Shown one piece after another: positions 1 through 64,000 of a stretch of 64,000 nucleotides of DNA. The translations under genes were made by a program, and so were the position numbers. A model generated the notes under the pieces. It did no database searches. It worked only from the letters and a program-made list of their open reading frames with translations, and had not been told where the DNA came from. The number at the start of each line of letters is the position of its first letter. Positions within the stretch are counted from its first letter, which is position 1. The DNA is from Thermosulfurimonas marina (lineage in GTDB: Bacteria; Desulfobacterota; Thermodesulfobacteria; Thermodesulfobacteriales; Thermodesulfobacteriaceae), in the NCBI RefSeq assembly GCF_012317585.1, contig NZ_CP042909.1, forward strand, positions 1,302,001 to 1,366,000, written 5' to 3'.

Positions 1-1
1 G

Positions 2-547
2 GAGGGGGAGATCAAACCCATGAAAGAGGCCTTCGGGCGCCTGCGCAAGGCCCTGATTATTGCCCTCATCCTCCTCTACTTCTCCCTGGTTCCCACCTTT
101 CGGTCCTTCCTTACCCCGGTGACCATCATGGTGGCCATACCCCTTTCCCTCATCGGGGCGGCCTGGGCGCTACTCATTATGGGCAAGCACTTCTGTATGC
201 CGGCCATGATGGGGGTGATCCTTCTGGCAGGGGTCGTGGTCAACAACTCCATCATCCTTATCGACTTTATTGAGAAGGCCCGGGCCGCGGGCAAGGACCG
301 ACTCACGGCCATTGAGGAATCCATCCGGGTGCGCACCCGGCCCATCCTCATGACCGCCGCAGGAACCATCACCGGCATGCTCCCTATTGCCGCCGAAAGG
401 GCCCTGGGCCTGGAAAGGTTGTCACCACTTGCGGTGGTGGCCATCGGGGGTCTGGCGGTTTCCACCTTGCTAACCCTCTTTTACGTGCCTCTCTTTTATA
501 CCCTGCTGGAGGACCTGCGAAATAAGATCCTCGGGAGGAAGCCATGA
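2..547 (+). CDS. RND-family efflux pump inner-membrane subunit, C-terminal part (5' end outside window)
   Basis: Only the last 182 codons are present; the frame is open to the window edge, so the ATG at 20 is internal. The piece is strongly hydrophobic with four or more membrane segments and carries the RND transmembrane signature: small-residue helix with GVVVNNSIILID, then an E-x-x-x-x-R-x-R-P-I-L-M-T motif, then the final helix VSTLLTLFYVPLFYTLLE typical of AcrB/CusA/HAE1 C-termini. These proton-driven pumps work with a periplasmic adaptor and an outer-membrane channel; substrate (drug versus metal) cannot be told from this end. The stop overlaps the next gene start (ATGA, 544-547), so the two are translationally coupled. 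Confidence 0.9.
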   Translation, partial: EGEIKPMKEAFGRLRKALIIALILLYFSLVPTFRSFLTPVTIMVAIPLSLIGAAWALLIMGKHFCMPAMMGVILLAGVVVNNSIILIDFIEKARAAGKDRLTAIEESIRVRTRPILMTAAGTITGMLPIAAERALGLERLSPLAVVAIGGLAVSTLLTLFYVPLFYTLLEDLRNKILGRKP

Positions 548-750
548 ATTCCGCCCTCCTTCCGCATCTTTCTACGGCCCACTGGGAACCTGTCCTCACC
601 CTTTCCCTCATCGGGGCCGGGGTGGTGGGGGCCTTCCTGGGGGCCCGCTTCACCAGTCTTTACGTGCCGGGGAATCGTCTGAAACAGCTTTTCGGGATCT
701 TGATCGTGGTCATGACCGCTTACAAAGTTTATACTCTGCTAGGAGGTTAG
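544..750 (+). CDS. TauE/SafE-type exporter, C-terminal remnant (68 aa)
   Basis: The 68-residue product holds one or two membrane segments and the pattern G-A-x-x-G-A-R-F, basic loop, R-L-K-Q-L-F-G-I, which matches the end of TauE/SafE (DUF81) sulfite/sulfoacetate exporters. Those are normally around 250 residues with a duplicated helix bundle, so about three quarters is missing. The start overlaps the RND stop as ATGA and an AGGAGG for the next gene lies inside its last codons, so the piece still sits in an apparently translated operon. It may be a decayed gene left by an internal deletion, or a small membrane protein re-used in another role. Family assignment is by eye and moderate. Confidence 0.5.
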   Translation: MNSALLPHLSTAHWEPVLTLSLIGAGVVGAFLGARFTSLYVPGNRLKQLFGILIVVMTAYKVYTLLGG

Positions 751-752
751 TG

Positions 753-1481
753 ATGAGAAGAAGGGTGGCTATACTTTTGGTGATCTGCTTTTGGGCGGGG
801 GCGGCCTTCGCCGCGGAAGGGTCCACGGACAATACTCCGGACTGGTTCTTTCCGGAGTGGGCGGCCCGGGCCCCGAACAATAGGCCTATTCGAGTGCTGG
901 ATACCGACTCCCCTCTGGGGCGCTATTCCCTCAAGACCAAGGAGATCGGGCTCAAGGATCTGGCCCGCATGCACGGGCATCTCTGCGACGGGCTGGTGAT
1001 GGCCTTTCTGGGTATCCGTTATGCCTTGGAGCATCTCTTTCCCCAGGGGGTGGTGGACCGCACAGACCTCCGCGTGGTCACCCGTAACAGTCCCTGCTTT
1101 GTGGACGCAGCCACCCTTATGACCGGGGCCCGGATCAACTTCATGACCGTAAGGATGGACAATTCCCTTAAAAGGGAGTGGATCGTGCAGCGCATTTCCA
1201 CCGGGGAGACCTATCATGTAAGGCTCCGTCCGGGAGTCTTTCCTCCGAATTTGGCCCGATTGGAAAAAAAGATCAAAGAAATGCGCAAGAAAGGTCTGCC
1301 GGTTTCTGCTGAATTGATAGACCGTTATGAAGCTGCCATGTGGGCCTACAATCGTAAGCTCCTTTATACTCCGGTCCAAGAACTCTTTGAAATAAAAAAA
1401 GCTCCCCCATTACAAATTCCATTTTCTGGATCTCTTTGGCCCCCGGGGAGACATAATCAACAAGAACATGCCCCGGAGTAA
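753..1481 (+). CDS. Secreted FmdE-domain protein
   Basis: The 242-residue product starts with a Sec signal peptide (basic MRRR, hydrophobic stretch, AFA-A cleavage near residue 20), then an FmdE-type domain around residues 60-180. The diagnostic motif is H-G-H-L-C-D-G-L-V (residues about 73-81; usually HGHLCPG), followed by a conserved Cys in NSPCFVDAATLMTGA. FmdE was named from formylmethanofuran dehydrogenase subunit E, but most bacterial members are stand-alone metal-binding proteins of unknown role; export to the periplasm here argues against a methanofuran function. A GTG at 750 is possible, but ATG 753 is better spaced from AGGAGG (741-746). The tail after residue 180 is basic and not recognised. 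Confidence 0.7.
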   Translation: MRRRVAILLVICFWAGAAFAAEGSTDNTPDWFFPEWAARAPNNRPIRVLDTDSPLGRYSLKTKEIGLKDLARMHGHLCDGLVMAFLGIRYALEHLFPQGVVDRTDLRVVTRNSPCFVDAATLMTGARINFMTVRMDNSLKREWIVQRISTGETYHVRLRPGVFPPNLARLEKKIKEMRKKGLPVSAELIDRYEAAMWAYNRKLLYTPVQELFEIKKAPPLQIPFSGSLWPPGRHNQQEHAPE

Positions 1482-1494
1482 AGCAACACAATAA

Positions 1495-2232
1495 ATGAAA
1501 AAAGAGATCCTCAAGTTTGTAAGGGAGAGGGAAAAGGTCGAGGGGGGCTTTGGGGCTACGCCACGGCTTCCGGCCACGGTGGAGGACACCTATTTTGCGG
1601 TGCGCACCCTGGAGGAGCTTTCCGCCCTCACCCCGAGGACCCTTTCCGGAGTCAGGGCCTTCCTGGAAAAGAACCTTCCCGGGCGCACCACTCAGCCCCC
1701 GGTCCTCAGACGCTGGCTCTGGCTGGCCCGAAGGGTGGGACTCAAGCCCCCGGAAAAACTAAAAGATCTTCTTTCCGGCTTTCTGCGCCGGATTCCTCCC
1801 CGCCGGGGAAAACCCGAGGTCCTCTCCGCCCTTTACGAGAGTGCGCTTCTTCTGGGCCTTCCGGCCCCTGAGGGTCTCCGGAAGGCCGCCTGCGCCCTCC
1901 GCCCCCGCACCCTCTTTGACCTCTACCATCTGGCGCGGGTGGCCCCGGAGCTCCTCACCGAAGAGCGTCTCCGGTGGGTGCTTGCGGCCCGCAATCCGGA
2001 CGGAGGCTTCGGTTTCTTTCCCAGGACCACTTCCTTTCTGGAAAATACCTATTTTGCCGTGCGCCTCCTTACGAGAGGCGGAAGGGACCTTCCCCAGCCG
2101 GAAAGGACCCGGCTTTTCGTGGAGCGCTGTTTCCGCAAAGGGGGCTTTGCCCGGGCCCCCGGAGGGATCCCCTTTTTGGAAACGACCTGTTACGGGGTGT
2201 ATCTTTTAAGACGCCTCGGAGGAGAGATCTGA
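1495..2232 (+). CDS. Prenyltransferase/squalene-cyclase-fold repeat protein, function unknown
   Basis: The 245-residue product has three spaced glycine-rich repeats, each followed by an acidic and aromatic turn: V-E-G-G-F-G-A near residue 15, D-G-G-F-G-F near 168, and K-G-G-F-A-R near 218, with E-D/N-T-Y-F-A-V after the first two. This is the QW-like repeat of the alpha/alpha toroid seen in prenyltransferase beta subunits and terpene cyclases. The length is short for a full toroid and no DXDD or zinc-ligand set typical of cyclases or protein prenyltransferases is visible, so a binding or scaffold role is as likely as catalysis. The gene lies between the FmdE-like gene and the candidate selenoprotein, ending 1 bp before the latter's ATG. 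Confidence 0.55.
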   Translation: MKKEILKFVREREKVEGGFGATPRLPATVEDTYFAVRTLEELSALTPRTLSGVRAFLEKNLPGRTTQPPVLRRWLWLARRVGLKPPEKLKDLLSGFLRRIPPRRGKPEVLSALYESALLLGLPAPEGLRKAACALRPRTLFDLYHLARVAPELLTEERLRWVLAARNPDGGFGFFPRTTSFLENTYFAVRLLTRGGRDLPQPERTRLFVERCFRKGGFARAPGGIPFLETTCYGVYLLRRLGGEI

Positions 2233-2233
2233 G

Positions 2234-2449
2234 ATGGGAGAGCTTATCTGCTATTGTTTTGGTTATACCTACGAGGATCTCAAGGAGGATTTTCGGCGCC
2301 ACGGGCGCTCCACCATTTTAGAGAAGATCCTGGCGGCCAAAAAGGCCGGGGCCTGCGAGTGCGCCCACAAGAATCCCAAAGGTCGGTGATGTCTTCCCGA
2401 CCTCCAGCGGGCGCTGGAGAGGATCATGTCCGAAGGCGCTTCCCGGTAA
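2234..2449 (+). CDS. Candidate selenoprotein: CopZ-type [2Fe-2S]/metallochaperone domain with in-frame TGA as Sec
   Basis: ATG at 2234 opens 51 codons ending in K-N-P-K-G-R, then TGA (2387-2389), then 19 further codons in the same frame ([12 protein letters not shown]...) to TAA at 2447-2449. The 71-residue product has Cys at 6, 8, 41, 43, Sec at 52 and Cys at 53. This C-x-C ... C-x-C ... C-C layout, with C-Y-C-F-G-Y-T near the start and N-P-K-G-R-C-C-L near the end, is that of the small BFD/CopZ N-domain family; the TGA replaces the first Cys of the terminal pair. A 7-bp hairpin with a GGGC loop follows the TGA at bSECIS distance (separate entry). The last 26 bp overlap the convergent ABC ATPase gene. 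If TGA is read as stop, a protein missing its last two ligands results. Confidence 0.72.
2402..2419 (+). promoter_or_regulatory. bSECIS-like stem-loop after in-frame TGA
   Basis: CTCCAGC (2402-2408) pairs perfectly with GCTGGAG (2413-2419) around the loop GGGC (2409-2412). The loop begins 19 nt after the TGA, inside the 16-37 nt window of the published bacterial SECIS model, has G in its first two positions and a stem longer than the 4-bp minimum. The hairpin lies within the coding extension, as expected for bacterial selenocysteine insertion. Confidence 0.65.
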
Positions 2450-3485
2450 CCGGGTCAAAGAGATGGAGATTTCGGGGCTCGCCATGAAATTCCAGCTCCT
2501 GGCCCAGAGAGACCGGGAAGTCTTCCGGGACCAGGGCCCGGATCTCCCGGGAGCCTGTCCTCAGGAAAAGGACCTTTTGCGGGCCCAGGGGCTCCACCAG
2601 GACCACCTTTCCTTTGAGGGTTATCTCTCCCTTTCCGGGTCTTAAGTCTTCCGGCCGCAGGCCTACCTCTATCGGACCTTGATAAGAAACCTCTAGGGGA
2701 AAGCGCAGGTCTCCCTCCTCGGAGGTAAAGATTCCGTCCTCGAGGTGTCCTTTAAAGAAATTGATCCGAGGAAGCCCCACGAAACGGGCCACAAAGCGGT
2801 GGGCGGGTCGATGGTAGACTTCTTCCGGGGGGCCCAGCTGGCGAATCTCCCCACTTTCCATCACCGCTACCAGATCGGCCATGGTCAGGGCCTCGATTTG
2901 GTCGTGGGTCACGTAAAGGACCGTGGCCTCAAGCCTCCGGAAAAGGCGCTTCAGTTCGCTGCGGGTCTCCTCCCGGATCTGGGCATCGAGGTTGCTCAAG
3001 GGTTCGTCCAGGAGGAAGACCTCCGGCTCCCGCACCAGGGCCCGGGCCAGGGCCGTGCGTTGCTGCTGGCCTCCAGAAAGCTCCCGGGGATAGCGTTCAA
3101 GGAGGTCCTCAAGGCCCAAAAGGCGGGCTACCTCCCGCACCCGCCGGTCTATCTCCTGGCGGGGAAAGCCCCGGAGCTTGAGGCCCAGGGCGATGTTCTG
3201 ATAGACGGTGAAATGAGGATAAAGGGCGTAATTCTGAAAGACCATGGCCACGTTGCGTCGGGCCGGGGGCACCCCGTCTACTCTGCGTCCGGCGATGAAG
3301 ATCTCGCCTCTGTCCGGCTCCTCCAGTCCGGCCACCAGCCGCAGGAGGGTGCTCTTTCCACAACCCGAAGGCCCGAGGACCGCTAGAAACTTCCCCCGGG
3401 GAAGGGCCAGATCCACCTTTCGCAGGGCCGGGACCCGCCCTCGGAGATAGCTCTTGGAGACTCCTCGCAGTTCAAGCTGGATCAT
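2424..3485 (-). CDS. ABC importer ATP-binding protein, MalK/UgpC type
   Basis: The 353-residue protein has the full ABC ATPase set: Walker [10 protein letters not shown] near residue 39, Q-loop FQNYALYPH, signature LSGGQQQR, Walker [12 protein letters not shown] and the H-loop THDQ. After about residue 235 comes the extra TOBE/OB-fold domain typical of the carbohydrate-uptake (CUT1) subfamily, which couples to the EAA loops of the two permeases. It is the third gene of an operon, 3 bp after the permease gene. Its 3' end overlaps the convergent CopZ-like gene by 26 bp. Substrate is not predictable from the ATPase; sugars, glycerol phosphates and polyamine-like solutes all use this type. Confidence 0.93.
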
Positions 3486-3488
3486 CCC

Positions 3489-4310
3489 TTAACCCTTTAC
3501 CGCCCCGGCGGTGAGCCCCTCCAGGATCCAGCGCTGAAAGAGGGCCGTAAGGAGGATCACCGGAAGGGTGGTGAGGGCCACCGCGGCGTTGATCTCCCCC
3601 CAGGGGATCTCGTAGGCCGAGGTCCCGCTGAGCATGGCGATCCCCACGGGAACGGTGTAACGGCTCTGGTCCGGAAGTAGGGTGAGGGCGATGAGAAACT
3701 CGTTCCAGCAGAAGATGAAGGTTAGCACCGCACACACCGCAAGTCCGGTGCGGCTGAGAGGCAAAATGATCCGGAAGAGGATACCCAGGCGGCTGAGGCC
3801 GTCCAGGAGGGCGGCCTCGTCCAGTTCCCGGGGCACCCGGCTGAAGGCCGCATAGAGCATCCACACCGCAAAGGGAAGGTTGAGGAGGGCGTAGCTCAGG
3901 GCCACCCCCAGAAGGTGGTTGACCAGCCCCAGGGCTCTTACGGCCATAAAGATGGGGATCACCAAAAGGGTGGGCGGAAGGATGGCCCCGGCCAGAAGCC
4001 ACCACTGCAGGGAAAGGGCCCTTTCCACCGGAAGATACCGCAGGCGGAAGGCCGCGAGGCTTCCCAGAAAGAGACAAAGGAGCGTCCCGCCCCCGGCCAC
4101 AAGAAGGCTATTCAGCACGTAGCGTCCAAAGGGCCTTTTCACCCACACTCGGTAAAAGTTTTCCAGAGAAAGGGGCCAGGGGAAGTAGGTGAGGGGAAGG
4201 GAGAAGACCCTCTCCGGGGGCTTCAGGGCTGTGACCACCGTCCAGTAAAAGGGAAAAAGGCAGTAGGCCGCGGCCAGGGTTCCTAACAAGATTAAAATCG
4301 GGCGTTTCAT
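3489..4310 (-). CDS. ABC importer permease, MalG/UgpE type
   Basis: The 273-residue membrane protein has about six hydrophobic segments and the cytoplasmic EAA loop E-L-D-E-A-A-L-L-D-G-L-S (with R-I-I-L-P-L following), the contact point for the MalK-type ATPase. Size and hydropathy match the second permease of CUT1 carbohydrate importers. Its start overlaps the stop of the upstream binding-protein/permease fusion as ATGA (4307-4310), and the ATPase gene follows after 3 bp, so all three proteins are made from one message as one transporter. Confidence 0.92.
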   Translation of the reverse strand: MKRPILILLGTLAAAYCLFPFYWTVVTALKPPERVFSLPLTYFPWPLSLENFYRVWVKRPFGRYVLNSLLVAGGGTLLCLFLGSLAAFRLRYLPVERALSLQWWLLAGAILPPTLLVIPIFMAVRALGLVNHLLGVALSYALLNLPFAVWMLYAAFSRVPRELDEAALLDGLSRLGILFRIILPLSRTGLAVCAVLTFIFCWNEFLIALTLLPDQSRYTVPVGIAMLSGTSAYEIPWGEINAAVALTTLPVILLTALFQRWILEGLTAGAVKG

Positions 4311-6256
4311 CTTCTTCTTTCATACTCCAGGGTGGTCAGCCGCACAATGAGAAAGCTCAGGCCGATGAGGGCTAGGAAAAAGAGGGCCGTAAGAAAAAGG
4401 GCGTAGCCCAGGTCGTCGTAGCGGAAGGCCAGATCGTAGAGGTAAAGACAGAGGGTGCGGGTGCCGTCAGCGGGCCCGCCCCGGGTGAGCACCCAGATGA
4501 GGTCGAAGATCCCTAGGGCCTGAAGGAGCCGGAAGATGAGGGCTACGCGGAGAAAGGGAAGAAGCAGGGGAAGGTCCAGGTAGAAAAATCTTTTCACCGG
4601 ACCGGCCCCGTCCACAGCCAGGCTCTCTTTGAGCTCCCGGGGCACGGAGTAAAGTCCGGCCAGGAGGATGAGGACCACGAAGGGGGTGGTCTTCCAGACG
4701 TCAGCCAGGATGGCTGACCACATGGCTCCGCGGGGGCTGGCCAGCCAGTCCACGGGATGGGCCAGGACTCCGGCCCGCACCAGGAGATCGTTGATCACCC
4801 CGAAAGGATTGTTGAGCATCCACTGCCAAGAAAGGGCCATGACCGCCGTGGGAAGGGCCCAGGGGATGAGGACGGAAAGCCTCACCCAGGTCCTCCCGGG
4901 AAAGGGGGCGTAAAGGAGAAGGGCCAGGAAGAGCCCCAGGGCGAACTCGAGAAAGACCGAAACCAGGCCGAAAAAGAGGGTGTTTTTCAGGGTCTTGCGC
5001 AGTTCGTAGTCCAGGAAAAGCCTTTTCGCAAGGCCGGTTTCCGGTTCTTCCACGATGAATTTCAGGGTGCGGGAGAGGGCCGTAAGGGCCTCGCGGGGGC
5101 TTTCCACCCCGGCAAGCACCGCACTTGCATGTTTCTGCAGGGTGTCGCTTATGCGGGGGTAGGCGGGATGGACCGGACGCGGCCGGGCCCTCTCTAGGAG
5201 GGGGGCCAGGTCTTGAAGATAGGGACTTTGGCGCAGGAGATCCGGGTCTTGGAAAAGGTCCCTCCGGGCCGGAAGCCAGCCCCGACGGAGGTGGAGGATC
5301 TTCTGGGCCTCGGCCGAAGTAGCAAATTTGATAAAGGCCAAGGCCGTCTCCGGGGCCTTGGTGCCGCGGGCGATCCCTAGCCCCCAGCCCCCGAGGGTCC
5401 CGGCCGAAAGGTGCCCCTTTCGGGTCGGAAGCGGGGCCAGCCCCACCTTCCCCCGCAGGGGAGAACCCTTGCGGTTAATGATCCTCCAGGCGTAGGGCCA
5501 GTTGCGCATAAAAAGGGCCCGCCCCTGGAGAAAAAATTCCAGGGAGTGCTGTTCCTGAAAGGAGAGCACTGCCCGGGGAGAAAGCCCATCTTTTACCAGG
5601 TGCTTAAGGAAATTGAGGGTCCAGAGGCCCGCGGGGGAATTAAGGGCCGGCCTTCCCCGGGGGTCGAAGACCCGGCCCCCGGCCCCCCAGAGAAACTCCA
5701 GGAAATTGCAGGTTAGCCCCTCATACTGCATCCCCTGAAAGACCAGGCAATAAAGCCCCGGAGGGTGAGCGTAGCGCCGGCAGAGATCTTCCAGTTCCTT
5801 CCAGGTGCGGGGAGGGTAGGGAAGGAGGTCCCGCCGCCAGTAAAGCACACCCACGTCCGTGGTCACCGGAAGGCGGTAGAGGTGCCCCCGGTAGTAGCCG
5901 GCCTTGAGGGCCCCGGGGAAAAAGGCCCGGGCCTCCCGGGGGCTCAGCCAGCGATCCAGGGGCAGAAGCCAGCCCCGGGCGGCAAACTTGGCCGTCCAGG
6001 TCACATCCATATAGACGATCTCGAAGGGGTCCCCGCTCAGGAAGGAGCGGATATACATGTTCTGGCGGTCGTCGGTGGACCAGGGTCCGGAGAGGTACTG
6101 GATACGGATTTGAGGGTGCCGGGCCTCAAAACGCCGGATAATCTCCGCCCAGGCCCCGTTCACATCCTCCGGTCCCACCATCCTCAGGGTTACGGGACGG
6201 GCCCCTCCTGAGGCCCAGAAAAAGACCAGAATGAGAAAAAGAACCCTCCTACCCAA
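4307..6256 (-). CDS. Fused solute-binding protein and MalF-type permease
   Basis: One 649-residue frame contains two proteins that are normally separate. Residues 1-20 form a signal peptide or anchor; 22-400 are a family-1 extracellular binding protein (MalE/UgpB-like, with F-E-x-x-H-P-x-I near 43, AGTLGGWGLGI near 285, and F-x-x-S-A-E-A-Q-K near 311). Residues 420-645 form a MalF/UgpA-type permease with about six helices and the EAA motif E-L-K-E-S-L-A-V-D-G-A-G near 541. The join is a helix at 385-405 with no stop or frameshift. With the downstream permease and ATPase it makes a complete CUT1 importer with a tethered receptor. The gene begins the operon. Substrate unknown. Confidence 0.9.
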   Translation of the reverse strand: MGRRVLFLILVFFWASGGARPVTLRMVGPEDVNGAWAEIIRRFEARHPQIRIQYLSGPWSTDDRQNMYIRSFLSGDPFEIVYMDVTWTAKFAARGWLLPLDRWLSPREARAFFPGALKAGYYRGHLYRLPVTTDVGVLYWRRDLLPYPPRTWKELEDLCRRYAHPPGLYCLVFQGMQYEGLTCNFLEFLWGAGGRVFDPRGRPALNSPAGLWTLNFLKHLVKDGLSPRAVLSFQEQHSLEFFLQGRALFMRNWPYAWRIINRKGSPLRGKVGLAPLPTRKGHLSAGTLGGWGLGIARGTKAPETALAFIKFATSAEAQKILHLRRGWLPARRDLFQDPDLLRQSPYLQDLAPLLERARPRPVHPAYPRISDTLQKHASAVLAGVESPREALTALSRTLKFIVEEPETGLAKRLFLDYELRKTLKNTLFFGLVSVFLEFALGLFLALLLYAPFPGRTWVRLSVLIPWALPTAVMALSWQWMLNNPFGVINDLLVRAGVLAHPVDWLASPRGAMWSAILADVWKTTPFVVLILLAGLYSVPRELKESLAVDGAGPVKRFFYLDLPLLLPFLRVALIFRLLQALGIFDLIWVLTRGGPADGTRTLCLYLYDLAFRYDDLGYALFLTALFFLALIGLSFLIVRLTTLEYERRR

Positions 6257-6319
6257 CAGACCCTATTTTATCACTCCGGAGCCCTTCTTAAATGCCTTCC
6301 GGGCCCCTAAAGATTTGCT

Positions 6320-6351
6320 CAAATTTTAAGCAGGCCTTGCCCAAATTTTAA
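6320..6351. repeat. Two copies of CAAATTTTAA, 22 bp apart, upstream of the reductase operon
   Basis: CAAATTTTAA occurs at 6320-6329 and again at 6342-6351. The 22-bp period is about two DNA turns, so both copies face the same side. They lie roughly 55-90 bp upstream of the sigma-54-like promoter, where an NtrC-type activator would bind. They also lie about 65-95 bp upstream of the divergent ABC operon and could serve that instead. Confidence 0.35.
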
Positions 6352-6404
6352 ACAAACCTATTGAGCCCCTCTCCCATAAGTCCCCAATTTTTCGTCAAAA
6401 ATTT

Positions 6405-6422
6405 TTGGTATTCCGGTTGCTT
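6405..6422 (+). promoter_or_regulatory. Sigma-54-type promoter of the ttrBCA-like operon
   Basis: TTGGTAT-N5-TTGCTT places the GG (6407-6408) and GC (6419-6420) exactly 10 nt apart, as in the -24/-12 consensus TGGCAC-N5-TTGC. Transcription would start near 6432, giving a leader of about 28 nt with the AAGGAGG ribosome site at 6447-6453 and ATG at 6460. An NtrC-type activator gene is encoded 8 kb downstream. Confidence 0.55.
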
Positions 6423-6459
6423 AAAAATGGGGGCCATCAAAAACTCAAGGAGGCGGACT

Positions 6460-7185
6460 ATGGCCATTATCGACGTCCAATGGACGGAGGCCCGCGTGCG
6501 CATGATGGAGGATCTGGAGCGGGCCCTCCGCAAGCCTATTGAGAAGCGCCGCTGGGCCATGGTGATCGACCTCGGCAAGTGTATCGGGTGCACGGCCTGC
6601 ACCACGGCCTGTGTGGCGGAGAACCATCTTCCGCCCGGGGTGGTGTACCGGCCGGTGATCTACGAGGAAACGGGGAAGTTTCCCAATGTAAGGGCCCGTT
6701 TCATCCCGCGGCCCTGTATGCACTGTGATCATCCGCCTTGCACCAAGGTCTGTCCGGCTATCGCCACCTGGAAGCGTCCGGACGGGATCGTGGTGGTGGA
6801 TTATCACAAGTGCATCGGGTGCCGCTACTGCATAGTGGCCTGCCCTTACAGCGCCCGCACCTTTGACAAGGGTTATTACTGGTGCGATGGGACCCCGGAG
6901 ATCCCGGCCTACGAAAAACTTCCGGCCTTCGAGTACGGAAAGGTCTGGCCGCGGGAAAAGCGGGAGGAGTCTCCGGTGGGCAATGTGCGCAAGTGTCACT
7001 TCTGTATGCACCGCATTGACAAGGGGCTTCTTCCGGCCTGTATGGTGACCTGCCTCGGGGATGCCACCTATTTCGGGGACGCCAACGATCCCAAGTCCCT
7101 GGTCTCCGAGCTGATCGGCTCCCCGCGGGCGGTGCGGCTTAAGGAACACATGGGCACCAAGCCCTTCGTCTTCTACCTAATTTAG
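6460..7185 (+). CDS. Molybdopterin oxidoreductase iron-sulfur subunit (TtrB/PsrB-like)
   Basis: The 241-residue protein has four ferredoxin-type cysteine clusters in order: [11 protein letters not shown] near residue 44, [13 protein letters not shown] near 87, [11 protein letters not shown] near 119, and CHFC...CMVTC near 181, predicting four [4Fe-4S] centres. This is the electron-transfer B subunit of DMSO-reductase-family enzymes (polysulfide, thiosulfate, tetrathionate reductases), which links the membrane C subunit to the molybdenum A subunit. The frame is open upstream to 6361, but ATG 6460 has AAGGAGG (6447-6453) and matches the normal N-terminus. No own signal peptide is visible, consistent with export bound to the Tat-targeted A subunit. 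Gene order B-C-A equals that of ttrBCA. Confidence 0.92.
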
Positions 7186-7206
7186 GGGGCAAAAGGAGGG
7201 ATAAGG

Positions 7207-8421
7207 ATGAGAGACGGCCTTAAAAAACTGGTCTGGCTGGTAGCCATTGTCCTTTTCGTGGTGGGTTTTTACGGCCTTTATGCACGCCTTACCTACGGGC
7301 ACCGCATGGCCGACTACGGCTCCTATGTGACCTGGGGGCTGTGGGTGGCGGCCTACATCTATTTTATCGGTCTTTCCGCGGGAGCCTTTTCCCTCTCCAC
7401 CCTGGTCTATGTTTTCGGGGTGAAAAGGCTTGAGCGCATCGGGAAACTGGCCCTCTGGACGGCCTTTGCCTGCTTGATCGCGGCCCTCCTTTCCATCTGG
7501 TTCGATATCGGACACCTGTGGCGGGCCTGGCGCATCCCCACGCATTGGCCCGTCTCCATGATGAGCTGGATGGCCGTCCTTTACAGCGCCTACTTCCTCC
7601 TGATTCTGGTCGAGATCTGGTTTGCTATGCGCAAGGACCTCGTCGAGAGGGCCCAGCAGGGTTCGGCCTTCTGCTCCTTTCTCACCTTTGGGAGCCGCGA
7701 CACTTCCCCGGAGGCCCTGGCCCGGGATAAGAAGGTCCTCAAGGTCCTGGGGATCATCGGTATCCCTCTGGCCACGGCCTTCCACGGAGGAGTGGGTACG
7801 CTCTTTGCCGTGGTGGCGGCCAAGCACCACTGGCACAGCGGCCTCACCCCCATCGTCTTTCTCGTGGGCGCGCTCCTTTCCGGGGCGGGCCTTCTCATCT
7901 TTGCCACCTATATCTGGGGCCCCGAGGAGGAGGCTGAACGCAACGAAATGATCAAATTCATGGGCTACATCCTCATCGGTCTTATCTGCTTCGACTTTCT
8001 CCTGGAGATTGCGGAATTTCTGGTGGGCTCCTACGCCAAGGTGCCTGAGGAGTATCTTCCCATCCGCTATATCATTCTCGGCTATTACGGGAAGTACTGG
8101 TACACCTTCTGGATTGTCCACTTCCTGGGTGGGGTGATTCTCCCCATCCTTTTGGCCTGGAGCCGCAAGCCCGGGGCGGTGGCCCTGGCCGGGCTCCTGG
8201 TGGCGGTGACCTTCCTCTCCGTGCGCTTGAACATCGTGGTCCCCGGACAGGTGGTCCCGGAGATCAAGGGTCTGGAATGGGCCTTTTTCGGCCCGGGCCT
8301 CAAGTACTTCTATTTCCCCACCCTGGAGGAATGGCTCCTTACCGCCTGGGTTACGGGCCTGGGCATGCTGATCTTCCTGGTGGGGGAGAAGCTTCTCCCC
8401 GTAAGTGCCAACAAAAACTGA
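7207..8421 (+). CDS. NrfD/PsrC-family membrane quinol-interacting subunit (TtrC/PsrC-like)
   Basis: The 404-residue protein is almost entirely membrane helices (nine or ten), starting DGLKKLVWLVAIVLFVVGFY and containing the NrfD pattern Y-V-T-W-G-L-W-V-A near residue 40 and S-x-G-A-F near 62. NrfD/PsrC subunits bind menaquinol and anchor the B subunit at the periplasmic face. The gene lies 21 bp after the B subunit with its own GGAGGG, and 18 bp before the A subunit, forming one operon. A long reverse open frame across this gene and the next is a GC-composition shadow. Substrate of the complex is not set by this subunit. Confidence 0.92.
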   Translation: MRDGLKKLVWLVAIVLFVVGFYGLYARLTYGHRMADYGSYVTWGLWVAAYIYFIGLSAGAFSLSTLVYVFGVKRLERIGKLALWTAFACLIAALLSIWFDIGHLWRAWRIPTHWPVSMMSWMAVLYSAYFLLILVEIWFAMRKDLVERAQQGSAFCSFLTFGSRDTSPEALARDKKVLKVLGIIGIPLATAFHGGVGTLFAVVAAKHHWHSGLTPIVFLVGALLSGAGLLIFATYIWGPEEEAERNEMIKFMGYILIGLICFDFLLEIAEFLVGSYAKVPEEYLPIRYIILGYYGKYWYTFWIVHFLGGVILPILLAWSRKPGAVALAGLLVAVTFLSVRLNIVVPGQVVPEIKGLEWAFFGPGLKYFYFPTLEEWLLTAWVTGLGMLIFLVGEKLLPVSANKN

Positions 8422-8439
8422 TTCAAGGAGGGCAACCCC

Positions 8440-9484
8440 ATGAAAGAGTTTAAGATAAAGCGCCGGACCTTCCTCAAGTCCCTGGCCTTCGTGGGCGGAG
8501 CGGTGGCCGCCGGGGAGCTCCCCTGGCTCACCCAGCTCTACGCGGACGAGGACGGCTTCTATCACCTGGCCCAAAACGCCTATCCCTTCGACAAGCCGGA
8601 GACCGTGATCTATTCCACCTGTCTCCAGTGCCACACGGCCTGCACCATCAAGGGCAAGATCTATCAGGGGGTGCTGGTCAAGATCACGGGCAACCCCTAC
8701 AGTCCCATGAACATGTGGCCCCAGCTCTCCTACGACACTCCTCCGGAGAAGGCCGTAAAGTACGACGCCCGTCTCTGCCCCAAGGGTCAGGCGGGCATCC
8801 AGAGCCTCTACGACCCCTATCGCCTCCGTAAGGTCCTCAAGCGCAAGCCCGGGACCAAGCGGGGAGAGGGCCAGTGGATCACCATCCCCTTCGAGCAGGC
8901 CATCGAAGAGATCGTAAACGGAGGGAACCTTTTCGGCGAGGGCCATGTGCCCGGGCTTAAGGAGATCTGGGCCGTGCGCGACCCCAAGCTCATGAAGGAG
9001 CTCAAAAAAGACGCCAAGGCTGTGGCCGAGGGAAAGATGAGCCTTGAGGAATTCAAGCGCAAGCATAAGGACCATCTGGACAAGCTCATCGATCCCAACC
9101 ATCCGGACCTCGGCCCCAAGAACAACCAGTTCGTCTTCCTGGCCGGCCGGATCGAGCACGGACGCAAGGAGTTTTCCAAGCGCTGGCTCAAGGACGCCTT
9201 CGGCTCGGTGAACTGGTACGAGCACACCACGGTCTGCGAGCAGTCTCACCACATCGCCTATAAGGAGATGACCCGGAAGTATCACCAGGGCAAGTGGATC
9301 AAGCCCAAGGAGCACATGAAGCCCGATGTGCCTAATGCGGAGTTCGTGATCTTTTTCGGGACCAGCCCCTTTGAGTGCAACTTCGGCCTTCTACGACAGC
9401 CGGGTCAAGCTGGTGAAGGTCTCCGGGGCCCAAGGGGAGCGTCCCTGGGAGGTCTGGGAGAAGTGGGCCCGCAAGGCGGCTTAA
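8440..9484 (+). pseudogene. Molybdopterin oxidoreductase catalytic subunit (TtrA/PsrA-like) with large internal deletion
   Basis: The N-terminus has a Tat signal (KRRTFLK then a hydrophobic stretch) and the [4Fe-4S] motif C-L-Q-C-H-T-A-C-x(n)-C-P-K-G-Q, followed by the first molybdopterin domain up to FFGTSPFECNFG at about residue 316 (near 9385). Family members run to 750-1,050 residues. Here the frame then becomes nonsense, while a different frame from 9386 reads A-F-Y-D-S-R-V-K-L-V-K-V... for 32 codons to TAA at 9482-9484, which looks like the natural C-terminus of such a subunit. Thus an internal piece of roughly 2 kb is missing and the join is out of frame. Most of the cofactor-binding and active-site region is absent, so no enzyme is expected. 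A misassembly is the alternative. Confidence 0.8.
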
Positions 9485-9486
9485 GG

Positions 9487-9699
9487 ATGAGCTTCTGGAT
9501 ACCCCTCCCCATCATCATATTGCTTTTGGTCGGGGTCGGGCGGGCCGGAGGCCCGGCTTCGGCCCTGACCGCCCCTCCTCCCGCCAAAAAACAGGCGGTG
9601 AGGCCGGAGAAGGGGTGTCCGCTCCTCAAGAATCTTCCTTGGTCGGGAAACGGCACGGACAACGGGACAGAAGAAGAGGAGGAGGATTTCGGGTGTTGA
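9487..9699 (+). CDS. Small secreted protein, unknown
   Basis: ATG 9487 lies 2 bp after the stop of the deleted catalytic-subunit gene and opens 70 codons. The product has a clear hydrophobic N-terminus (W-I-P-L-P-I-I-I-L-L-L-V-G-V-G), a possible cleavage after A-S-A near residue 25, a proline/lysine-rich middle and a C-terminal acidic run of five Glu ending in G-C. A strong ribosome site is not seen; GGCGGCTTAAGG just before it is the best candidate. No family recognised. It continues the frame that follows the broken subunit, so it might be a composition artefact, but the signal-peptide-like start and position before the barrel gene favour a small exported protein. Confidence 0.35.
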   Translation: MSFWIPLPIIILLLVGVGRAGGPASALTAPPPAKKQAVRPEKGCPLLKNLPWSGNGTDNGTEEEEEDFGC

Positions 9700-9782
9700 C
9701 CCAAAATTTTCACCAAAGTGACCAGGCCGGGCCTCAGAGTCCCGGCAAAGTTTTGGAAAAAACGCCAAAAGGAGGGAGAGGT

Positions 9783-11216
9783 ATGAAAACGGGAGTCAGA
9801 TGGTTGGTAGGTCTTTTGGCGGTGGTTCTCCTTGCGGCCTTCGGGTACGCCCCGGTGCGGGCGGCTCAGATCGACGATCCGCTGCTCCGGGTCCTGGTGC
9901 GCAAGGGGATCCTGACCGAGGAGGAGGCCTTGGAGATCAAAAAGGAGGCGGAGCTTGAGGCCCAAAAGCAGAAGGAGGAGGTGGCCAAGGCTGCGGCGGA
10001 GAAGGTGGCCAAGGAGGGGCTGGCCCTTCCCAAGGCCCTCCGGGGGGTAAAATTCGGCACCCTCACTTACCTGGACTACACCAACGGATACGGGCCCTTT
10101 GATAACGGAAAAGAGGAGGGGCAGAGCTACTTTACCGTGATGCGTGCTTATTTCAACTTCAAAAAGAAAATCAATTCCTGGCTCTCCTTTCGCTTTACTC
10201 CGGACATCCATCCGGGCAATGAGAGAAGCTATGATCTGCGGATTAAATACGCTTATGCCCAGTTCAAACTCCCTGATTTCGGATTCCTCACCGATCTCAA
10301 GATGGAGTTCGGGCAGGGGCACTTCCCCTGGCTGGACTTTGAGGAGCACATCAACCCTTACCGTATGCAGGGCTGCATGCCTCGGGAGTTCTTCGGCACC
10401 TTCAACTCCGCGGACCGGGGAGTCTCCATTGCCGGGAACCTGGGCGGCAAGCTGGATGCGGACTTCGTGAAACGGCTCACGGCCCACTACCCCATCTACA
10501 ACCACTACGCCGGAAAGTACGGGACCTTCTGGCTCTCTTATATGAACGGCTCCGGGTACTCCAGCGAGGAGGTCAACGAGAACAAGGCCGTGGAGCTGCG
10601 GCTCACCCTCCGGCCCTTCCCCCACTCCACCAGCGGTATGTTCCCCCTGGCCGGCCTTCAGTTTAGCTACTTCGGTATTTACGGCGAAGGTAACAGGGCT
10701 GTGGCCGGTCTTGGGGACCCAGACTACACGGTGAATCTCTTTATGCTTTCCTACCAGCATCCCTGGTTCATGGTGGCTGCGCAGTACAGCACCTCTACCG
10801 GAAATAATAATGGGAAGTGGGTAGTTCAGCGTCCAAGTGGGAAAATGGAAGAGCTTGATACGGAGCTCTATTCTATCTATGCTGATTTTACTCTTCCGGT
10901 ATTCAACGAAAAACTTCACCTTTATGCTCGTTGGGATCATTTCGACCCGAACGACACCGGAGATTACCTTGATACGGATTATGGTCGAATCCCCGATAGC
11001 AATGACGAGGCCGACCACTACATTCTGGCCCTGGCCTACTATCTCACCGGGAAAAACATCCTCATGTTGAGTGCGGAATGGGTGAACTTCGACAAATATT
11101 ACCGTATCGGTGACACGGGATATTTCAATGAGCACTGGGGTGCCTATAATCCTTCCGGGCCGATCAACCTAGACGACGGGTTCCGGATCCAGACCGTGTT
11201 GCAGATTAGCTTTTAA
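9783..11216 (+). CDS. Outer-membrane beta-barrel porin (ExtI-like)
   Basis: The 477-residue product begins with a Sec signal peptide (cleavage near A-R-A-A, residue 26), a short D-P-L-L-R-V-L-V-R-K-G-I-L-T-E-E-E-A helix and coiled coil to about residue 80, then alternating aromatic beta strands and a final strand ending R-I-Q-T-V-L-Q-I-S-F, the classic C-terminal Phe of barrels. The L-R-V-L/V-x-K-G-I-L-T-x-x-E-A start and P-W-L-D-F-E-E-H-I-N-P-Y-R-M-Q-G motif recall the porins of Geobacter ext operons (recognised from memory). ATG 9783 follows AAAGGAGGGAG. A strong terminator follows at 11259. It may admit a sulfur or metal oxyanion, or take part in an electron conduit. Confidence 0.8.
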   Translation: MKTGVRWLVGLLAVVLLAAFGYAPVRAAQIDDPLLRVLVRKGILTEEEALEIKKEAELEAQKQKEEVAKAAAEKVAKEGLALPKALRGVKFGTLTYLDYTNGYGPFDNGKEEGQSYFTVMRAYFNFKKKINSWLSFRFTPDIHPGNERSYDLRIKYAYAQFKLPDFGFLTDLKMEFGQGHFPWLDFEEHINPYRMQGCMPREFFGTFNSADRGVSIAGNLGGKLDADFVKRLTAHYPIYNHYAGKYGTFWLSYMNGSGYSSEEVNENKAVELRLTLRPFPHSTSGMFPLAGLQFSYFGIYGEGNRAVAGLGDPDYTVNLFMLSYQHPWFMVAAQYSTSTGNNNGKWVVQRPSGKMEELDTELYSIYADFTLPVFNEKLHLYARWDHFDPNDTGDYLDTDYGRIPDSNDEADHYILALAYYLTGKNILMLSAEWVNFDKYYRIGDTGYFNEHWGAYNPSGPINLDDGFRIQTVLQISF

Positions 11217-11258
11217 GGGCCCCGAGCCCACCCATACCCACAACCCCACACCCTCCTC

Positions 11259-11287
11259 GGGGCGGGCTCCGGCCCGCCCCCTTTTTA
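11259..11287 (+). terminator. Rho-independent terminator after first porin
   Basis: A perfect 9-bp stem, GGGGCGGGC (11259-11267) with GCCCGCCCC (11272-11280), around TCCG, is followed by a T run (11282-11286). It separates the reductase/porin operon from the second barrel gene. Confidence 0.85.
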
Positions 11288-11342
11288 CTTGAAAATCTTT
11301 CGAAAGGGGTAAACCGCCTAAATCCCTTCGGGAGGTTGGAGG

Positions 11343-12782
11343 ATGCGCAAAATACCCTTGATTCTTCTTTTGACCTTTCTGGTCTTTTTCTTTTCCCTTC
11401 CTCTTCAGGCGGAGGAGCAGCCGAGTCTGGAAGAGATCCTTTCCGAGATCCGGGCCCTTCGGGCGGAGTTGCGGGAGAAGGACCGGCGCATTCAGGCCCT
11501 GGAAGAGGAGGTGAGACGCCTCCGGGCTCAGATGGCCGAAAAGGCCCGGCCTGCGGAAAAGGAGGCCGCTACGGCCAGGGTGGAGATCTCGCCCCCGGTA
11601 AAGAGGGTCACCTTCGGAGGGCAGTACCGCATCAACTCCTACAGTGTGCACACCCATCGCAAGAATCTGAACGCCAGCCGCCTGCGTCTGCGGCAGAACC
11701 TGGACCTGGTCTTCTCCGAGGCCTTTCGCACCCATCTTCAGGTGGAGCTGGGACACACCCCGGCCAATATCACCAAGACCGAGGAACGCCTACGCGTGCG
11801 CCATGCGGTCCTCACCTGGGCCCCCCGCAGGGATCTCTCCCTTGAGGCCGGGCTCCTTCCCCTTTCGGACCGGGCCGCGGAGATGCTCTATTCCGCGGAC
11901 TGGGACTATAACCCCCTGGCCCTGACCCTCTCCTACCGCAACCCTTACTGGGGAAACTTCCGCCTCTTTGCCGCCCAGCTCAACGAGGGGGACGAGGCCC
12001 TGGCCCACGACGATTTCCTGCACTACGAGCTGGACTGGGAGCGCCCCCTTTCCCCGAATCTCACCCTCTCGGCCTTTGCCCTTTACGCCGAGGTGGCCGA
12101 AAACTACGCCAACCCCGCCGGAGGGCCTTCGAGCCACACCCGTCCGCACTTAAACTACGGCCTGGGCCTCTCCTTCAAGCCCTACGAGGACCTCACCCTG
12201 AGAGCGGTGCTGGCCGGTTCTTTCACCGACCGGGAGATCCTGGGCACACCGAACGACGCCTCGGGCTGGCTTCTGCGGCTTGAGGCTGAAAAGACCTTCC
12301 CCTGGGGCTCGGCCAGCCTCCTTTTTACCCACGCCAGCGGGGACTCCGACGGCGAGGGCTTTCTGCCCATTATGGCCCTGGCCGGCACTTACGGCTACTG
12401 GGGCTACACCGGGATTCTCACCGTGCAGGGGCCTACGGATACCGGCTTTGACGACACCGCGGTGAACGTCTCCAACAACGGCTACGGGCTGACCACCCTC
12501 CAGGGCCGCCTCCGGTGGCGCCTTGCGGACTGGGCCGGGTTGACCCTGGCGGCGGGCTGGTTCGGGAACACCGAGGCCCCCGGAAGGGACGACCTCGTGG
12601 GCTACGACTTCCTGGGAATGCTCACCCTCAGGCTCCACCGCTACCTTACCCTGGACCTGGGCCTGGATTATGCTCATCTCAAGGACAGCGTGAACGGCTA
12701 TGAGAGCCGGGACTTCAACTTCGCTCCCGGAAAGGAAGAGGACAAGCTGGCGGCCTTCAGTCGCCTCCAGGCCGAATTTTAG
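11343..12782 (+). CDS. Outer-membrane beta-barrel protein with N-terminal coiled coil
   Basis: The 479-residue product has a Sec signal peptide (to about residue 23, L-Q-A-E-E), a heptad-rich coiled coil at about 28-70 (E-I-R-A-L-R-A-E-L-R-E-K-D), a linker, and then amphipathic strands typical of alginate-export/porin-like barrels, ending F-S-R-L-Q-A-E-F with terminal Phe. The GGAGG (11333-11342) lies just before ATG. The next gene, a 12-heme cytochrome, starts 17 bp after its stop, so the two are made together; a porin-cytochrome pair for electron or substrate traffic across the outer membrane is plausible but the barrel is smaller than MtrB-type conduits. Confidence 0.8.
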   Translation: MRKIPLILLLTFLVFFFSLPLQAEEQPSLEEILSEIRALRAELREKDRRIQALEEEVRRLRAQMAEKARPAEKEAATARVEISPPVKRVTFGGQYRINSYSVHTHRKNLNASRLRLRQNLDLVFSEAFRTHLQVELGHTPANITKTEERLRVRHAVLTWAPRRDLSLEAGLLPLSDRAAEMLYSADWDYNPLALTLSYRNPYWGNFRLFAAQLNEGDEALAHDDFLHYELDWERPLSPNLTLSAFALYAEVAENYANPAGGPSSHTRPHLNYGLGLSFKPYEDLTLRAVLAGSFTDREILGTPNDASGWLLRLEAEKTFPWGSASLLFTHASGDSDGEGFLPIMALAGTYGYWGYTGILTVQGPTDTGFDDTAVNVSNNGYGLTTLQGRLRWRLADWAGLTLAAGWFGNTEAPGRDDLVGYDFLGMLTLRLHRYLTLDLGLDYAHLKDSVNGYESRDFNFAPGKEEDKLAAFSRLQAEF

Positions 12783-12798
12783 GTTCAGGAGGTGGGTT

Positions 12799-14676
12799 GT
12801 GTGGAGGGTGCTTCTCCTGGTGCTTGCGGCGGGGCTTCTTTTCGGGGGGCCCGCCTGGGGGGCTTCGGGCTGCCTGCGCTGTCATGAGGGGATCAAAAAG
12901 ATTGCCGAAAATCCGGTCATGGGGCGCCTTTCCTGCGTCTTCTGTCACCGGGGAAACCCCGAAGGCCGCACCAAGGAAGAGGCCCATCAGGGGCTCTGGA
13001 GCAACCCCTCGGATCTGCGGGTGGTGGACCAGACCTGTGGCCAGTGTCACGGGGAGATCGTGACCCGCCTCAAAAAGAGCCTTCACGCCACGAGTGCCGG
13101 GATCATCAGCGCCGCCCGTTATACCTGGGGCGCGCAGAAGACCCGGCGGGCCCTCTACGCCCCTTACCCGGTGCGCGATGAAGACGGCCACATCCCCGGC
13201 CAGCGCGGGGCCCTTCCGGAACTCCAGGCCCTTCCCCTCTATGATCCTCAAAGACCCATAGGCCCTACCAATCACCCGGTGGACGACTATCTGCGGGCCG
13301 AGTGTCTGCGCTGTCACATCTGGACCCGGGGAAAGGAACGCCCCGGGGACTACCGCTCCAGCGGCTGTGCGGCCTGCCACGTGATCTACGCCGACGACGG
13401 CCTTTACCGAGGAGAGGATCCCACCATCCCTAAAGACGAGCCCGGGCATCCCCGGCTCCACCGCATCACCACCCGCATTCCGGTCTTCCAGTGCCAGCAC
13501 TGTCATAACCGGGGCGGGCGCACCGGGGTGAGCTATATGGGGATGATGGAGTCTGACGGCTACTGCTCGCCCTGGAGCGGAAAGGCCGGGGTGAAGGCCG
13601 GGCGCAAGCTCCACGGTAAGTGCTACAACCACCTAGTGCCGGACATTCACTACGAGCGGGGCCTGGCCTGCATCGATTGTCATCTGGAGCCCGAGATCCA
13701 CGGGGACGGGAACATTTACAGCAAGAAGGATGAAGCGGTGGAGATCGAGTGTGAGGACTGTCACGGGACGGTGAAATCCCCGGCTCCCCTACGCACCTCC
13801 CGCGGGACCTCTTATCCCAACCTTAAGCGAAAGGGCTCACGGGTGATCCTGATCGGAAAACTTGACGGGAGAGAACACCCGGTCCCCCAGGTGCAGGAGG
13901 TGGTGCAGAGAAATCGGCAGGCGGCGGTAGCCATGGAAATCCCGTCCCATGCTCGGAAGCTTGAGTGTTATGCCTGCCATGCGGTCTGGGCTCCACAGTG
14001 CTACGGCTGTCACGCCCAGCAGAACCTTGCGGAAAAGGCCGGAGACTGGTTGCGTTACGGAAAGAGCGCGGACGAAAGTCTCACCGGAAGGGAGAAAAAT
14101 CGCCTCAAGACCGCCCACCACTGGCGCGAGACCCGGTCCTACCTCCGGTGGGAGAGCCCGGCCCTGGGCTGGAACGCCGAGGGCAAGGTGGCTCCCTATA
14201 TCCCGGGCTGCCAGGTCATCTTCACCCAGATTGGCCCGGACGGAAAGCCCCGCTTCCTGAACCACATCTTTAAGACCGCCCAAGGCACCTGGGGTATCGC
14301 CTCCAACCCCATCCAGCCGCACACCGTGCGCCCCCGGGCCCGCTCCTGCGAGGACTGCCACGCCAACCCCAAGGCCCTGGGCCTGGGAACCGGGCTCTAC
14401 CGTGCGGACTGGAACGGGGTGCCCTTTCCCTACGGGCTGGACCAGATCGTGACCCCGGAGGGCCGCCCCATTCAGGCCGTAAGTCACGACGGGGCCCGGC
14501 CCTTCAACGGCAAGGAATTGAGGCGCATCCTGCGGGTAAACATCTGCGCCTCCTGCCACGGATTCATGCGGGATCCCGAATTCTGGAAAAAGGTAGTGGA
14601 CCGAAACGGGCGCGCCCCGGACGATGCCACCCACCGGAAGGTCCTCCGGCACCTTCTCCGGGACTCGGTTCGGTAA
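12799..14676 (+). CDS. Periplasmic 12-heme c-type cytochrome
   Basis: The 625-residue product has twelve CXXCH heme motifs by direct count: CLRCH, CVFCH, CGQCH, CLRCH, CAACH, CQHCH, CIDCH, CEDCH, CYACH, CYGCH, CEDCH and CASCH. The open frame runs further upstream, but GTG 12799 lies 7 nt after AGGAGG (12787-12792) and gives a clean signal peptide (RVLLLVLAAGLLFGGPAWGA) directly before the first heme. No lipobox and no C-terminal membrane helix, so it should be soluble in the periplasm. The family is not one I can name; long heme-free stretches between hemes 10 and 11 suggest a specific docking or catalytic fold rather than a simple wire. It is co-transcribed with the barrel upstream. Confidence 0.92.
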   Translation: MWRVLLLVLAAGLLFGGPAWGASGCLRCHEGIKKIAENPVMGRLSCVFCHRGNPEGRTKEEAHQGLWSNPSDLRVVDQTCGQCHGEIVTRLKKSLHATSAGIISAARYTWGAQKTRRALYAPYPVRDEDGHIPGQRGALPELQALPLYDPQRPIGPTNHPVDDYLRAECLRCHIWTRGKERPGDYRSSGCAACHVIYADDGLYRGEDPTIPKDEPGHPRLHRITTRIPVFQCQHCHNRGGRTGVSYMGMMESDGYCSPWSGKAGVKAGRKLHGKCYNHLVPDIHYERGLACIDCHLEPEIHGDGNIYSKKDEAVEIECEDCHGTVKSPAPLRTSRGTSYPNLKRKGSRVILIGKLDGREHPVPQVQEVVQRNRQAAVAMEIPSHARKLECYACHAVWAPQCYGCHAQQNLAEKAGDWLRYGKSADESLTGREKNRLKTAHHWRETRSYLRWESPALGWNAEGKVAPYIPGCQVIFTQIGPDGKPRFLNHIFKTAQGTWGIASNPIQPHTVRPRARSCEDCHANPKALGLGTGLYRADWNGVPFPYGLDQIVTPEGRPIQAVSHDGARPFNGKELRRILRVNICASCHGFMRDPEFWKKVVDRNGRAPDDATHRKVLRHLLRDSVR

Positions 14677-14680
14677 AAGA

Positions 14681-14700
14681 GGGGGGCCGCAAGGCCCCCT
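14681..14700. terminator. Bidirectional terminator hairpin between cytochrome and regulator genes
   Basis: GGGGGCC (14682-14688) and GGCCCCC (14693-14699) form a stem around GCAA between two convergent genes. On the minus strand it is followed by TCTTTTAC, on the plus strand by TTAGTTT. Confidence 0.65.
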
Positions 14701-16088
14701 TAGTTTCCGGACAGACCGTATTTCTGGAGTTTGGCCCGCAGGGTGTTGCGGTTGATACCCAGGAGGCGAGCGGCCCGGAGCTGGTTGCCCCCGGTCTCCT
14801 CCAGCACCCGGGAAAGAAGGGCCTTTTCCACGGTCGCCAAGACCCGTTCGTAGAGCTCCCCTTCGAGACATTCCTTTCTCAGGCGTTCCACCAGCTCGTA
14901 GGCCAGAAGCCCGGCGGCGTTTCCGCCGGAGGTCCGGGGCTCCGGAAACTGGATATCTTCCGGCAGGATGAGGGAGCCCCGGGCCAGGACCGCGGCCCGG
15001 GTGAGGGTGTTTTCCAGCTCTCTTACATTTCCCGGCCAGGAATAGGCCAGGAGCCTTTCCAGGGCCGCCTGGCTGAGGAAAATCCTCTTTCCCAGCTCCC
15101 GGGAGGCTTTCTCCACGAAGTAGTGGGCGAGGATCGGTATATCCTCCCGGCGCTCCCTCAAGGGAGGGATGTGGATGGTGAGAACCCGCAGGCGATGGTA
15201 AAGGTCTTCCCGGAAGGCGCCTTCGGCCACCAGGGCCTCAAGATCGCGATTGGTGGCGGCCAGCACCCGCACATCCACCCGCCGGGTTCGGCTTGAGCCC
15301 AGGCGCTCCACCGTCCCCTCTTCTAGCACCCGCAGGAGCTTTACCTGGAGGGCCGGGCTCATGTCCCCCACCTCGTCCAGGAAGAGGGTCCCTCCATGGG
15401 CCTGTTCAAACTTTCCGGGGTGAGCCCGATCGGCCCCGGTAAAGGCCCCGCGTTCGTAGCCGAAAAGCTCGGCCTCAATAAGGGTCTCCGGAAGGGCGGC
15501 GCAGTTTAAGGCCACGAAGGGTTGGGCTTTGCGGGGGCTGTAGTGGTGGATGAGGCGGGCCACCAGCTCCTTGCCCACCCCGGACTCTCCGGTGATGAGG
15601 ACCGGGGCCGGTGAGGAGGCCACCTGGCCGATGAGCTTGCAGACCTCCAGGATGGCCCGGCTCTTTCCGATGAACTGCCGACCTTCCCCGAGCCCGGTCT
15701 GGCAGGGAAGACAGAGGCCGCTTTCAATCTCTCGGGAGGTCAGGGCCCGGGAGAGCACCGCCCGCAACTCTTCGGTATCAAAAGGCTTTACCACATACTC
15801 GTAGGCCCCGGCCCGCATGGCCTCAATGGCCGAGTCCGCGTCCGCAAAGGCGGTGATCACGATCACCGGAAGTTCCGGATAGCCCTCCTTGAGCCTTTTG
15901 AGGACTTCCAGACCGGAGAGATCCGGGAGTTTGAGGTCCAGAAGAACCACCGAGACCTCCGGAGAGATCCGGGAAAGGCCGGTCTTTCCGTTTTCGGCGG
16001 TGAGAAAACGGTACTCCTGAAGGGCCCGGGGTAGGGCGTAAGGGATGGACCGATCGTCGTCGATGAGGAGAATGAGGGGTTTAGCCAC
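14700..16088 (-). CDS. Sigma-54-dependent NtrC-family response regulator
   Basis: The 462-residue protein has a receiver domain (acidic triad residues 10-12, phospho-acceptor D51, K101), an AAA+ domain with Walker A GESGVGKE at 167-174 and the sigma-54 contact motif GAFTGA at 214-219, and a Fis-type helix-turn-helix at the end ([16 protein letters not shown]). It activates sigma-54 promoters when phosphorylated. The frame is open further upstream, but GTG 16088 has GGAGGG 5 nt before it and overlaps the kinase stop by 8 nt (GTGGCTAA), so it is coupled to the kinase. The only sigma-54-like promoter I found nearby is that of the ttrBCA-like operon at 6405. Confidence 0.93.
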
Positions 16089-17451
16089 GAGGGCCCTCCG
16101 GATTTTTAATCGGCAGAGAGATCTCCACCTCCGTCCCCTCTCCCTCCCGGGAACGGATTTCGATTTCTCCCCCGAGATTTTGCACCAGATTGTAGGTGAT
16201 GGCCAGCCCCAGGCCGGTTCCTTCGGGCTTGGTGGTGAAAAAGGGCTCGAAGATCCGCTGGCGCACCTCCTCCGGGATGCCTGGCCCGGTATCCCGGACC
16301 GCAAGCCGGAGGTGGCCGTCCTGGAGGGTGGCCGCCAGGTGGAGCTCTCCCCCCTCAGGCATGGCCTCCAGGGCGTTGAGGACCAGGTTGAGCAGGATCT
16401 GTTTCAGGGCCTCCGGCGAGGTCTCCAGAGGAGCCAGGCCCTCAAAGTGGGTAACCAAGGTCACCTTCTGCTTTTTGGCCTGGGGACGAATCAGTTCCGT
16501 CACCTCCCCCAGGATTTCTTCGGGATCCACCCTCTGAAATCTCAATTTTTCTTTTCCGCTCCGGGCAAAATCCAGGAAATTTTTTACGATACGATCGATC
16601 CTCTGGATCTCCTTTTCCAGAACTTCAAAGTCCTCCGGGGTAGCCTTTCCAAGACGGGCCAGTTTCACGAGGAGACTGATGGAGGTCAGGGGGTTTTTGA
16701 TCTCATGGGCCACCCCGGCGGCGAACTGCCCCAGAGCGGCCAGCATCTCCGAACGGGCCATGCGCTCATGGGTCCGGCGAATCTCTTCCACCAGGTCTCT
16801 AATCTGGAGACTCATCTGGTTGAAATTCTTTACCAGTTCCTGGATTTCGCCCACGGCCTTTACCTGCACGGTCTCTCCAAACCCCCCTTGTCCGATCCTT
16901 TGGGCCGCCCGGCTGAGGATCAATACCGGTCGCACCACCCGACGGGCCATCCACAAGGCGGCCAGAGTCCCATTGACCATGATCACCAGAACCAAGATAA
17001 GGAGGCGTTTTTCCGTGTCCCGCATTTTTTGTCCTACAGCTCCTGGGCGAAGATAGAGGCGGATCTCCCCCAGCCGGCCGATATCCGAGGAAACGATCTC
17101 TTCCCGGATGACCACCAGATGGGGGTCGGAACGAAATTCCCGGGGAAACCGGATCTGGATACCGCTGCTTTCGGAAAAAAGTTCCGCTCCCACCAGGTCG
17201 GGCTCGCTCTGGACGGCATTTTTAAGGAGGGCGTAGAGACGATAAAGGTCCTCGTAGAGGAGGGGTTCGGTGGCCTCTCGGGCCAGGGCCTGGGCTTGAA
17301 AGTGGAGCCGGGCCAGGATTTCCCGCTGGAAGAAGGCCTTTTCCCGGGAAAGGATGAGGTAGGAGACCGCCAGGGTGGTAAGGGCAATGATCAGGGTGAG
17401 GGTCGCGGAGATCTGAAAGGCCGCGCTGCGGAGGAACCTCAGAAGGGGCAT
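16081..17451 (-). CDS. Sensor histidine kinase, NtrB-like
   Basis: The 456-residue protein has a membrane helix at about 13-34, a periplasmic sensor loop of roughly 115 residues, a second helix at about 150-170, a HAMP linker, the phospho-accepting H-box A-G-V-A-H-E-I-K-N-P-L-T-S (His 249) and an ATPase domain with N-box, D-T-G-P-G-I and G-T-G-L-G-L. It is coupled on both sides: its start overlaps the PhnD-like gene by 13 nt and its stop overlaps the regulator start. The periplasmic loop is too small for a PhnD fold, so the adjacent separate PhnD-like protein is a natural partner for ligand sensing. Confidence 0.93.
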   Translation of the reverse strand: MPLLRFLRSAAFQISATLTLIIALTTLAVSYLILSREKAFFQREILARLHFQAQALAREATEPLLYEDLYRLYALLKNAVQSEPDLVGAELFSESSGIQIRFPREFRSDPHLVVIREEIVSSDIGRLGEIRLYLRPGAVGQKMRDTEKRLLILVLVIMVNGTLAALWMARRVVRPVLILSRAAQRIGQGGFGETVQVKAVGEIQELVKNFNQMSLQIRDLVEEIRRTHERMARSEMLAALGQFAAGVAHEIKNPLTSISLLVKLARLGKATPEDFEVLEKEIQRIDRIVKNFLDFARSGKEKLRFQRVDPEEILGEVTELIRPQAKKQKVTLVTHFEGLAPLETSPEALKQILLNLVLNALEAMPEGGELHLAATLQDGHLRLAVRDTGPGIPEEVRQRIFEPFFTTKPEGTGLGLAITYNLVQNLGGEIEIRSREGEGTEVEISLPIKNPEGPRG

Positions 17452-18284
17452 CTCTTGAGGATCTCAAGGGTTTGGCGATAGATTTCGTGTTTCGGGGGCA
17501 GGAAGCGTTCTATACCCATCTTCTGAAGCACTACCCGGCCTTCCGGATCTTCGGGCATATGAAGGAGGAGACTCAAGACTTTCCGCCGGAATTCCTCCGG
17601 GCTTTCGGGCGAGGCTACAAAGGGCGGAATCCCCAGGAGGGGAGACTTTTCCAGGATGCGCACTTTATTAACATAGGAGATCCCCCGGACTTTGAGGTCT
17701 TCAAAGACCAGGCTGTCCACGGAGGCCCCGTCCACCAAACCCGCGGCCACTATCTCGATGGACTTTTCGTGCCCGTGAGAATAAAAGACCTTCCGGAAAA
17801 GTTTTTCCGGCGAGGTTCCCAGCGTGCGCAGGCGGGCCAGCACATAAAGCCGGCCGGTAAGGGAGAGGGGGTCGGTGAAGACGAAGGTTTTCCCTCGGAG
17901 GTCTTCAAATCGTCGGTAGGGGCTATCCTTGGCCACGATGATGTAGGCCTGGTAATAGTAGCGGCCGTGGATGACCGGGATGGCCAGGAGCTTTAGCCCG
18001 AAATCTTTGCGCCCGGCCAGAAAGGCCCCGGTGCACACATGCCCAAAATCTGCCTCCCCGGAGGCCAGCATGCGGTTTACTTCTTCGTAAGTGCGGCGTT
18101 GTTTAAGGATTACCGGTCTTCCCAGCTTCCGGGAAAGATAGTTAACCAGGTCATAATAGGTCTCCATGGTGATGGTGGGGGAGGTCATAGGGGAGACCAC
18201 AAAGACATAGGCCTCTCTGGCCTGCACCCCCCCGGCCCAAAGGAGGATCACCAGCCATATAGTCCAAAATTTCATAATTTTCAA
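17439..18284 (-). CDS. PhnD-like periplasmic binding protein, probable sensor component
   Basis: The 281-residue product has a signal peptide (cleavage near V-Q-A-R, residue 23) and a type-2 periplasmic binding fold of the PhnD class: S-P-T-I-T-M-E-T-Y-Y-D-L-V-N-Y-L near 34, E-A-D-F-G-H-V-C-T-G-A near 77, V-A-K-D-S-P-Y near 117, and the F-E-D-L-R-G-K-T-F-V-F-T-D-P motif near 126. No ABC permease or ATPase of the phosphonate type is nearby; the gene is instead the first of a three-gene operon with a kinase and a sigma-54 regulator. In TtrS and ThsS the same fold is the sensor domain for tetrathionate and thiosulfate. TTG 18284 is supported by AGGAC spacing; ATG 18275 is an alternative. Confidence 0.85.
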   Translation of the reverse strand: MKIMKFWTIWLVILLWAGGVQAREAYVFVVSPMTSPTITMETYYDLVNYLSRKLGRPVILKQRRTYEEVNRMLASGEADFGHVCTGAFLAGRKDFGLKLLAIPVIHGRYYYQAYIIVAKDSPYRRFEDLRGKTFVFTDPLSLTGRLYVLARLRTLGTSPEKLFRKVFYSHGHEKSIEIVAAGLVDGASVDSLVFEDLKVRGISYVNKVRILEKSPLLGIPPFVASPESPEEFRRKVLSLLLHMPEDPEGRVVLQKMGIERFLPPKHEIYRQTLEILKRCPF

Positions 18285-18338
18285 ATAACATGTCCTGGGC
18301 GAAGGACAATTTGGTGAATTTTCTCTCGGAGGAGGTCT

Positions 18339-19523
18339 TTAAGGTACCACGTCGGTAAAGAGGGCCAGGTAGCCGTAGGGGAAATAGAGGTCTTCCGGGC
18401 TCAGACCCCTGCGGGAAAGGATCCGGTGCACCTCCGGAAGGCCCTCCCGGGCCAGGGACACCAGGGCCCGCGTGAGAAGACAGTACTGGCGGGCCCGCTC
18501 GGGGGAGTTTTTAAAGAGCACCGGGCAGCGCCCTCCACAGTAAAAATCTGCACTACATTCCGGACAGCCAAGTTCCTCCCGATAATTTACCAGAAGGGAA
18601 AGGGCCCCCGGAGAACTCTGCCAGCAAATCCTCCCTTTTTCATCCACTTGCGCCAGCACGAAATCTTCTCCCAGATCCGCACAGGGCAGGACCTTTCCCC
18701 CTTGAAGGTCAAAGTTTTCGGCCCGTTCCACCCCACAGCCCGTATGCCCGCGCCGCAGACCCTTAAGGAGGAAAAAGAGGAGTTCATTTAGCGGAAGGAC
18801 CGGAAGGATCTGGCCTCGGGCCAAACGTTCCAGATAATGTTCGAAAAGCCCGACCAAGTCTTGCTGATAGATCTGAAAGAATTGGGGAAAATCGCGTATG
18901 GGCTCATCGAGCTCGATGAGGTGCCAGAAAAAGTAGTCCGCAAGACCTTCTTTTTCCAGCCGCAGAAATTCGGCAAGACAATCCGCAAGCCGGGCCCCTT
19001 CCCTTAGGGTGGACCACATGAGCACCCGGGCCGGGGAAGCCCGGCGCAGGGCCCTTAAGTTTTCCCGGATGCGGGCCAGATCCGTCCCCCGGCGGAAGAA
19101 GTTATGTTGCCTTTCCGACCCATCGATAGAGACGGAGACCAGCCAGAGGTCTTGAAAGAGGTTGGGATGGGCCGCCAGGGCCCGCGAGATAAGTTCTCCA
19201 TTGGTATAGAGCATGAAACGGAGGTCTCTTGAGGAAAAGAGGGCCCGAAGGCGGCTCCTTACGGCTTCCATCTTTTCCGCCGCCAGAAGGGGCTCCCCGC
19301 CGTAAAAGGCCACCACCGCCGGACGCCCTTTGGCCTTGTCTATCAACTCCGCCAGGGCCTGGGTATCTCGCTCCGGTTCACATTCCCAATCCTTCCAGAA
19401 GTCCTCCCGTCTTCCGAAGGAAAGGGCATTGATACAGCCCTCACACCGGGCCTGACAGCGTCCGGTAACGGTGAGATGCAAAAGGACCGGCCGCCTTCGC
19501 CCCAGATACTTCGCAAGCTCCAT
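18339..19523 (-). CDS. Radical SAM/SPASM-domain protein
   Basis: The 394-residue protein has the radical SAM motif C-x3-C-x2-C at C23, C27, C30 (GRCQARCEGC), a SAM-binding F-Y-G-G-E-P motif near 73, and a C-terminal SPASM region with C263, C281, C320, C323, C329, C333 and C348, enough for two auxiliary [4Fe-4S] clusters. Such enzymes modify peptides or proteins (anaerobic sulfatase maturases, PqqE, RiPP enzymes); no sulfatase gene is nearby. It is encoded 54 bp upstream of the PhnD-like gene in the same direction. The only candidate peptide substrate in reach is the 51-residue frame at 19840. The start has a weak ribosome site. Confidence 0.85.
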   Translation of the reverse strand: MELAKYLGRRRPVLLHLTVTGRCQARCEGCINALSFGRREDFWKDWECEPERDTQALAELIDKAKGRPAVVAFYGGEPLLAAEKMEAVRSRLRALFSSRDLRFMLYTNGELISRALAAHPNLFQDLWLVSVSIDGSERQHNFFRRGTDLARIRENLRALRRASPARVLMWSTLREGARLADCLAEFLRLEKEGLADYFFWHLIELDEPIRDFPQFFQIYQQDLVGLFEHYLERLARGQILPVLPLNELLFFLLKGLRRGHTGCGVERAENFDLQGGKVLPCADLGEDFVLAQVDEKGRICWQSSPGALSLLVNYREELGCPECSADFYCGGRCPVLFKNSPERARQYCLLTRALVSLAREGLPEVHRILSRRGLSPEDLYFPYGYLALFTDVVP

Positions 19524-19559
19524 GCCTATAAAATGGAAGATTTTTCAAAAAGGGTCAAC

Positions 19560-19592
19560 TTTTTGGCACGATTTATTAAAAAGTGCCAAAAA
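19560..19592. promoter_or_regulatory. Palindromic site, possible operator of the radical SAM gene
   Basis: TTTTTGGCAC (19560-19569) is exactly mirrored by GTGCCAAAAA (19583-19592) around 13 A+T-rich bases. The centre-to-centre spacing fits a dimeric regulator. It sits 37-69 bp upstream of the radical SAM start, where an operator would act. It lacks a T run, so a terminator is unlikely. Confidence 0.45.
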
Positions 19593-19839
19593 GCCCTAAA
19601 GGGACCTCCGAGGATTAGGATTCCCCTTGATCTTTACACCACCCGAGCTATCCTTCCCAAAAAACAAAGAATCTGCTCCGGGTCGGCAACTAGGTGACCG
19701 AGAGAAAGAGGTCTTGTTATGGAGAGTTTTGAAGGAATTAATTCGGCCTCGCTCTTCTAAGCTTTGATAGCTGAAGTGCTCCTCGGTTTTTGCACACCTT
19801 TTGTGTTAGGCGAAGATGCTAGGAATCAGGAGGGGCGCC

Positions 19840-19995
19840 ATGAGGAAACATTTCACCATAGACGAGCTGGAAAAACGTGGTAAAGGAGCAAGGATAGCCG
19901 AACACTTCGAAAGTTTACGCCAAAATTTGGTCCCCCGGAAATTCTCAGGCGGGACGATAGTCCGGAATTCAGGGCACGACCTCATTCAACCCTAA
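19840..19995 (+). CDS. Hypothetical 51-residue protein
   Basis: ATG 19840 is preceded by AGGAGGGG (19827-19834) at good spacing and opens 51 codons to TAA 19993-19995. The product is basic and hydrophilic, starts M-R-K-H-F-T-I-D-E-L-E-K-R-G-K-G and has a Gly-rich C-terminal part (S-G-G-T-I-V-R). No cysteine, membrane segment or family is seen. It could be a small regulator, a remnant of a larger gene, or a peptide substrate; the strong ribosome site is the main support. Confidence 0.35.
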   Translation: MRKHFTIDELEKRGKGARIAEHFESLRQNLVPRKFSGGTIVRNSGHDLIQP

Positions 19996-20117
19996 ACTAT
20001 CGAAAACTATGGAAATCTGGAAGGAAAATGAAGGAGGTCCCCCAGGTGGTGTGCAGAAAAAGGGGCAGGTATAATGGATCCTAACATTTCAGGTGTGCAA
20101 CGTGTGGGCCATCTCAG

Positions 20118-21185
20118 ATGCGCTATCTTTTGGTAGGGTTTCTTTTTAGTTTTTTGGGCTGTCTTTTTTTTATTAGGCTCAATCTCTTTTATGATGTTCA
20201 GGAAGGGGTGCAAAAGTTTCATACAAGGCCTACCCCAAGGATCGGGGGACTGGCCATTTACTTGGCCTCTCTTTTGGTTTCCGGGCTTTTTTTCCTGGCC
20301 CAAAAGCCCTTTGCCAGAGAGCTTTTCCTTGTCCTGCTTTCCGCTTTTCCGGTATTTTTAGGGGGTCTTCTTGAGGATATACTCAAGAAGGTTCCTCCCA
20401 GGTGGAGGCTTTTTTCCGGTTTTTTGTCGGGGGCTCTGGCCTTTTTCTTGGTCTCTGCCAGAGTAAGCAGAGTTGATCTTCCCTTGTTTGATAATCTTCT
20501 TTCCTTTTCTCTTTTTTCTCTGATTTTTACTGCTTTTGCCTTTGCCGGAGTGGCGCATGCCTTTAATATCATTGATGGTTTTAATGGACTTGCTTCAGGA
20601 GTTGCCATGCTTATCTTTGGAGCTTATGCTTATGTGTCCTTCCTTAATGGTGATTTCTTTTTGCTCTACTTGAGTTTAATTCTTTTTTCCGCTACTCTGG
20701 GCTTTTTCCTCTGGAATTATCCCTTCGGATTAATATTTTTAGGGGATGGAGGAGCCTATTTTCTTGGTTTTATGGCTGCAACTATAGGGGCTCTTTTGGT
20801 AAAAAGACATTCGGGTGTTTCTCCATGGTTTCCTCTTCTTCTTGTAGTGTATCCTGTCTGGGAAACTCTTTTTTCAATCTATCGAAGAAAATTTCTTAAA
20901 AGTCAATCTCCGTTTTTGCCTGATGCCATCCATTTTCATACATTTGTTTATAGGCGTTTAGTTAAATTCTTTTTAGGAGGGGACATAGAAGATTCTAAAA
21001 GAAACGCTTATACTTCTCCTTTTCTATGGATTATGGAATTGATGTGTCTTGTTCCCGCAGTCTTATTCTGGAGAAGCACTCCCTTGCTTATGTTATTTGT
21101 TTTGTCTTTTATAGCATTTTATACCTGGCTTTATTTTAGAATTGTTAGATTTAAAACGCCAAAGATATTTAGAGCTTTTAATTGA
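20118..21185 (+). CDS. Polyprenyl-phosphate sugar-1-phosphate transferase (WecA/MraY family, GT4-like)
   Basis: The 355-residue membrane protein has about ten helices and the family motifs H-T-R-P-T-P-R-I-G-G-L-A near residue 34, the catalytic N-I-I-D-G-F-N-G-L-A near 151, F-L-G-D-G-G-A-Y-F-L-G-F near 211, and D-A-I-H-F-H-T near 273 (HIHH-like loop). It transfers a sugar-1-phosphate to undecaprenyl phosphate, starting synthesis of O-antigen, capsule or another surface glycan. The ribosome site is weak; TATAAT at 20070-20075 is a possible -10 box. Its codons are visibly more A/T-ending than those of neighbours, suggesting acquisition from elsewhere. It ends 2 bp from the convergent oxidase gene. 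Confidence 0.88.
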   Translation: MRYLLVGFLFSFLGCLFFIRLNLFYDVQEGVQKFHTRPTPRIGGLAIYLASLLVSGLFFLAQKPFARELFLVLLSAFPVFLGGLLEDILKKVPPRWRLFSGFLSGALAFFLVSARVSRVDLPLFDNLLSFSLFSLIFTAFAFAGVAHAFNIIDGFNGLASGVAMLIFGAYAYVSFLNGDFFLLYLSLILFSATLGFFLWNYPFGLIFLGDGGAYFLGFMAATIGALLVKRHSGVSPWFPLLLVVYPVWETLFSIYRRKFLKSQSPFLPDAIHFHTFVYRRLVKFFLGGDIEDSKRNAYTSPFLWIMELMCLVPAVLFWRSTPLLMLFVLSFIAFYTWLYFRIVRFKTPKIFRAFN

Positions 21186-21187
21186 AC

Positions 21188-22534
21188 TTAGAAGATCTTG
21201 CCGGGGTTGAGGAGGCCTTTGGGGTCGAAAAGGTGTTTTAGGCCTTGCATGAGGGCCAAAGCCCGGGCGGGGATCTCTGCCGGAAGCCAAGCCCTGCGGG
21301 TAAGCCCTACGCCGTGTTCCCCGGAAAGGGTTCCGGAAAGCTCCAGGACCAGGTGAAGGATTTCTTCGCGCAGGGCTCGGGCCCGGGCCTCCTCCTCCGG
21401 CTGAAAGAGGATATTGACGTGGAGATTTCCGTCTCCGGCGTGGCCAAAACAAGTTAGGGTAAGACCATACTTTCGGGCCCGGGCCTTGGCCTCAGAGAGG
21501 AAGCGGGGAAGGCGAGAGCGGGGCAGCACCACATCGTCTGCCGTGCGGCGGGAACCGAGCCTTTTCAGGGCCGGAGAAAGCCCCCGGCGAAGCTCCCAGA
21601 GGGCCTCCGCCTCCTCCCCCGAGGCCTCCTTCAGGAGAAGGGCCCGGGTCGCCAGAGTCTCTCGGGCCCGAGAGACCTCTTCGGCCACGCCGGCCTCCGT
21701 ACCGTCGAACTCAAAGAGAAGGATCCCACGGGCTTCTTTTTGGGGATAGTCCAGGGCCGAAAGGGCGGTCTTGTCCAGAAATTCCGCGGCTGCCGGAAGT
21801 CCTCCCCCTTCGAGTACGGCCTGCATGCCGGAAAGGGCGGCCTCCTCGGACGAAAAGGCCGCAAGAAGGGTCCTCCGGGCCGGAGGCAGGGGAAGGACCT
21901 TGAGGGTGATCTTGGTGAGCACGGCCAGGGTCCCCTCGGAGCCCACGAGAAGCCGGGTGAGGTCATAGCCCATGACCCCCTTTAGGGTGCGGGTGCCCAG
22001 GGGGAGGACTTCTCCTCCGGGAAGCACCGCCTCCACGCCCAGGACATAGTCCCGGGTGACCCCGTATTTGAGTCCTTTGGGGCCTCCGGCACAGGTGGCC
22101 ACGTTGCCCCCGATGGTGGAAAAGGAGAGGCTGGCCGGATCCGGGGGATAGAAGAGACCGCGGACGGCCAGGGCCTCCTTGAGCCGGGCGTTTACCACCC
22201 CGGGCTCCACCACAACCACCAGATCCTCGGGGTTGATCTCCAGGATGCGGTCCATGCGGGAGAGGGCCAGGACCAGCCCCCCTTCGGAGGCCAGCGGCCC
22301 CCCGGTGGTGGCGGTCCCGGCCCCCCGGGGGATCACGGGAAACTCCTCCTCGTAAGAAAGGGCCAGGATCCGGGAGACCTCTTCCGTGGTCTCCGGGAGG
22401 GCCACGGCCTCGGGGACAAAGGTTAGCCCCGAGGCGTCGTAGGCGTAGGAAAGGCGCCCGGCCTCATCTTCCAGAAAGCGCGGCCCCAGGAGTTTCCTCA
22501 GGGCCTTCCGGGCGGTCTTCGAGATCCTCCTCAA
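21188..22534 (-). CDS. FAD-linked oxidase, GlcD/D-lactate dehydrogenase type
   Basis: The 448-residue protein has an N-terminal PCMH FAD-binding domain with P-R-G-A-G-T-A-T-T-G-G-P near residue 94, D-P-A-S-L-S-F-S-T-I-G-G-N-V-A-T-C-A-G-G-P near 152 and G-S-E-G-T-L-A-V near 215, and a C-terminal cap with C-F-G-H-A-G-D-G-N-L-H-V-N near 358 and S-G-E-H-G-V-G near 417. This is the glycolate/D-lactate/2-hydroxyglutarate dehydrogenase subunit that passes electrons to an Fe-S partner; no glcF-like partner gene is next to it here. The chosen start lies inside dnaA, giving a 71-bp overlap; homologous N-termini begin close to this point, so a much later start is unlikely. Confidence 0.88.
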   Translation of the reverse strand: MRRISKTARKALRKLLGPRFLEDEAGRLSYAYDASGLTFVPEAVALPETTEEVSRILALSYEEEFPVIPRGAGTATTGGPLASEGGLVLALSRMDRILEINPEDLVVVVEPGVVNARLKEALAVRGLFYPPDPASLSFSTIGGNVATCAGGPKGLKYGVTRDYVLGVEAVLPGGEVLPLGTRTLKGVMGYDLTRLLVGSEGTLAVLTKITLKVLPLPPARRTLLAAFSSEEAALSGMQAVLEGGGLPAAAEFLDKTALSALDYPQKEARGILLFEFDGTEAGVAEEVSRARETLATRALLLKEASGEEAEALWELRRGLSPALKRLGSRRTADDVVLPRSRLPRFLSEAKARARKYGLTLTCFGHAGDGNLHVNILFQPEEEARARALREEILHLVLELSGTLSGEHGVGLTRRAWLPAEIPARALALMQGLKHLFDPKGLLNPGKIF

Positions 22535-23837
22535 GACGCAGACTCTCCCGCAACTCCTTTTCCAGATATTCTAACCGGTAACGGAAGCGGTCCGAAGAGA
22601 CGAGCTTGCGTTCCACGGCCTGCAGGGCATAGACCACCGTGGCGTGATCCCGGTTGAACCGCTCTCCGATGGCCGCAAGGCTTTTGGAGGTGAACTTGCG
22701 CAGGAAAAACATGGCCACCTGGCGGGGCTCACTTATCCGCTTTTTCCGGGAGGAAGAGCGCAACTCCTCGGGATCGATGTGGAAGGCCCGGCAGACGGCC
22801 TGAATGATGATTTCGGTCCGGTCCGGGCCCTCCGGAGGGGCGATTTCGGCTACCAGCTCCCGGGCCAGCTGGAGGGTGACCGGTTCGCGCAGGAGGCTGG
22901 CCCGGGCGATAAGCCCTACCACCGCACTTTCGATGCGCCGGATGTCTCCTCGCAGGCGTCGGGCCAGGAATTCCACCACCTCTTCCGGGAGTCGGTACCC
23001 CTGGCGGGCGGCCTTACGGCGGATAATGTTCTTGCGGGTCTCGTAGTCCGGAGGATTGATGCGCACGATCACTCCGGCTGAAAGGCGCGAACGCAGGGAA
23101 GAGTCGAGATGCGAGAGCTCATGGGGCCGTCGGAGGGAGGTGAAGACCACCGCCTTTTCTTCCTCGTAAAGATGATCCAGGGCCAGGGCCAACTCCCCTT
23201 GAGTAAAGTCTCGGGGGGGGATCTGGTGGATTTCATCCAGTACCAGGACGTCGCAGCCTCGCCAAAGACGTTCCTTGAACTCCTCCATCTGGCCCCCTCT
23301 TAAGGCCTGCATGAGGCGCGTGGTGAAGTCCCGGGCGGTGAGATAGCAGAGACGAAGGCCCTCCTTTTCTTTAAGGAGGGCATGCCCCAGGGCCTGGGAG
23401 AGATGGCTTTTGCCCAGACCGCTTTCGGCGGTAAGGTAGACGATCTGGCCCCGGGGATCCTCCACCACCCGGCGGCAGACCCGGTAGGCCAGCCGGTTGC
23501 AGTCCCCCACCACGAATTCCTCGAAGGTGAAACGGGGAGAGAGCCGGCGGCCCAGGACCCGGGCCGGCTCGTAGGGAAGGGCTAGCTGTACCGGGGCAGG
23601 GGTCTCCTCCTCCACCACCCACTCGGCCTCCTTCTCCGGGGCTAGACACTCCAGGGCTTCGGCAAGAAGCCTTCCATAGTTTTCCTCCACCCATTCTTTA
23701 CTAAAGGTGTTGGGGAAGACGAGGCGGACCCTGGAGCCCTCCTCTTCCAGCCTTAAAGGCCTTATCCAGACCCGAAATGCGGACTCAGGAAGCCTTTCGC
23801 GAAGATAATCTTTGATTTTTTCGGATAAAGAAGGCAT
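22464..23837 (-). CDS. dnaA: Chromosomal replication initiator DnaA
   Basis: The 457-residue protein has an N-terminal helicase-loading domain, AAA+ with Walker A A-E-S-G-L-G-K-S-H at 137-145 and Walker B V-L-V-L-D-E-I-H near 197-204, arginine-containing sensor regions, and a domain IV (about 341-430) with the DnaA signature F-N-R-D-H-A-T-V-V-Y-A. ATP-DnaA melts the origin and loads the replicative helicase. The C-terminus extends past the usual end by about 25 acidic residues, overlapping the oxidase gene. Neighbours are not the common dnaN/recF set, and no DnaA boxes are seen upstream, so the origin is probably elsewhere. Confidence 0.95.
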   Translation of the reverse strand: MPSLSEKIKDYLRERLPESAFRVWIRPLRLEEEGSRVRLVFPNTFSKEWVEENYGRLLAEALECLAPEKEAEWVVEEETPAPVQLALPYEPARVLGRRLSPRFTFEEFVVGDCNRLAYRVCRRVVEDPRGQIVYLTAESGLGKSHLSQALGHALLKEKEGLRLCYLTARDFTTRLMQALRGGQMEEFKERLWRGCDVLVLDEIHQIPPRDFTQGELALALDHLYEEEKAVVFTSLRRPHELSHLDSSLRSRLSAGVIVRINPPDYETRKNIIRRKAARQGYRLPEEVVEFLARRLRGDIRRIESAVVGLIARASLLREPVTLQLARELVAEIAPPEGPDRTEIIIQAVCRAFHIDPEELRSSSRKKRISEPRQVAMFFLRKFTSKSLAAIGERFNRDHATVVYALQAVERKLVSSDRFRYRLEYLEKELRESLRLEEDLEDRPEGPEETPGAALSGR

Positions 23838-24259
23838 TCCTTTCCTCCGAGGTGAACTTCCCGAGGGTTCCCTTTTATTTAACGTCTCTTCCGGAAGAAG
23901 GCAAAATTTCCGAGGGGCGATTACGCCCGAATAGGGGGATCTAGGATCATAGCCATATTTTTAACAAAAAGAGGACCGGTTATAGATCGGACTTTTTAAT
24001 TTTCGGTCAGTCGAGGGAAAATTGTTTTTCAAATTTTGGCCAGATTAAGAGGAATTTTTTTAGAACAAGACCCCTTACAAACACCGGAGGTTGGGCAGGA
24101 GAGCTTGCCCGATCTTGCAATTTCTTCCGGGTTCTGGCGGATGAATTTGGGGCGACCCTTCGGGGGGTTAGAAATAAGCCCGAAAGGCTTTGTCTCTCAA
24201 GGCTTTTCCGAAAGGCCTCGGGAGTTTCGCCAGGGCTCCAAATCTGTTAAAAAGAGGCC
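23838..24259. other. 422-bp A+T-rich divergent intergenic region upstream of dnaA
   Basis: It separates the dnaA start from the HD-domain gene and must hold both promoters. Tracts of A+T (23940-24060) are mixed with small hairpins: GGGCG/CGCCC near 23918, GGGCA/TGCCC near 24095-24112, and G-rich pairings around 24170-24225. No TTATNCACA-type DnaA box is seen on either strand. No gene or known structured RNA is recognised. Confidence 0.55.
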
Positions 24260-24841
24260 ATGCGTGTGCCCTCGCTTGAGGAGTGTTACCGAATCCTGGA
24301 GGAGGAAGGGGTTCCCCCGCACATTCTGCGCCATTCGGAAAAGGTGGCCCTGGTAGCCGCCTTTCTGGCCCGCAACCTGCGAGACCTGGGAGAGCCGCTT
24401 TCGCTTCCCCTGGTGGTGGCCGGAGGGCTTCTTCACGACCTCACCAAACATCGTTCCCTTGAGACCGGAGAGAACCATGCCGAAAGCGCCCGCCGAAGGC
24501 TCCTGGAACGGGGCTTTCCGGAGGTGGCCGAGGTGGTAGGGCAGCACATCTTCCTCAAGCCCGGGCCCCCGGGGACGCCCCTTCGGGCCGAGGAGGTGGT
24601 CTATTACGCGGACAAAAGGGTGCGGCACGAAGAAATCGTCTCCCTCAAGGAGCGTTTTCAGGATCTCCGGGAGCGTTACGGCCGTCGACCGGCCTCCTGG
24701 GTGCGCATCTGGCGTCTGGAGGAGCTCACCAAGCTTCTGGAAAGGCGCCTTTTTAAGAGACTTCCCTTCGGGCCGGAAAAGGTGCTAGAACTGAACCAGG
24801 TGGAGGATGTGAAGGCATGCTTTACCGCGTGGCTCTCCTAG
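24260..24841 (+). CDS. HD-domain metal-dependent phosphohydrolase
   Basis: The 193-residue protein shows the HD pattern: H near residue 22 (I-L-R-H-S-E-K-V), the H-D dyad in G-G-L-L-H-D-L-T-K near 57, a following His in G-E-N-H-A-E-S near 70, and a later D in Y-Y-A-D-K-R-V near 118. This resembles YqeK/HDIG-type nucleotide hydrolases rather than c-di-GMP HD-GYP domains. ATG 24260 is in A+T-rich leader sequence with AAAGAGG before it. The stop overlaps the ddl start by 25 bp, so the two are coupled, though a functional link to cell-wall synthesis is not obvious. Confidence 0.8.
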   Translation: MRVPSLEECYRILEEEGVPPHILRHSEKVALVAAFLARNLRDLGEPLSLPLVVAGGLLHDLTKHRSLETGENHAESARRRLLERGFPEVAEVVGQHIFLKPGPPGTPLRAEEVVYYADKRVRHEEIVSLKERFQDLRERYGRRPASWVRIWRLEELTKLLERRLFKRLPFGPEKVLELNQVEDVKACFTAWLS

Positions 24842-25731
24842 CCGGAGGGGACTCCCCGGAAAGAGAGGTGGCCTTAAGGGGCGGAGCGGCGGTGGAAAGG
24901 GCTCTCAAGGCCCGGGGCCACGAGGTGGTCCGTTTTGATCCCCCACGGGACCTTCCGCGGCTGGCCGAAAGGGCCGCAGAGTTCGACGCGGCCTTTCTCG
25001 TTCTCCACGGCCCGGGCGGAGAAGACGGGACCATCCAGGGATTCCTCGACTCCCTGGGACTCCCCTATCAAGGGGCCGGGGTCCTGGGCTCGGCGCTGGC
25101 CATCCACAAGGGGCTCTCCCGGCTCCTTTACCGGGAGGCCGGTCTTTCTGTGCCTCCGGGGGGACTTTTTTCCCGGAAGGAACGGGAGCGGATTCCCTCC
25201 TTTTGTGAGGAATTGGGCTATCCGGTGGTGGTCAAGCCGGCCACCCAGGGTTCAAGCCTCGGACTTTCGGTGGTGAAGAGCCCGGAGGACCTTTCCTCGG
25301 CCCTGGAAAGAGCCCTGGCCCTGGACCGGGAAGTGGTGGTGGAGAAGTTTTTGCGTGGAAGGGAGCTCACGGTGGCCGTGCTGGGGGAGGAGGCCTTGCC
25401 GGTGGTGGAGATCATTCCCCAGGGGGCGGAGTACTTCGATTACCACACCAAGTACACCCCGGGGGCGGCCCGGGAAATCTGCCCGGCCGAGATTCCGGAG
25501 GAGGTGGCCCGCCGGGCCCAGGAGGCCGCCCTCCGCGCGCATCAGGCCCTGCGCCTCCGGCACTACAGCCGCACCGATCTCCTCCTGGTGGAAGGGGAGA
25601 TCTATCTTCTTGAGACCAACACCATCCCCGGGATGACCGAAACCAGTCTCCTGCCTCTGGCGGCCCGGGCGGCCGGGCTTTCCTTTGAGGATCTGGTGGA
25701 GCGTCTCCTGGAGATGGCCCTAGAGGGCTAG
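24817..25731 (+). CDS. ddl: D-alanine--D-alanine ligase
   Basis: The 304-residue ATP-grasp protein has G-G-D-S-P-E-R-E-V-A-L near residue 10 (the Ddl G-G-x-S-x-E-x-x-V-S start), L-H-G-P-G-G-E-D-G-T-I-Q-G near 65, K-P-A-T-Q-G-S-S-L-G near 143, E-K-F-L-R-G-R-E-L-T-V near 175, and L-L-E-T-N-T-I-P-G-M-T near 267. It makes the D-Ala-D-Ala dipeptide for peptidoglycan. Length is normal. It overlaps the HD-domain gene upstream and converges with plsC, whose stop lies inside its last codons. Confidence 0.93.
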   Translation: MLYRVALLAGGDSPEREVALRGGAAVERALKARGHEVVRFDPPRDLPRLAERAAEFDAAFLVLHGPGGEDGTIQGFLDSLGLPYQGAGVLGSALAIHKGLSRLLYREAGLSVPPGGLFSRKERERIPSFCEELGYPVVVKPATQGSSLGLSVVKSPEDLSSALERALALDREVVVEKFLRGRELTVAVLGEEALPVVEIIPQGAEYFDYHTKYTPGAAREICPAEIPEEVARRAQEAALRAHQALRLRHYSRTDLLLVEGEIYLLETNTIPGMTETSLLPLAARAAGLSFEDLVERLLEMALEG

Positions 25732-26427
25732 GGCCTCTTCTATAAAACTTCGGACCTTTCGGGAAAGTTCCTCCCGGTCGCGGGGGCCGAGGCCTTCGGT
25801 GGGGATGGGTGGCCCCACGATCACCTCCACCAGGCCGGGACGTATGTAAAGGCTTCCCCGGGGAAGGATCCGGCGCGTTCCCCGGAGGGCCACCGGGACC
25901 GCCGGGACCCGGGCCTTTATCGGGAGCACAAAGCCCGCGACCTTGAAGGGAAGGAGGCGGCCGTTCGGGCTGCGGGTCCCCTCCGGAAAGACCACCACCG
26001 AGAAGCCCTCCCGGATCCTTTCCACACAGGCCAAAAGGCTCTTTACTCCTTCCCGCGGGTCCTCCCTTTCCACCGGGATGTAGCCCAGGGCCTGAATGCC
26101 CCAGCCGAAAAAGGGAATGCGGAAAAGGCTGCGTTTGGCCAGGAAGCGGATCTCAAAATCCCGCAGGGCCTCCTCTAAAACGGGAATGTCCATCTGACTT
26201 TGATGGTTGGCGAAAAAGACGTAACGTTTCCCGGGCTCCAGGTGTTCCAGGCCCTTTACCCGCAGCCTCACCCCGGAGATGGAGAGCACCAGATGGCACC
26301 AGAGCCAGGCCACCTTGTGGGCCAGGGGGCGGTTGAAAAGGGAAAGGAAGATGGCCACGGTGCCGAAAAGGGGCACGGAGACCAGGGCAAAGATCCAGAG
26401 GGCGAGATTGCGCAAAAAGGTCTCCAT
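25720..26427 (-). CDS. plsC: 1-acyl-sn-glycerol-3-phosphate acyltransferase
   Basis: The 235-residue protein starts with a membrane helix (about 8-32), then the acyltransferase motifs N-H-Q-S-Q-M-D near residue 75 (NHxxxxD; catalytic His), a substrate motif around G-Y-I-P-V-E-R near 115, and F-P-E-G-T-R-S near 147, with a V-P-A-V-P-V-A-L block near 178. It makes phosphatidic acid in the inner membrane. The frame is open far upstream, but ATG 26427 has GGAG six bases before it and gives the normal family N-terminus. It is divergent from hisD (66 bp apart) and overlaps the end of ddl by 12 bp. Confidence 0.9.
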   Translation of the reverse strand: METFLRNLALWIFALVSVPLFGTVAIFLSLFNRPLAHKVAWLWCHLVLSISGVRLRVKGLEHLEPGKRYVFFANHQSQMDIPVLEEALRDFEIRFLAKRSLFRIPFFGWGIQALGYIPVEREDPREGVKSLLACVERIREGFSVVVFPEGTRSPNGRLLPFKVAGFVLPIKARVPAVPVALRGTRRILPRGSLYIRPGLVEVIVGPPIPTEGLGPRDREELSRKVRSFIEEALAL

Positions 26428-26493
26428 GGTTTGCTCCGGATGCCTTCCAATGGTAAGAAATTCCCGGAAAAGGTCAAGAAGGAGGGCTGTGCG

Positions 26494-27798
26494 GTGAGGA
26501 TATTCAAGGCGGGAAGTGTCCCGGGGAAGCGCCTGGTCGAAAGGCTCAAACGGCGGGGCCAGAAGATCCCGGCCCGGCTGGAACGGGGAGTGCGCCGGAT
26601 CCTGGCCGAGGTGCGCCGGAGGGGGGACGAGGCCCTGGTGGATTATACCCGGCGTTTTGACTGCCCGAACTTTGAGGTTGCGCAACTCCGGGTAAGGGAA
26701 GAGGAAATCTTTGAGGCCTATCGGGAGGTCTCCCCGGAGATCCTTTCGGCCCTGAGATTGGCCATCCGCAACGTGGAGGAATTCCATCGGCGCCAGTTGA
26801 GTTCCTCCTGGTTTTACACCCGGCCGGAGGGGGTCTTTTTGGGACAGATGGTAAGGCCGGTCTCTTCGGCCGGACTTTATGTCCCGGGCGGGGCCGGGGG
26901 AGAGACCCCCTTGATTTCCACCGTGGTCATGACCGCGGTACCGGCCCGAGTGGCCGGGGTCCCGCGGGTGGCCATGGTTTCCCCTCCCAACCGGGAAGGG
27001 AGGCTGCATCCCGCCCTTCTGGTGGCCGCAGCCGAGTGTGGGGTCACAGAGATCTATCGGGTGGGAAGTGCCTGGGCCATTGCCGCGCTGGCCTACGGCA
27101 CGGAAACCATTCGTTCGGTCTCGGTGATTGCCGGCCCGGGAAACATCTACGTCACCGTGGCCAAAAAACTCCTTTACGGCGAGGTGGGGGTGGATCTGGT
27201 GGCCGGCCCCAGCGAGGTCCTCATTGTGGCCGATGAGTCCGCCTCGGCCGAGCACCTGGCCTGGGACCTCCTAGCCCAGGCCGAGCACGACCCCCTGGCC
27301 ACAGCCCTCCTTCTTACCCCCTCCGGGAGGCTGGCCCGAAAGGTGAAGGAGGCCCTTCTCCGGGCCCTGGAAAGGCTTCCCCGCCGGGAGATCGCCGAGG
27401 CGGCCCTAAAAGGCCAGGGGGGAATCCTCGTGACCCGGGATCTTGAGGAGGCCCTGGAGCTGGCCAACGCCATCGCCCCGGAGCACCTGGAGCTGGCCGT
27501 GGCCGATCCCTTTGCCCTTCTTCCCCGGGTCAAAAATGCCGGCGCGGTCTTTCTGGGAGGGGGCACTCCGGAGGCCCTGGGAGATTACGTGGCCGGGCCC
27601 AACCATGTCCTTCCCACCATGGGGGCAGCCCGCTTTGCTTCCGCCCTTTCGGTGGAGGTCTTCCTCCGGCGGATAAGCCTTCTTTCCTACGGGCCCGAGG
27701 CCCTGGCCTGGGAAGGGGAGGCGGCGGTGCGTCTGGCCGAGACCGAAGGGCTTTTTGCCCATGCCGAGGCCGTGCGGGTGCGCCTCAAGAGTCCTTGA
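26494..27798 (+). CDS. hisD: Histidinol dehydrogenase
   Basis: The 434-residue protein has the HisD motifs Y-V-P-G-G-A-G-G near residue 130, G-P-G-N-I-Y-V near 210, D-L-V-A-G-P-S-E-V-L near 232, the E-H-L-A-W-D-L-L-A-Q-A-E-H-D zinc-site segment near 250-263, and G-P-N-H-V-L-P-T near 368. It oxidises L-histidinol to histidine in two NAD-dependent steps. GTG 26494 has GGAGG (26481-26485) 8 nt upstream and gives the usual length; upstream in-frame sequence is shadow of plsC. No other his genes are in the window. The 3' end overlaps bpsA by 14 bp. Confidence 0.93.
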   Translation: MRIFKAGSVPGKRLVERLKRRGQKIPARLERGVRRILAEVRRRGDEALVDYTRRFDCPNFEVAQLRVREEEIFEAYREVSPEILSALRLAIRNVEEFHRRQLSSSWFYTRPEGVFLGQMVRPVSSAGLYVPGGAGGETPLISTVVMTAVPARVAGVPRVAMVSPPNREGRLHPALLVAAAECGVTEIYRVGSAWAIAALAYGTETIRSVSVIAGPGNIYVTVAKKLLYGEVGVDLVAGPSEVLIVADESASAEHLAWDLLAQAEHDPLATALLLTPSGRLARKVKEALLRALERLPRREIAEAALKGQGGILVTRDLEEALELANAIAPEHLELAVADPFALLPRVKNAGAVFLGGGTPEALGDYVAGPNHVLPTMGAARFASALSVEVFLRRISLLSYGPEALAWEGEAAVRLAETEGLFAHAEAVRVRLKSP

Positions 27799-28822
27799 GG
27801 TAGGAGGGGAGGGGCGTGGCCCAGGACTCCTCGTCGAAATAGAGTTCGCGCAGGTCCCGGGGAGGTTCAAATTCCGGCACCCGCGGGCCCTCCACCACCT
27901 CGAACCGTACGAAGGAGCTTTTGTACCAGTCCACCTCCGGAAGCGGAAGCTCGAGCTTTTTCATGATCTCGTAAGTCTCGTAGAAGTGCTCCCACCGGTT
28001 CTCCTTTTCAGGGTAAATGGCGAAATCGCGCAGGATATCCGTCACCACCAGACCGGCCGAAAGGATGAACTTTTCGAACTCAAACCACTTTCTGAGGGAG
28101 GCCTCCCGGTGGGTGAAACCCATGTAGCCCGCAGCTCCCGGACCACGCAGGGCCTCAAGGCACCGGCCCACAAAGAGCTTGAGCCCCTTTTTGGTCTCCA
28201 CCGGGTCGGTCACGAAGACGTCAAAGGCCCCCTTGAGGGGCTCCGGCAGGGCCTCGATCACGTTGTAGTCGTAGACTTCAAGGTTTGAAAGCCCTTCTTT
28301 TTCGGCAAAATCTTTAATGAAACGGTTGATGCGCTCGTCGATCTCCACCACCACTACCCGGCGGGGCATGCGGGTAAGCCCCATGGCCACGGAAAGGAGA
28401 TCGTCGTCGCCCAGGATGAAGATCTCCGTGTCTTCCAGGTCTCCGCGCTGGTAGATGTAGGCCACCCGGCGCACGGTATCCACCGGACGCACGAAGCCCT
28501 GGTCAAAGTCGCTGGTGGGAAGAGGCCGCTTCTCCGTGACCTCCAGGAAACGCCGGTAAATTTCCTCCCAGTATCCCCGGAGGGTTACCCCCAGACCGCA
28601 GGCCTCGCAGACCGTATCGGCCAGAGGGTGAAGAGGGACCTCCCGGGCCAGCTGGAAGCGATGCCCCCGGTAGACGATGAGGCCCTCCTGAAGAAGGGAC
28701 TTCAGGGCCTCAAAGAAGGCTGCGATGTGGCCATCCTGGTGATTGATAAGTTCCCAGAAGGTCTGCGGACGGAGCTTGAGGGCCCGCAGGATCTGTTTTT
28801 TTATTCTCTCGGTTTCGCTCAT
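27785..28822 (-). CDS. bpsA: Branched-chain polyamine synthase (N4-bis(aminopropyl)spermidine synthase)
   Basis: The 345-residue protein has an N-terminal winged-helix-like part, a C-E-A-C pair at 72/75, and a Rossmann aminopropyltransferase domain with the hallmark G-D-D-D motif at 138-141 (I-F-I-L-G-D-D-D-L-L-S-V-A), followed by D-P-V-E near 208. BpsA uses decarboxylated S-adenosylmethionine to add two aminopropyl groups to the same nitrogen of spermidine. Branched polyamines stabilise nucleic acids at high temperature and the gene is typical of thermophilic archaea and bacteria. The gene stands alone; its 3' end overlaps hisD. Confidence 0.87.
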   Translation of the reverse strand: MSETERIKKQILRALKLRPQTFWELINHQDGHIAAFFEALKSLLQEGLIVYRGHRFQLAREVPLHPLADTVCEACGLGVTLRGYWEEIYRRFLEVTEKRPLPTSDFDQGFVRPVDTVRRVAYIYQRGDLEDTEIFILGDDDLLSVAMGLTRMPRRVVVVEIDERINRFIKDFAEKEGLSNLEVYDYNVIEALPEPLKGAFDVFVTDPVETKKGLKLFVGRCLEALRGPGAAGYMGFTHREASLRKWFEFEKFILSAGLVVTDILRDFAIYPEKENRWEHFYETYEIMKKLELPLPEVDWYKSSFVRFEVVEGPRVPEFEPPRDLRELYFDEESWATPLPSYLKDS

Positions 28823-28879
28823 GGAAAGGACCTCCTCCCAACCTCCCTCAAACCTAACAAAACTTCCGGTCCTTACAAG

Positions 28880-28890
28880 GCTCCCGAAGT
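28880..28890 (+). repeat. Left flanking direct repeat of the older insertion element
   Basis: GCTCCCGAAGT here is repeated at 30766-30776 on the far side of the nested element, as expected of a target-site duplication (IS256 elements make 8-9 bp; two extra matching bases may be chance). Confidence 0.6.
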
Positions 28891-29389
28891 GGTGGTACTT
28901 AAATTTTTGTGTCCGGGTATTGAGAAAAAAGGGAACCCCTTCTACCGGAGGGGCTCCCCGAGCAAAAGGAAAAATCTAAAACAGGAGGTAAACTTATGAA
29001 ACAGGATAACCTCTTTACCGAAAATTTCTAGAGGAACTTCAGAAGTGGGAAGACTTTGTCCCTCAGGAATTCTTCTCCTGGCTCTTCAGAAACCTGGGCT
29101 TGGCCCACCGCACCATCCATCTCAAAAACCACCCCCACGACAAAGGAAACGGTTTCTACCAGAGAAATCTCCAAATAGGAGGACTATCCTTCCCGGTAGA
29201 AATTGCCCGCACCCGCTACGAAAAATTCCGCCCTTTCTTTCTCCCCCCCAGGCCATACTCGCTACCTACCCGAAGACTACCTCAATCTGGCTTTCTCCAC
29301 CCTCAATTCCTCACCTCTGCCCTCGGATTTGGCTGCGGTTTTCCTGGACGGCAAATCCATCCGCCAAAAAGTTAAAGAGGGTCGCTGGA

Positions 29390-29398
29390 GGCGTCCTA
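29390..29398 (+). repeat. Target-site duplication, left copy, of the younger IS256 element
   Basis: GGCGTCCTA at 29390-29398 is repeated at 30657-30665, directly abutting the two ends of the element. A 9-bp duplication is standard for the IS256 family. Confidence 0.9.
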
Positions 29399-30656
29399 CA
29401 TAGTGTTTCGTCAACTGTGTCCGCAGGATAAGAGGCCTTCCTCCATAAGATCCTCAAAACCTCTCAGTTTTCGCGAACGGTATTTCTCCTCTAGACCCCT
29501 AAGCACCAGATAGACTACCTTGTAAAGTGCCCCAGGCTCACAGAAAACCTCTATCACCTTGGTCCTGCGCTTGACCTCTTTAATCAGCCTTTCAAGCTGA
29601 TTCGTGGTGTAAATATAATTCCGAATAGGCTCCGGATATTCCAGAAAAACCAAGAGATCCTCGAGGTTCTCCTCCCAGTGCTTCACTACTTCCGGATACT
29701 TCCCTTGCCACCGGGCCTTGAAAGCCCTGAAGGCCTCCAGGGCCTCGGACCTCCTCCCAGCCCGATAAATTTTCCTCAAATCCTGAGCCAGCGCCTCTCG
29801 GTGAGACCTCCGAACCTTCCTCAGGCTATACTTGAGACTGTGAAGAACGCATCTCTGAAACCTGGCCCCAGGATAAACCCTGAGAACCGCCTCCTTCAAG
29901 CCTGATAGCCCGTCCCCTATGACCACCTCAATCCTCTTGAGACCTCTTTCGCGCAGTTCGTTGAAAATTTCCTGATAAACCAGAGCGCTCTCACCTTCCC
30001 CTCCACTGGTCCAAAAGCCCACAATCTCTCTGGTCCCATCTCGCCTTATCCCCAAAGCCAGATACACCGGCTCCCTGGCCACAGTTCCTCTCCTCACCGG
30101 CAGAAAAGTAGCATCCAGATAAAGGGCAAAGTATTCCTCCGAAAGCCTTCGCTTTCTCCAGGACTCAATTTGGTCCTCGGCTACCTCCGTTAGTCTGCTT
30201 ATACTGGCTGGCGAATAGTAAGCCCCGTAAATGGTCTCGATAAATCTTGAAACCGCCCTGGTACTGGCTCCCGAAGCGTACAAGGCCAATACAGCTTCTC
30301 CCAAGTCGAGACCGGCTCTTCTCCTTGGAGGAGGTAGAATCTGAGCTCTAAAGTTTCCATCTCGAGTTCTGGGAACCATAAGGCCTTCAATAGGCCCGTA
30401 TTTGGTGAGAAGGGAGCGAGAGTAGAAACCATTGCCTTTGGTTTCAGGGTGTTCCTCAAGGTAAAGGCTTCTTTCCTCAATAGCCAGTCGCTCAATCACG
30501 CTTTTAATGGCCTCCTTGATGAGGTCCTCCAGCTTTTCTATAATTTCTCTGTCCTGCATGGCCTTCCTCCTTCCCTTTGGTTTGACTCCCACTTATTATC
30601 GCAAGGAGGAAGGCCTCTTTATTTACCCCCTCGGACACAATTTGTGAAACACTACC
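29399..30656 (-). mobile_element. Intact IS256-family insertion sequence (1,258 bp)
   Basis: The left end CATAGTGTTTC...GTGTCCG and the inverted right end GGTAGTGTTTC...GTGTCCG form imperfect terminal inverted repeats of about 24 bp. The element is bounded by 9-bp duplications GGCGTCCTA (29390-29398, 30657-30665) and encodes one full-length transposase on the minus strand. Removal of the element plus one duplication restores the interrupted reading frame, proving the insertion site. Confidence 0.92.
29411..30559 (-). CDS. IS256/mutator-family transposase
   Basis: The 382-residue protein has the mutator-type DDE set: first Asp in Y-L-D-A-T-F-L-P near residue 158, second in V-I-G-D-G-L-S-G-L near 225, and the catalytic Glu in T-T-N-Q-L-E-R-L-I-K-E-V near 325, with the C-x2-H block R-C-V-L-H-S-L-K after the second Asp. 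ATG 30559 follows GGAGG at 6 nt; ten more codons are open upstream but lack a ribosome site. No frameshift is seen, so the element may be active. Confidence 0.93.
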   Translation of the reverse strand: MQDREIIEKLEDLIKEAIKSVIERLAIEERSLYLEEHPETKGNGFYSRSLLTKYGPIEGLMVPRTRDGNFRAQILPPPRRRAGLDLGEAVLALYASGASTRAVSRFIETIYGAYYSPASISRLTEVAEDQIESWRKRRLSEEYFALYLDATFLPVRRGTVAREPVYLALGIRRDGTREIVGFWTSGGEGESALVYQEIFNELRERGLKRIEVVIGDGLSGLKEAVLRVYPGARFQRCVLHSLKYSLRKVRRSHREALAQDLRKIYRAGRRSEALEAFRAFKARWQGKYPEVVKHWEENLEDLLVFLEYPEPIRNYIYTTNQLERLIKEVKRRTKVIEVFCEPGALYKVVYLVLRGLEEKYRSRKLRGFEDLMEEGLLSCGHS

Positions 30657-30665
30657 GGCGTCCTA
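30657..30665 (+). repeat. Target-site duplication, right copy, of the younger IS256 element
   Basis: GGCGTCCTA matches the left copy at 29390-29398 exactly. Confidence 0.9.
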
Positions 30666-30816
30666 ACTGGAAGTATCGGGAAGTAGCTCATCTCCTGAGG
30701 TACCTTTTTGAGGAGAGGTTTTCTAAAGATGACCACTAAGTCCAGACACAGAAAACTTGACAGGCGCTCCCGAAGTTTTCTAACCTGAAAAACAATTACA
30801 CTTTTGGAGGGACCCC

Positions 30817-31248
30817 ATGGAAAGGCGCACCTTTTTAAAGGCCGTGGCCGGGATTCTGGTGGGAGGGCCCCTGGTGGCAAGGGAGGCCCGCGGAGAGGAG
30901 ACCTATCTGCGCCTCAAGGATCCGGCCCATCCCAGCCTTCTGGAGAAAAAGCACGTCCCGGCGGTAGAGGCTCCTTCAAAGGTTAAGGCCGGGGAATGGT
31001 TTGAGGTGCGGGTGCGGGTGGGATATCTGGTGGAGCATCCCTCCACGCCGGAACACTGGATCACCCGGATCGAGCTCCTGTGTAATGGGAAGCAAGTGGC
31101 GGAGGTGCGTTTTCCCCGGGGTGGAAATCTTTCCCCGGTGGCCGTTTTCCGCGTCCGGCTCAACCGTTCGGCAGTATTGGAGGCGGTGGAAAACTGCAAT
31201 CTCCACGGGACCTGGATCAGTGAGCCGGTAAAAGTGGAGGTGTCCTAA
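30817..31248 (+). CDS. Periplasmic superoxide reductase (neelaredoxin-like) with Tat-type leader
   Basis: The 143-residue protein begins E-R-R-T-F-L-K-A-V-A-G-I-L-V-G-G, a twin-arginine leader, then a desulfoferrodoxin/neelaredoxin domain with all five Fe ligands recognisable: H46 (K-H-V-P-A-V-E), H74 and H80 (E-H-P-S-T-P-E-H-W-I), and C127 and H130 (C-N-L-H-G-T-W). It reduces superoxide to peroxide. The usual Glu two residues before the first His is replaced by Lys44, with Glu43 one further away. Most superoxide reductases are cytoplasmic; the leader suggests a periplasmic role protecting the many hemes and Fe-S proteins there. GGAGGG precedes the ATG; the gene overlaps the Fe-S protein gene end by 4 bp. 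Confidence 0.8.
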   Translation: MERRTFLKAVAGILVGGPLVAREARGEETYLRLKDPAHPSLLEKKHVPAVEAPSKVKAGEWFEVRVRVGYLVEHPSTPEHWITRIELLCNGKQVAEVRFPRGGNLSPVAVFRVRLNRSAVLEAVENCNLHGTWISEPVKVEVS

Positions 31249-31778
31249 GAAAGAAGGGCCTCCAGTTTTTGGGCCGCTTCCTTAAATCGAGGGTCTTCGT
31301 AGAGGGGGGCGCAGTCGGAAAGCTCGGCCTCGAGCGAGGCCAGCTTTACAGCAAAGGCCATACAGGTGAGTTCCCCGCAGCGGCCGCAATTGGTCCGGGG
31401 AAGGAGTTTGTAGATTTCTAGGGGAGGAGGGAGGGTGTGGGGTTCGTAGCGAGGGGTGAGGGAATCCCTTTCGCTCCAGACCTTTTCCAGGAAGGCCTCC
31501 ACCTTTTCCTTGGCCCGCCGTCCTATCTCCATGTCCGGCACCGGGCCGATCTGCACGTTGTCCTTCCTTACGGCCACCTTCCAGCCCTCCAGCCGGAAGA
31601 CCAGGGCCGGCTCTTCCGGATCGTAATAAAGGACCTTGGCTACGGCGTTGAGATAAGGAAGGAGGGGAGAGAGATCCCTTTCCGCCGGCACCACCACCTT
31701 GTAACGGGGACAACGGGCGTCCACGTAACAGGAGGCCGGTTCCAGCCGAAAATCTTTACGCAGGAGGGAGGTATTCAA
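31245..31778 (-). CDS. Protein with AcsC-type [4Fe-4S] domain
   Basis: The 177-residue protein has a C-terminal cluster motif C131-x2-C134-x4-C139-x16-C156 (T-N-C-G-R-C-G-E-L-T-C-M-A-F-A), the same spacing as the Fe-S domain of the corrinoid protein large subunit and of RnfB-type proteins. The N-terminal 120 residues contain two more Cys (17 and 23) and no recognised domain. No corrinoid or acetyl-CoA pathway gene is adjacent, so it is probably a small electron-transfer or maturation protein. It lies downstream of tRNA-Ser on the same strand. Confidence 0.75.
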   Translation of the reverse strand: MNTSLLRKDFRLEPASCYVDARCPRYKVVVPAERDLSPLLPYLNAVAKVLYYDPEEPALVFRLEGWKVAVRKDNVQIGPVPDMEIGRRAKEKVEAFLEKVWSERDSLTPRYEPHTLPPPLEIYKLLPRTNCGRCGELTCMAFAVKLASLEAELSDCAPLYEDPRFKEAAQKLEALLS

Positions 31779-31807
31779 GTTTTAAGTCCTTTCCGGGATT
31801 TAAGGCC

Positions 31808-31902
31808 TGGCGGAGGGGGAGGGATTCGAACCCTCGGTGCGGGGTTATGCCCCGCACATGCGGTTTCCAGCCGCACCCCTTCGTCCACTCGGGCACCCCT
31901 CC
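31808..31902 (-). tRNA. tRNA-Ser (GGA)
   Basis: On the minus strand the 7-bp acceptor stem GGAGGGG/CCCCUCC, a G discriminator and encoded CCA (31808-31810), an anticodon arm UGCGG-CUGGAAA-CCGCA (anticodon GGA), a long variable arm GUGCGGGG...CCCCGCAC typical of serine tRNAs, and the T-loop GGUUCGAAUCC are all present. Confidence 0.95.
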
Positions 31903-31912
31903 GGCCTTCCTT

Positions 31913-31940
31913 ATTCTAAACGCTTGCCCCCTAAAATCAA
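31913..31940 (-). promoter_or_regulatory. Sigma-70-type promoter of tRNA-Ser
   Basis: On the minus strand TTGATT (31940-31935) and TAGAAT (31918-31913) are 16 bp apart, and the tRNA starts 10 bp after the -10 box. Confidence 0.55.
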
Positions 31941-32292
31941 CCCGCCGATTTGTCCCGTTTTCCCGCAGTCTTCCGAGGAGATACTTATCCCGGCCCTTGA
32001 GCACGATCTCGTTTTCGATGAAGTAGGCCGAAAGCCTTTCCAGGGCCCTTTCGTAGGCTCCGTCCACATCCCGGGCAAGCTCCGGCATCTCCAGGTAGGA
32101 GCCGAAAAGGATCGCCGCGGAAACTCCCGGGACCCTGCAAAGCGCCCTTTTGAGACGGGAGACGAGGTCCTTTACTCCTCCAGGACGAAGATGGCTCACT
32201 TCCGGCACTCTCGGGGCCTCCTCCTCAAAGGCTACCAGGTTTCCCTCCCGGCGCAATCCCGCACCAGGCCTTATGGGGAAATTCCGGCCCAT
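31941..32292 (-). other. Uncertain frame or gene remnant upstream of tRNA-Ser
   Basis: From ATG 32292 the minus strand stays open through the tRNA gene. The middle reads A-A-I-L-F-G-S-Y-L-E and nine residues after the G-S comes D-V-D, spacing that resembles small nucleotidyltransferases (GS-x9-11-DxD). There is no ribosome site, no stop before the tRNA promoter, and no further family match. It may be a remnant cut off by the tRNA locus, or chance. The end given is the tRNA promoter, not a stop codon. Confidence 0.2.
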
Positions 32293-32385
32293 GGAGGTTG
32301 AACGCCCAAGAAGGAGATATTTTTGTCTGGAAGGGGTTGGCTTTTTTGAGGAAAGGGAGCTAAGGAGAGGCAGAAAAACTTTATC

Positions 32386-33249
32386 TTGAAAACCTTTAAA
32401 GCTGGGGCTACATTCCAAAATATGGAAAGCAAGGAGATGTTTTTTGTTTTTGGCACGGCTAAGGCCGGGACTACTTTTGTCCAGATGCTCTTAAATTCCC
32501 ACCCCCAGCTTTCTTGCCCGGTGGAGCATTGTTTTATAGACATCCTTAACGGCTTAAAACAATTACTTTTGGTGCATTACAATAAATTGTTAGAATATGG
32601 AGACCAAATTACGGCCCGTCAGGGGGCGGTTCTATTTGACTCGGAGGATGTGGAATACCTTTTTAGCGTGGCCGTTAAAAGAGCAGCTCTTAAGGGAGCC
32701 AGAGGGCGTTCCGTAAAACGCTACGGTCTTAAAGACAACCACTTCGTTTTTTGGCTTCCTTTAGTGGAAAAATGGTTTCCCGAAGCCCGCATAATTTCTC
32801 CGGTAAGGGATCCGCGTAGTGTGGTAGTTTCCGGGTGGCACTTCAATATGCGGATCAACCCTAACTTTCGTCAAACCCGGGGGAAAACCATTGAGCTTTG
32901 GGCTGCCGACTCTGGAGCTATCTGGAAGAGAGACGTTGAGGCTATCCTTTCTTTACAAAAAAAATATCCCGAAAGGGTCTTAATTATACGCTATGAAGAT
33001 TTGCGCCAAGATCCCGAAAACCACTATGCACGTCTTTTTGAGTTCCTGGAAGTGGATGCGGGTCCCGGAATAGTTAAAAAGGTCATACAGAAAACGGCCT
33101 TTGAAAAATTTAAGGACGGACGCTTTTTCCGTCGGGGGGGCCTTGAGGAATGGAAAAAGGAACTCACTCCCCAGGCCATCAAAATCATAGAAGAATTGAA
33201 CCTCCCCCTCATGAAAACCCTGGGTTATGAACCTTATCTCTTAAAGTAG
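32386..33249 (+). CDS. Sulfotransferase family protein
   Basis: The 287-residue protein has the PAPS-binding motifs of sulfotransferases: the 5'-phosphosulfate loop F-G-T-A-K-A-G-T-T-F at 22-31 and the 3'-phosphate motif P-V-R-D-P-R-S-V-V-V-S-G at 139-150, followed by I-R-Y-E-D-L near 200. It would place sulfate on a sugar, protein or small acceptor. TTG 32386 gives the listed length; ATG 32422 is an alternative, and neither has a strong ribosome site. Base composition is richer in A+T than surrounding genes. It is followed after 11 bp by a SapC-like gene; the flagellin locus and a glycosyltransferase are close, so surface modification is a reasonable guess. Confidence 0.8.
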   Translation: MKTFKAGATFQNMESKEMFFVFGTAKAGTTFVQMLLNSHPQLSCPVEHCFIDILNGLKQLLLVHYNKLLEYGDQITARQGAVLFDSEDVEYLFSVAVKRAALKGARGRSVKRYGLKDNHFVFWLPLVEKWFPEARIISPVRDPRSVVVSGWHFNMRINPNFRQTRGKTIELWAADSGAIWKRDVEAILSLQKKYPERVLIIRYEDLRQDPENHYARLFEFLEVDAGPGIVKKVIQKTAFEKFKDGRFFRRGGLEEWKKELTPQAIKIIEELNLPLMKTLGYEPYLLK

Positions 33250-33260
33250 GAGGCCCAGTA

Positions 33261-33962
33261 ATGTTTGCGAATATGGTTCCTTTAGATCCCGAACGCCATG
33301 CCCATAAAAGAATTTTGCGTCCTTCTGGTTATGACTTCGCCCAGAGTTGGGAATTGATTCCTATAGGATTTTCGGAAATTGTGCCCTGTAGCATGTGGTA
33401 TCCGGTCTTTTTTGCCCGACGAGAAGAACGTTATGGGGTTTTTGCCATGCTTGGGGCGGGAAACACTAACATCTTCGTAAATCCCGACGGAACCTGGAAG
33501 ACGGGAATTATACCCTCACTAGTCAGGGCTTATCCTTTTTCTCTCAGCCCCACTCCGGAGGGAGATTTTACCATTCTGGTGGACGAGTCGGCCCTTACGG
33601 AGGAGAAGGGGGAACCTCTTTTTGAAGAAAAAGGTCAGCCCTCCCCTTACTTGGAAAACATCAAAACCGAACTAACCCGTATAGCCCAGGATCTACACCG
33701 GGCAGAAAGTATGCTCAAAGAGGTGGCTGAAGAAGGGCTGCTTACCCTTCTTAGTGTTAAGCATTCCTTCACTTTCGGTAGTCTAGACCTCAAAAATGCT
33801 TTGACAACCAATATGCATGCTTTTATAAAAATTAAGCCGGAGAAGCTTTATTATTTTAATACCAAGGGATATTTGCCTTTGCTTTTTACTCAAAATTTTA
33901 GCTTGAGGAATTTTGCCCTTTTTGAGATCTTCAAAGAATACCAGGGCCAGATTCCTTTCTAG
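33261..33962 (+). CDS. SapC family protein
   Basis: The 233-residue protein matches SapC proteins in length and pattern: early H-A-H-K-R-I-L-R-P-S-G-Y-D-F, then W-E-L-I-P-I-G-F-S-E-I near residue 31, C-S-M-W-Y-P-V-F-F near 44, and Y-P-F-S-L-S near 91. SapC was described next to an S-layer gene in Campylobacter; biochemical function is unknown. It has GGAGG just before the start, follows the sulfotransferase gene by 11 bp and shares its A+T-rich composition, and its stop abuts the end of the convergent glycosyltransferase-methyltransferase gene. Confidence 0.75.
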   Translation: MFANMVPLDPERHAHKRILRPSGYDFAQSWELIPIGFSEIVPCSMWYPVFFARREERYGVFAMLGAGNTNIFVNPDGTWKTGIIPSLVRAYPFSLSPTPEGDFTILVDESALTEEKGEPLFEEKGQPSPYLENIKTELTRIAQDLHRAESMLKEVAEEGLLTLLSVKHSFTFGSLDLKNALTTNMHAFIKIKPEKLYYFNTKGYLPLLFTQNFSLRNFALFEIFKEYQGQIPF

Positions 33963-33963
33963 A

Positions 33964-36108
33964 TCAATCTCCAGGCCCCCAGACTATTTCGGCCCCGGCA
34001 AAGCGGATGGCCCTCAAAATAAGTTCCCGAAAGTCTAGGCCTGGGTTTTTTTCTTTTACGGCCAAGGCATACTGGAAGTTTCCTAAAGTGGGGGCGTTTA
34101 GGTAAAGGGAGCGCAGGCTTTCGATCAGTATCCTTGCCGAAACCGCAGTGGGGATAGTGACCTTTCCCCCGTGGGGAAGTTCCAAATTAAGGGTAATGGG
34201 CCGGGCCCCCTCAAGGAGGGTTCCGGGAATGAAAGGTTCAGTAAAGAGGTGGATTTCGGAAAATCCAGTCCTTCGGAGGGCGTAATAAAGTGTCCAGGGT
34301 TTCCAACGGGTGAGGTGATTAGGGGGGTAGTCGTTGCCCCACCATTTGTATTTTCTGTATCCGTAGCTCAAATTTTCAAACTTGTAAAAAGGGGGGCAGC
34401 TGAGGATGAGGATACCGTCCTTTTCCAGGAGTTCGTATATTCCGGAAAGAAAGGCCCGGGGGTCTTCCACATGTTCCAGGACCTCGAGAGCGGTTATCAA
34501 CCGATAGGGACCCCGAAATTCGGGAGGCAATTCCTCAAAGGTTAAGGCTTGAGCCACCCGAAGTCCAAAGTGCTCCCGGGCGATTTTTACCGCCTCCTCC
34601 GAGGCCTCCATACCATACGCTTCAAAGCCGAACTTCTGGGTCATGAGGAGGAGGAACCCCGTGCCGCACCCCACATCCAGGTGTTTTCCCGGAGGGATTT
34701 CCCTGAAAAGGGGCTGGAGGACTTTAAGTCGGGGCACTTTTTCCCAGCGGGCAATCTCGTTTTCCGGATCTTTTTCCACCTTAAGATAGGATTCATAAGG
34801 TGTTTCACCGAAGTCTAGAAGATTCCCCGCTTTTCTCTGCGAGTAAATTCTTTCGTAATCCTCAGACCTCATAGGCCAGGCGAATTGCAGCCCGCAGGCC
34901 GGGCATTCGTAGATCGGAAAGCCGTTGAGGTGTTCAAAGAGAGAAAAAGGCCCCGGCCCTTCGCAGACCGGACATCTGGAGGGTTTTTGATAGTCCCCCT
35001 GAGCTAGGCTCCAGGCGTCCCGCAGGGCCTGAACGATGACCTCCGGGGGAAGACTCTCGAGGCAGGGGCTGTAATACTGGCCCTTTTTGAGGGCCTCGGA
35101 GCAGGGCTGACCGGTGGCGTGCTGGCCGCAGGGGGCCATGCAGGTCTCCCCGCGGTAGTGAGCCCGGGCTGGAACCACCGTAGGGTAAGTTCGGGAGGTG
35201 AACTCGGGATTAATAGGGCCGGAGACCAGCACCGTGGGCTTTTTGAGGCCGGCGGCGATGTGCAGGGTGGCGGTATCGGCGGTGATCACCGCGTCGGCCA
35301 GAGAGACTGCGGCCACGAGATAGCGCACATCTTTCATAAGAGAAGACAGATTGGCCGCCCGCACTCCATAGACATCCAGGGAGACCTCTACAGTGAGGTC
35401 TTCCTGGGGCAGGGAGCAGATCACGGGGACATACTCTTCGGCGGTGAGTTTTTCTATCTCGGCGAGAAGCTTCGGAGGGAGCGTGCGGTGGACGGAGCTG
35501 GCCAGGTAGTGGAAAAGGAGGACCTTTTTCCCGGGAGCCAGGCGCCGGATTTCCTCAAAGACCGGGCGTAGCTCCGCCAGGGGCTCCTCGTCCACCCGTA
35601 CATCCGGGGTCTCGTCCTCGGCCCGGGGAAGGTAGAGCTTCCACAGAAAGTATTCCACCAGATTGAGCTGGTCGAACTGGGGTTTTCCCACCATCTCGAT
35701 GCACTTGACCAGGTAGTCGGCCTTTTTTACCTTGGCATAGGGCACGGGCATGGGAAGGAGCTCATCGATGTAAGGAAGGCCTTCCAGCACCGGACGGGCC
35801 CTTCCGGAGACAGACACCCAGAGGCGCAGGTCGGGGAAACGGCGCTTGACCTCGCGCAGGGCCGGGGTCATGCAAAGGGCATCCCCGATGGCTGCCTGAG
35901 CCACCACCAGGAGGGTCTTCCCCCGCAGGTCCTCCCCCCGGTAAAAGGGCGGGAGTTCGGCCTTGACCGGGGCCAGAAGCTTCTGGTATTCCGGAGGGAC
36001 CAGGGCGAAGACATCGTCGGCAAAAAGGAGTTTTTCTCCCTCCCGGAGCACCAGGTGGTAGTCGTTAAAGTCCATGGAAAAGGTAGCCGTGGCCTTCCTT
36101 ACCTGCAC
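33964..36108 (-). CDS. Fused GT9 (heptosyltransferase-type) glycosyltransferase and SAM methyltransferase
   Basis: The 714-residue protein has an N-terminal GT9 region (about 64-365) with L-L-V-V-A-Q-A-A-I-G-D-A-L at 66-78 and the donor-site block A-D-T-A-T-L-H-I-A-A-G-L near 277-288; a zinc-ribbon C-x2-C...C-x2-C at 379-405; and a class I methyltransferase (about 462-625) with L-D-V-G-C-G-T-G at 477-484 and A-L-E-V-L-E-H-V near 540. GTG 36108 has AAGGAGG upstream. It would both add and methylate a sugar. It is divergent from flagellin (195 bp apart), making flagellin or surface-glycan modification plausible. No membrane segment or signal peptide is seen. Confidence 0.85.
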   Translation of the reverse strand: MQVRKATATFSMDFNDYHLVLREGEKLLFADDVFALVPPEYQKLLAPVKAELPPFYRGEDLRGKTLLVVAQAAIGDALCMTPALREVKRRFPDLRLWVSVSGRARPVLEGLPYIDELLPMPVPYAKVKKADYLVKCIEMVGKPQFDQLNLVEYFLWKLYLPRAEDETPDVRVDEEPLAELRPVFEEIRRLAPGKKVLLFHYLASSVHRTLPPKLLAEIEKLTAEEYVPVICSLPQEDLTVEVSLDVYGVRAANLSSLMKDVRYLVAAVSLADAVITADTATLHIAAGLKKPTVLVSGPINPEFTSRTYPTVVPARAHYRGETCMAPCGQHATGQPCSEALKKGQYYSPCLESLPPEVIVQALRDAWSLAQGDYQKPSRCPVCEGPGPFSLFEHLNGFPIYECPACGLQFAWPMRSEDYERIYSQRKAGNLLDFGETPYESYLKVEKDPENEIARWEKVPRLKVLQPLFREIPPGKHLDVGCGTGFLLLMTQKFGFEAYGMEASEEAVKIAREHFGLRVAQALTFEELPPEFRGPYRLITALEVLEHVEDPRAFLSGIYELLEKDGILILSCPPFYKFENLSYGYRKYKWWGNDYPPNHLTRWKPWTLYYALRRTGFSEIHLFTEPFIPGTLLEGARPITLNLELPHGGKVTIPTAVSARILIESLRSLYLNAPTLGNFQYALAVKEKNPGLDFRELILRAIRFAGAEIVWGPGD

Positions 36109-36236
36109 CGCATCCTCCTTATAGGATCTCTCCTTAATTTATAGCAGGTTGCGTGCCGTTCTTTTAGCCCGGAGAAGAGGCGGAGGGACGGGCCTTTTAG
36201 GTCAACAAATTGACAGGAGTGCCATTTTATGGAGGT

Positions 36237-36263
36237 TAAAGTTTTCGAACCAGGGGCCGATAA
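36237..36263 (+). promoter_or_regulatory. Sigma-28 (FliA) promoter of flagellin
   Basis: TAAA (36237-36240), a 15-nt spacer and GCCGATAA (36256-36263) match the FliA consensus exactly. The flagellin ATG is 41 bp downstream of the -10 box and carries AAAGGAGG. A short palindrome GTCAA-CAAA-TTGAC lies just upstream (36201-36214). Confidence 0.9.
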
Positions 36264-36303
36264 GGATAGTAGAAAATGAAAATAAGGTCAAAGGAGGTTA
36301 GCC

Positions 36304-37974
36304 ATGGCCCTGAGGATTAACTTCAACTACGAAAGCGCGGCTACACACACCGCGCTGAAGGCCAACGAGCGGCTCATGAATCAGTCGCTCCTGCGCCTTT
36401 CCACGGGATTGCGCATCCTTTCGGCGCAGGACGACGCGGCCGGCCTTTTCATCGCCGACCAGCTTTCGGTGGTGGGGGCCGGGCTCTACCAGGGCAACCA
36501 GAACATCCAGACGGGTCTTTCGGCCCTGCGCATTGCGGAAAACAGTGCGGGGCAGATCTTTTCCAAGCTTCAGGCCATCTACACCCGGGCCGAGAGCGCG
36601 GCCAACGACATCAACGACCCCAACGCCCGCTCCTCTCTCCAGCAGGAGATCACCAACTTCATTGACGCCATCAAGAAGATCGCCACGGATACGGAGTATA
36701 ACGGGATTAAGCTTTTGGATGGGACCTTTAAGAACAAATATATCCACTACGGAGCCCGGAAGGACCAGGTGGTCACAGTGACCATAAGCGACCTGCGGGC
36801 CGAAAGCTTGGGGGCTTATACCCTTAGCGGAAGCGGAGCCGTTACTTCGAACACGGGGGCTCTTTCCAGCACTAACTTTACCGGAACAAATTTTACCGTG
36901 GACAGCGGGGATTCTTTCAGTGTGGCGGGCCAGACCGTTTTGAGCAACACGAGCTCCACGGCTTATCTGGTGGATGCAGCCTACATTGCCCATCAAATCA
37001 ACACCAATAGTACCCTTCAGAATGCGGGAATCGAGGCCACGGCCACCAACAGCAGCACCGGAGATACTTACACCGGCCTGGTGACTAGTAGTGTTGCTAC
37101 TAGTGGTTCAGGGACTTACAGCGATTCAATTACCGTGGATCTCAAATTCTTTGTTGGAGATCAAAATGATCTCCGGTCTGTTTCCTCACCCACCTTCTCC
37201 CTTACCGGTCTTTCCCCCAATATCACCCTCGCGGACCTGGTCAATCAGATCAACAGTCAGGCCGCTGCAGTAGGTGCTCCTATTACCGCCAGTGCAGATA
37301 ACGGGCACTTGGTCCTCAAGACCTCCCATGGAGAAACCATCGCTGTACAGGCCGAAGTAAATTGGTCCCTCTCAGCTTCCTCTGCTACTGGAACTTATTC
37401 TGCTACTCTTAACTATACGGTCAATTTGGATCAGATAATCGGCAGTGCTTCGAGCTTCTCTGGTACGGGTACTGTTTCTACAACCGCTACTTCCTCCACT
37501 TCCGGGACAGCCACCTACTCGGCTATTAAGGTGGGGGCCCTGAGCATTGCGGGTGTGGAAACCTTCCAGGTAAACTTCAACGGGGTCAGCGATACCACCG
37601 CCTCCGCGGCAGAAGGTCTGAATCTCGATGTTTCTTCCACCGCGGCTAGTGCTACCTTCAGTAACCTCTACACCATTGATGTCTCCACCAATGAGGGCGC
37701 GGAAGAGGCTCTCCTCATCGTGAAAAAGGCCATACAGCAGGTGGATAAGGCCCGCTCCCAGATCGGGGCGGTGATGAACAACCTCCAGTCCATTTACGAT
37801 GCCCAGAAGACGGCCTACGACAACACCAAGGAGGCCGAAAACGTCATCCGGAACGTGGACTACGCCGAGGAGATGAGCCGCTTCACTACCTTCCAGATCC
37901 GGATGCAGAGCGGTATCGCCATGCTGGCCCAGGCCAACCAGCTGCCGCAGTTGGTGCTGCAGCTCCTCCGATAA
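36304..37974 (+). CDS. fliC: Flagellin
   Basis: The 556-residue protein has conserved D0/D1 ends: N-terminal N-x-x-S-x-x-T-x-x-A-L-K...L-R-L-S-T-G-L-R-I near residues 10-38 with A-Q-D-D-A-A-G-L near 43, and C-terminal V-D-Y-A-E-E-M-S-R-F...M-L-A-Q-A-N-Q-L ending L-L-Q-L-L-R. The centre (about 165-455) is Ser/Thr-rich, of low complexity and variable, with one hook-IN-like segment (T-L-A-D-L-V-N-Q-I-N). It is exported through the flagellar type III system and forms the filament. The many Ser/Thr residues could be glycosylated. A perfect sigma-28 promoter precedes it. Confidence 0.97.
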   Translation: MALRINFNYESAATHTALKANERLMNQSLLRLSTGLRILSAQDDAAGLFIADQLSVVGAGLYQGNQNIQTGLSALRIAENSAGQIFSKLQAIYTRAESAANDINDPNARSSLQQEITNFIDAIKKIATDTEYNGIKLLDGTFKNKYIHYGARKDQVVTVTISDLRAESLGAYTLSGSGAVTSNTGALSSTNFTGTNFTVDSGDSFSVAGQTVLSNTSSTAYLVDAAYIAHQINTNSTLQNAGIEATATNSSTGDTYTGLVTSSVATSGSGTYSDSITVDLKFFVGDQNDLRSVSSPTFSLTGLSPNITLADLVNQINSQAAAVGAPITASADNGHLVLKTSHGETIAVQAEVNWSLSASSATGTYSATLNYTVNLDQIIGSASSFSGTGTVSTTATSSTSGTATYSAIKVGALSIAGVETFQVNFNGVSDTTASAAEGLNLDVSSTAASATFSNLYTIDVSTNEGAEEALLIVKKAIQQVDKARSQIGAVMNNLQSIYDAQKTAYDNTKEAENVIRNVDYAEEMSRFTTFQIRMQSGIAMLAQANQLPQLVLQLLR

Positions 37975-37984
37975 ACCGGGCCAA

Positions 37985-38013
37985 GGGGGCCCTCTCCGCA
38001 AGAGGGGGCCCCC
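37985..38013 (+). terminator. Long GC hairpin after flagellin
   Basis: GGGGGCCCTCT (37985-37995) pairs with AGAGGG...CCCCC (38001-38013) around CCGCA with a small bulge. No U run follows, so it may protect the abundant flagellin message or act as a weak terminator before flaG. Confidence 0.55.
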
Positions 38014-38039
38014 TGGAAATAAGAGAAGGGGGCTAGACG

Positions 38040-38450
38040 ATGAGGGTGGCTAATGAGATCCGGGTCCTTCTCCCCCAGAACGAGAAAGCCCACTCCTCTT
38101 CGGCCGAGCGGATTGCTCCGGAAGCGGCGCAGACGGCCTGGCTGACGAGCCCCAAAGGCCTTTCCCGGATCATTTCGGCCTATCAGAGGGAGGCCGAGGG
38201 CGAAAACCGGTCCCGCTCTCCCTCTCCGGAAGAACTCAAGCGCATCCTGGAGGAGCTTTCGCGGCGCCTGGATCCCTTCAGCAAGTACCTCAAGATTGAG
38301 ATCGACCAGGATCTGGATATCCCGGTGGTCAAGATCGTGGACAAGGAGACCAACCAGGTCATCCGGCAGATACCTCCGGAATACCTGGTCAAGCTCTGGA
38401 AGAACCTGGAGCGGTTTCTCTCGGGGATCCTGGTGAACGAAAGGGTGTAG
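38040..38450 (+). CDS. flaG: FlaG family flagellar protein
   Basis: The 136-residue protein has an unstructured N-terminal half and a C-terminal FlaG domain with L-K-I-E-I-D-Q-D-L-D-I-P-V-V-K-I-V-D near residue 80 and V-I-R-Q-I-P-P-E near 108. FlaG influences filament length and is normally encoded between flagellin and fliD, as here. A rho-independent terminator follows it. Confidence 0.92.
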   Translation: MRVANEIRVLLPQNEKAHSSSAERIAPEAAQTAWLTSPKGLSRIISAYQREAEGENRSRSPSPEELKRILEELSRRLDPFSKYLKIEIDQDLDIPVVKIVDKETNQVIRQIPPEYLVKLWKNLERFLSGILVNERV

Positions 38451-38487
38451 AAGAAAGGGGACGGGGGCTTGAGATGAGAGAAACCCT

Positions 38488-38516
38488 GGAGGGGGCTTGC
38501 CCCCTCCTTTTTATTT
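38488..38516 (+). terminator. Rho-independent terminator after flaG
   Basis: A perfect 8-bp stem GGAGGGGG (38488-38495) and CCCCCTCC (38500-38507) around CTTG is followed by TTTTTATTTT. Confidence 0.9.
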
Positions 38517-38529
38517 TGGGCTCGGGGAT

Positions 38530-38556
38530 TAAAGTTTTTCCCGGAACTTCCGATTA
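38530..38556 (+). promoter_or_regulatory. Sigma-28-like promoter of fliD
   Basis: TAAA (38530-38533), a 15-nt spacer and TCCGATTA (38549-38556) match the FliA consensus TAAA-N15-GCCGATAA in 10 of 12 positions. It lies after the flaG terminator and 30 bp before the fliD ATG. Confidence 0.7.
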
Positions 38557-38585
38557 AAAAAAGAGACCAGGGAAGCGGGGGCAAG

Positions 38586-39917
38586 ATGGCCGGAGAAATC
38601 ACCCTGAGCAACCTCACCGGGCAGTTCGACGCCGCGGCCTTCGTGGACCGCATCATGCAACTCAAGGCCCAGGCCCTGAAGCCCCTGGCCGACGAAGAGA
38701 CCATCTATCAGGCCCAAAAGGAGGCCGTGGATGGTCTCCTTTCCGCGGTGGACTCCTTTGAGGGGAGCCTTGAGGGGGTGACCATACCCGATCTCTTTGC
38801 CGGACGGGAGGGGGTCTCCTCCGATCCGGATGTGGTGACCCTTTCGGTGACCGAGGAGGCCCCGGAGGTGTCCTTCGAGGTCACGGTCAACCGCCTGGCG
38901 GCCAAGGAGATGCGTCTTACCACCGCCGGGGTCTCCGACCTTTCCACTCCCCTTTCCGCGGCCACCTTCACCCTGCGCTACCACCTGAGCGACACCTCCT
39001 ACGAGGACTACACCATCGATTTCGGCGGGGGGACGCTGGAGGATCTGGTGGCGGCCATTAATTCTGCTCAGAGCCGGGTTACGGCCAGCGTCTACTACGA
39101 TGGATCCTCTTATCGGCTTCTTCTTTCCGAGACCGACGAAGGGGCCTCTACGGTGGAGACCGACACCGTGGGTGGAACTTACGCCATAGAGATCGCCTCC
39201 GGGAGTCTTCCCGCAGAGCTCGGGGCCCTGGATACCGCCGTGCTTCAGGAAGGCCGCAACGCCGAAATCCAGATCGGCTCCGGCTCCCCGGTCTATAGCC
39301 CCACCAACACCTTCACCAACCTCATGACCGGGGTGGATCTTACGGCCAAGGCCCCGGGCACGGCCCGGGTGGAGATCACCGAGGACTATGACCAGGTGAC
39401 CTCTTTCCTCAACAATTTCGCCCAGAACTTCAACGCCCTCATGGACAAGATCCGGGAGGTCACGGATGTGGATAAGGGAATCCTCCTCGGGGAAGGCTTT
39501 GTGAATACCCTGGAGGGGACCCTTTTCGATCTCCTGGAACCCCTGCGGGAAAAGGGTCTGGTGACCTACGACCCGGACGCCGGGCACATTTCCGTAAACA
39601 CCGAGACCCTCAATCGCCTCCTCGAGGAAGATCCCTCCGAGGTCCAAAGTGCCCTTTCCACCCTTACTCAGGGCTATACCCGCTATCTTTCTCAGGAGAG
39701 CACCTTTCTTCAGGGGCTTTCCAACGAGTATCAGGAGCACCTGGACGATCTCACCGAGCGGGCCCGGGAGATGGAAGAGCGCCTGGCCCAGGAAAGACAG
39801 GCCCTTCTTTATACCTATTCCAAGATCGAGGCCTTCATGAACCAGGCCCAGAACACCATCAAGCGGCTTCAGGACTATATCGTAACCCTTTCGGAAATGT
39901 ACGGAGGGAAAAAATGA
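38586..39917 (+). CDS. fliD: Flagellar filament cap protein FliD (HAP2)
   Basis: The 443-residue protein has the FliD N-terminal domain (about 1-110, with A-F-V-D-R-I-M-Q-L-K-A near 18) and the C-terminal FliD domain (about 225-430, with F-V-N-T-L-E-G-T-L-F-D-L-L near 302), ending in a long coiled coil that packs against the filament. Between them two hook-IN-like segments appear (E-D-Y-T-I-D-F-G-G-G-T-L-E-D-L and following). It caps the filament and folds flagellin. The stop overlaps fliS as ATGA (39914-39917). Confidence 0.95.
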   Translation: MAGEITLSNLTGQFDAAAFVDRIMQLKAQALKPLADEETIYQAQKEAVDGLLSAVDSFEGSLEGVTIPDLFAGREGVSSDPDVVTLSVTEEAPEVSFEVTVNRLAAKEMRLTTAGVSDLSTPLSAATFTLRYHLSDTSYEDYTIDFGGGTLEDLVAAINSAQSRVTASVYYDGSSYRLLLSETDEGASTVETDTVGGTYAIEIASGSLPAELGALDTAVLQEGRNAEIQIGSGSPVYSPTNTFTNLMTGVDLTAKAPGTARVEITEDYDQVTSFLNNFAQNFNALMDKIREVTDVDKGILLGEGFVNTLEGTLFDLLEPLREKGLVTYDPDAGHISVNTETLNRLLEEDPSEVQSALSTLTQGYTRYLSQESTFLQGLSNEYQEHLDDLTERAREMEERLAQERQALLYTYSKIEAFMNQAQNTIKRLQDYIVTLSEMYGGKK

Positions 39918-40363
39918 TCAACCGTGAACGTTATCTGGAAAATCTGGTCTCTACGGCCAATACCCTGCGGCTGGTGATCCTTCTTTATGACAAGGCCGTG
40001 GCCAGCCTGAAGCTGGCGGCGGAGATTATGGAAAAGCCCGAGCCCTCCCCGGAAGAGATCAACCGCAAGTATGAGGCCCTGGGGCGGGCGGGGGAGATCC
40101 TGGCCGTGCTCGAGGGCACGCTGGATCTTGATCGCGGGGGCGAGATTGCCCGCAATCTCCGGGAGATCTACGAGGCCCTTTCGGCCGAACTCCTGCGGGT
40201 TACCGCCCAGGACGACCCGGAGACCGTGCGCCGGATGGTGAAGGTGCTCTCCGACCTGCGGGAGGCCTGGGCCGAGGCCGAGGTCAACCTGAAGAAAGAG
40301 GGGAAACTCGCCCCGGAAGGGCGGTCCGGTGGAAGATCTGCGGGCCTTACTGCTACGCTGTAA
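39914..40363 (+). CDS. fliS: Flagellin export chaperone FliS
   Basis: The 149-residue, mostly helical protein has the FliS pattern: an early tyrosine (R-E-R-Y-L-E-N-L), L-R-L-V-I-L-L-Y-D-K-A-V-A near residue 19, and a four-helix bundle. It holds unfolded flagellin in the cytoplasm before export. Its ATG overlaps the fliD stop. The last 35 bp overlap the next small helical gene. Confidence 0.9.
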   Translation: MINRERYLENLVSTANTLRLVILLYDKAVASLKLAAEIMEKPEPSPEEINRKYEALGRAGEILAVLEGTLDLDRGGEIARNLREIYEALSAELLRVTAQDDPETVRRMVKVLSDLREAWAEAEVNLKKEGKLAPEGRSGGRSAGLTATL

Positions 40364-40610
40364 GGAGGACCTGGCCCGTCGGGACTTTGAGGCCCTTTCC
40401 CGGGATTTTGAAAGGGTCTCCCGCTTGCGCCCGGAGGAGCTTACCCTGGACGAGGCCTGGGAGGTCCTGACCCTCCTTGAGGAATTGGTGGCCGAGGCCG
40501 CGGCCTTGAAGGAGGCCTGTGCCCGGGGCCTTTCCGGGGTGGAGGAGATCCAAAGGACCCTGCGGCCCTTTCTCCACCAGCTCCGCTATCTCCTTCTGCG
40601 TTTCGGTTAG
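40329..40610 (+). CDS. Small helical protein in FliT position
   Basis: The 93-residue product is all-helical, charged, and lacks Cys or membrane segments. GTG 40329 has GGAAGGG-like sequence before it and overlaps fliS by 35 bp. In many operons the gene after fliS encodes FliT, a FliD chaperone of similar size with heptad leucines (L-L-E-E-L-V-A-E-A-A-A-L-K here). No sequence signature fixes it, so FliT is inferred from position and shape. Confidence 0.6.
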   Translation: MEDLRALLLRCKEDLARRDFEALSRDFERVSRLRPEELTLDEAWEVLTLLEELVAEAAALKEACARGLSGVEEIQRTLRPFLHQLRYLLLRFG

Positions 40611-40615
40611 CCGGT

Positions 40616-41557
40616 TTAGAGGAAGTTCACCAGACTCAGGCCCATGGTCTGGGTGGCGGCCTTGAGGGCGGCTTCGTAGGCTGTGCGCCGGGCCGAAAGC
40701 CGGGTCACGGCCTCCAGATAGTCCACCTCTTCCACCTCGCCCAGGTTGCCAATGAGGGTGGTGTGGAGGTCCTGATAGAGTTGGTCTTTGAGATCCAGGT
40801 GGTTGAGGCGGGCCCCCAGGTCCGAACGCTCCTCAAGGATGTGGTTCAGGACCCGGTCCAGGCGCCCGATTTGGGTCTGAATGTCCTCCACCTCCTTGGC
40901 CGGGTCGGCCACATTGTTGTGGGCAAGGGTGTTTTTGAGGGCGATGAGGGCCCCGAAAAGATCCGAGGCCATGAGGGCCTCCTCCCCGTTGCGGGCCTCA
41001 AGGATGCGGGCCCCTTCGGCGTAGCCGGTGTAAAGGTTCTCCTGGCCCCCGTGATAGACCACCCTTTCCACCACCTGGCCGTCCGGAAGGGTCTCCTTTT
41101 CCAGCATGAAGGGTTTTTCGCCCTCGGCGTAGCCTGTGGGACGGTTTCCGGCAAAGACGTAGCGGTCTCCGTGCTGGGTGTTGGCCAGGGCCAGGGCCTC
41201 CTCAAGGAGTCCCTCGAGTTCCCGGGCGATGGCCTGACGGGTGGAGGGGTTCTGGATGTCGTTGGCCCCCTGGATGGCCAGGGTCTTGGCCCTTTCGAGG
41301 AGTTTTTTGAAACCCTCAAGGGCCCCTTCGGTGGTCTTGAGAAAGCTCCGGGTCTCCCGGATGGATTCCCGGTAGCGGTCGATGTCCGCCAGGGCCCGGC
41401 GATAACCCAGGGCGTAGTTGAGTTCGATGGGGGCCTCGGAAGGGAGTTGATATTTCTTGCCGGTGGCGATCTGGGTCTGATAGCGGTAAAGGGAATCGGT
41501 GAGCTTTTCGAGATCCGAAAGGAGCCCCCCGTAAAGGGTGCGCAGGCTAAGACGCAT
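40616..41557 (-). CDS. flgL: Flagellar hook-associated protein 3 (FlgL)
   Basis: The 313-residue protein is flagellin-related with the FlgL N-terminus (R-L-S-L-R-T-L-Y...L-Y-R-Y-Q-T-Q-I-A-T-G-K-K-Y near 14-36), V-F-A-G-N-R-P-T-G near 148 and a C-terminal helix ending Q-T-M-G-L-S-L-V-N-F-L. It forms the junction between FlgK and filament. It is the last gene of the flgFGAHIJNKL operon and lies 6 bp from the convergent FliT-position gene. Confidence 0.93.
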   Translation of the reverse strand: MRLSLRTLYGGLLSDLEKLTDSLYRYQTQIATGKKYQLPSEAPIELNYALGYRRALADIDRYRESIRETRSFLKTTEGALEGFKKLLERAKTLAIQGANDIQNPSTRQAIARELEGLLEEALALANTQHGDRYVFAGNRPTGYAEGEKPFMLEKETLPDGQVVERVVYHGGQENLYTGYAEGARILEARNGEEALMASDLFGALIALKNTLAHNNVADPAKEVEDIQTQIGRLDRVLNHILEERSDLGARLNHLDLKDQLYQDLHTTLIGNLGEVEEVDYLEAVTRLSARRTAYEAALKAATQTMGLSLVNFL

Positions 41558-41570
41558 GGGGCATCACCTC

Positions 41571-44500
41571 CTAACGTTTGGCCTCGATCAGGGTGTGAAG
41601 CATCTCATCCGAGGCCGTAAGGACCTTGGCCGCCGCGGCGAAGGCCTGCTGGTACTTCATGAGGTTGGCCATCTCCTCGTCCAGCGAGACCGCGGAGACC
41701 GAATCCCGCAGGAGCTGGAGCTGTTTGAGGAGGTCTTCGAGAAAGCTCTTGGATTCCGAGACCCGCTTTCCGGCCACCCCCACCTCGGCCACCACCGAGG
41801 CGTAGTAGTCCGGAAGGCTGGCCTCCCCCAGGTAGTCCAGCCGGCGCTGAGAGAGATCGGCCAGTCGCAGGGCGTTGCGGTTGTCTCCGGGCTGGAGATC
41901 GAAACCCTGAAGGGCGTTCAAAAGCCCTCCGGCCGGAGCGAGGCGCCGCTGCCCGAGATAAGCCACGGGGTTTCCTTCTTCGGAGGTAAGATCCGAGGTG
42001 AGGCTGAAGCGCAGAAGGTCCGGGGCCCCGTCTCCGTCCTGATCGGGATCCTTGATGGTTAGATAAAAGCGGCCGGAGTCATCAAGGCCTGCGGAAAAGT
42101 CGGAAACCCCGTCTCCATCGGCGTCAAGTGCGTTTAGGGCTGCGAGCAAATCGTTGAGGGTGTCTCCGGCATTGAGGTTAATGGTCTGGGTGGTCAGGAC
42201 CGTGCCGTCGGCCCGACGATAGGTCACGGTGAGGGTCTGCGTGTCGAAGGTGTCCGTTCCCGAGACCGGAAGATCGGTGATAAAGAAGAAGGTTCCGGAC
42301 TCCGGATCGTAGCGGTCAGAGGAGATTTCTGTCGCAAAGGCCTGGGGCCCAGCCTCGGTGAGGACGAAACTTGCGGTATCGTAAAGTCCGGTAGTCTTTA
42401 CCAGAAGGCGTCCGTTGGTGTCGATCTCCGCAGAAAGGCCGTATTTCTGGTTTTCAACGGCATTGTACTTCTTGACCAGCTGGATCAGGCCCTGGTCGGT
42501 GGTGAGTTCCACCCGAAAGGGATCCACCACGGCGTTATGAGGATCGGTATCCAGGGGATTTCCGATCTTATCGTAGAGCCAATTTTCCAGAGTCCCCGCG
42601 GTGAAGGTCAGTTCGTAGGGGCTACCCCCGTCGTCAAGAGAGATCCGCCCCCAGGAGCGCGCTTTATCGTCTTCCTCCAGAACGAAATAGGCCGTACCCG
42701 TCGGGGGATTTTCCAGGGCGATAACCAGCTTTCCGTTATCGGTGTAGGCTTTTAACTTGGAGGAGCCGTCGAGAGCGGTCACCAGATCTTCCAAGTCTAT
42801 TCGACCGTTTCCGTTGGTATCCGTGGGGATGAAGCTCTGGCTCCCTAAGGGATTCCCCTCGGGGTCGAAAAAGCGCACGGTGAGGGTCCCGGAGAAGGTA
42901 AGGGCGGTGGGATCGCGTCCTCCCAGATCGGCCACATACTGGGTGGGTTTCACCAGCGGCTCAAGTCCAGAGAAGATCTGGCTCCCCTTTTTTACGTACT
43001 GCGGGGCCCAGAGGCCATGGTCCCGCAGGTAGGCCAGAAAGGTCCCCTGCGTTTGGGGATCGGTCACCCCCAGCTCGAAATGGGCGTAAGGTTTGGAGGT
43101 GTTGGGATCGATCGCTAGGACCAGATGGCCTGAGCCGTCAATATAGGCCCGCAGACCCTCGAGCTGATCAAGCTTGGAGATTACCTCCCCCAGGGTGTCG
43201 CTAGAGGTCACGGTCACCGACTGCTCCTCCACCATCTGTCCCCGGCGGTCGTAAAACCGCACGTAAAGCTCGTAGTCCGCGGAATCCCCCACCGGATCCG
43301 CAGCGGAGACCGCATCCCGACTGCGATAGGTCCGGAAAAGATCCGGGGCGCTGCGCCAGGCCTCTCGATCCAGCCGGGCCGCGGCCACATACTCCGGGTG
43401 GACCGAAAGGAGGGGATGGACCTCAATACTTGCCGCATCCAGCCCGGAAAAGAAGGTATTGATCCCGGCGGAGACCAGGATACCCGAGGTGTCGTTGGAG
43501 AAGGCAAAGGACCAGCCCTCGGCGGACCGAAAGACCAGTCGGCCCTCGCGCACCAGGGCCCGGACGCTGCTTGCCGTATCAAAGCCCCGGGCTTGAAGGG
43601 CCTGATTTATGGTCTCGGCTACCTCCTCCAGGGTGGCGTCTGCGGTAAGATTGAATTCCACCCTCACCGGGGTGATTTTCCCCTCGGGGTCCTTTACCCA
43701 AAGGAAAAGGCTCCCCGTGCGGTTGAGGTCGCGGAAAAAGGGGAGATTCTTGAGGTAGCGGTCGGTCTGATAAAGCCCTTCAAGCTCTCCGGAGAAAAAT
43801 TTGAGGCCCACTCCCTGGGAGTGGATCTGATTCATGGTGCGGATTAGCTCTTCGGCAAAGAGGGAGAGTTTCCCCACCAAATTGAGTTCCTCTACCCGAT
43901 AATTCTGCGTGGGGTCGTCAAAGCGCCCGAAATCGAGGGCGCTCTGCGTAAATTGAAAGGAAAGTTCCCCGGGCCCCCGGTACTGATCGATGAGGACCAG
44001 GCGGCCGTCTTCGATCTGGGCCGTGACCGTGAAGCCGAAGGTGCGTTCGATCTCGTCCAGGAGATTCCGGATGTTCTGGGTGGTGGGGTCGGTGACCTGG
44101 AAGACCCCGCTTACCTGGTTTCCGAAATGGTCCCGGCCCTGGAAGCGAAATTCCGTGCCCGTGGGAATATTGAGATCCCCGAAGGTGGTGTCCTCCGTAA
44201 GGGGTTTTCCGTCGGGGCGAATTACCGTGCGGGTCCCGGAGACATATTCGTGGTTCCATTCGTCGGAGATTTGTTCTATCAGGCGCAGCCAGCCCCCGAG
44301 CTCCCCTCCGGCCACCTCCTGCCCGGTAAGGCGGGCCCGCTCTCCCTGGTGTCCCACCCAGTAGACCCGGGTGCCGGCCAACTCGAGCTCCCAGGCCCGG
44401 TCCACGTCCACCAGGTTGAACCCCCGCCCCAGGACCACGTTGTAGGCCCCGTCCTTGTTTTCGAAGTAGCGGATAGGGGCCAGCTTGGAGAGTTCGGCAA

Positions 44501-45122
44501 TGAGGCGGTCGCGCTGGTCCCGGAGGTCGTTGGCCTTAAAGCCCCCGGTCTCCGTGGCCGTGATCTGGAGGTTGAGTTCGGCGATCTCCCGGGCCAGGTC
44601 GTTGATGCGGTCCACCACCCCTTTGAGCTTGAGGGCGATGTTGCTTTCAAGGTCCCGTAAAGCCTGAAACTTGGTGCGCAGGTTTTCGGCGAGCAACTTC
44701 CCCTTTTCCACCACCAAGCGCCTTTCCGAAAAACCTTCGGCCCGGTTGGAGAGGGTCTGCCAGGCGGAAAAGAAGTCGTTGAGAAGGCGTGAAAGGCCAG
44801 TGTCCTGGGTTTCGTTGAAGATATTTTCCACCAGCTTGAGTCCGGTCTCCTCCGCGGAAAAGAGTCCCAGTTCCGAGCGTTTGAGGTTGAGACTGGCCTC
44901 AAGGAAGGCGTCAAAATAGCGCTTGATTTCCTCAATTTTGACCCCGCTTCCTATGGGACCCACCGGCGAGGGAGAGGGGGGAAAGGGGGAGAGGATGGCC
45001 CTCTGGCGGCTGTAGCCCTCGGTGTCCACGTTGGCCACATTATGACTGGTTACATGGACCTGGGTCTGGAAGGCCAGAAGGGCGTTTTTGGCGATGTTGA
45101 GGGCGCTGGAGATTCCGGCCAC
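41571..45122 (-). CDS. flgK: Giant flagellar hook-associated protein 1 (FlgK) with repeat insertion
   Basis: The 1,183-residue protein has normal FlgK ends: residues 1-300 with L-A-F-Q-T-Q-V-H-V-T-S-H-N-V-A-N near 16 and a coiled coil, and 1085-1183 with V-S-L-D-E-E-M-A-N-L-M-K-Y-Q-Q-A near 1145. FlgK is usually 450-650 residues. The extra centre (about 465-1040) consists of at least four related units: each has a strand pair, a T-L-x-x-L/V-x-x-x-I/L-N/D helix as in the flagellar hook-IN motif, then G-x-L-V-L/I-A. Calcium-loop-like sequences occur at 767-779 (D-T-N-G-N-G-R-I-D-L-E-D-L), about 1000 (D-A-D-G-D-G-V-S-D) and 1025. It would make a large surface-exposed domain at the hook-filament junction. 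Confidence 0.93.
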   Translation of the reverse strand: MAGISSALNIAKNALLAFQTQVHVTSHNVANVDTEGYSRQRAILSPFPPSPSPVGPIGSGVKIEEIKRYFDAFLEASLNLKRSELGLFSAEETGLKLVENIFNETQDTGLSRLLNDFFSAWQTLSNRAEGFSERRLVVEKGKLLAENLRTKFQALRDLESNIALKLKGVVDRINDLAREIAELNLQITATETGGFKANDLRDQRDRLIAELSKLAPIRYFENKDGAYNVVLGRGFNLVDVDRAWELELAGTRVYWVGHQGERARLTGQEVAGGELGGWLRLIEQISDEWNHEYVSGTRTVIRPDGKPLTEDTTFGDLNIPTGTEFRFQGRDHFGNQVSGVFQVTDPTTQNIRNLLDEIERTFGFTVTAQIEDGRLVLIDQYRGPGELSFQFTQSALDFGRFDDPTQNYRVEELNLVGKLSLFAEELIRTMNQIHSQGVGLKFFSGELEGLYQTDRYLKNLPFFRDLNRTGSLFLWVKDPEGKITPVRVEFNLTADATLEEVAETINQALQARGFDTASSVRALVREGRLVFRSAEGWSFAFSNDTSGILVSAGINTFFSGLDAASIEVHPLLSVHPEYVAAARLDREAWRSAPDLFRTYRSRDAVSAADPVGDSADYELYVRFYDRRGQMVEEQSVTVTSSDTLGEVISKLDQLEGLRAYIDGSGHLVLAIDPNTSKPYAHFELGVTDPQTQGTFLAYLRDHGLWAPQYVKKGSQIFSGLEPLVKPTQYVADLGGRDPTALTFSGTLTVRFFDPEGNPLGSQSFIPTDTNGNGRIDLEDLVTALDGSSKLKAYTDNGKLVIALENPPTGTAYFVLEEDDKARSWGRISLDDGGSPYELTFTAGTLENWLYDKIGNPLDTDPHNAVVDPFRVELTTDQGLIQLVKKYNAVENQKYGLSAEIDTNGRLLVKTTGLYDTASFVLTEAGPQAFATEISSDRYDPESGTFFFITDLPVSGTDTFDTQTLTVTYRRADGTVLTTQTINLNAGDTLNDLLAALNALDADGDGVSDFSAGLDDSGRFYLTIKDPDQDGDGAPDLLRFSLTSDLTSEEGNPVAYLGQRRLAPAGGLLNALQGFDLQPGDNRNALRLADLSQRRLDYLGEASLPDYYASVVAEVGVAGKRVSESKSFLEDLLKQLQLLRDSVSAVSLDEEMANLMKYQQAFAAAAKVLTASDEMLHTLIEAKR

Positions 45123-45125
45123 CGA

Positions 45126-45452
45126 TCAGGCCTCCCGGGAGATTAAACGGGCCCCCTCCGGGGCCTCCCCTCCGTAGGTGGTCTCCGGACGCATGGCCCG
45201 GGAAAGGATATGAAAGGCCTCCTCCACAAAGGAAAGCCCGGCCTCGATCAGGGCCTTGTTGCGCTCGTTGAGCCGCAGGACCTCCTCAAGAAGCTCCCGG
45301 TCTTCCTCGGAAAGACCCTCTTCGCGGATCTTTTCCACCAGACGGGCCTTGTAGGAGGCGGTCTTGAGGACGCTTTCAATGGCTCCCTTGAGCAGGGCCT
45401 CCCGCTCCTCCTCGAGCGCCTTTTTGAGCTCCAGCAGGTTCTTTTTAGCCAT
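45126..45452 (-). CDS. flgN: FlgN-type flagellar export chaperone
   Basis: The 108-residue, highly helical and charged protein sits directly upstream of flgK, the usual place of FlgN, chaperone of FlgK and FlgL. It has the FlgN-like heptads (L-E-L-K-K-A-L-E-E-E-R-E-A-L-L-K-G near the start) and a disordered tail. Its start overlaps flgJ by 8 bp. Confidence 0.78.
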   Translation of the reverse strand: MAKKNLLELKKALEEEREALLKGAIESVLKTASYKARLVEKIREEGLSEEDRELLEEVLRLNERNKALIEAGLSFVEEAFHILSRAMRPETTYGGEAPEGARLISREA

Positions 45453-45795
45453 TTCTCCTACCTCCTTTTTCGGTAGAAATTTGGGAATCCTTTAGGGTCT
45501 GGGGCAGACTCTGGGAGAGCCTTCGGTAGAGGAGTTCGGAAAGACCCAGCCCCTTTCCCGAAAGCTCCCGGGCCAGCTCCTGATAGTAGAGGTCCCGGTA
45601 AAGACGGGTCTCCAGGGACTCGGGGAAAAGGCCGCTGCGTAGGACCGTGCGGTCAAGGCCCCGTAGGACGGTCTCCAGAAAGACGGCCTCGAATTCGCGG
45701 CAGGCCTCCCGCAGGGCCCGGCGGGGGTCCTTGTGGGCCAGGGCCTCCAGCCGGTAAAGATCCGTGAATCCGCTTCCCCGAACCTTCATCTCCAC
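45445..45795 (-). CDS. flgJ: Rod-binding protein (FlgJ N-terminal domain only)
   Basis: The 116-residue protein has the rod-binding pattern A-C-R-E-F-E-A-V-F-L-E-T-V-L-R near residue 31 and Y-R-D-L-Y-Y-Q-E-L-A-R-E-L near 66. It lacks the muramidase half found in enterobacterial FlgJ, so another enzyme must open the peptidoglycan for the rod. It lies 4 bp after flgI and overlaps flgN. Confidence 0.88.
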   Translation of the reverse strand: MEMKVRGSGFTDLYRLEALAHKDPRRALREACREFEAVFLETVLRGLDRTVLRSGLFPESLETRLYRDLYYQELARELSGKGLGLSELLYRRLSQSLPQTLKDSQISTEKGGRRNG

Positions 45796-45799
45796 CCCC

Positions 45800-46891
45800 T
45801 CACAGGATCACCAGTTCGGCCTGCAGGGCTCCGGCGGCCTTGATGGCCTGGAGCACGGCGATGAGGTCCCGCGGAGTGGCCCCCACGGCGTTAAGGGCCC
45901 TCACCAGCTCCCCGATACTGGCTCCCTCCTCCAGCACCACGATGCGGGCCTTTTCCTCCTTGGCCCGAATCTCCGTGCGCGGCACCACCACGGTCTCCCC
46001 TCCGGCGAAGGGCTGGGGCTGAACTACCTGAGGCCTTTCGGTGATCTCCACGGAGAGATTGCCGTGGGCTATGGCCACCCGGGAGATGCGCACGTTTTCT
46101 CCCATGACCACCGTGCCGGTGCGCTCGTCGATGACCACCCGGGCCGGGACATCGGGCTCGATCTCCAGCTCTCCCACCCGGGCCAGGAGCTCCACGGCCC
46201 GGCCCTGATAGCTCTTGGGGACTACCAGTTTGAGGGTGCGGCCGTCCAGGGCCTGGGCGTAAGGCCCGTGGAGGGCGGCGTTAATGGCCTCCACGGCCCG
46301 GGCCACGGTGGTAAAGTCCGTCTCCCGGAAGGAAAGCAGGAGATGGTCCCGGCCGTTGAGGTCCACGGGTACGGCCCGCTCCACCACCGCTCCTCCCGGC
46401 ACCCGGCCCACGGTGGGATGATTGACCTGCACCGCGGCCCCGGCCCCGGCGGCCCCGAAGCCCCCGATGGAGACCGGTCCCTGGGCCAGGGCGTAAACCT
46501 TTCCGTCCGGCCCCTGGAGGGGCGTAAGGAGGAGGGTCCCCCCCTGGAGGCTCTTGGCGTCCCCGATGGAAGAGACCAGGACATCCAGACGCTGTCCGGG
46601 CTTAACAAAGGGCGGAAGCTCGGCGGTCACCATGACCGCGGCCACGTTCTTGAGTTTGACCTGGGCCCGGGGCACTTGGATGCCAAAGCGCTGGAGCATG
46701 TTGACCACGGACTGCACGGTGAACTTGGTCTGGTCGCCGTCTCCGGTGCCCTTGAGGCCCACCACCAGCCCGTAACCCACAAGCTGGTTGGCCCTTACGC
46801 CCTCCACGCTTACCAGATCCTTGAGACGGGCGGCCTTTAAGCCCCCGGAAAGGAAAAGGAGGAGGATCAGGATCGCCGCCGTGCGTTTCAT
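45800..46891 (-). CDS. flgI: Flagellar P-ring protein FlgI
   Basis: The 363-residue protein has a Sec signal peptide (to about residue 20) and the FlgI blocks L-V-G-Y-G-L-V-V-G-L-K-G-T-G-D near 37, N-V-A-A-V-M-V-T-A near 82, and V-V-I-D-E-R-T-G-T-V-V-M-G near 243. It polymerises around the rod in the peptidoglycan layer. Presence of flgI and flgH confirms a Gram-negative envelope. Confidence 0.96.
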   Translation of the reverse strand: MKRTAAILILLLFLSGGLKAARLKDLVSVEGVRANQLVGYGLVVGLKGTGDGDQTKFTVQSVVNMLQRFGIQVPRAQVKLKNVAAVMVTAELPPFVKPGQRLDVLVSSIGDAKSLQGGTLLLTPLQGPDGKVYALAQGPVSIGGFGAAGAGAAVQVNHPTVGRVPGGAVVERAVPVDLNGRDHLLLSFRETDFTTVARAVEAINAALHGPYAQALDGRTLKLVVPKSYQGRAVELLARVGELEIEPDVPARVVIDERTGTVVMGENVRISRVAIAHGNLSVEITERPQVVQPQPFAGGETVVVPRTEIRAKEEKARIVVLEEGASIGELVRALNAVGATPRDLIAVLQAIKAAGALQAELVIL

Positions 46892-46901
46892 GCCTCCCTC
46901 C

Positions 46902-47591
46902 TCAGAAGAGCCAGATCCAGTGGAGGATTTGGGCCACCCAGCCCGGCCCCCGAATGATCTCCTTGTTGGGGCCGCGGCCGCTGTACTCCAGGGTCACGTC
47001 CGAGAGCTGGGTGGAGAGCACGGTGTTGTCCGTATCTATGTCCTCCGGGCGCACGATTCCTGTAAGGACGATGTATTCCAGGTCCGCGTCCTGTTTGACC
47101 ACCCGCTTGGCCTGCACCACCAGGTTCCCGTTGGGAAGGACCTTCACCACCCGGGCGGTGATGGTGGCCTTGATGTCCGTCTTGCGGCTCTGCTGGCTCT
47201 GGGCGTTGAGATTGTATTGGTAGGAGGAATCGAACATCTGGCTTGCCGAAAAGCGGGGGTTGTGTTCCTCGGCGTATTTTTCAAAGCCCAGGAGTTTCCC
47301 GATCCCGGCCTTGAGGCCGCTGGAACGGGCCCCCTGATTGGCCACCTGTTGGCTGCTCTGATAGGCTTCTACGATCTTGATGGTCACCAGGTCTCCCACC
47401 CGCCGGGCCCGATGATCCTCAAAGAAATAGACGCCTCCGCCAGAAAAGAGCGAGCCCTCCGAAAGGGGCTTGGTGGGGCCGCTGGCCACCTCTTTGATCT
47501 CCGGCGGCGGAGGAGGTACGATGGCCTCGGGCTGCCGATAGGCGCAGGCCGAAAGCAGGACCAGAAGGCCGAGCGGAAGCACCCACCGCAT
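46902..47591 (-). CDS. flgH: Flagellar L-ring lipoprotein FlgH
   Basis: The 229-residue protein begins with a lipoprotein signal (L-L-V-L-L-S-A-C, Cys 16) and has the FlgH motifs G-D-L-V-T-I-K-I-V-E near residue 65 and the late E-Y-I-V-L-T-G-I-V-R-P-E-D-I near 167. It forms the outer-membrane ring. Its ATG shares one base with the flgA stop and it is followed by flgI. Confidence 0.95.
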   Translation of the reverse strand: MRWVLPLGLLVLLSACAYRQPEAIVPPPPPEIKEVASGPTKPLSEGSLFSGGGVYFFEDHRARRVGDLVTIKIVEAYQSSQQVANQGARSSGLKAGIGKLLGFEKYAEEHNPRFSASQMFDSSYQYNLNAQSQQSRKTDIKATITARVVKVLPNGNLVVQAKRVVKQDADLEYIVLTGIVRPEDIDTDNTVLSTQLSDVTLEYSGRGPNKEIIRGPGWVAQILHWIWLF

Positions 47592-48337
47592 CAGAAGGTC
47601 ACCTCCACCACCCCCGGGCCCGTGACCCGGGCATAGATTTCCTTTTTGCTCGAAAGATTGCGCACCCGGATGATCTCTCCGGGGCGGCCGTCCTGTCGGG
47701 CCTGGCCCCGGGCGGTGACCGTAAGATGGGCACTGCGGGCCACGATGCGCACGATCTGGTTGCGGTGCACCAGGGCCGGAGCCCTTATCTGGGAGCGGCG
47801 CAGGACGCGCCCTGCGGGAAGGCCCACCCGGAGCTCCTTCCCCACGGCCTCTTTTAGGTCAAAGAGGGCGTCCTGGGGGAGTCGGGTAAGGGGGCGCCTT
47901 TCCAGGGTCAGATCCGTGGCCGAAAGTACGGCTCCCCGCGGAAGGGGCCTTTTGAGGACGGCCACCGGCACCCACACCTCCACGAACCCCAGGACCCGCA
48001 CCCGGGCTAGGAGACGCCCTTTAAGCAGATAGTCCACCAGGAGGGTGTTGGAGCCCGGATGAGGGGCCCCGGAGATCCGCACCCGCTCCACCGCCCCCTC
48101 CGGGACCTCGAGGGGCAGGGGCTCGGCGGAAAAGCGGGTGATTTCCACCGCTTCCTCCGGCCAGGGAAGCGTCGAGACTATCTCTTTTCGGAAGACCTCC
48201 CGCAGGTGCTCCTCGGTGATGGTTCGGGCCCGGGCCAGGCTCCCGGTCCAGAAGAGGGCCAGAAAGGTCCAGAGGAAAAGGAGTCCTAAGAAGGCAAGGA
48301 TCTCCAGCCATTCTTTAACGTCCCTAGGCCCGCCCAT
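47591..48337 (-). CDS. flgA: Flagellar P-ring assembly chaperone FlgA
   Basis: The 248-residue protein has an N-terminal membrane or signal helix (about 12-33), a SAF domain with L-P-R-G-A-V-L-S-A-T-D-L near residue 135, and the C-terminal FlgA domain with V-R-I-V-A-R-S-A-H-L-T-V-T-A-R-G-Q-A near 198. It assists FlgI assembly in the periplasm. It lies 4 bp after flgG. Confidence 0.9.
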   Translation of the reverse strand: MGGPRDVKEWLEILAFLGLLFLWTFLALFWTGSLARARTITEEHLREVFRKEIVSTLPWPEEAVEITRFSAEPLPLEVPEGAVERVRISGAPHPGSNTLLVDYLLKGRLLARVRVLGFVEVWVPVAVLKRPLPRGAVLSATDLTLERRPLTRLPQDALFDLKEAVGKELRVGLPAGRVLRRSQIRAPALVHRNQIVRIVARSAHLTVTARGQARQDGRPGEIIRVRNLSSKKEIYARVTGPGVVEVTF

Positions 48338-48341
48338 AAGC

Positions 48342-49124
48342 CTACCTCTTGAGGTTGTTGGCTAGCTCCAGCATTTGGTCCGCGGTGAGAATCCCCTTGG
48401 AATTGGCCTCGTAGGCCCGCTGGGTAATGATCATCTTGACCATCTCCTCCACCACGTCCACATTGGACATCTCGAGATACCCCTGAGCGATGGTCCCCAG
48501 GCCCTGACTTCCGGGATTACCCTCGATGGGGTCGCCGGCGGCATCCGTGGCCCGGTAGAGATTACGTCCGATGGCGTCGAGCCCCGCGGGGTTGGGAAAG
48601 TCGTAGATGAGAAGCTGGGTCTGGGCCAGGACGTTCCCGTTGGCGTCCAGGGCGGAGATCATCCCGTCCGGGGTAACCTCGATGCGCACCGTCCCGGTGG
48701 GAACCACGAATTCCGGCTGCAGCCGCGCCCCGTTGGCGGTGACGATATAGCCGTCGCGATCGATCTTGAAGTTCCCCGCCCGGGTGTAAAGTTCCTCCCC
48801 GTTTACCAGGACCTTGAAGAACCCCCGGCCCTCAATGGCCCAGTCCAGCTCCTGGTTAGTCTGCTGGTACTCCCCCTGGGTGAAGAGCTTGTGGATGGCC
48901 ACCGGACGCACCCCCAGACCGATCTCCATGCCCACCGGCACCTGGGTGCCCTCCGCGGTCTGGGCCCCGGCCATCTTGAGCTTCTGATAAAAGAGGTCCT
49001 CGAAGTCCACCCGCGACTTCTTAAACCCCGGGGTGTTCACGTTGGCCAGATTGTTGGCGATGGTGTCCAGTTGTAACTGCTGGCCCTGCATGCCCGTGGC
49101 TGCACTCCAGAGTCCTCGGATCAT
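48342..49124 (-). CDS. flgG: Distal rod protein FlgG
   Basis: The 260-residue protein has the rod/hook N-terminal motif S-A-A-T-G-M-Q-G-Q-Q...I-A-N-N-L-A-N-V-N-T-P-G-F-K near residues 7-35, the F-L-G domain W-A-I-E-G-R-G-F-F-K-V near 98, and the C-terminal N-V-D-V-V-E-E-M-V-K-M-I-I-T-Q-R-A-Y-E near 215. Length equals that of typical FlgG. A weak GGAGGG ribosome site precedes it. Confidence 0.95.
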   Translation of the reverse strand: MIRGLWSAATGMQGQQLQLDTIANNLANVNTPGFKKSRVDFEDLFYQKLKMAGAQTAEGTQVPVGMEIGLGVRPVAIHKLFTQGEYQQTNQELDWAIEGRGFFKVLVNGEELYTRAGNFKIDRDGYIVTANGARLQPEFVVPTGTVRIEVTPDGMISALDANGNVLAQTQLLIYDFPNPAGLDAIGRNLYRATDAAGDPIEGNPGSQGLGTIAQGYLEMSNVDVVEEMVKMIITQRAYEANSKGILTADQMLELANNLKR

Positions 49125-49135
49125 TTTTCCCTCCT

Positions 49136-49930
49136 TTAGACCCTTCCGGTGGTCTCGATGAGGCGGCCCGTGGCCTCGTCCGCGCTGCGGATGGCCTTCT
49201 GCACCGCCTCAAATTCCCGATGGATCTCGATGAGGTGCACCACTTCCGTCAGGGGATTGACATTGGAGCCCTCCAGATAACCCTGGCGAACCTGGAAATT
49301 TTCCGCCGGCCGTTCCTGGGCCCCTTCGGCCCGGAAGAGGTTCTGTCCCACCTTTTTAAGCTTGGAGAGGTCGTCGAAGGTCACCACGTCTAGGCGGGCC
49401 ACGGTGGTTCCGTCTACGGAGATGGTCCCGTCGTCGTGAATGAGGATGCGCTCCCGGGGAAGGGTGATGAGCCCTCCCCGGGCCAGACCGGGGTCCAGGA
49501 TCACCGGGGCCCCGTCGGCCAGGACCGGCCAGCCCTGAGGAGTCACCAGGCGGCCCTCCCGGTCCAGGGTGAAGTTCCCGGCCCGGGTGTAGGCCACCCC
49601 CTCCGGGGTGAGGACCTTGAAAAAACCCTCTCCCACCAGGGCCAGATCCAGGGGGTTTCCGGTGGGCCGGATCTCCCCCTGCTCGAAATCCGTGTACTGG
49701 CGGATCTCCTTGAAGATGCGCCGGTAGTTGGGCCCGATCTTGGGCAGGAGATATTCCCGGAAGGAGAGCCGGTCGCGCTTGTAGCCCGGGGTGTCCACGT
49801 TGGCCAGGTTGTGGGTGGTCACTGCAAGACGTCTCTCCAGAAGTTGCCCGGCCTCCAGGGCCTCGAGCACTCCCAGCTGCGGATTGACCTTGATTCCCGC
49901 CATAGCACCGGAAGTAAATGCAAGCCCCAT
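49136..49930 (-). CDS. flgF: Proximal rod protein FlgF
   Basis: The 264-residue protein has rod/hook ends (T-H-N-L-A-N-V-D-T-P-G-Y-K near residue 39 and a C-terminal S-N-V-N-P-L-T-E-V-V-H-L-I-E near 224) but differs from FlgG next to it in the centre. The listed ATG has AGGGTGG before it; a second ATG ten codons later (49900) is possible. It heads the operon after a terminator, but no clear promoter is visible in the roughly 30 bp between. Confidence 0.88.
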   Translation of the reverse strand: MGLAFTSGAMAGIKVNPQLGVLEALEAGQLLERRLAVTTHNLANVDTPGYKRDRLSFREYLLPKIGPNYRRIFKEIRQYTDFEQGEIRPTGNPLDLALVGEGFFKVLTPEGVAYTRAGNFTLDREGRLVTPQGWPVLADGAPVILDPGLARGGLITLPRERILIHDDGTISVDGTTVARLDVVTFDDLSKLKKVGQNLFRAEGAQERPAENFQVRQGYLEGSNVNPLTEVVHLIEIHREFEAVQKAIRSADEATGRLIETTGRV

Positions 49931-49956
49931 GCCACCCTGAAGAGGCCTTGAGAAGG

Positions 49957-49995
49957 GGAAAAAAGAGGCCCCCTCCTTCGGAGAGGGAGGGGGGT
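49957..49995 (-). terminator. Rho-independent terminator after the AsmA-like gene
   Basis: On the minus strand CCCCCTCC, a 9-nt loop and GGAGGGGG form an 8-bp stem followed by CCTCTTTTTT. It separates the envelope genes from the flagellar operon. Confidence 0.8.
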
Positions 49996-50032
49996 GGGAA
50001 AGATCTTTCCCGCCGGGGGCGGAAAATTTTTC

Positions 50033-51619
50033 CTACTTACCGAAGGGGAGCCACTTCTGGAGTTGCTCTTGGACCTTCTCTTTGATGGTTCTTTCCACCG
50101 CGCGGGAGCGGAGTATTACCCGGGGCTTGCGGTAGGGCCCTTTGAGTTCCAGAGTGAGCTCCACCTCGCCCTTTTCGTTTACCAGGTGTCGGGCCGGGGG
50201 CCACTTTCCCGTCAATTTTTTGGAAAGTTCGGGGGAAAAGACCAGATCCACGGGAAGATCCAGTATCCCGTCCAGGGTGACCACCCCCTGGGCGATGCGG
50301 GCCGAAAGCGTCTTTCCAGAAAGGGCCGCGGAAAGGGTGGCCCTCCTCTGGGCGATCTGGAATATTCCGGAGGCCCGGTCAAAAAGAAGAGTGGAGAGTT
50401 CCGGAAGGCCGAGAAGGGAGGCCAGTTTCCGGGTGGCCGGAAGATCGGAAAGCTCTAGGGGTGCGAGGCGAAAGACCCCGGAGCCCGAAAGGGTATCCAT
50501 CATCTTTGCCAAACTCAGGCCGGAGGCGGTGAAATTGCCGTCATAGGAGGCCCGACCCCGGAGGCGCCCGGGAAGATCCGGCCAGAGGCCACTCAAAAGT
50601 TCGGCGATTTCCACCCCCTCCCCGGTCTCCCGGACCTTCCAGTGTGGGGGGTGCGAGAGGAGTTCGGCCTCGATCCGGTCCTTTACCTTTCCGCGGGCCA
50701 CCTCACAGGTGAGCTCGGAGGTGAGGTGTCCCTTTGCGTAAGAGGCTTTGAGGGCCAGGGCCGAGACGGCAAGCTTGCGGTAAAGGATCTTTTTGATGTT
50801 CACCCGGGCTTGAGCCCGCCGGAAGGGGAGGGCGGGGAGCTTGACTTCCTTTTCAGCCCCCCTTCTTTTCACCCCCGAAGAAGGCGAGGGTTTTTCCCCG
50901 GCCTGAGGGCCCTCTTTGAGGAAAGGATTGAGGTCCAGGGTCTCTCCGGAAAGGGAAAGAAAGAGGTCCGGGGCAGAGGTCCAGTGCGCTACCCGGGCTT
51001 CGGCCTGCCAGGGAGAGTCGAAGACCCTGAAGGAAAGTCGGGCTCGGGCCTCGGCCTCGGTAAGGGAGGCCGCAAGCTGGAAGGGGATCTTGAGGGAGGG
51101 AAGCTCCCCCAGCTGATCCTCAAAGACCAGAAGTCCTTCTTTGATTTCGAACTTGGGGACCACCAGAAGAAAGGGCGCTCCGCCCTGGGCCGAGGGCTTT
51201 TCTGCCGAGGGCTTCTTCGCAGAGGGCTTGGGGGGGCCCAGGCTCTCCCAATTGAAATGCCCCTTGCGGTCCCGCACCAGGTGCAGATAGGGACCGGAGA
51301 TCTCCGCCCGGGTAAGGACTACCTTTTTCTGGAGAAGGGGCCAGAGGGCAAACTTCACCCGGAGCCCTTTCACCCGCACGAAGTCGGTCTTCCCGTCGGC
51401 CTCCTTTACGGAAAGGCCCTCCAGGCGAATCCCTTTGAAAAGCCCCACCTCCACCCGGGCTAGCTCCACCTTCCGTCCCAGGGCCTTTTCGACCCTTTCC
51501 ACCACCAGGGGACGAATCCTTTCCGGCTTGAGATAGGCCCTTACCAGAAGGGAAAGGGCCACCACCGCCAGGACCAGAAGGATACCCACCCCGATGAGGA
51601 TCTTATAGATAAGGCGCAT
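50033..51619 (-). CDS. AsmA-like inner-membrane/periplasmic protein
   Basis: The 528-residue protein has one N-terminal membrane helix (about 7-29), then the AsmA start R-I-R-P-L-V-V-E-R-V-E-K-A-L-G-R-K-V-E-L near 35-54 and a long beta-rich periplasmic region, with a Lys/Pro/Ser/Ala repeat near 133-145 (P-S-A-K-K-P-S-A-E-K-P-S-A). AsmA-type proteins (TamB, YhdP, AsmA) bridge the envelope and help move phospholipids or barrels. It follows lptG by 10 bp, so a lipid-transport role fits. Confidence 0.82.
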   Translation of the reverse strand: MRLIYKILIGVGILLVLAVVALSLLVRAYLKPERIRPLVVERVEKALGRKVELARVEVGLFKGIRLEGLSVKEADGKTDFVRVKGLRVKFALWPLLQKKVVLTRAEISGPYLHLVRDRKGHFNWESLGPPKPSAKKPSAEKPSAQGGAPFLLVVPKFEIKEGLLVFEDQLGELPSLKIPFQLAASLTEAEARARLSFRVFDSPWQAEARVAHWTSAPDLFLSLSGETLDLNPFLKEGPQAGEKPSPSSGVKRRGAEKEVKLPALPFRRAQARVNIKKILYRKLAVSALALKASYAKGHLTSELTCEVARGKVKDRIEAELLSHPPHWKVRETGEGVEIAELLSGLWPDLPGRLRGRASYDGNFTASGLSLAKMMDTLSGSGVFRLAPLELSDLPATRKLASLLGLPELSTLLFDRASGIFQIAQRRATLSAALSGKTLSARIAQGVVTLDGILDLPVDLVFSPELSKKLTGKWPPARHLVNEKGEVELTLELKGPYRKPRVILRSRAVERTIKEKVQEQLQKWLPFGK

Positions 51620-51629
51620 GGTCTCCTCC

Positions 51630-52700
51630 TCAATAGGTCTTTTTCAGGAAAAGGATAGCCGAACCGATCGGCCCTGTCCAAAGGAGGAAAAGGGCCAGCC
51701 CTACGGGAAGGTGTCCCCCCAGGGCCAGGACCCTGAGAAGGACCACCAGGCCGTAGAAGAAGGCCGTAAGGAGGAGGCCCACCGAAAGGCCCTTGGCCAG
51801 GGCCCGTTTGCCCCGGAAGGTGAGAAAGGCGAGAAGGGCCGGGGCCGCAAGGAGCGGACTCAGGAAGGGGTAAAGGAAGCGGTAAAGGATCTCCGTGAGC
51901 GGGGCCACCGGAGAGAATCCCGAGGCCTCAAGAAACCGATAACGGGCGAGCAGTTCCCGTAGACTCAAGGCCTTAAGCGGCCTTTTCACCGAAAGGAGGA
52001 TTTCCGGAGAAAACCCCAGATCAAAACCCCGATTTTCCATCCTTTGAGGGGCAAAATCTCCCTTTTTTTCCGCAAAAAGGGCGCCCTCTAGCCTCCACCA
52101 GGTTCCCTTAAGAAACCAGGCCCGGCGGGCGTAGAGGTAAGCCGCAGGCTCATCCCCCTTTTTTCGGATAAGGAGGAGGTCGGCCAGGAGTTCGCCCCCC
52201 GGCTCCAGAGGCCGGGCCCAGAGGAGGAAGTCCGGCCCGGAGAAAAAGAGCCGTCCCGAGGCCAGGAGGGTGGCCGGCTGGGCCCTTTTGATCCTCACCT
52301 CCCAGGTGTAAAGGGCCTGATAGGTGCTCCGCGGAAGGGTCAGGGCCAAAAGACCGGAAACCAGAAAGGAGAGGGCCAGCAGGGTCACCAGATAGGGTTT
52401 GACCAGGCGCCAGGGCGAAAAACCCAGGGCCCGCAGGGCCAGGAGTTCGTTTCCCCGGGAAAGGAAGGCCAGAGAGGCCAGGGCTGCCAGGGCCGCCGCG
52501 GCGGGCCAGACCTGAAAGAGGATCTCCGGAAGCCGATAGAGGAGATAAAGAAAGAAAAGCCCCGGAGGTCCGCCTGCGGAAAGAAGGTCCTCCAGTCTCT
52601 CAAAGAACTCCACCAGGAGATAGACCCCGGAGAGGGCCAGGAGAAAAAGCGGCAGGAAAAAGGCCAGAGGCCCAAGGAGATAGCGCTGGTAGAGCCTCAC
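51630..52700 (-). CDS. lptG: Lipopolysaccharide export permease LptG
   Basis: The 356-residue protein has six membrane helices in two groups of three, flanking a periplasmic beta-jellyroll, as in YjgP/YjgQ permeases. The start R-L-Y-Q-R-Y-L-L-G-P and G-N-E-L-L-A-L-R-A-L-G-F-S-P near 78 (coupling helix) are typical. With LptF and the ATPase LptB it lifts LPS from the inner membrane. It overlaps lptF by 4 bp. The lptF/lptG split is by order and is the less certain part. Confidence 0.88.
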   Translation of the reverse strand: MRLYQRYLLGPLAFFLPLFLLALSGVYLLVEFFERLEDLLSAGGPPGLFFLYLLYRLPEILFQVWPAAAALAALASLAFLSRGNELLALRALGFSPWRLVKPYLVTLLALSFLVSGLLALTLPRSTYQALYTWEVRIKRAQPATLLASGRLFFSGPDFLLWARPLEPGGELLADLLLIRKKGDEPAAYLYARRAWFLKGTWWRLEGALFAEKKGDFAPQRMENRGFDLGFSPEILLSVKRPLKALSLRELLARYRFLEASGFSPVAPLTEILYRFLYPFLSPLLAAPALLAFLTFRGKRALAKGLSVGLLLTAFFYGLVVLLRVLALGGHLPVGLALFLLWTGPIGSAILFLKKTY

Positions 52701-53779
52701 AGCCCCTCCCTCCGAAGACTAAAGCGCCAGAGGACCAGCCCGAGGGCCAGGAAAAGGGCCGGGGCCAGTCCCAGGGCCAGGGGCGGGGCCAGTTTCCCTT
52801 CCTCCGCCAGGGTGCTTCCCAGGGAAAAGAGGAGGTAATAGAAGAGATGGAGGAGGAGCCCCAGGATGAGGGCCGGGGCCCGCCCCGAGGCCTTGAGACT
52901 CAAGCCTAGAGGAAGCCCCAGAAAGGGAAGCACCAGGGCGGCCAGGGGGTAGAAAAACCTCTGGTAGAACTCCGCGAGATATTTCCGGCGCTTGTGGGGC
53001 GGAAGTTTGGAGGAGCGGGCCCGGGAAAGAAGCTCGAAAAGCCCCATCTCCCCTCGCTTAAGCTCCCGTTCCTCCGGGGGGCTCAAGGGAAAGCGATAAC
53101 GGTAACTTTCAAAGTAGAGGTTTTCCACCCTTTGAAGATCGGAAGAAAAGAAGTGCCCCTCTCCCTTCTCCAGAAGGAGTTCTGCCCCTCCGGGAAAGAG
53201 GGTCAGCCGTCCCCTCCGAGCATAAAGAAAACCCTTCTTGCCTCCGGGGCCTTCCCGGAGGATGTAAACATCCTTCAGCCGAAAGCCCTCTTTGACCCTC
53301 CGGGCATAAAGCAGGGTGCCCGGGAACCAGTCCACCGGAGTCTTTTCCGGAAGCCCCCTTTCCAGGCGCTTGACCGCCAGTTGCCAGAGGGTATCCCGCA
53401 TGCGGCGTTTGGCCTGGGGGACCAGAAGGAGGGTCAGAAGCAGGGCCAGGGCAAAGAGCCCCGCGGCGGTGAGGGCCACGGCCCTGGTCAGCCGTAAAGG
53501 AGAGATGCCCAGGGAGGCCAGGGCCAGGATCTCGCGATCGTGGGCCAGACGTATGAAGGCCAGAAGTACCCCGGCCAAGCCGGCCAGTGGCAGGGCAAAG
53601 GGCAAAAGAAAGAGGAGGAGGTAGCCGGAAAAGCGCAGAAGATCCGCAACCTGTCCTCCCCGGGCGAAGATCTCCGGGCCAAAATCCGCCATACGGGCCA
53701 GATAGAGGAGAAGGAGGCCCAGAGAAAGGACCCAGAGGAGGTTTGAAAGGATCTCCCGCAGGAGGTATCTTGTGAGCAC
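52697..53779 (-). CDS. lptF: Lipopolysaccharide export permease LptF
   Basis: The 360-residue YjgP/YjgQ-family protein starts L-T-R-Y-L-L-R-E-I, carries the coupling motif D-R-E-I-L-A-L-A-S-L-G-I-S near residue 83, and has six helices around a periplasmic domain with a Y-A-R-R-x-x-x-G tract. It is first in the operon and only 16 bp from the divergent hydantoinase gene, so promoters must overlap coding sequence or lie within the neighbour. Confidence 0.88.
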   Translation of the reverse strand: MLTRYLLREILSNLLWVLSLGLLLLYLARMADFGPEIFARGGQVADLLRFSGYLLLFLLPFALPLAGLAGVLLAFIRLAHDREILALASLGISPLRLTRAVALTAAGLFALALLLTLLLVPQAKRRMRDTLWQLAVKRLERGLPEKTPVDWFPGTLLYARRVKEGFRLKDVYILREGPGGKKGFLYARRGRLTLFPGGAELLLEKGEGHFFSSDLQRVENLYFESYRYRFPLSPPEERELKRGEMGLFELLSRARSSKLPPHKRRKYLAEFYQRFFYPLAALVLPFLGLPLGLSLKASGRAPALILGLLLHLFYYLLFSLGSTLAEEGKLAPPLALGLAPALFLALGLVLWRFSLRREGL

Positions 53780-53795
53780 GTCTGCATTTTAGCCC

Positions 53796-55343
53796 ATGGG
53801 AGCCTTCACTGCCACGGAAATATCCGTCTTTTACCGCCTCTTTTCCTCGGTGGCCGAGGAGATGGGGGTGGTGCTCCAGCGCTCGGCCTTCTCTCCCAAC
53901 ATTAAAGAAAGGCGCGACTTCTCCTGCGCCCTTTTCGACAGCCAGGGGCGTCTTCTGGCTCAGGCGGCCCACATTCCGGTCCACCTGGGGGCCCTTCCGG
54001 ACACGGTGGCTGCCGTCCTGGAAGAGCTGGATCTTCATCCGGGGGATGTGGTCCTTACTAATGATCCCTATCGCGGGGGGACCCATCTTCCGGACCTTAC
54101 CCTAGTGGCCCCGGTCTTTGTGGGGGAAAGAAGGGCCTTTTTGCTGGCCGTGAGGGCCCATCACTCCGATGTGGGAGGGAAGTATCCCGGCTCCATGGGA
54201 CTGGCTCGCCATATCGAGGAAGAGGGAATCCTTATTCCTCCGCGTAAATTGGTCTCTGAAGGCCGTTTCGACCGGGAATTCTGGGAGGACTTCCTTTCCC
54301 GGGTAAGGGGACGGGCCGAAAGGGAGGGGGACCTGCGGGCCCAGCTGGCGGCCCTTTCCCGGGGAGAGGCCCGCCTTCGGGAGTTGGTAAAGCGTTACGG
54401 GCTTTCCGTGCTCGAGGAAAAGGCCGCGGAGCTTCAGGCCTACTCCGAGGCCTATATGCGGGAGATTCTGCGCGAGATCCCTCAGGGGGAATACTTCTTT
54501 GAGGATTATCTGGACGATGACGGGCTTTCGGAAGAGCCGGTCCCCATCCGGGTGCGGCTTGTGGCCGAAGGAGACCGGGTGAGGGTGGACTTTCGCGGTT
54601 CGGCCCCGGAACTTCCTACCGGGCTCAACGCCGTGCGCTCCGTGACCCGGGCCGCCGTCTTTTACGTGTTTTTGTCGCTGGCCGGGGGATTGGTCCCACC
54701 TAATCAGGGGGCCTTTCGGCCTCTCAAGATCCTCACCGAGCCCCACACGGTAGTGGACGCCCGCTGGCCCGCTCCGGTGGCCGGAGGCAATGTGGAGACC
54801 TCGCAGCGCATTGTGGACGCTGTCCTTGGAGCCCTGGCCCAGGCCCTTCCGGAAAAGATCCCCGCCGCCTCCTGCGGATCCATGAACAATTTGGCCTTCG
54901 GAGGGAAGGATTTCGCCTACTACGAGACCATGGGAGGGGGTATGGGGGGACGGGCCGGGGCTCCAGGGCTTTCCGGAGTCCATACCCATATGACCAATAC
55001 CCTGAACACCCCGGTGGAGGCCCTGGAGCTGGCCTATCCCGTAGTGGTGGAGCGCTACAGCCTGCGGGCCGGCTCCGGGGGCCGGGGGCGGTTTCGAGGG
55101 GGAGACGGTCTGGTGCGGCGTTTCCGGTTTCTGGCGCCGGTGACCGTAAGCCTCCTTACCGAAAGACGCCGCCTTTGTCCCTACGGGCTCTTCGGGGGAG
55201 AGCCCGGAAAGCGGGGGCTCAACTTGCTTTTCGACCGGGAGGGCCGCCGACGGTGTCTTCCGGGGAAGGGAGTCTGGGAAATCGGGGCCGGGGAGGTCCT
55301 GGAAATACGCACGCCTGGAGGTGGGGGCTACGGCAAACCCTGA
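53796..55343 (+). CDS. N-methylhydantoinase B / acetophenone-carboxylase-type subunit (HyuB family)
   Basis: The 515-residue protein has the HyuB start F-Y-R-L-F-S-S-V-A-E-E-M-G near 13, N-I-K-E-R-R-D-F-S-C-A-L-F near 36, V-L-T-N-D-P-Y-R-G-G-T-H-L-P-D near 85, and late M-G-G-G-M-G-G-R-A-G near 380. HyuB works with an ATP-binding HyuA subunit on 5-oxoproline, hydantoins or acetophenone; no hyuA gene is adjacent, which is unusual. The end overlaps hemW by 23 bp. Confidence 0.88.
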   Translation: MGAFTATEISVFYRLFSSVAEEMGVVLQRSAFSPNIKERRDFSCALFDSQGRLLAQAAHIPVHLGALPDTVAAVLEELDLHPGDVVLTNDPYRGGTHLPDLTLVAPVFVGERRAFLLAVRAHHSDVGGKYPGSMGLARHIEEEGILIPPRKLVSEGRFDREFWEDFLSRVRGRAEREGDLRAQLAALSRGEARLRELVKRYGLSVLEEKAAELQAYSEAYMREILREIPQGEYFFEDYLDDDGLSEEPVPIRVRLVAEGDRVRVDFRGSAPELPTGLNAVRSVTRAAVFYVFLSLAGGLVPPNQGAFRPLKILTEPHTVVDARWPAPVAGGNVETSQRIVDAVLGALAQALPEKIPAASCGSMNNLAFGGKDFAYYETMGGGMGGRAGAPGLSGVHTHMTNTLNTPVEALELAYPVVVERYSLRAGSGGRGRFRGGDGLVRRFRFLAPVTVSLLTERRRLCPYGLFGGEPGKRGLNLLFDREGRRRCLPGKGVWEIGAGEVLEIRTPGGGGYGKP

Positions 55344-56472
55344 GGCCCGGGCCGGGCTCTATATCCACATTCCCTTCTGCCGGGCCAAGTGTCCTTACTG
55401 CGACTTTTATTCGGTAACCCATCCCCTGGAGGAGGATTCCTTCCTTTCCGCCCTCCTTACCGAGGCCAAACTCTGGAGCGAGTTCTGGCCTCGGGACCTT
55501 CCTTTAGAGACCCTTTACGTAGGGGGCGGGACCCCTTCCCTTCTTTCCCCTCGGTTTTACGAAAGGTTGCTGGAGGGGCTCGCCGAGGCCCTTCCCCTGG
55601 CCCCGGAGGAACTTACCCTCGAGGCCAACCCTGAGGGTCTTGGCCTGGAATATCTTCGGGCCCTGCGGGGGATAGGTTTCAATCGTTTAAGTATAGGGGC
55701 CCAGAGCTTTTCCGAGAAGGGCCTTTCGGCCCTGGGCCGGAGGCACGGCCCGGAGGACACCCGACAGGCGGTGGAGGCCGCTCGTCGGGCCGGCTTTGAA
55801 AATCTCTCCCTGGACCTTATCTTTGGCTGGCCCGGCCAGAGCCTTTCCGACCTCCAGGAGGACCTTTCTGCGGCGCTGGCCCTCTCCCCGGAACATCTTT
55901 CCTGTTACGAACTCACCGTGGAAAAGGGCACCCCTTTCTACCGCCTCCTTCAGGAAGGGCGCCTTGCGCTTCCTTCCGAAGACCTCCTGGTGGCCATGCA
56001 CGAGACGGTCCCGGAGGTGCTTGAAGCCCGAGGACTTAAACGCTACGAGATCTCCAATTACGCCCACCGGGGACGACTCTGCCGGCACAATCTACTCTAC
56101 TGGCGCCTTAAGCCCTATCTGGGTCTGGGGCCGGCCGCGGCCTCTTTTTGGGAGAGAAAACGGCTGCGCAATCCGGAGGACCTGGAAGAATACCTCCGCG
56201 CCCTCCGGGAGGGAAGGCTTCCTACGGTGGTGGAAGAGGTCCTGGAGGGGGAGGAGGCCCTGAGGGAGGCCCTTTTCGTAGGACTCCGTCTCCTGGAAGG
56301 GGTGGACCTTGAGGAGCTTTCCCGGAGGTTCGGCCGAGACCCAGCCCGCCTTTTCGCCTCCGAGATCGCCCGCCTGAGGGATCTGGGATTGGTGACCCTG
56401 GAAAAAGGGCGCCTCAAATTGACTCCCAAAGGGGTGCTTCTGGCCAATCAGGTGCAGTTGCATTTTCTTTGA
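55321..56472 (+). CDS. hemW: Heme chaperone HemW-like radical SAM protein
   Basis: The 383-residue protein has C-x3-C-x2-C as F-C-R-A-K-C-P-Y-C-D-F near residue 19, G-G-G-T-P-S near 68, E-A-N-P near 101, and R-L-S-I-G-A-Q-S-F near 120. The cysteine motif C-x3-C-x2-C-D-F and the length distinguish HemW from true oxygen-independent coproporphyrinogen oxidase HemN, which is longer. GTG 55321 lies inside the previous gene; an upstream GGAGG supports it. Relevant in an organism making many hemes. Confidence 0.88.
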   Translation: MGATANPEARAGLYIHIPFCRAKCPYCDFYSVTHPLEEDSFLSALLTEAKLWSEFWPRDLPLETLYVGGGTPSLLSPRFYERLLEGLAEALPLAPEELTLEANPEGLGLEYLRALRGIGFNRLSIGAQSFSEKGLSALGRRHGPEDTRQAVEAARRAGFENLSLDLIFGWPGQSLSDLQEDLSAALALSPEHLSCYELTVEKGTPFYRLLQEGRLALPSEDLLVAMHETVPEVLEARGLKRYEISNYAHRGRLCRHNLLYWRLKPYLGLGPAAASFWERKRLRNPEDLEEYLRALREGRLPTVVEEVLEGEEALREALFVGLRLLEGVDLEELSRRFGRDPARLFASEIARLRDLGLVTLEKGRLKLTPKGVLLANQVQLHFL

Positions 56473-56497
56473 GGCAGGTATATATTCTTTCCCAAGA

Positions 56498-56572
56498 GCG
56501 GGCATAGCTCAGGGGTAGAGCATCAGCTTCCCAAGCTGAGGGTCGCGGGTTCGAATCCCGTTGCCCGCTCCA
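56498..56572 (+). tRNA. tRNA-Gly (CCC)
   Basis: Acceptor GCGGGCA/UGCCCGC, D-arm AGCUCAGGGGUAGAGC, anticodon arm UCAGC-UUCCCAA-GCUGA (anticodon CCC), T-arm with GGUUCGAAUCC, U discriminator and encoded CCA (56570-56572) are all present. Confidence 0.96.
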
Positions 56573-56590
56573 AATATAAATAGGGCCGTA

Positions 56591-56617
56591 AAAGTGGGCC
56601 TGAGCGCCCACTTTTTT
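56591..56617 (+). terminator. Rho-independent terminator after tRNA-Gly
   Basis: AAAGTGGGC (56591-56599) pairs with GCCCACTTT (56606-56614), followed by TTT. It lies just 12 bp before the rimP start. Confidence 0.85.
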
Positions 56618-56628
56618 GTTATGGGGCC

Positions 56629-57096
56629 ATGGAAAGGGAAAGACTCATAAAGGAAGTGTGGGAGTTGGTGGAGCCGGTGGTGCTGGCCCGGGGGCTGGAG
56701 CTCGTGGAGGTGGAGTGGCAGCGCGAGCCCCGGGGCTGGGTCCTCCGGATCTACATTGACAAGCCCGGAGGGGTCACCCTGGGAGATTGCGTGAAGGTGA
56801 GCGAGGTGGTGGGAGATCTCCTGGATGCCCGGGATCTCATTCACCATTCCTACCACCTGGAGGTCTCCTCCCCGGGGCTGGAGCGTCCCTTGCGCAAGCG
56901 GGAGGATTTCGAGCGGTTTGCCGGGGATCGGGTGCGTATCGTCCTGCGGGAGCCCTTTTCGGGGCGCAGGACCTTTACCGGAATTCTCCGGGGCCTGGAG
57001 GGGGACCAGGTGGTGGTAGAGCTGGAGGAGGGCGAGGTGCGGTTGCCTTACGCAGGGATCAAGAAGGCGCATCTCAAGCCTGAAATATCCTTCTGA
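56629..57096 (+). CDS. rimP: Ribosome maturation factor RimP
   Basis: The 155-residue protein has the RimP pattern: L-E-L-V-E-V-E-W-Q near residue 24, L-R-I-Y-I-D-K-P-G-G-V near 40, D-C-V-K-V-S-E-V-V near 54 and L-E-V-S-S-P-G-L-E-R-P-L near 79. It assists 30S subunit assembly. It opens the rimP-nusA-infB-rbfA-truB-rpsO cluster. No long leader lies between the tRNA terminator and its ATG, so the promoter probably lies within or before the tRNA region. Confidence 0.93.
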   Translation: MERERLIKEVWELVEPVVLARGLELVEVEWQREPRGWVLRIYIDKPGGVTLGDCVKVSEVVGDLLDARDLIHHSYHLEVSSPGLERPLRKREDFERFAGDRVRIVLREPFSGRRTFTGILRGLEGDQVVVELEEGEVRLPYAGIKKAHLKPEISF

Positions 57097-57107
57097 GGGA
57101 GAGCGCC

Positions 57108-58358
57108 ATGGCGGAGGATGTACGCAAGATTGTAGAGTTGATGAGCAAAGAAAAGGGGCTTCCCAAGGAGGTCATTGTCTCAGCCCTGGTGGAGGGGATG
57201 CGGACCGCGGCCCAGAAGCGCCTGGGGCCCGAGGCGGAGGTGGAGGCGGTTTACAACGAAGAAAAGGGCGAAATTGAGGTCTATCGCCTTTTTGAGGTGG
57301 TAGAGGAGGTCCGCAATCCCCAAAAGGAGATAGCCCTTTCTGAGGCCCGCAAGAAGAATCCCGCGGCCCGGGTGGGGGACGTGATCGGAGAGCCGGTGGA
57401 TGTGCGGGGGCTGGGACGCATCGCCGCCCAGCTCACCAAGCAGATCCTCACCCAGAAGATTCGCGGGGCCGAACGGGAGATCATTTACGAGGAGTACAAG
57501 AACAAGATCGGGGAGATTGTGAGCGGTTTTGTACACCGCTTTCAGCGACGGGACGTCATCCTTTCTCTGGGGCGGGCCGAGGCCCTGCTTCCGGAAAGGG
57601 AACAGATCCCCACGGAGAGATATCGCCGGGGAGAGCGTCTGCGGGCCCTTCTCATTGAAGTACGCAAGAGCGGGGATCCCCAGTTGGTGGTCTCCCGCAC
57701 CCATCCGGAGTTTCTGAAAAAACTCTTCGAGCGCGAGGTGCCGGAGATCCGGGAGGGGATCGTGAAGATCGTGGCCGTAGCCCGGGAGCCCGGACGAAGG
57801 GCCAAGATGGCTGTAGTCTCCAAGGATCCGGAGGTGGATCCCGTGGGGGCCTGTGTGGGGCTCCGGGGATCCCGGGTGCAGGTGGTGGTCCAGGAGCTCA
57901 AAGGGGAAAAGATCGACATCATTCCCTGGGATCCGGATCCGGCCAAACTGGTCTATCACGCCCTTTCCCCGGCGGAATGCACGCAGGTCATCGTGGACGA
58001 GGAGACCAAGACCCTGGAGGTCATCGTCCCGGACGATCAACTCTCGTTGGCCATCGGGCGCGAGGGGCAGAATGTGCGTCTGGCCTCCAAGCTTCTCGGC
58101 TGGCGCATCGATGTTTATAGCGAGAGCCAGTGGGCCCGGCGTCAGGATCCGGAATTTCTCAAGATGCTGGAGATAGAGGGGCTTTCGGAGGAAGCTGCCG
58201 GAAGGCTTTACGATCAGGGAATCAAGAGCGTGGAGGCCCTGGCTTCGACGGAGCCGGAAAAGGTGGCCGAGATCGCCCGCCTCAAGCTTTCGGAGGCCGA
58301 AGAGGTGGTGGCCCGGGCCCGAGAAAAACTTAGCTCCGGAGAAGGTGAGCCGAGGTAA
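57108..58358 (+). CDS. nusA: Transcription termination/antitermination factor NusA
   Basis: The 416-residue protein has an N-terminal RNA-polymerase-binding domain, an S1 domain (about 130-200), two KH domains (V-D-P-V-G-A-C-V-G-L-R-G-S-R near 243; S-L-A-I-G-R-E-G-Q-N-V-R near 315) and a helix-hairpin-helix tail (E-G-L-S-E-E-A-A-G-R near 356). It starts 11 bp after rimP and overlaps ylxR by 14 bp. Confidence 0.96.
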   Translation: MAEDVRKIVELMSKEKGLPKEVIVSALVEGMRTAAQKRLGPEAEVEAVYNEEKGEIEVYRLFEVVEEVRNPQKEIALSEARKKNPAARVGDVIGEPVDVRGLGRIAAQLTKQILTQKIRGAEREIIYEEYKNKIGEIVSGFVHRFQRRDVILSLGRAEALLPEREQIPTERYRRGERLRALLIEVRKSGDPQLVVSRTHPEFLKKLFEREVPEIREGIVKIVAVAREPGRRAKMAVVSKDPEVDPVGACVGLRGSRVQVVVQELKGEKIDIIPWDPDPAKLVYHALSPAECTQVIVDEETKTLEVIVPDDQLSLAIGREGQNVRLASKLLGWRIDVYSESQWARRQDPEFLKMLEIEGLSEEAAGRLYDQGIKSVEALASTEPEKVAEIARLKLSEAEEVVARAREKLSSGEGEPR

Positions 58359-58641
58359 GCATGTTCCGATCCGGATGTGTATCTTTTGCGGAAGGCGTCT
58401 TCCTAAGGGGGCCCTTTTGCGGCTGGCCCTGGACGAGGCCGGGCGGGTGGTGGCCGATCCGGAGCAGAGGCGTCCCGGACGGGGGGCCTATCTCTGTGGC
58501 GAGGAGGCCTGTTTCCGCCGGGCCCTTACCCTCAAGGGGAGACGGCGGCTTATCTCGGCCTTTCGGGGACGGGCCCGGGAAATCTCCCCGGATCTCCTGG
58601 ACAATCTGGCAAAGCGAGGAGGCTTGAAGGGTCATGAGTAA
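58345..58641 (+). CDS. ylxR: YlxR family RNA-binding protein
   Basis: The 98-residue protein has the YlxR signature R-M-C-I-F-C-G-R-R near residue 10 and G-R-G-A-Y-L-C near 46. The family is RNA- or nucleoid-binding and is encoded between nusA and infB in many bacteria. GTG 58345 lies inside nusA; the stop overlaps infB by 8 bp. Confidence 0.9.
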
Positions 58642-61192
58642 GATCCGTATTTATGACCTGGCCAAAGAACTGGACCTCGGTCCCAAGGAACTGGCCGAAA
58701 AGGTAAAGGCCATGGGGATCGAGATCAAATCGCATTCCTCCACCATCTCTGAGGAGGAAGCGGAACGGGTGCGCCAGTCCCTGGCTCAGGAAAGGCCGAC
58801 GGAGGAAACTTCTGCGGAAAAGGGGCCCTCCGAGGAACCCCAGGCGGTAATTTTCCGGCGCCGGGAGGAAAAAGAGGCCCGTCCCAAACGCATCAAGCTC
58901 AAGATCCGGCGTCCTAAACCGGAAAAGGAGACCGAGGAGAAGCCGGAGGAGGCTAAGCCTCTGGAGGAAGGGCCTCCCAAGGCGGAGGTCCCGCCGGAGG
59001 CTCCCTCTGCGGAGACTCCCACCGAAGAGAAGCCGGAGGAGGCCCTGGAACTCAAGGCCCGGATCATCACCCGGGTAGACACCGAGGCTATTTCTCCCAA
59101 GCCCAAAAAACGGGTGGTCAAAGATTTCAAACCCCGGCGGGCGGCTCCGGCTCCTCCGCCTCCTCCAGAACCCAAAGAGGAAAAGAAGGTCGCCAAAAAG
59201 AAGAAGGAACGCCCGGAGACCGAGGAAAAGCCCAAGAAGGGCAAGAAGAAGGTGGCCGCCGGGCCCAAGAGCGAGCGGGAGGAGATCCTCGAGGAACTGG
59301 AGTTGATGGAGGAGCTGGAAAAGGGCCCCGAGGGGCTGGAGATGCTTCCGGAAGGGGAAGAAGAGGCCGAAAAGGTTCCTTCTCGCAAGCCTCAGGCCAA
59401 GGAAAAGGCGCCGGAAAGGCCACCTACCCTTCCTCCCAAGAAGAAAAAGATCAAGATCCATGGGACCATCCAGGTGGGCGAGCTGGCCAAGGAGATGGGG
59501 GTTAAGGCCGCGGACGTCATCCGCAAGTTTATGGAAATGGGGACCATGGTGACCATTAACCAGTCCATCGATGCGGAGACCGCGGCCATCGTGGCCTCAG
59601 AGTTCGGCTACGAGGTAGAAGCGGCCACGGTGGAGGAGGAGGCCCTGCTGGAGTATGTGCCCCCCTCCCCGGAGGAACTCAAGCCCCGGCCGCCCATCGT
59701 GACCGTGATGGGACACGTGGATCACGGAAAGACCACCCTCCTGGACGCCATTCGGCACACCGATGTGGCCGCGCGCGAGGCCGGAGGCATTACCCAGCAT
59801 ATCGGAGCCTACAAGGTGCGCCTTCCCGATGGTCGGGAGATCACCTTCATTGATACCCCGGGGCACGAGGCCTTTACCTCCATGCGGGCCCGGGGGGCTC
59901 AGGTTACCGACCTGGTGATCCTGGTGGTGGCCGCCGACGACGGGGTCATGGATCAGACCCGGGAGGCCATCGACCACGCCCGGGCCGCCGGAGTGCCCAT
60001 CGTGGTGGCCATTAACAAGATCGACAAACCGGACGCCAATCCGGAAAGGGTCAAGAGTGAGCTGGCGGAGCTGGGTCTGGTCCCTGAGGACTGGGGTGGG
60101 GAGACCCTGATGGCGGAGGTCTCGGCCAAGAAACGCCAAGGGATCGAAGACCTTTTGGAGCTGGTGCTGCTTCAGGCGGAGATGCTGGATCTCAAGGCCG
60201 CTCCGGATCGGCCGGCCCGAGGCCGGATCATCGAAAGCCGGCTGGACAAGGGAAAGGGGCCGGTGGCCACGGTCATCGTTCAGGAGGGAACCCTGCGTGA
60301 AGGGGATCCCTTCGTGGCCGGGATGACCTTTGGTCGGGTGCGGGCCATGCTCAACGAGCGGGGCGAGCGCCTCAAGGAGGCCCCTCCGGCCACCCCGGTG
60401 GAGGTCCTAGGCTTTGAGGAGGTGCCTCAGGCCGGAGACGATTTCATCGTCATGCCCGACGAGACCGCCGCCCGGCGGGTGGCCGAATACCGGCAGCGCA
60501 AGGCCCGGGAGGCCGAGGCCGCCCGCGAGGCCCGGCTTTCCCTGGAGAGGGTCTTTGAAAAACTCAAGGAGGGCGAGGTCAAGGAGCTCAAGATCGTGCT
60601 CAAGGCCGATGTGCAGGGGACTCTCGAGGCCCTGCGGGACGCCCTGCAAAAGCTTTCCACCGACGAGGTGCGGGTGAATATCATCCGGGCCGGAATCGGG
60701 GCCATCAGTGAAAGCGACGTCATGCTGGCCGCGGCTTCGGATGCGGTGGTTATCGGCTTTAACGTGCGTCCCACAGGTAAGGCCAAGGAGATTGCCAAAC
60801 AGGAAAAGGTGGATATCCGGTTTTATGACGTAATCTATCAGGCCATCGACGAAGTGAAAAAGGCCCTCTCCGGAATGCTTGAGCCGGAGTATGAGGAGCG
60901 CATCGTGGGGGTGGCCGAGGTGCGGGCCACCTTCCGGGTGCCGCGGGTGGGCACCGTGGCGGGCTGTTACGTGAAGGAGGGCAAGCTGGTGCGCGGAGGG
61001 AGCGTGCGCCTCCTGCGGGAGGGCGTGGTAGTCTATAACGGAAAGATCGTCTCCCTCAAGCGTTTCAAGGAGGACGTTAAAGAAGTGGCCGCGGGCTACG
61101 AGTGCGGCGTGGGCCTGGAGAACTTCCAGGACATCAAAGAAGGGGATGTGATCGAGGCCTTCGAGATGGTGGAGATCCGCCGGGAAGTTTGA
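58634..61192 (+). CDS. infB: Translation initiation factor IF-2
   Basis: The 852-residue protein has an N-terminal IF2-N helical domain, a long low-complexity Glu/Lys/Pro linker (about 50-265), a second IF2-N domain near 276-330, the GTPase domain from about 355 (G-H-V-D-H-G-K-T near 360, D-T-P-G-H-E near 409, N-K-I-D near 461), and domains II to IV to the end. It brings initiator tRNA to the 30S subunit. The linker is compositionally biased and gives long reverse open frames that are not genes. Confidence 0.97.
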
Positions 61193-61193
61193 G

Positions 61194-61484
61194 ATGGTGG
61201 TGGGCATCGCCCGCATGGAGTTTTATCTTCCGGGAAACGGCTCGCTCAAGGGCAAACGTCAGCGGGTAAAGAGTCTTATCCACCGGCTGGAGGCCCGCTT
61301 TAAGAAGCTCTCCGTGGCCGAGGTGGGAGATCAGGACCTCTGGCAGCGGGCGGTGATCGGGGTCTCCACCGTGGCCTCCGATCAAAAGGTGGCCGATCGC
61401 TATCTCAACCAGGTCCTCTCCTTCGTGGAGGACCTGGACGGGATGGAGCTTATTTCGGCGGAGATCGAATTTCTTTCCTTTTGA
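61194..61484 (+). CDS. ylxP: DUF503 family protein (YlxP-like)
   Basis: The 96-residue protein has the DUF503 pattern: V-G-I-A-R-M-E-F-Y-L-P-G-N-G-S-L-K-G-K-R near the start, then V-A-E-V-G-D-Q-D-L-W-Q-R-A near 40. It is encoded between infB and rbfA as in many bacteria and is thought to aid ribosome assembly; biochemical role unknown. It starts 1 bp after the infB stop. Confidence 0.9.
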   Translation: MVVGIARMEFYLPGNGSLKGKRQRVKSLIHRLEARFKKLSVAEVGDQDLWQRAVIGVSTVASDQKVADRYLNQVLSFVEDLDGMELISAEIEFLSF

Positions 61485-61491
61485 GGTTCTC

Positions 61492-61854
61492 ATGCACTAC
61501 CGACATCTCCGGGTGGCGGAACTCATCCGGGAGGCCCTGGCGGTCATCCTTTCCGAGGAGGTGCGCGACCCGGATCTCCAGGGTTTTATCACCGTCTCCG
61601 AGGTGGAGGTCAGCCCGGACCTCCGCCGGGCCCGGGTGTATTATCGGGTCCACGGAGAGGCCGAGGACTGGGCCCGGGCGGAACGGGGCTTTCGCCGGGC
61701 CCGGGGTTACATCCGGTCCCTTCTGGCCGAACACGTCTATCTCAAGTACATTCCGGAACTGGAATTTCACCCGGACCACCGGCCCGAGGAGACCGAAAGG
61801 CTGGAGGAGCTTTTTGAAAGACTCAAGCAGGGAAAAGATTCGGGAAATCTTTGA
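61492..61854 (+). CDS. rbfA: Ribosome-binding factor A
   Basis: The 120-residue protein has R-V-A-E-L-I-R-E-A-L-A near residue 6, a V-R-D-P-D-L-Q-G-F-I-T-V-S-E-V segment near 23, and a KH-like fold with I-P-E-L-E-F-H-P-D near 85. It matures the 16S rRNA 5' end during 30S assembly. It lies 7 bp after ylxP and overlaps the next gene by 41 bp. Confidence 0.93.
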   Translation: MHYRHLRVAELIREALAVILSEEVRDPDLQGFITVSEVEVSPDLRRARVYYRVHGEAEDWARAERGFRRARGYIRSLLAEHVYLKYIPELEFHPDHRPEETERLEELFERLKQGKDSGNL

Positions 61855-62800
61855 AGGGCCCGGGCCCTTCCTCCTGGCCACTCACGTTCAGCCCGATGCC
61901 GACGGCCTGAGTTGTGTGCTGGCGGTGCATCTCTTTTTCAAGGCCCGGGGGGTGGAAAGCTACCCCTTGATAGAAGACGATCCCCCCGAATTTTTGGACT
62001 TTCTTCACGGCTTCGGGGATCTTCTGCGCCCCGAGGCCCTTCCGCGAAGGCCGCAGGAGTGTGTGGCCCTGGTCTTTGACCTTTCCGAGGCCCAGAGGCT
62101 GGGAGGGCTTGCGGAGCTGGTCCTGGCCGCCCGCGAGCGGGTGATCCTGGATCACCATGCGGTAAGCGGCCAGGCTCTTTCCGGCCTTCTACTCCAGGAT
62201 CCCCGGGCCCCGGCCACGGCCTTTCTGGTCTATCAAATCCTGCGGGACCTGGGAGGGCTTCTCCCGGAGGTGGCCGAAAACCTTTATGTAGGGCTTTATA
62301 GCGATACCGGAGGGTTTCGTTTTGAAAATACCCGGGAGGAGGCCTTCCTGGCCGCGGCGGACCTGGTGCGGGCCGGGGCCCGGCCGGCCTGGGTGGGGGA
62401 GAGGCTTCTTGAAAACTACCCTCCGGCCCGCTTTGAGCTCTTGAGCCGGGTGCTCGAAAGGAGGGAGGTCTTTGCCGGAGGGCGGGCCGTGGTCTCCTGG
62501 CTCACCCTCAAGGACTTTGAGGAGGTGGGAGCCCGTCCGGGAGAGGCCGAGGATTTTGCCACCTTCCTGCGGAGCATGCGGGGGGTGAAGGTCTCCGCCC
62601 TGGTGAAGGAGCTTAAGCCCGGGGAGATTGGGGTAAGCCTGCGCAGCCGGGGAGAGGTGGATGTGGCCCGGATTGCGGCCTCCCAGGGCGGAGGGGGACA
62701 CGTGCGGGCCGCGGGCTTTCGCCAGAGGGAAAAAACCCTGCCGGAGGTGCTGGATCTGGTCAGAGGCCTTCTTTCGTCCGTCCTGGAGGTGAGGGCATGA
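61814..62800 (+). CDS. nrnA: DHH/DHHA1 phosphoesterase, bifunctional nanoRNase/pAp phosphatase type
   Basis: The 328-residue protein has the DHH-family motifs: T-H-V-Q-P-D-A-D-G near residue 20 (motif I), D near 82 (V-F-D-L-S), the D-H-H motif I-L-D-H-H-A-V-S-G near 112, and late G-G-G-G-H-V-R-A-A-G-F (DHHA1 nucleotide-binding). It degrades short RNAs and 3'-phosphoadenosine 5'-phosphate. TTG 61814, with GGAGG at 61803-61808, is the most likely start; it overlaps rbfA. Its stop overlaps truB as ATGA. pAp is also the by-product of sulfotransferases, one of which is at 32386. Confidence 0.88.
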   Translation: MKDSSREKIREIFEGPGPFLLATHVQPDADGLSCVLAVHLFFKARGVESYPLIEDDPPEFLDFLHGFGDLLRPEALPRRPQECVALVFDLSEAQRLGGLAELVLAARERVILDHHAVSGQALSGLLLQDPRAPATAFLVYQILRDLGGLLPEVAENLYVGLYSDTGGFRFENTREEAFLAAADLVRAGARPAWVGERLLENYPPARFELLSRVLERREVFAGGRAVVSWLTLKDFEEVGARPGEAEDFATFLRSMRGVKVSALVKELKPGEIGVSLRSRGEVDVARIAASQGGGGHVRAAGFRQREKTLPEVLDLVRGLLSSVLEVRA

Positions 62801-63729
62801 AAGTCGAAGGGGTGCTGGTACTCGACAAACCCAAGGACCTGAGTTCCACCGAGGCCGTGGAGAAGATCAAAAGACTTCTCCGGGTCCGCAAGGCCGGCCA
62901 CGGAGGAACTCTGGATCCCTTTGCCACCGGCGTCCTTCCCATTTGCCTGGGAAGGGCCACCAAAATCGCGCAATTCATCTTGGAGGGCGACAAGGTTTAT
63001 CAGGGGACCTTCGAGCTGGGGATCATCACCGATACCTACGATCTTACGGGAGAGGTGGTGGAAAGGCGTCCGGTGCCGGAGCTTTCCGCCGAAGAGATCC
63101 AGGAGGTCATGCAGGGTTTCGTGGGAGAGATCGAACAGGTCCCCCCACCTTATTCCGCGGCCAAGTATCGGGGCCAGCCCCTTTATCGTTGGGCCCGCAA
63201 GGGGGTCAAGGTGGAAAAGGAGCCCAAGCGGGTGGAGGTCCTGGAGTTTCGGGTGCTCGCGGTGGAGCTTCCCCGGGTGGAATTCGAGGTCTATTGCAGC
63301 AAGGGGACCTATGTGCGTTCCCTGGTGCATGAGGTGGGGCTTCGGCTAGGCTGCGGGGCCACCCTGGTGGCCCTGCGTCGTTTGCGCAAGGGGCCTTTTA
63401 CCCTCGAGGAGGCCCTCACCCTGGAAGAAGTAGAAAGGCTTCAGGCGGAGGGGCGTCTGGAAGAGAAGATCCTTTCGGTAGAGGAGGCCCTTTCTTTTAT
63501 TCCGGCCATTACCGTCTCTCGGGAGATGGCCCGGCGCATCCGGCAGGGACGCCCCTTTTCGGTGAGCGTTCTGGGGAGCCTGGTGCGGCTTCAGAAGGTG
63601 GCGCGGCGACCGCGGGTGCCTTGGCTGCGTATTCTGAGCGAAGACGGGGATCTGGTGGCGGTGACCTACTATCCGGAGCGTTTTTCCGGAGAAGGCTGGG
63701 CGGAAATGTTGCGGGTTTTCGTATCCTGA
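62797..63729 (+). CDS. truB: tRNA pseudouridine-55 synthase
   Basis: The 310-residue protein has L-V-L-D-K-P-K-D-L-S-S-T near residue 7, the catalytic G-H-G-G-T-L-D-P-F-A-T-G-V-L near 37 (Asp in T-L-D-P), G-x-x-T-x-T-Y-D-L near 77, and K-G-T-Y-V-R-S-L near 169, plus a C-terminal PUA-like region. It makes the conserved pseudouridine in the T-loop. It overlaps the nrnA stop and is followed by rpsO after 73 bp. Confidence 0.95.
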   Translation: MKVEGVLVLDKPKDLSSTEAVEKIKRLLRVRKAGHGGTLDPFATGVLPICLGRATKIAQFILEGDKVYQGTFELGIITDTYDLTGEVVERRPVPELSAEEIQEVMQGFVGEIEQVPPPYSAAKYRGQPLYRWARKGVKVEKEPKRVEVLEFRVLAVELPRVEFEVYCSKGTYVRSLVHEVGLRLGCGATLVALRRLRKGPFTLEEALTLEEVERLQAEGRLEEKILSVEEALSFIPAITVSREMARRIRQGRPFSVSVLGSLVRLQKVARRPRVPWLRILSEDGDLVAVTYYPERFSGEGWAEMLRVFVS

Positions 63730-63802
63730 GGTTAGATAAGGGCAAGCTCCGGGGTTGGTCTAGACCGCCCGGGGGCTTAATTCATATTAAGGAGGAGGGA
63801 AG

Positions 63803-64000
63803 ATGCCGCTTGATCCGGAGATCAAGACCGAGATCATCAAGAAGTTTCAGCGTCACGAGAACGACACGGGCTCGCCGGAGGTCCAGATTGCCCTTCTTAC
63901 GGCCCGCATCAAGCAACTCGAGGAGCATTTCAAGGTCCACAAAAAGGACCATCACTCCCGGCGAGGGCTTCTCAAGCTGGTAGGGCAGCGCCGCAAGCTC
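63803..64000 (+). CDS. rpsO: 30S ribosomal protein S15 (3' end outside window)
   Basis: Sixty-six codons from ATG 63803 match S15: [18 protein letters not shown] near residue 12, and [11 protein letters not shown] near 50. The GGAGGAGGGA (63791-63800) is a strong ribosome site. Full S15 has about 89 residues, so roughly 23 are beyond the edge. The gene regularly follows truB. Confidence 0.96.

Follow-up and report, generated by a model that had tools for sequence, protein, structure and literature searches.

The window analysed in this study comprises 64,000 nucleotides of the genome of Thermosulfurimonas marina and harbours an operon whose genes follow the order ttrB-ttrC-ttrA, with subunits of the ferredoxin and NrfD type. 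The left border of the locus is formed by a divergent gene of the ABC-transporter type (positions 4307–6256, minus strand). It is followed on the plus strand by the intact B gene (6460–7185), which encodes a four-cluster ferredoxin-type subunit of 241 residues (Pfam Fer4_11) whose best NCBIfam matches, DsrO, TtrB and ArrB, all stay below cutoff, and by the intact C gene (7207–8421), which encodes an NrfD/PsrC-like membrane anchor of 404 residues (Pfam NrfD). The gene of the A subunit occupies positions 8440–9484. Downstream, on the same strand, are a retained small gene (9487–9699) encoding a secreted protein of 70 residues with the acidic tail EEEEEDFGC, a proposed sulfur-carrier partner of A, and the first gene of an outer-membrane-protein/multihaem cytochrome operon (9783–11216). 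Ribosome sites are found ahead of B, C and A. The view of the first-pass annotation that B, C, their ribosome sites and their promoter are intact thus holds for the two genes and the ribosome sites, but a sigma-70-type scan located no promoter upstream of B on that strand.

The condition of the A gene becomes apparent in comparison with its intact orthologue in a MAG of the same genus and with the same downstream gene order, labelled Thermosulfurimonas dismutans HyVt-483 (G005, contig C84, record DRMH01000084.1). There, the gene encodes a molybdopterin catalytic subunit of 1,067 codons, of which the window keeps codons 1–316 and the last 31–32, two thirds of the gene having been removed by one deletion. 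In a BLASTN alignment, window and contig match in two collinear pieces (8237–9386 to 1–1165 and 9389–18198 to 3327–12144), with 2,159 bp missing from the window. Since this length corresponds to 719 codons plus 2 bases (3 x 719 + 2), the deletion shifts the frame of A. The 5' remnant (8440–9387, plus strand), which is 92% identical to codons 1–316 of the orthologue, starts with the ATG at 8440 and a twin-arginine signal (KRRTFLKSLAF), contains the Fe4S4 domain (Pfam Molybdop_Fe4S4, residues 55–125) and a Mo-ligand-type cysteine region, and stays in an uninterrupted frame up to residue 316. Beyond the junction (9386–9389), the 3' remnant (9389–9484, plus strand) comprises the stop codon and the 31 codons before it, now in another frame, and matches the extreme C-terminus of the orthologue (FYDSRVKLVKVSGAQGERPWEVWEKWARKAA, stop at 9482–9484). 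The first-pass annotation had recognized that this ttrBCA-like operon lost roughly 2 kb from inside its A gene in an out-of-frame manner, with a normal N-terminal part and the true C-terminus in another frame, and this is borne out by the comparison.

Mapping of Pfam domains on the intact orthologue assigns the lost segment to residues 317 to about 1035 and thus to nearly all of the Molybdopterin domain (253–712) and the whole of the Molydop_binding domain (892–985). From the domain set of the DMSO reductase/CISM family, the window gene retains Fe4S4 only, whereas the intact orthologue contains Fe4S4, Molybdopterin and Molydop_binding. As a consequence of this loss, the locus as sequenced cannot give rise to a catalytic A subunit. 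A search for the missing middle part elsewhere in the one-contig genome gave as closest match a segment of 36% identity in a separate TtrA-like gene, and relocation of this part is therefore rejected. With an intact syntenic orthologue that differs by a single collinear gap and a missing segment that is absent from the genome, the A gene has the properties of a deletion pseudogene. As a type of gene loss, the deletion is nothing unusual, and what gives it interest is which gene has gone and in the neighbouring protein with a C-terminal cysteine.

The family relationships of the enzyme are reflected in the properties of the intact A subunit, which scores 572 bits against the TtrA profile (curated cutoff 1750), 177 against PhsA and 119 against ArrA, while the remnant in the window scores 131 bits against NF011567/PRK14991, so that neither reaches the TtrA cutoff. 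An AlphaFold model of the intact subunit (pLDDT 87.7) finds its best PDB matches in ArrA (6cz7, E 3e-38) and PsrA (2vpw, E 2e-35) and is predicted to have the catalytic fold of the DMSO reductase/CISM family. The operon shares with the Salmonella-type TtrBCA system (PRK14991), which is the best curated family match of the intact subunit, its B-C-A order, a Tat-exported A subunit with Fe4S4 and molybdopterin domains, a ferredoxin-type B and an NrfD-type C. Unlike in that system, the score of A is far below the cutoff, C matches NrfD/DsrP/HybB and no curated TtrC family, and a protein with a cysteine tail adjoins the operon. We assign the module to a putative enzyme of the tetrathionate-reductase type, a family defined by the reduction of tetrathionate to thiosulfate.

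The remaining genes of the operon show the signature of strong purifying selection. Compared with the orthologues in G005, B is 94.6% identical with a dN/dS of 0.05, C is 90% identical with a dN/dS of 0.10 and the A remnant has a pairwise dN/dS of 0.08, from which the loss looks recent, as proposed at first pass, although such low values mostly reflect the time before the deletion and set an upper bound on its age rather than a date. At sites that are invariant in six outgroups, the A remnant departs at 15 positions and G005 at the same 15, and polarised changes in A amount to one on the window branch and two on the G005 branch, with no excess on the former. Apart from the deletion itself, the dN/dS values of the three genes and the branch changes in A show nothing that would indicate decay. 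Separately, within positions 6460–14676, synonymous divergence between the window and G005 is about 0.6–0.7 in B, C and A and about 0.8–1.3 in the neighbouring porin and cytochrome genes, a difference that may originate from transfer of the module or from uneven rates.

The genes downstream have a history of their own. The porin operon belongs to the core of the genus, where it is present in all six members (five besides the window genome), and it is also found in G008, independently of BCA. In G001, G003 and G008 it is preceded by other genes, and the BCA genes together with the cysteine-tail gene therefore look like an accessory insert. Among the relatives, the full A gene is found in G005, its 3' part in G002 and the cysteine-tail gene, at a contig edge, in G004, and the window deletion occurs in the window genome only. 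At 9690–9720, the stop of the cysteine-tail gene overlaps a conserved stretch (TGACgCAAAATTTTCAC), which is also located upstream of the porin gene in G001, where BCA is absent, and which probably functions as a regulatory element for the porin genes. The porin gene is followed (11343–14676) by genes for another beta-barrel-like protein of the outer membrane and for a multihaem c-type cytochrome (matches to Cytochrom_c3_2 and Cytochrome_C7), which look like an outer-membrane electron conduit.

Since B and C are still under purifying selection, the two subunits could work in trans with another catalytic subunit, as suggested in the first-pass annotation. Five matches to PF00384 are contained in the genome, of which a single one is TtrA-like (G000:C1:1179523-1182714, equivalent to L040:5524-8715). 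This protein carries a Tat signal, scores 548 bits against PRK14991 and has no gene for an NrfD-type membrane anchor nearby, and one published survey has taken a distant ttrA and ttrBC as one enzyme (PMC9751629). However, it contains an N-terminal ferredoxin domain of its own and its homologues are maintained across the genus, including relatives where the BCA operon was not found, and it thus appears not to need B and C of the window. The protein might in principle recruit the orphan C subunit, but since it also occurs in genomes that lack BCA, it has no need to do so. In addition, its A-type identity is just 36–40%, and a recent deletion also explains the constraint on B and C. A partnership in trans is thus disfavoured and we regard it as rather unlikely. 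Genes for Ku and an ATP-dependent DNA ligase are located just downstream of this TtrA-like gene.

The intact A gene of the close relative could also suggest that the true genome of T. marina carries a full-length gene that was collapsed or misassembled, an option raised in the first-pass annotation that we consider quite unlikely. The genome consists of one contig of 1,763,258 bases and is 99.96% complete. No repeat flanks the junction, the longest word shared within 60 bp of both ends being 8 bp and located off the junction, and a repeat-mediated collapse is therefore rejected. The right border of the deletion reads CCTTCTA in both G002 and G007. The comparison suggests that no more than 2 bp (CC) of microhomology exist at the junction, a value deduced from an intact orthologue that is about 87% identical in DNA. 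Such a junction with almost no homology fits end joining, which is available to an organism with genes for Ku and an ATP-dependent DNA ligase. The most telling evidence against an artefact comes from G007, a member of a sister genus in the same family, where a different deletion has eliminated this operon. In this locus (L186, G007:C42, 1097-1340), about 28 codons of B run straight into A from codon 1018, so that only the final 50 codons of A remain behind the already frameshifted start of B and the BCA module is lost, while the divergent ABC gene beside the B remnant, the cysteine-tail region and the porin gene are retained with no N run inside. Although the assembly of G007 is 64% complete and, like those of G005 and G002, fragmented and probably metagenome-derived, its deletion is, from its boundaries, larger than and independent of that in the window, which points to loss of the module as a recurrent biological event. 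The deletion is present in the sequence and very probably also real in the organism.

A feature that had been overlooked at first pass concerns the frame entered after the junction, which is free of stops up to 9699 and fused to the next gene. The resulting chimeric frame of 419 codons (8440–9699, plus strand) combines residues 1–316 of A, 33 out-of-frame codons and the whole small gene, which extends from the ATG at 9487 to the TGA at 9699 and is read in frame. The open frame and the conservation of the cysteine tail in G002, G004, G005 and G007 might suggest that the chimera is kept for use, with the Tat signal and Fe-S head of A exporting and anchoring the cysteine-tail protein. However, in G005 and G002 the small gene overlaps the 3' end of A, with a possible start 22 bases before A terminates, in a frame that is already open upstream, and an open fusion is thus expected for one of the frame outcomes, as a by-product of the frame chosen rather than as evidence of selection. 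Moreover, the same fusion is found in no second genome and the frame in G007 differs. We thus find a selected chimera unsupported and very improbable.

A natural family of short A subunits, finally, has nothing in its favour and is rejected with hardly any reservation, since the terminal part of a full-length A persists downstream in another frame and since, among the best 80 of the 513 relatives confirmed in the genome collection, from Desulfobacterota, Chloroflexota, Nitrospirota, Campylobacterota and other phyla, A is encoded in a single full-length frame unless cut by a contig end or flank limit, with none ending near residue 316 for any other reason. Most of these 80 loci contain B, and many a recognizable NrfD-type C, upstream of A.

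The comparison of relatives also illustrates a recurrent property of the region downstream of A, where an open frame ending in cysteine follows directly in 21 of the 102 loci with enough sequence, compared to 3.1% of open frames in the background; after removal of near-identical cases, about 14 distinct loci remain (binomial P ~1e-6). In nearly all of these tails the final residues are Gly-Cys, frequently preceded by acidic ones (EEEDFGC, DMGC, GGC). The loci span several phyla and the body of the protein is often of the TPR-rhodanese type. TPR and rhodanese bodies are found in L049 (11210-12019), L050 (5630-6958), L053 (11238-11939), L060, L157 and L158, with Pfam matches to a Rhodanese domain preceding the C-terminal cysteine in the first four. 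Short secreted bodies occur in Campylobacterales (L113, L114, L126) and a tail-only form in the window, L066 and L087. Further proteins of this kind are located downstream of A in L077, L109 and L162, and one is located upstream of B (L097:5164-5967). Despite their differing architecture, they share an acidic or Gly-rich tail with cysteine as the very last residue. The recurrence of such a secreted neighbour suggests that it could serve as a periplasmic sulfur-carrier arm of TtrA-type enzymes.

Wolinella polysulfide reductase PsrABC with its sulfur donor Sud resembles the proposed system in that a molybdoenzyme anchored by an NrfD-type subunit can receive its substrate sulfur from a rhodanese in the periplasm, and PsrA is among the nearest solved structures. 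In contrast, identity is low (18% over the fold), the neighbours described here carry an acidic tail with a terminal cysteine, and the small protein of the window shows no match in Pfam, including to the rhodanese domain of a Sud-like donor. A literature search for a described cysteine-tail carrier beside Psr or Ttr enzymes gave as sole parallel the metallopterin ergothioneine synthase MES, a DMSO-reductase-family enzyme that is fed by a cysteine at the very C-terminal end of its sulfurtransferase module, where Cys1135 of 1136 residues is essential and supplies sulfur to the bis-MGD enzyme (PMC9516567). Since MES contains a fused cysteine desulfurase and catalyses a different reaction, this is an analogy only. 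We tentatively propose, as an idea that may well prove wrong, that these proteins constitute an undescribed class of periplasmic sulfur carriers, in which unrelated bodies use an acidic linker and a C-terminal Gly-Cys to hand sulfur to the Mo site, and that in T. marina carrier and electron-transfer subunits have outlived their enzyme.

Collectively, we hold with considerable confidence that the locus is a dead but young BCA operon that was inactivated by one 2,159-bp deletion. The operon would have encoded a periplasmic, quinone-linked enzyme of the CISM group and the tetrathionate-reductase type, in which B is the ferredoxin subunit, C the NrfD anchor and A the molybdopterin catalytic subunit exported via Tat; the next gene specifies the secreted protein with a C-terminal cysteine tail. 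The single event, probably end joining, deleted A from codon 317 to about codon 1035. The 419-residue chimera of the Fe-S head and the cysteine-tail protein is most likely unstable and functionless, while production of B, C and the cysteine-tail protein could continue, including by initiation at their own starts. With its operon predicted to be catalytically dead, the organism would have to rely on other enzymes for its sulfur metabolism.

This has consequences for the understanding of thiosulfate disproportionation, for which TtrBCA-type proteins were proposed as key enzymes based on proteomics of Desulfolithobacter dissulfuricans GF1 and on gene distribution, with TtrBCA and the protein of an adjacent gene, GF1_03960, detected only during this process (PMC9751629). 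Compared by its published description, the GF1 operon resembles the one described here in its BCA order and its adjacent hypothetical protein, and its orthologue group includes Desulfuromusa kysingii (L081 in our collection), whereas A is intact in GF1 and deleted in T. marina. The same text lists T. marina with a TtrA orthologue and without a PhsA orthologue. As length was the criterion for ttrA in this survey and distant pairs of ttrA and ttrBC were admitted (PMC9751629), T. marina may have scored via its second TtrA-like gene. Surveys that count ttrA by mere presence would mislabel the organism. T. marina disproportionates elemental sulfur, sulfite and thiosulfate (PMC12998232, Table 1) with the catalytic gene of BCA broken, and the BCA-type enzyme thus cannot be required there. 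It thereby offers a ready natural knockout of a proposed key enzyme of disproportionation, and the partner with a C-terminal cysteine provides a concrete and testable idea for the delivery of sulfur to such enzymes.
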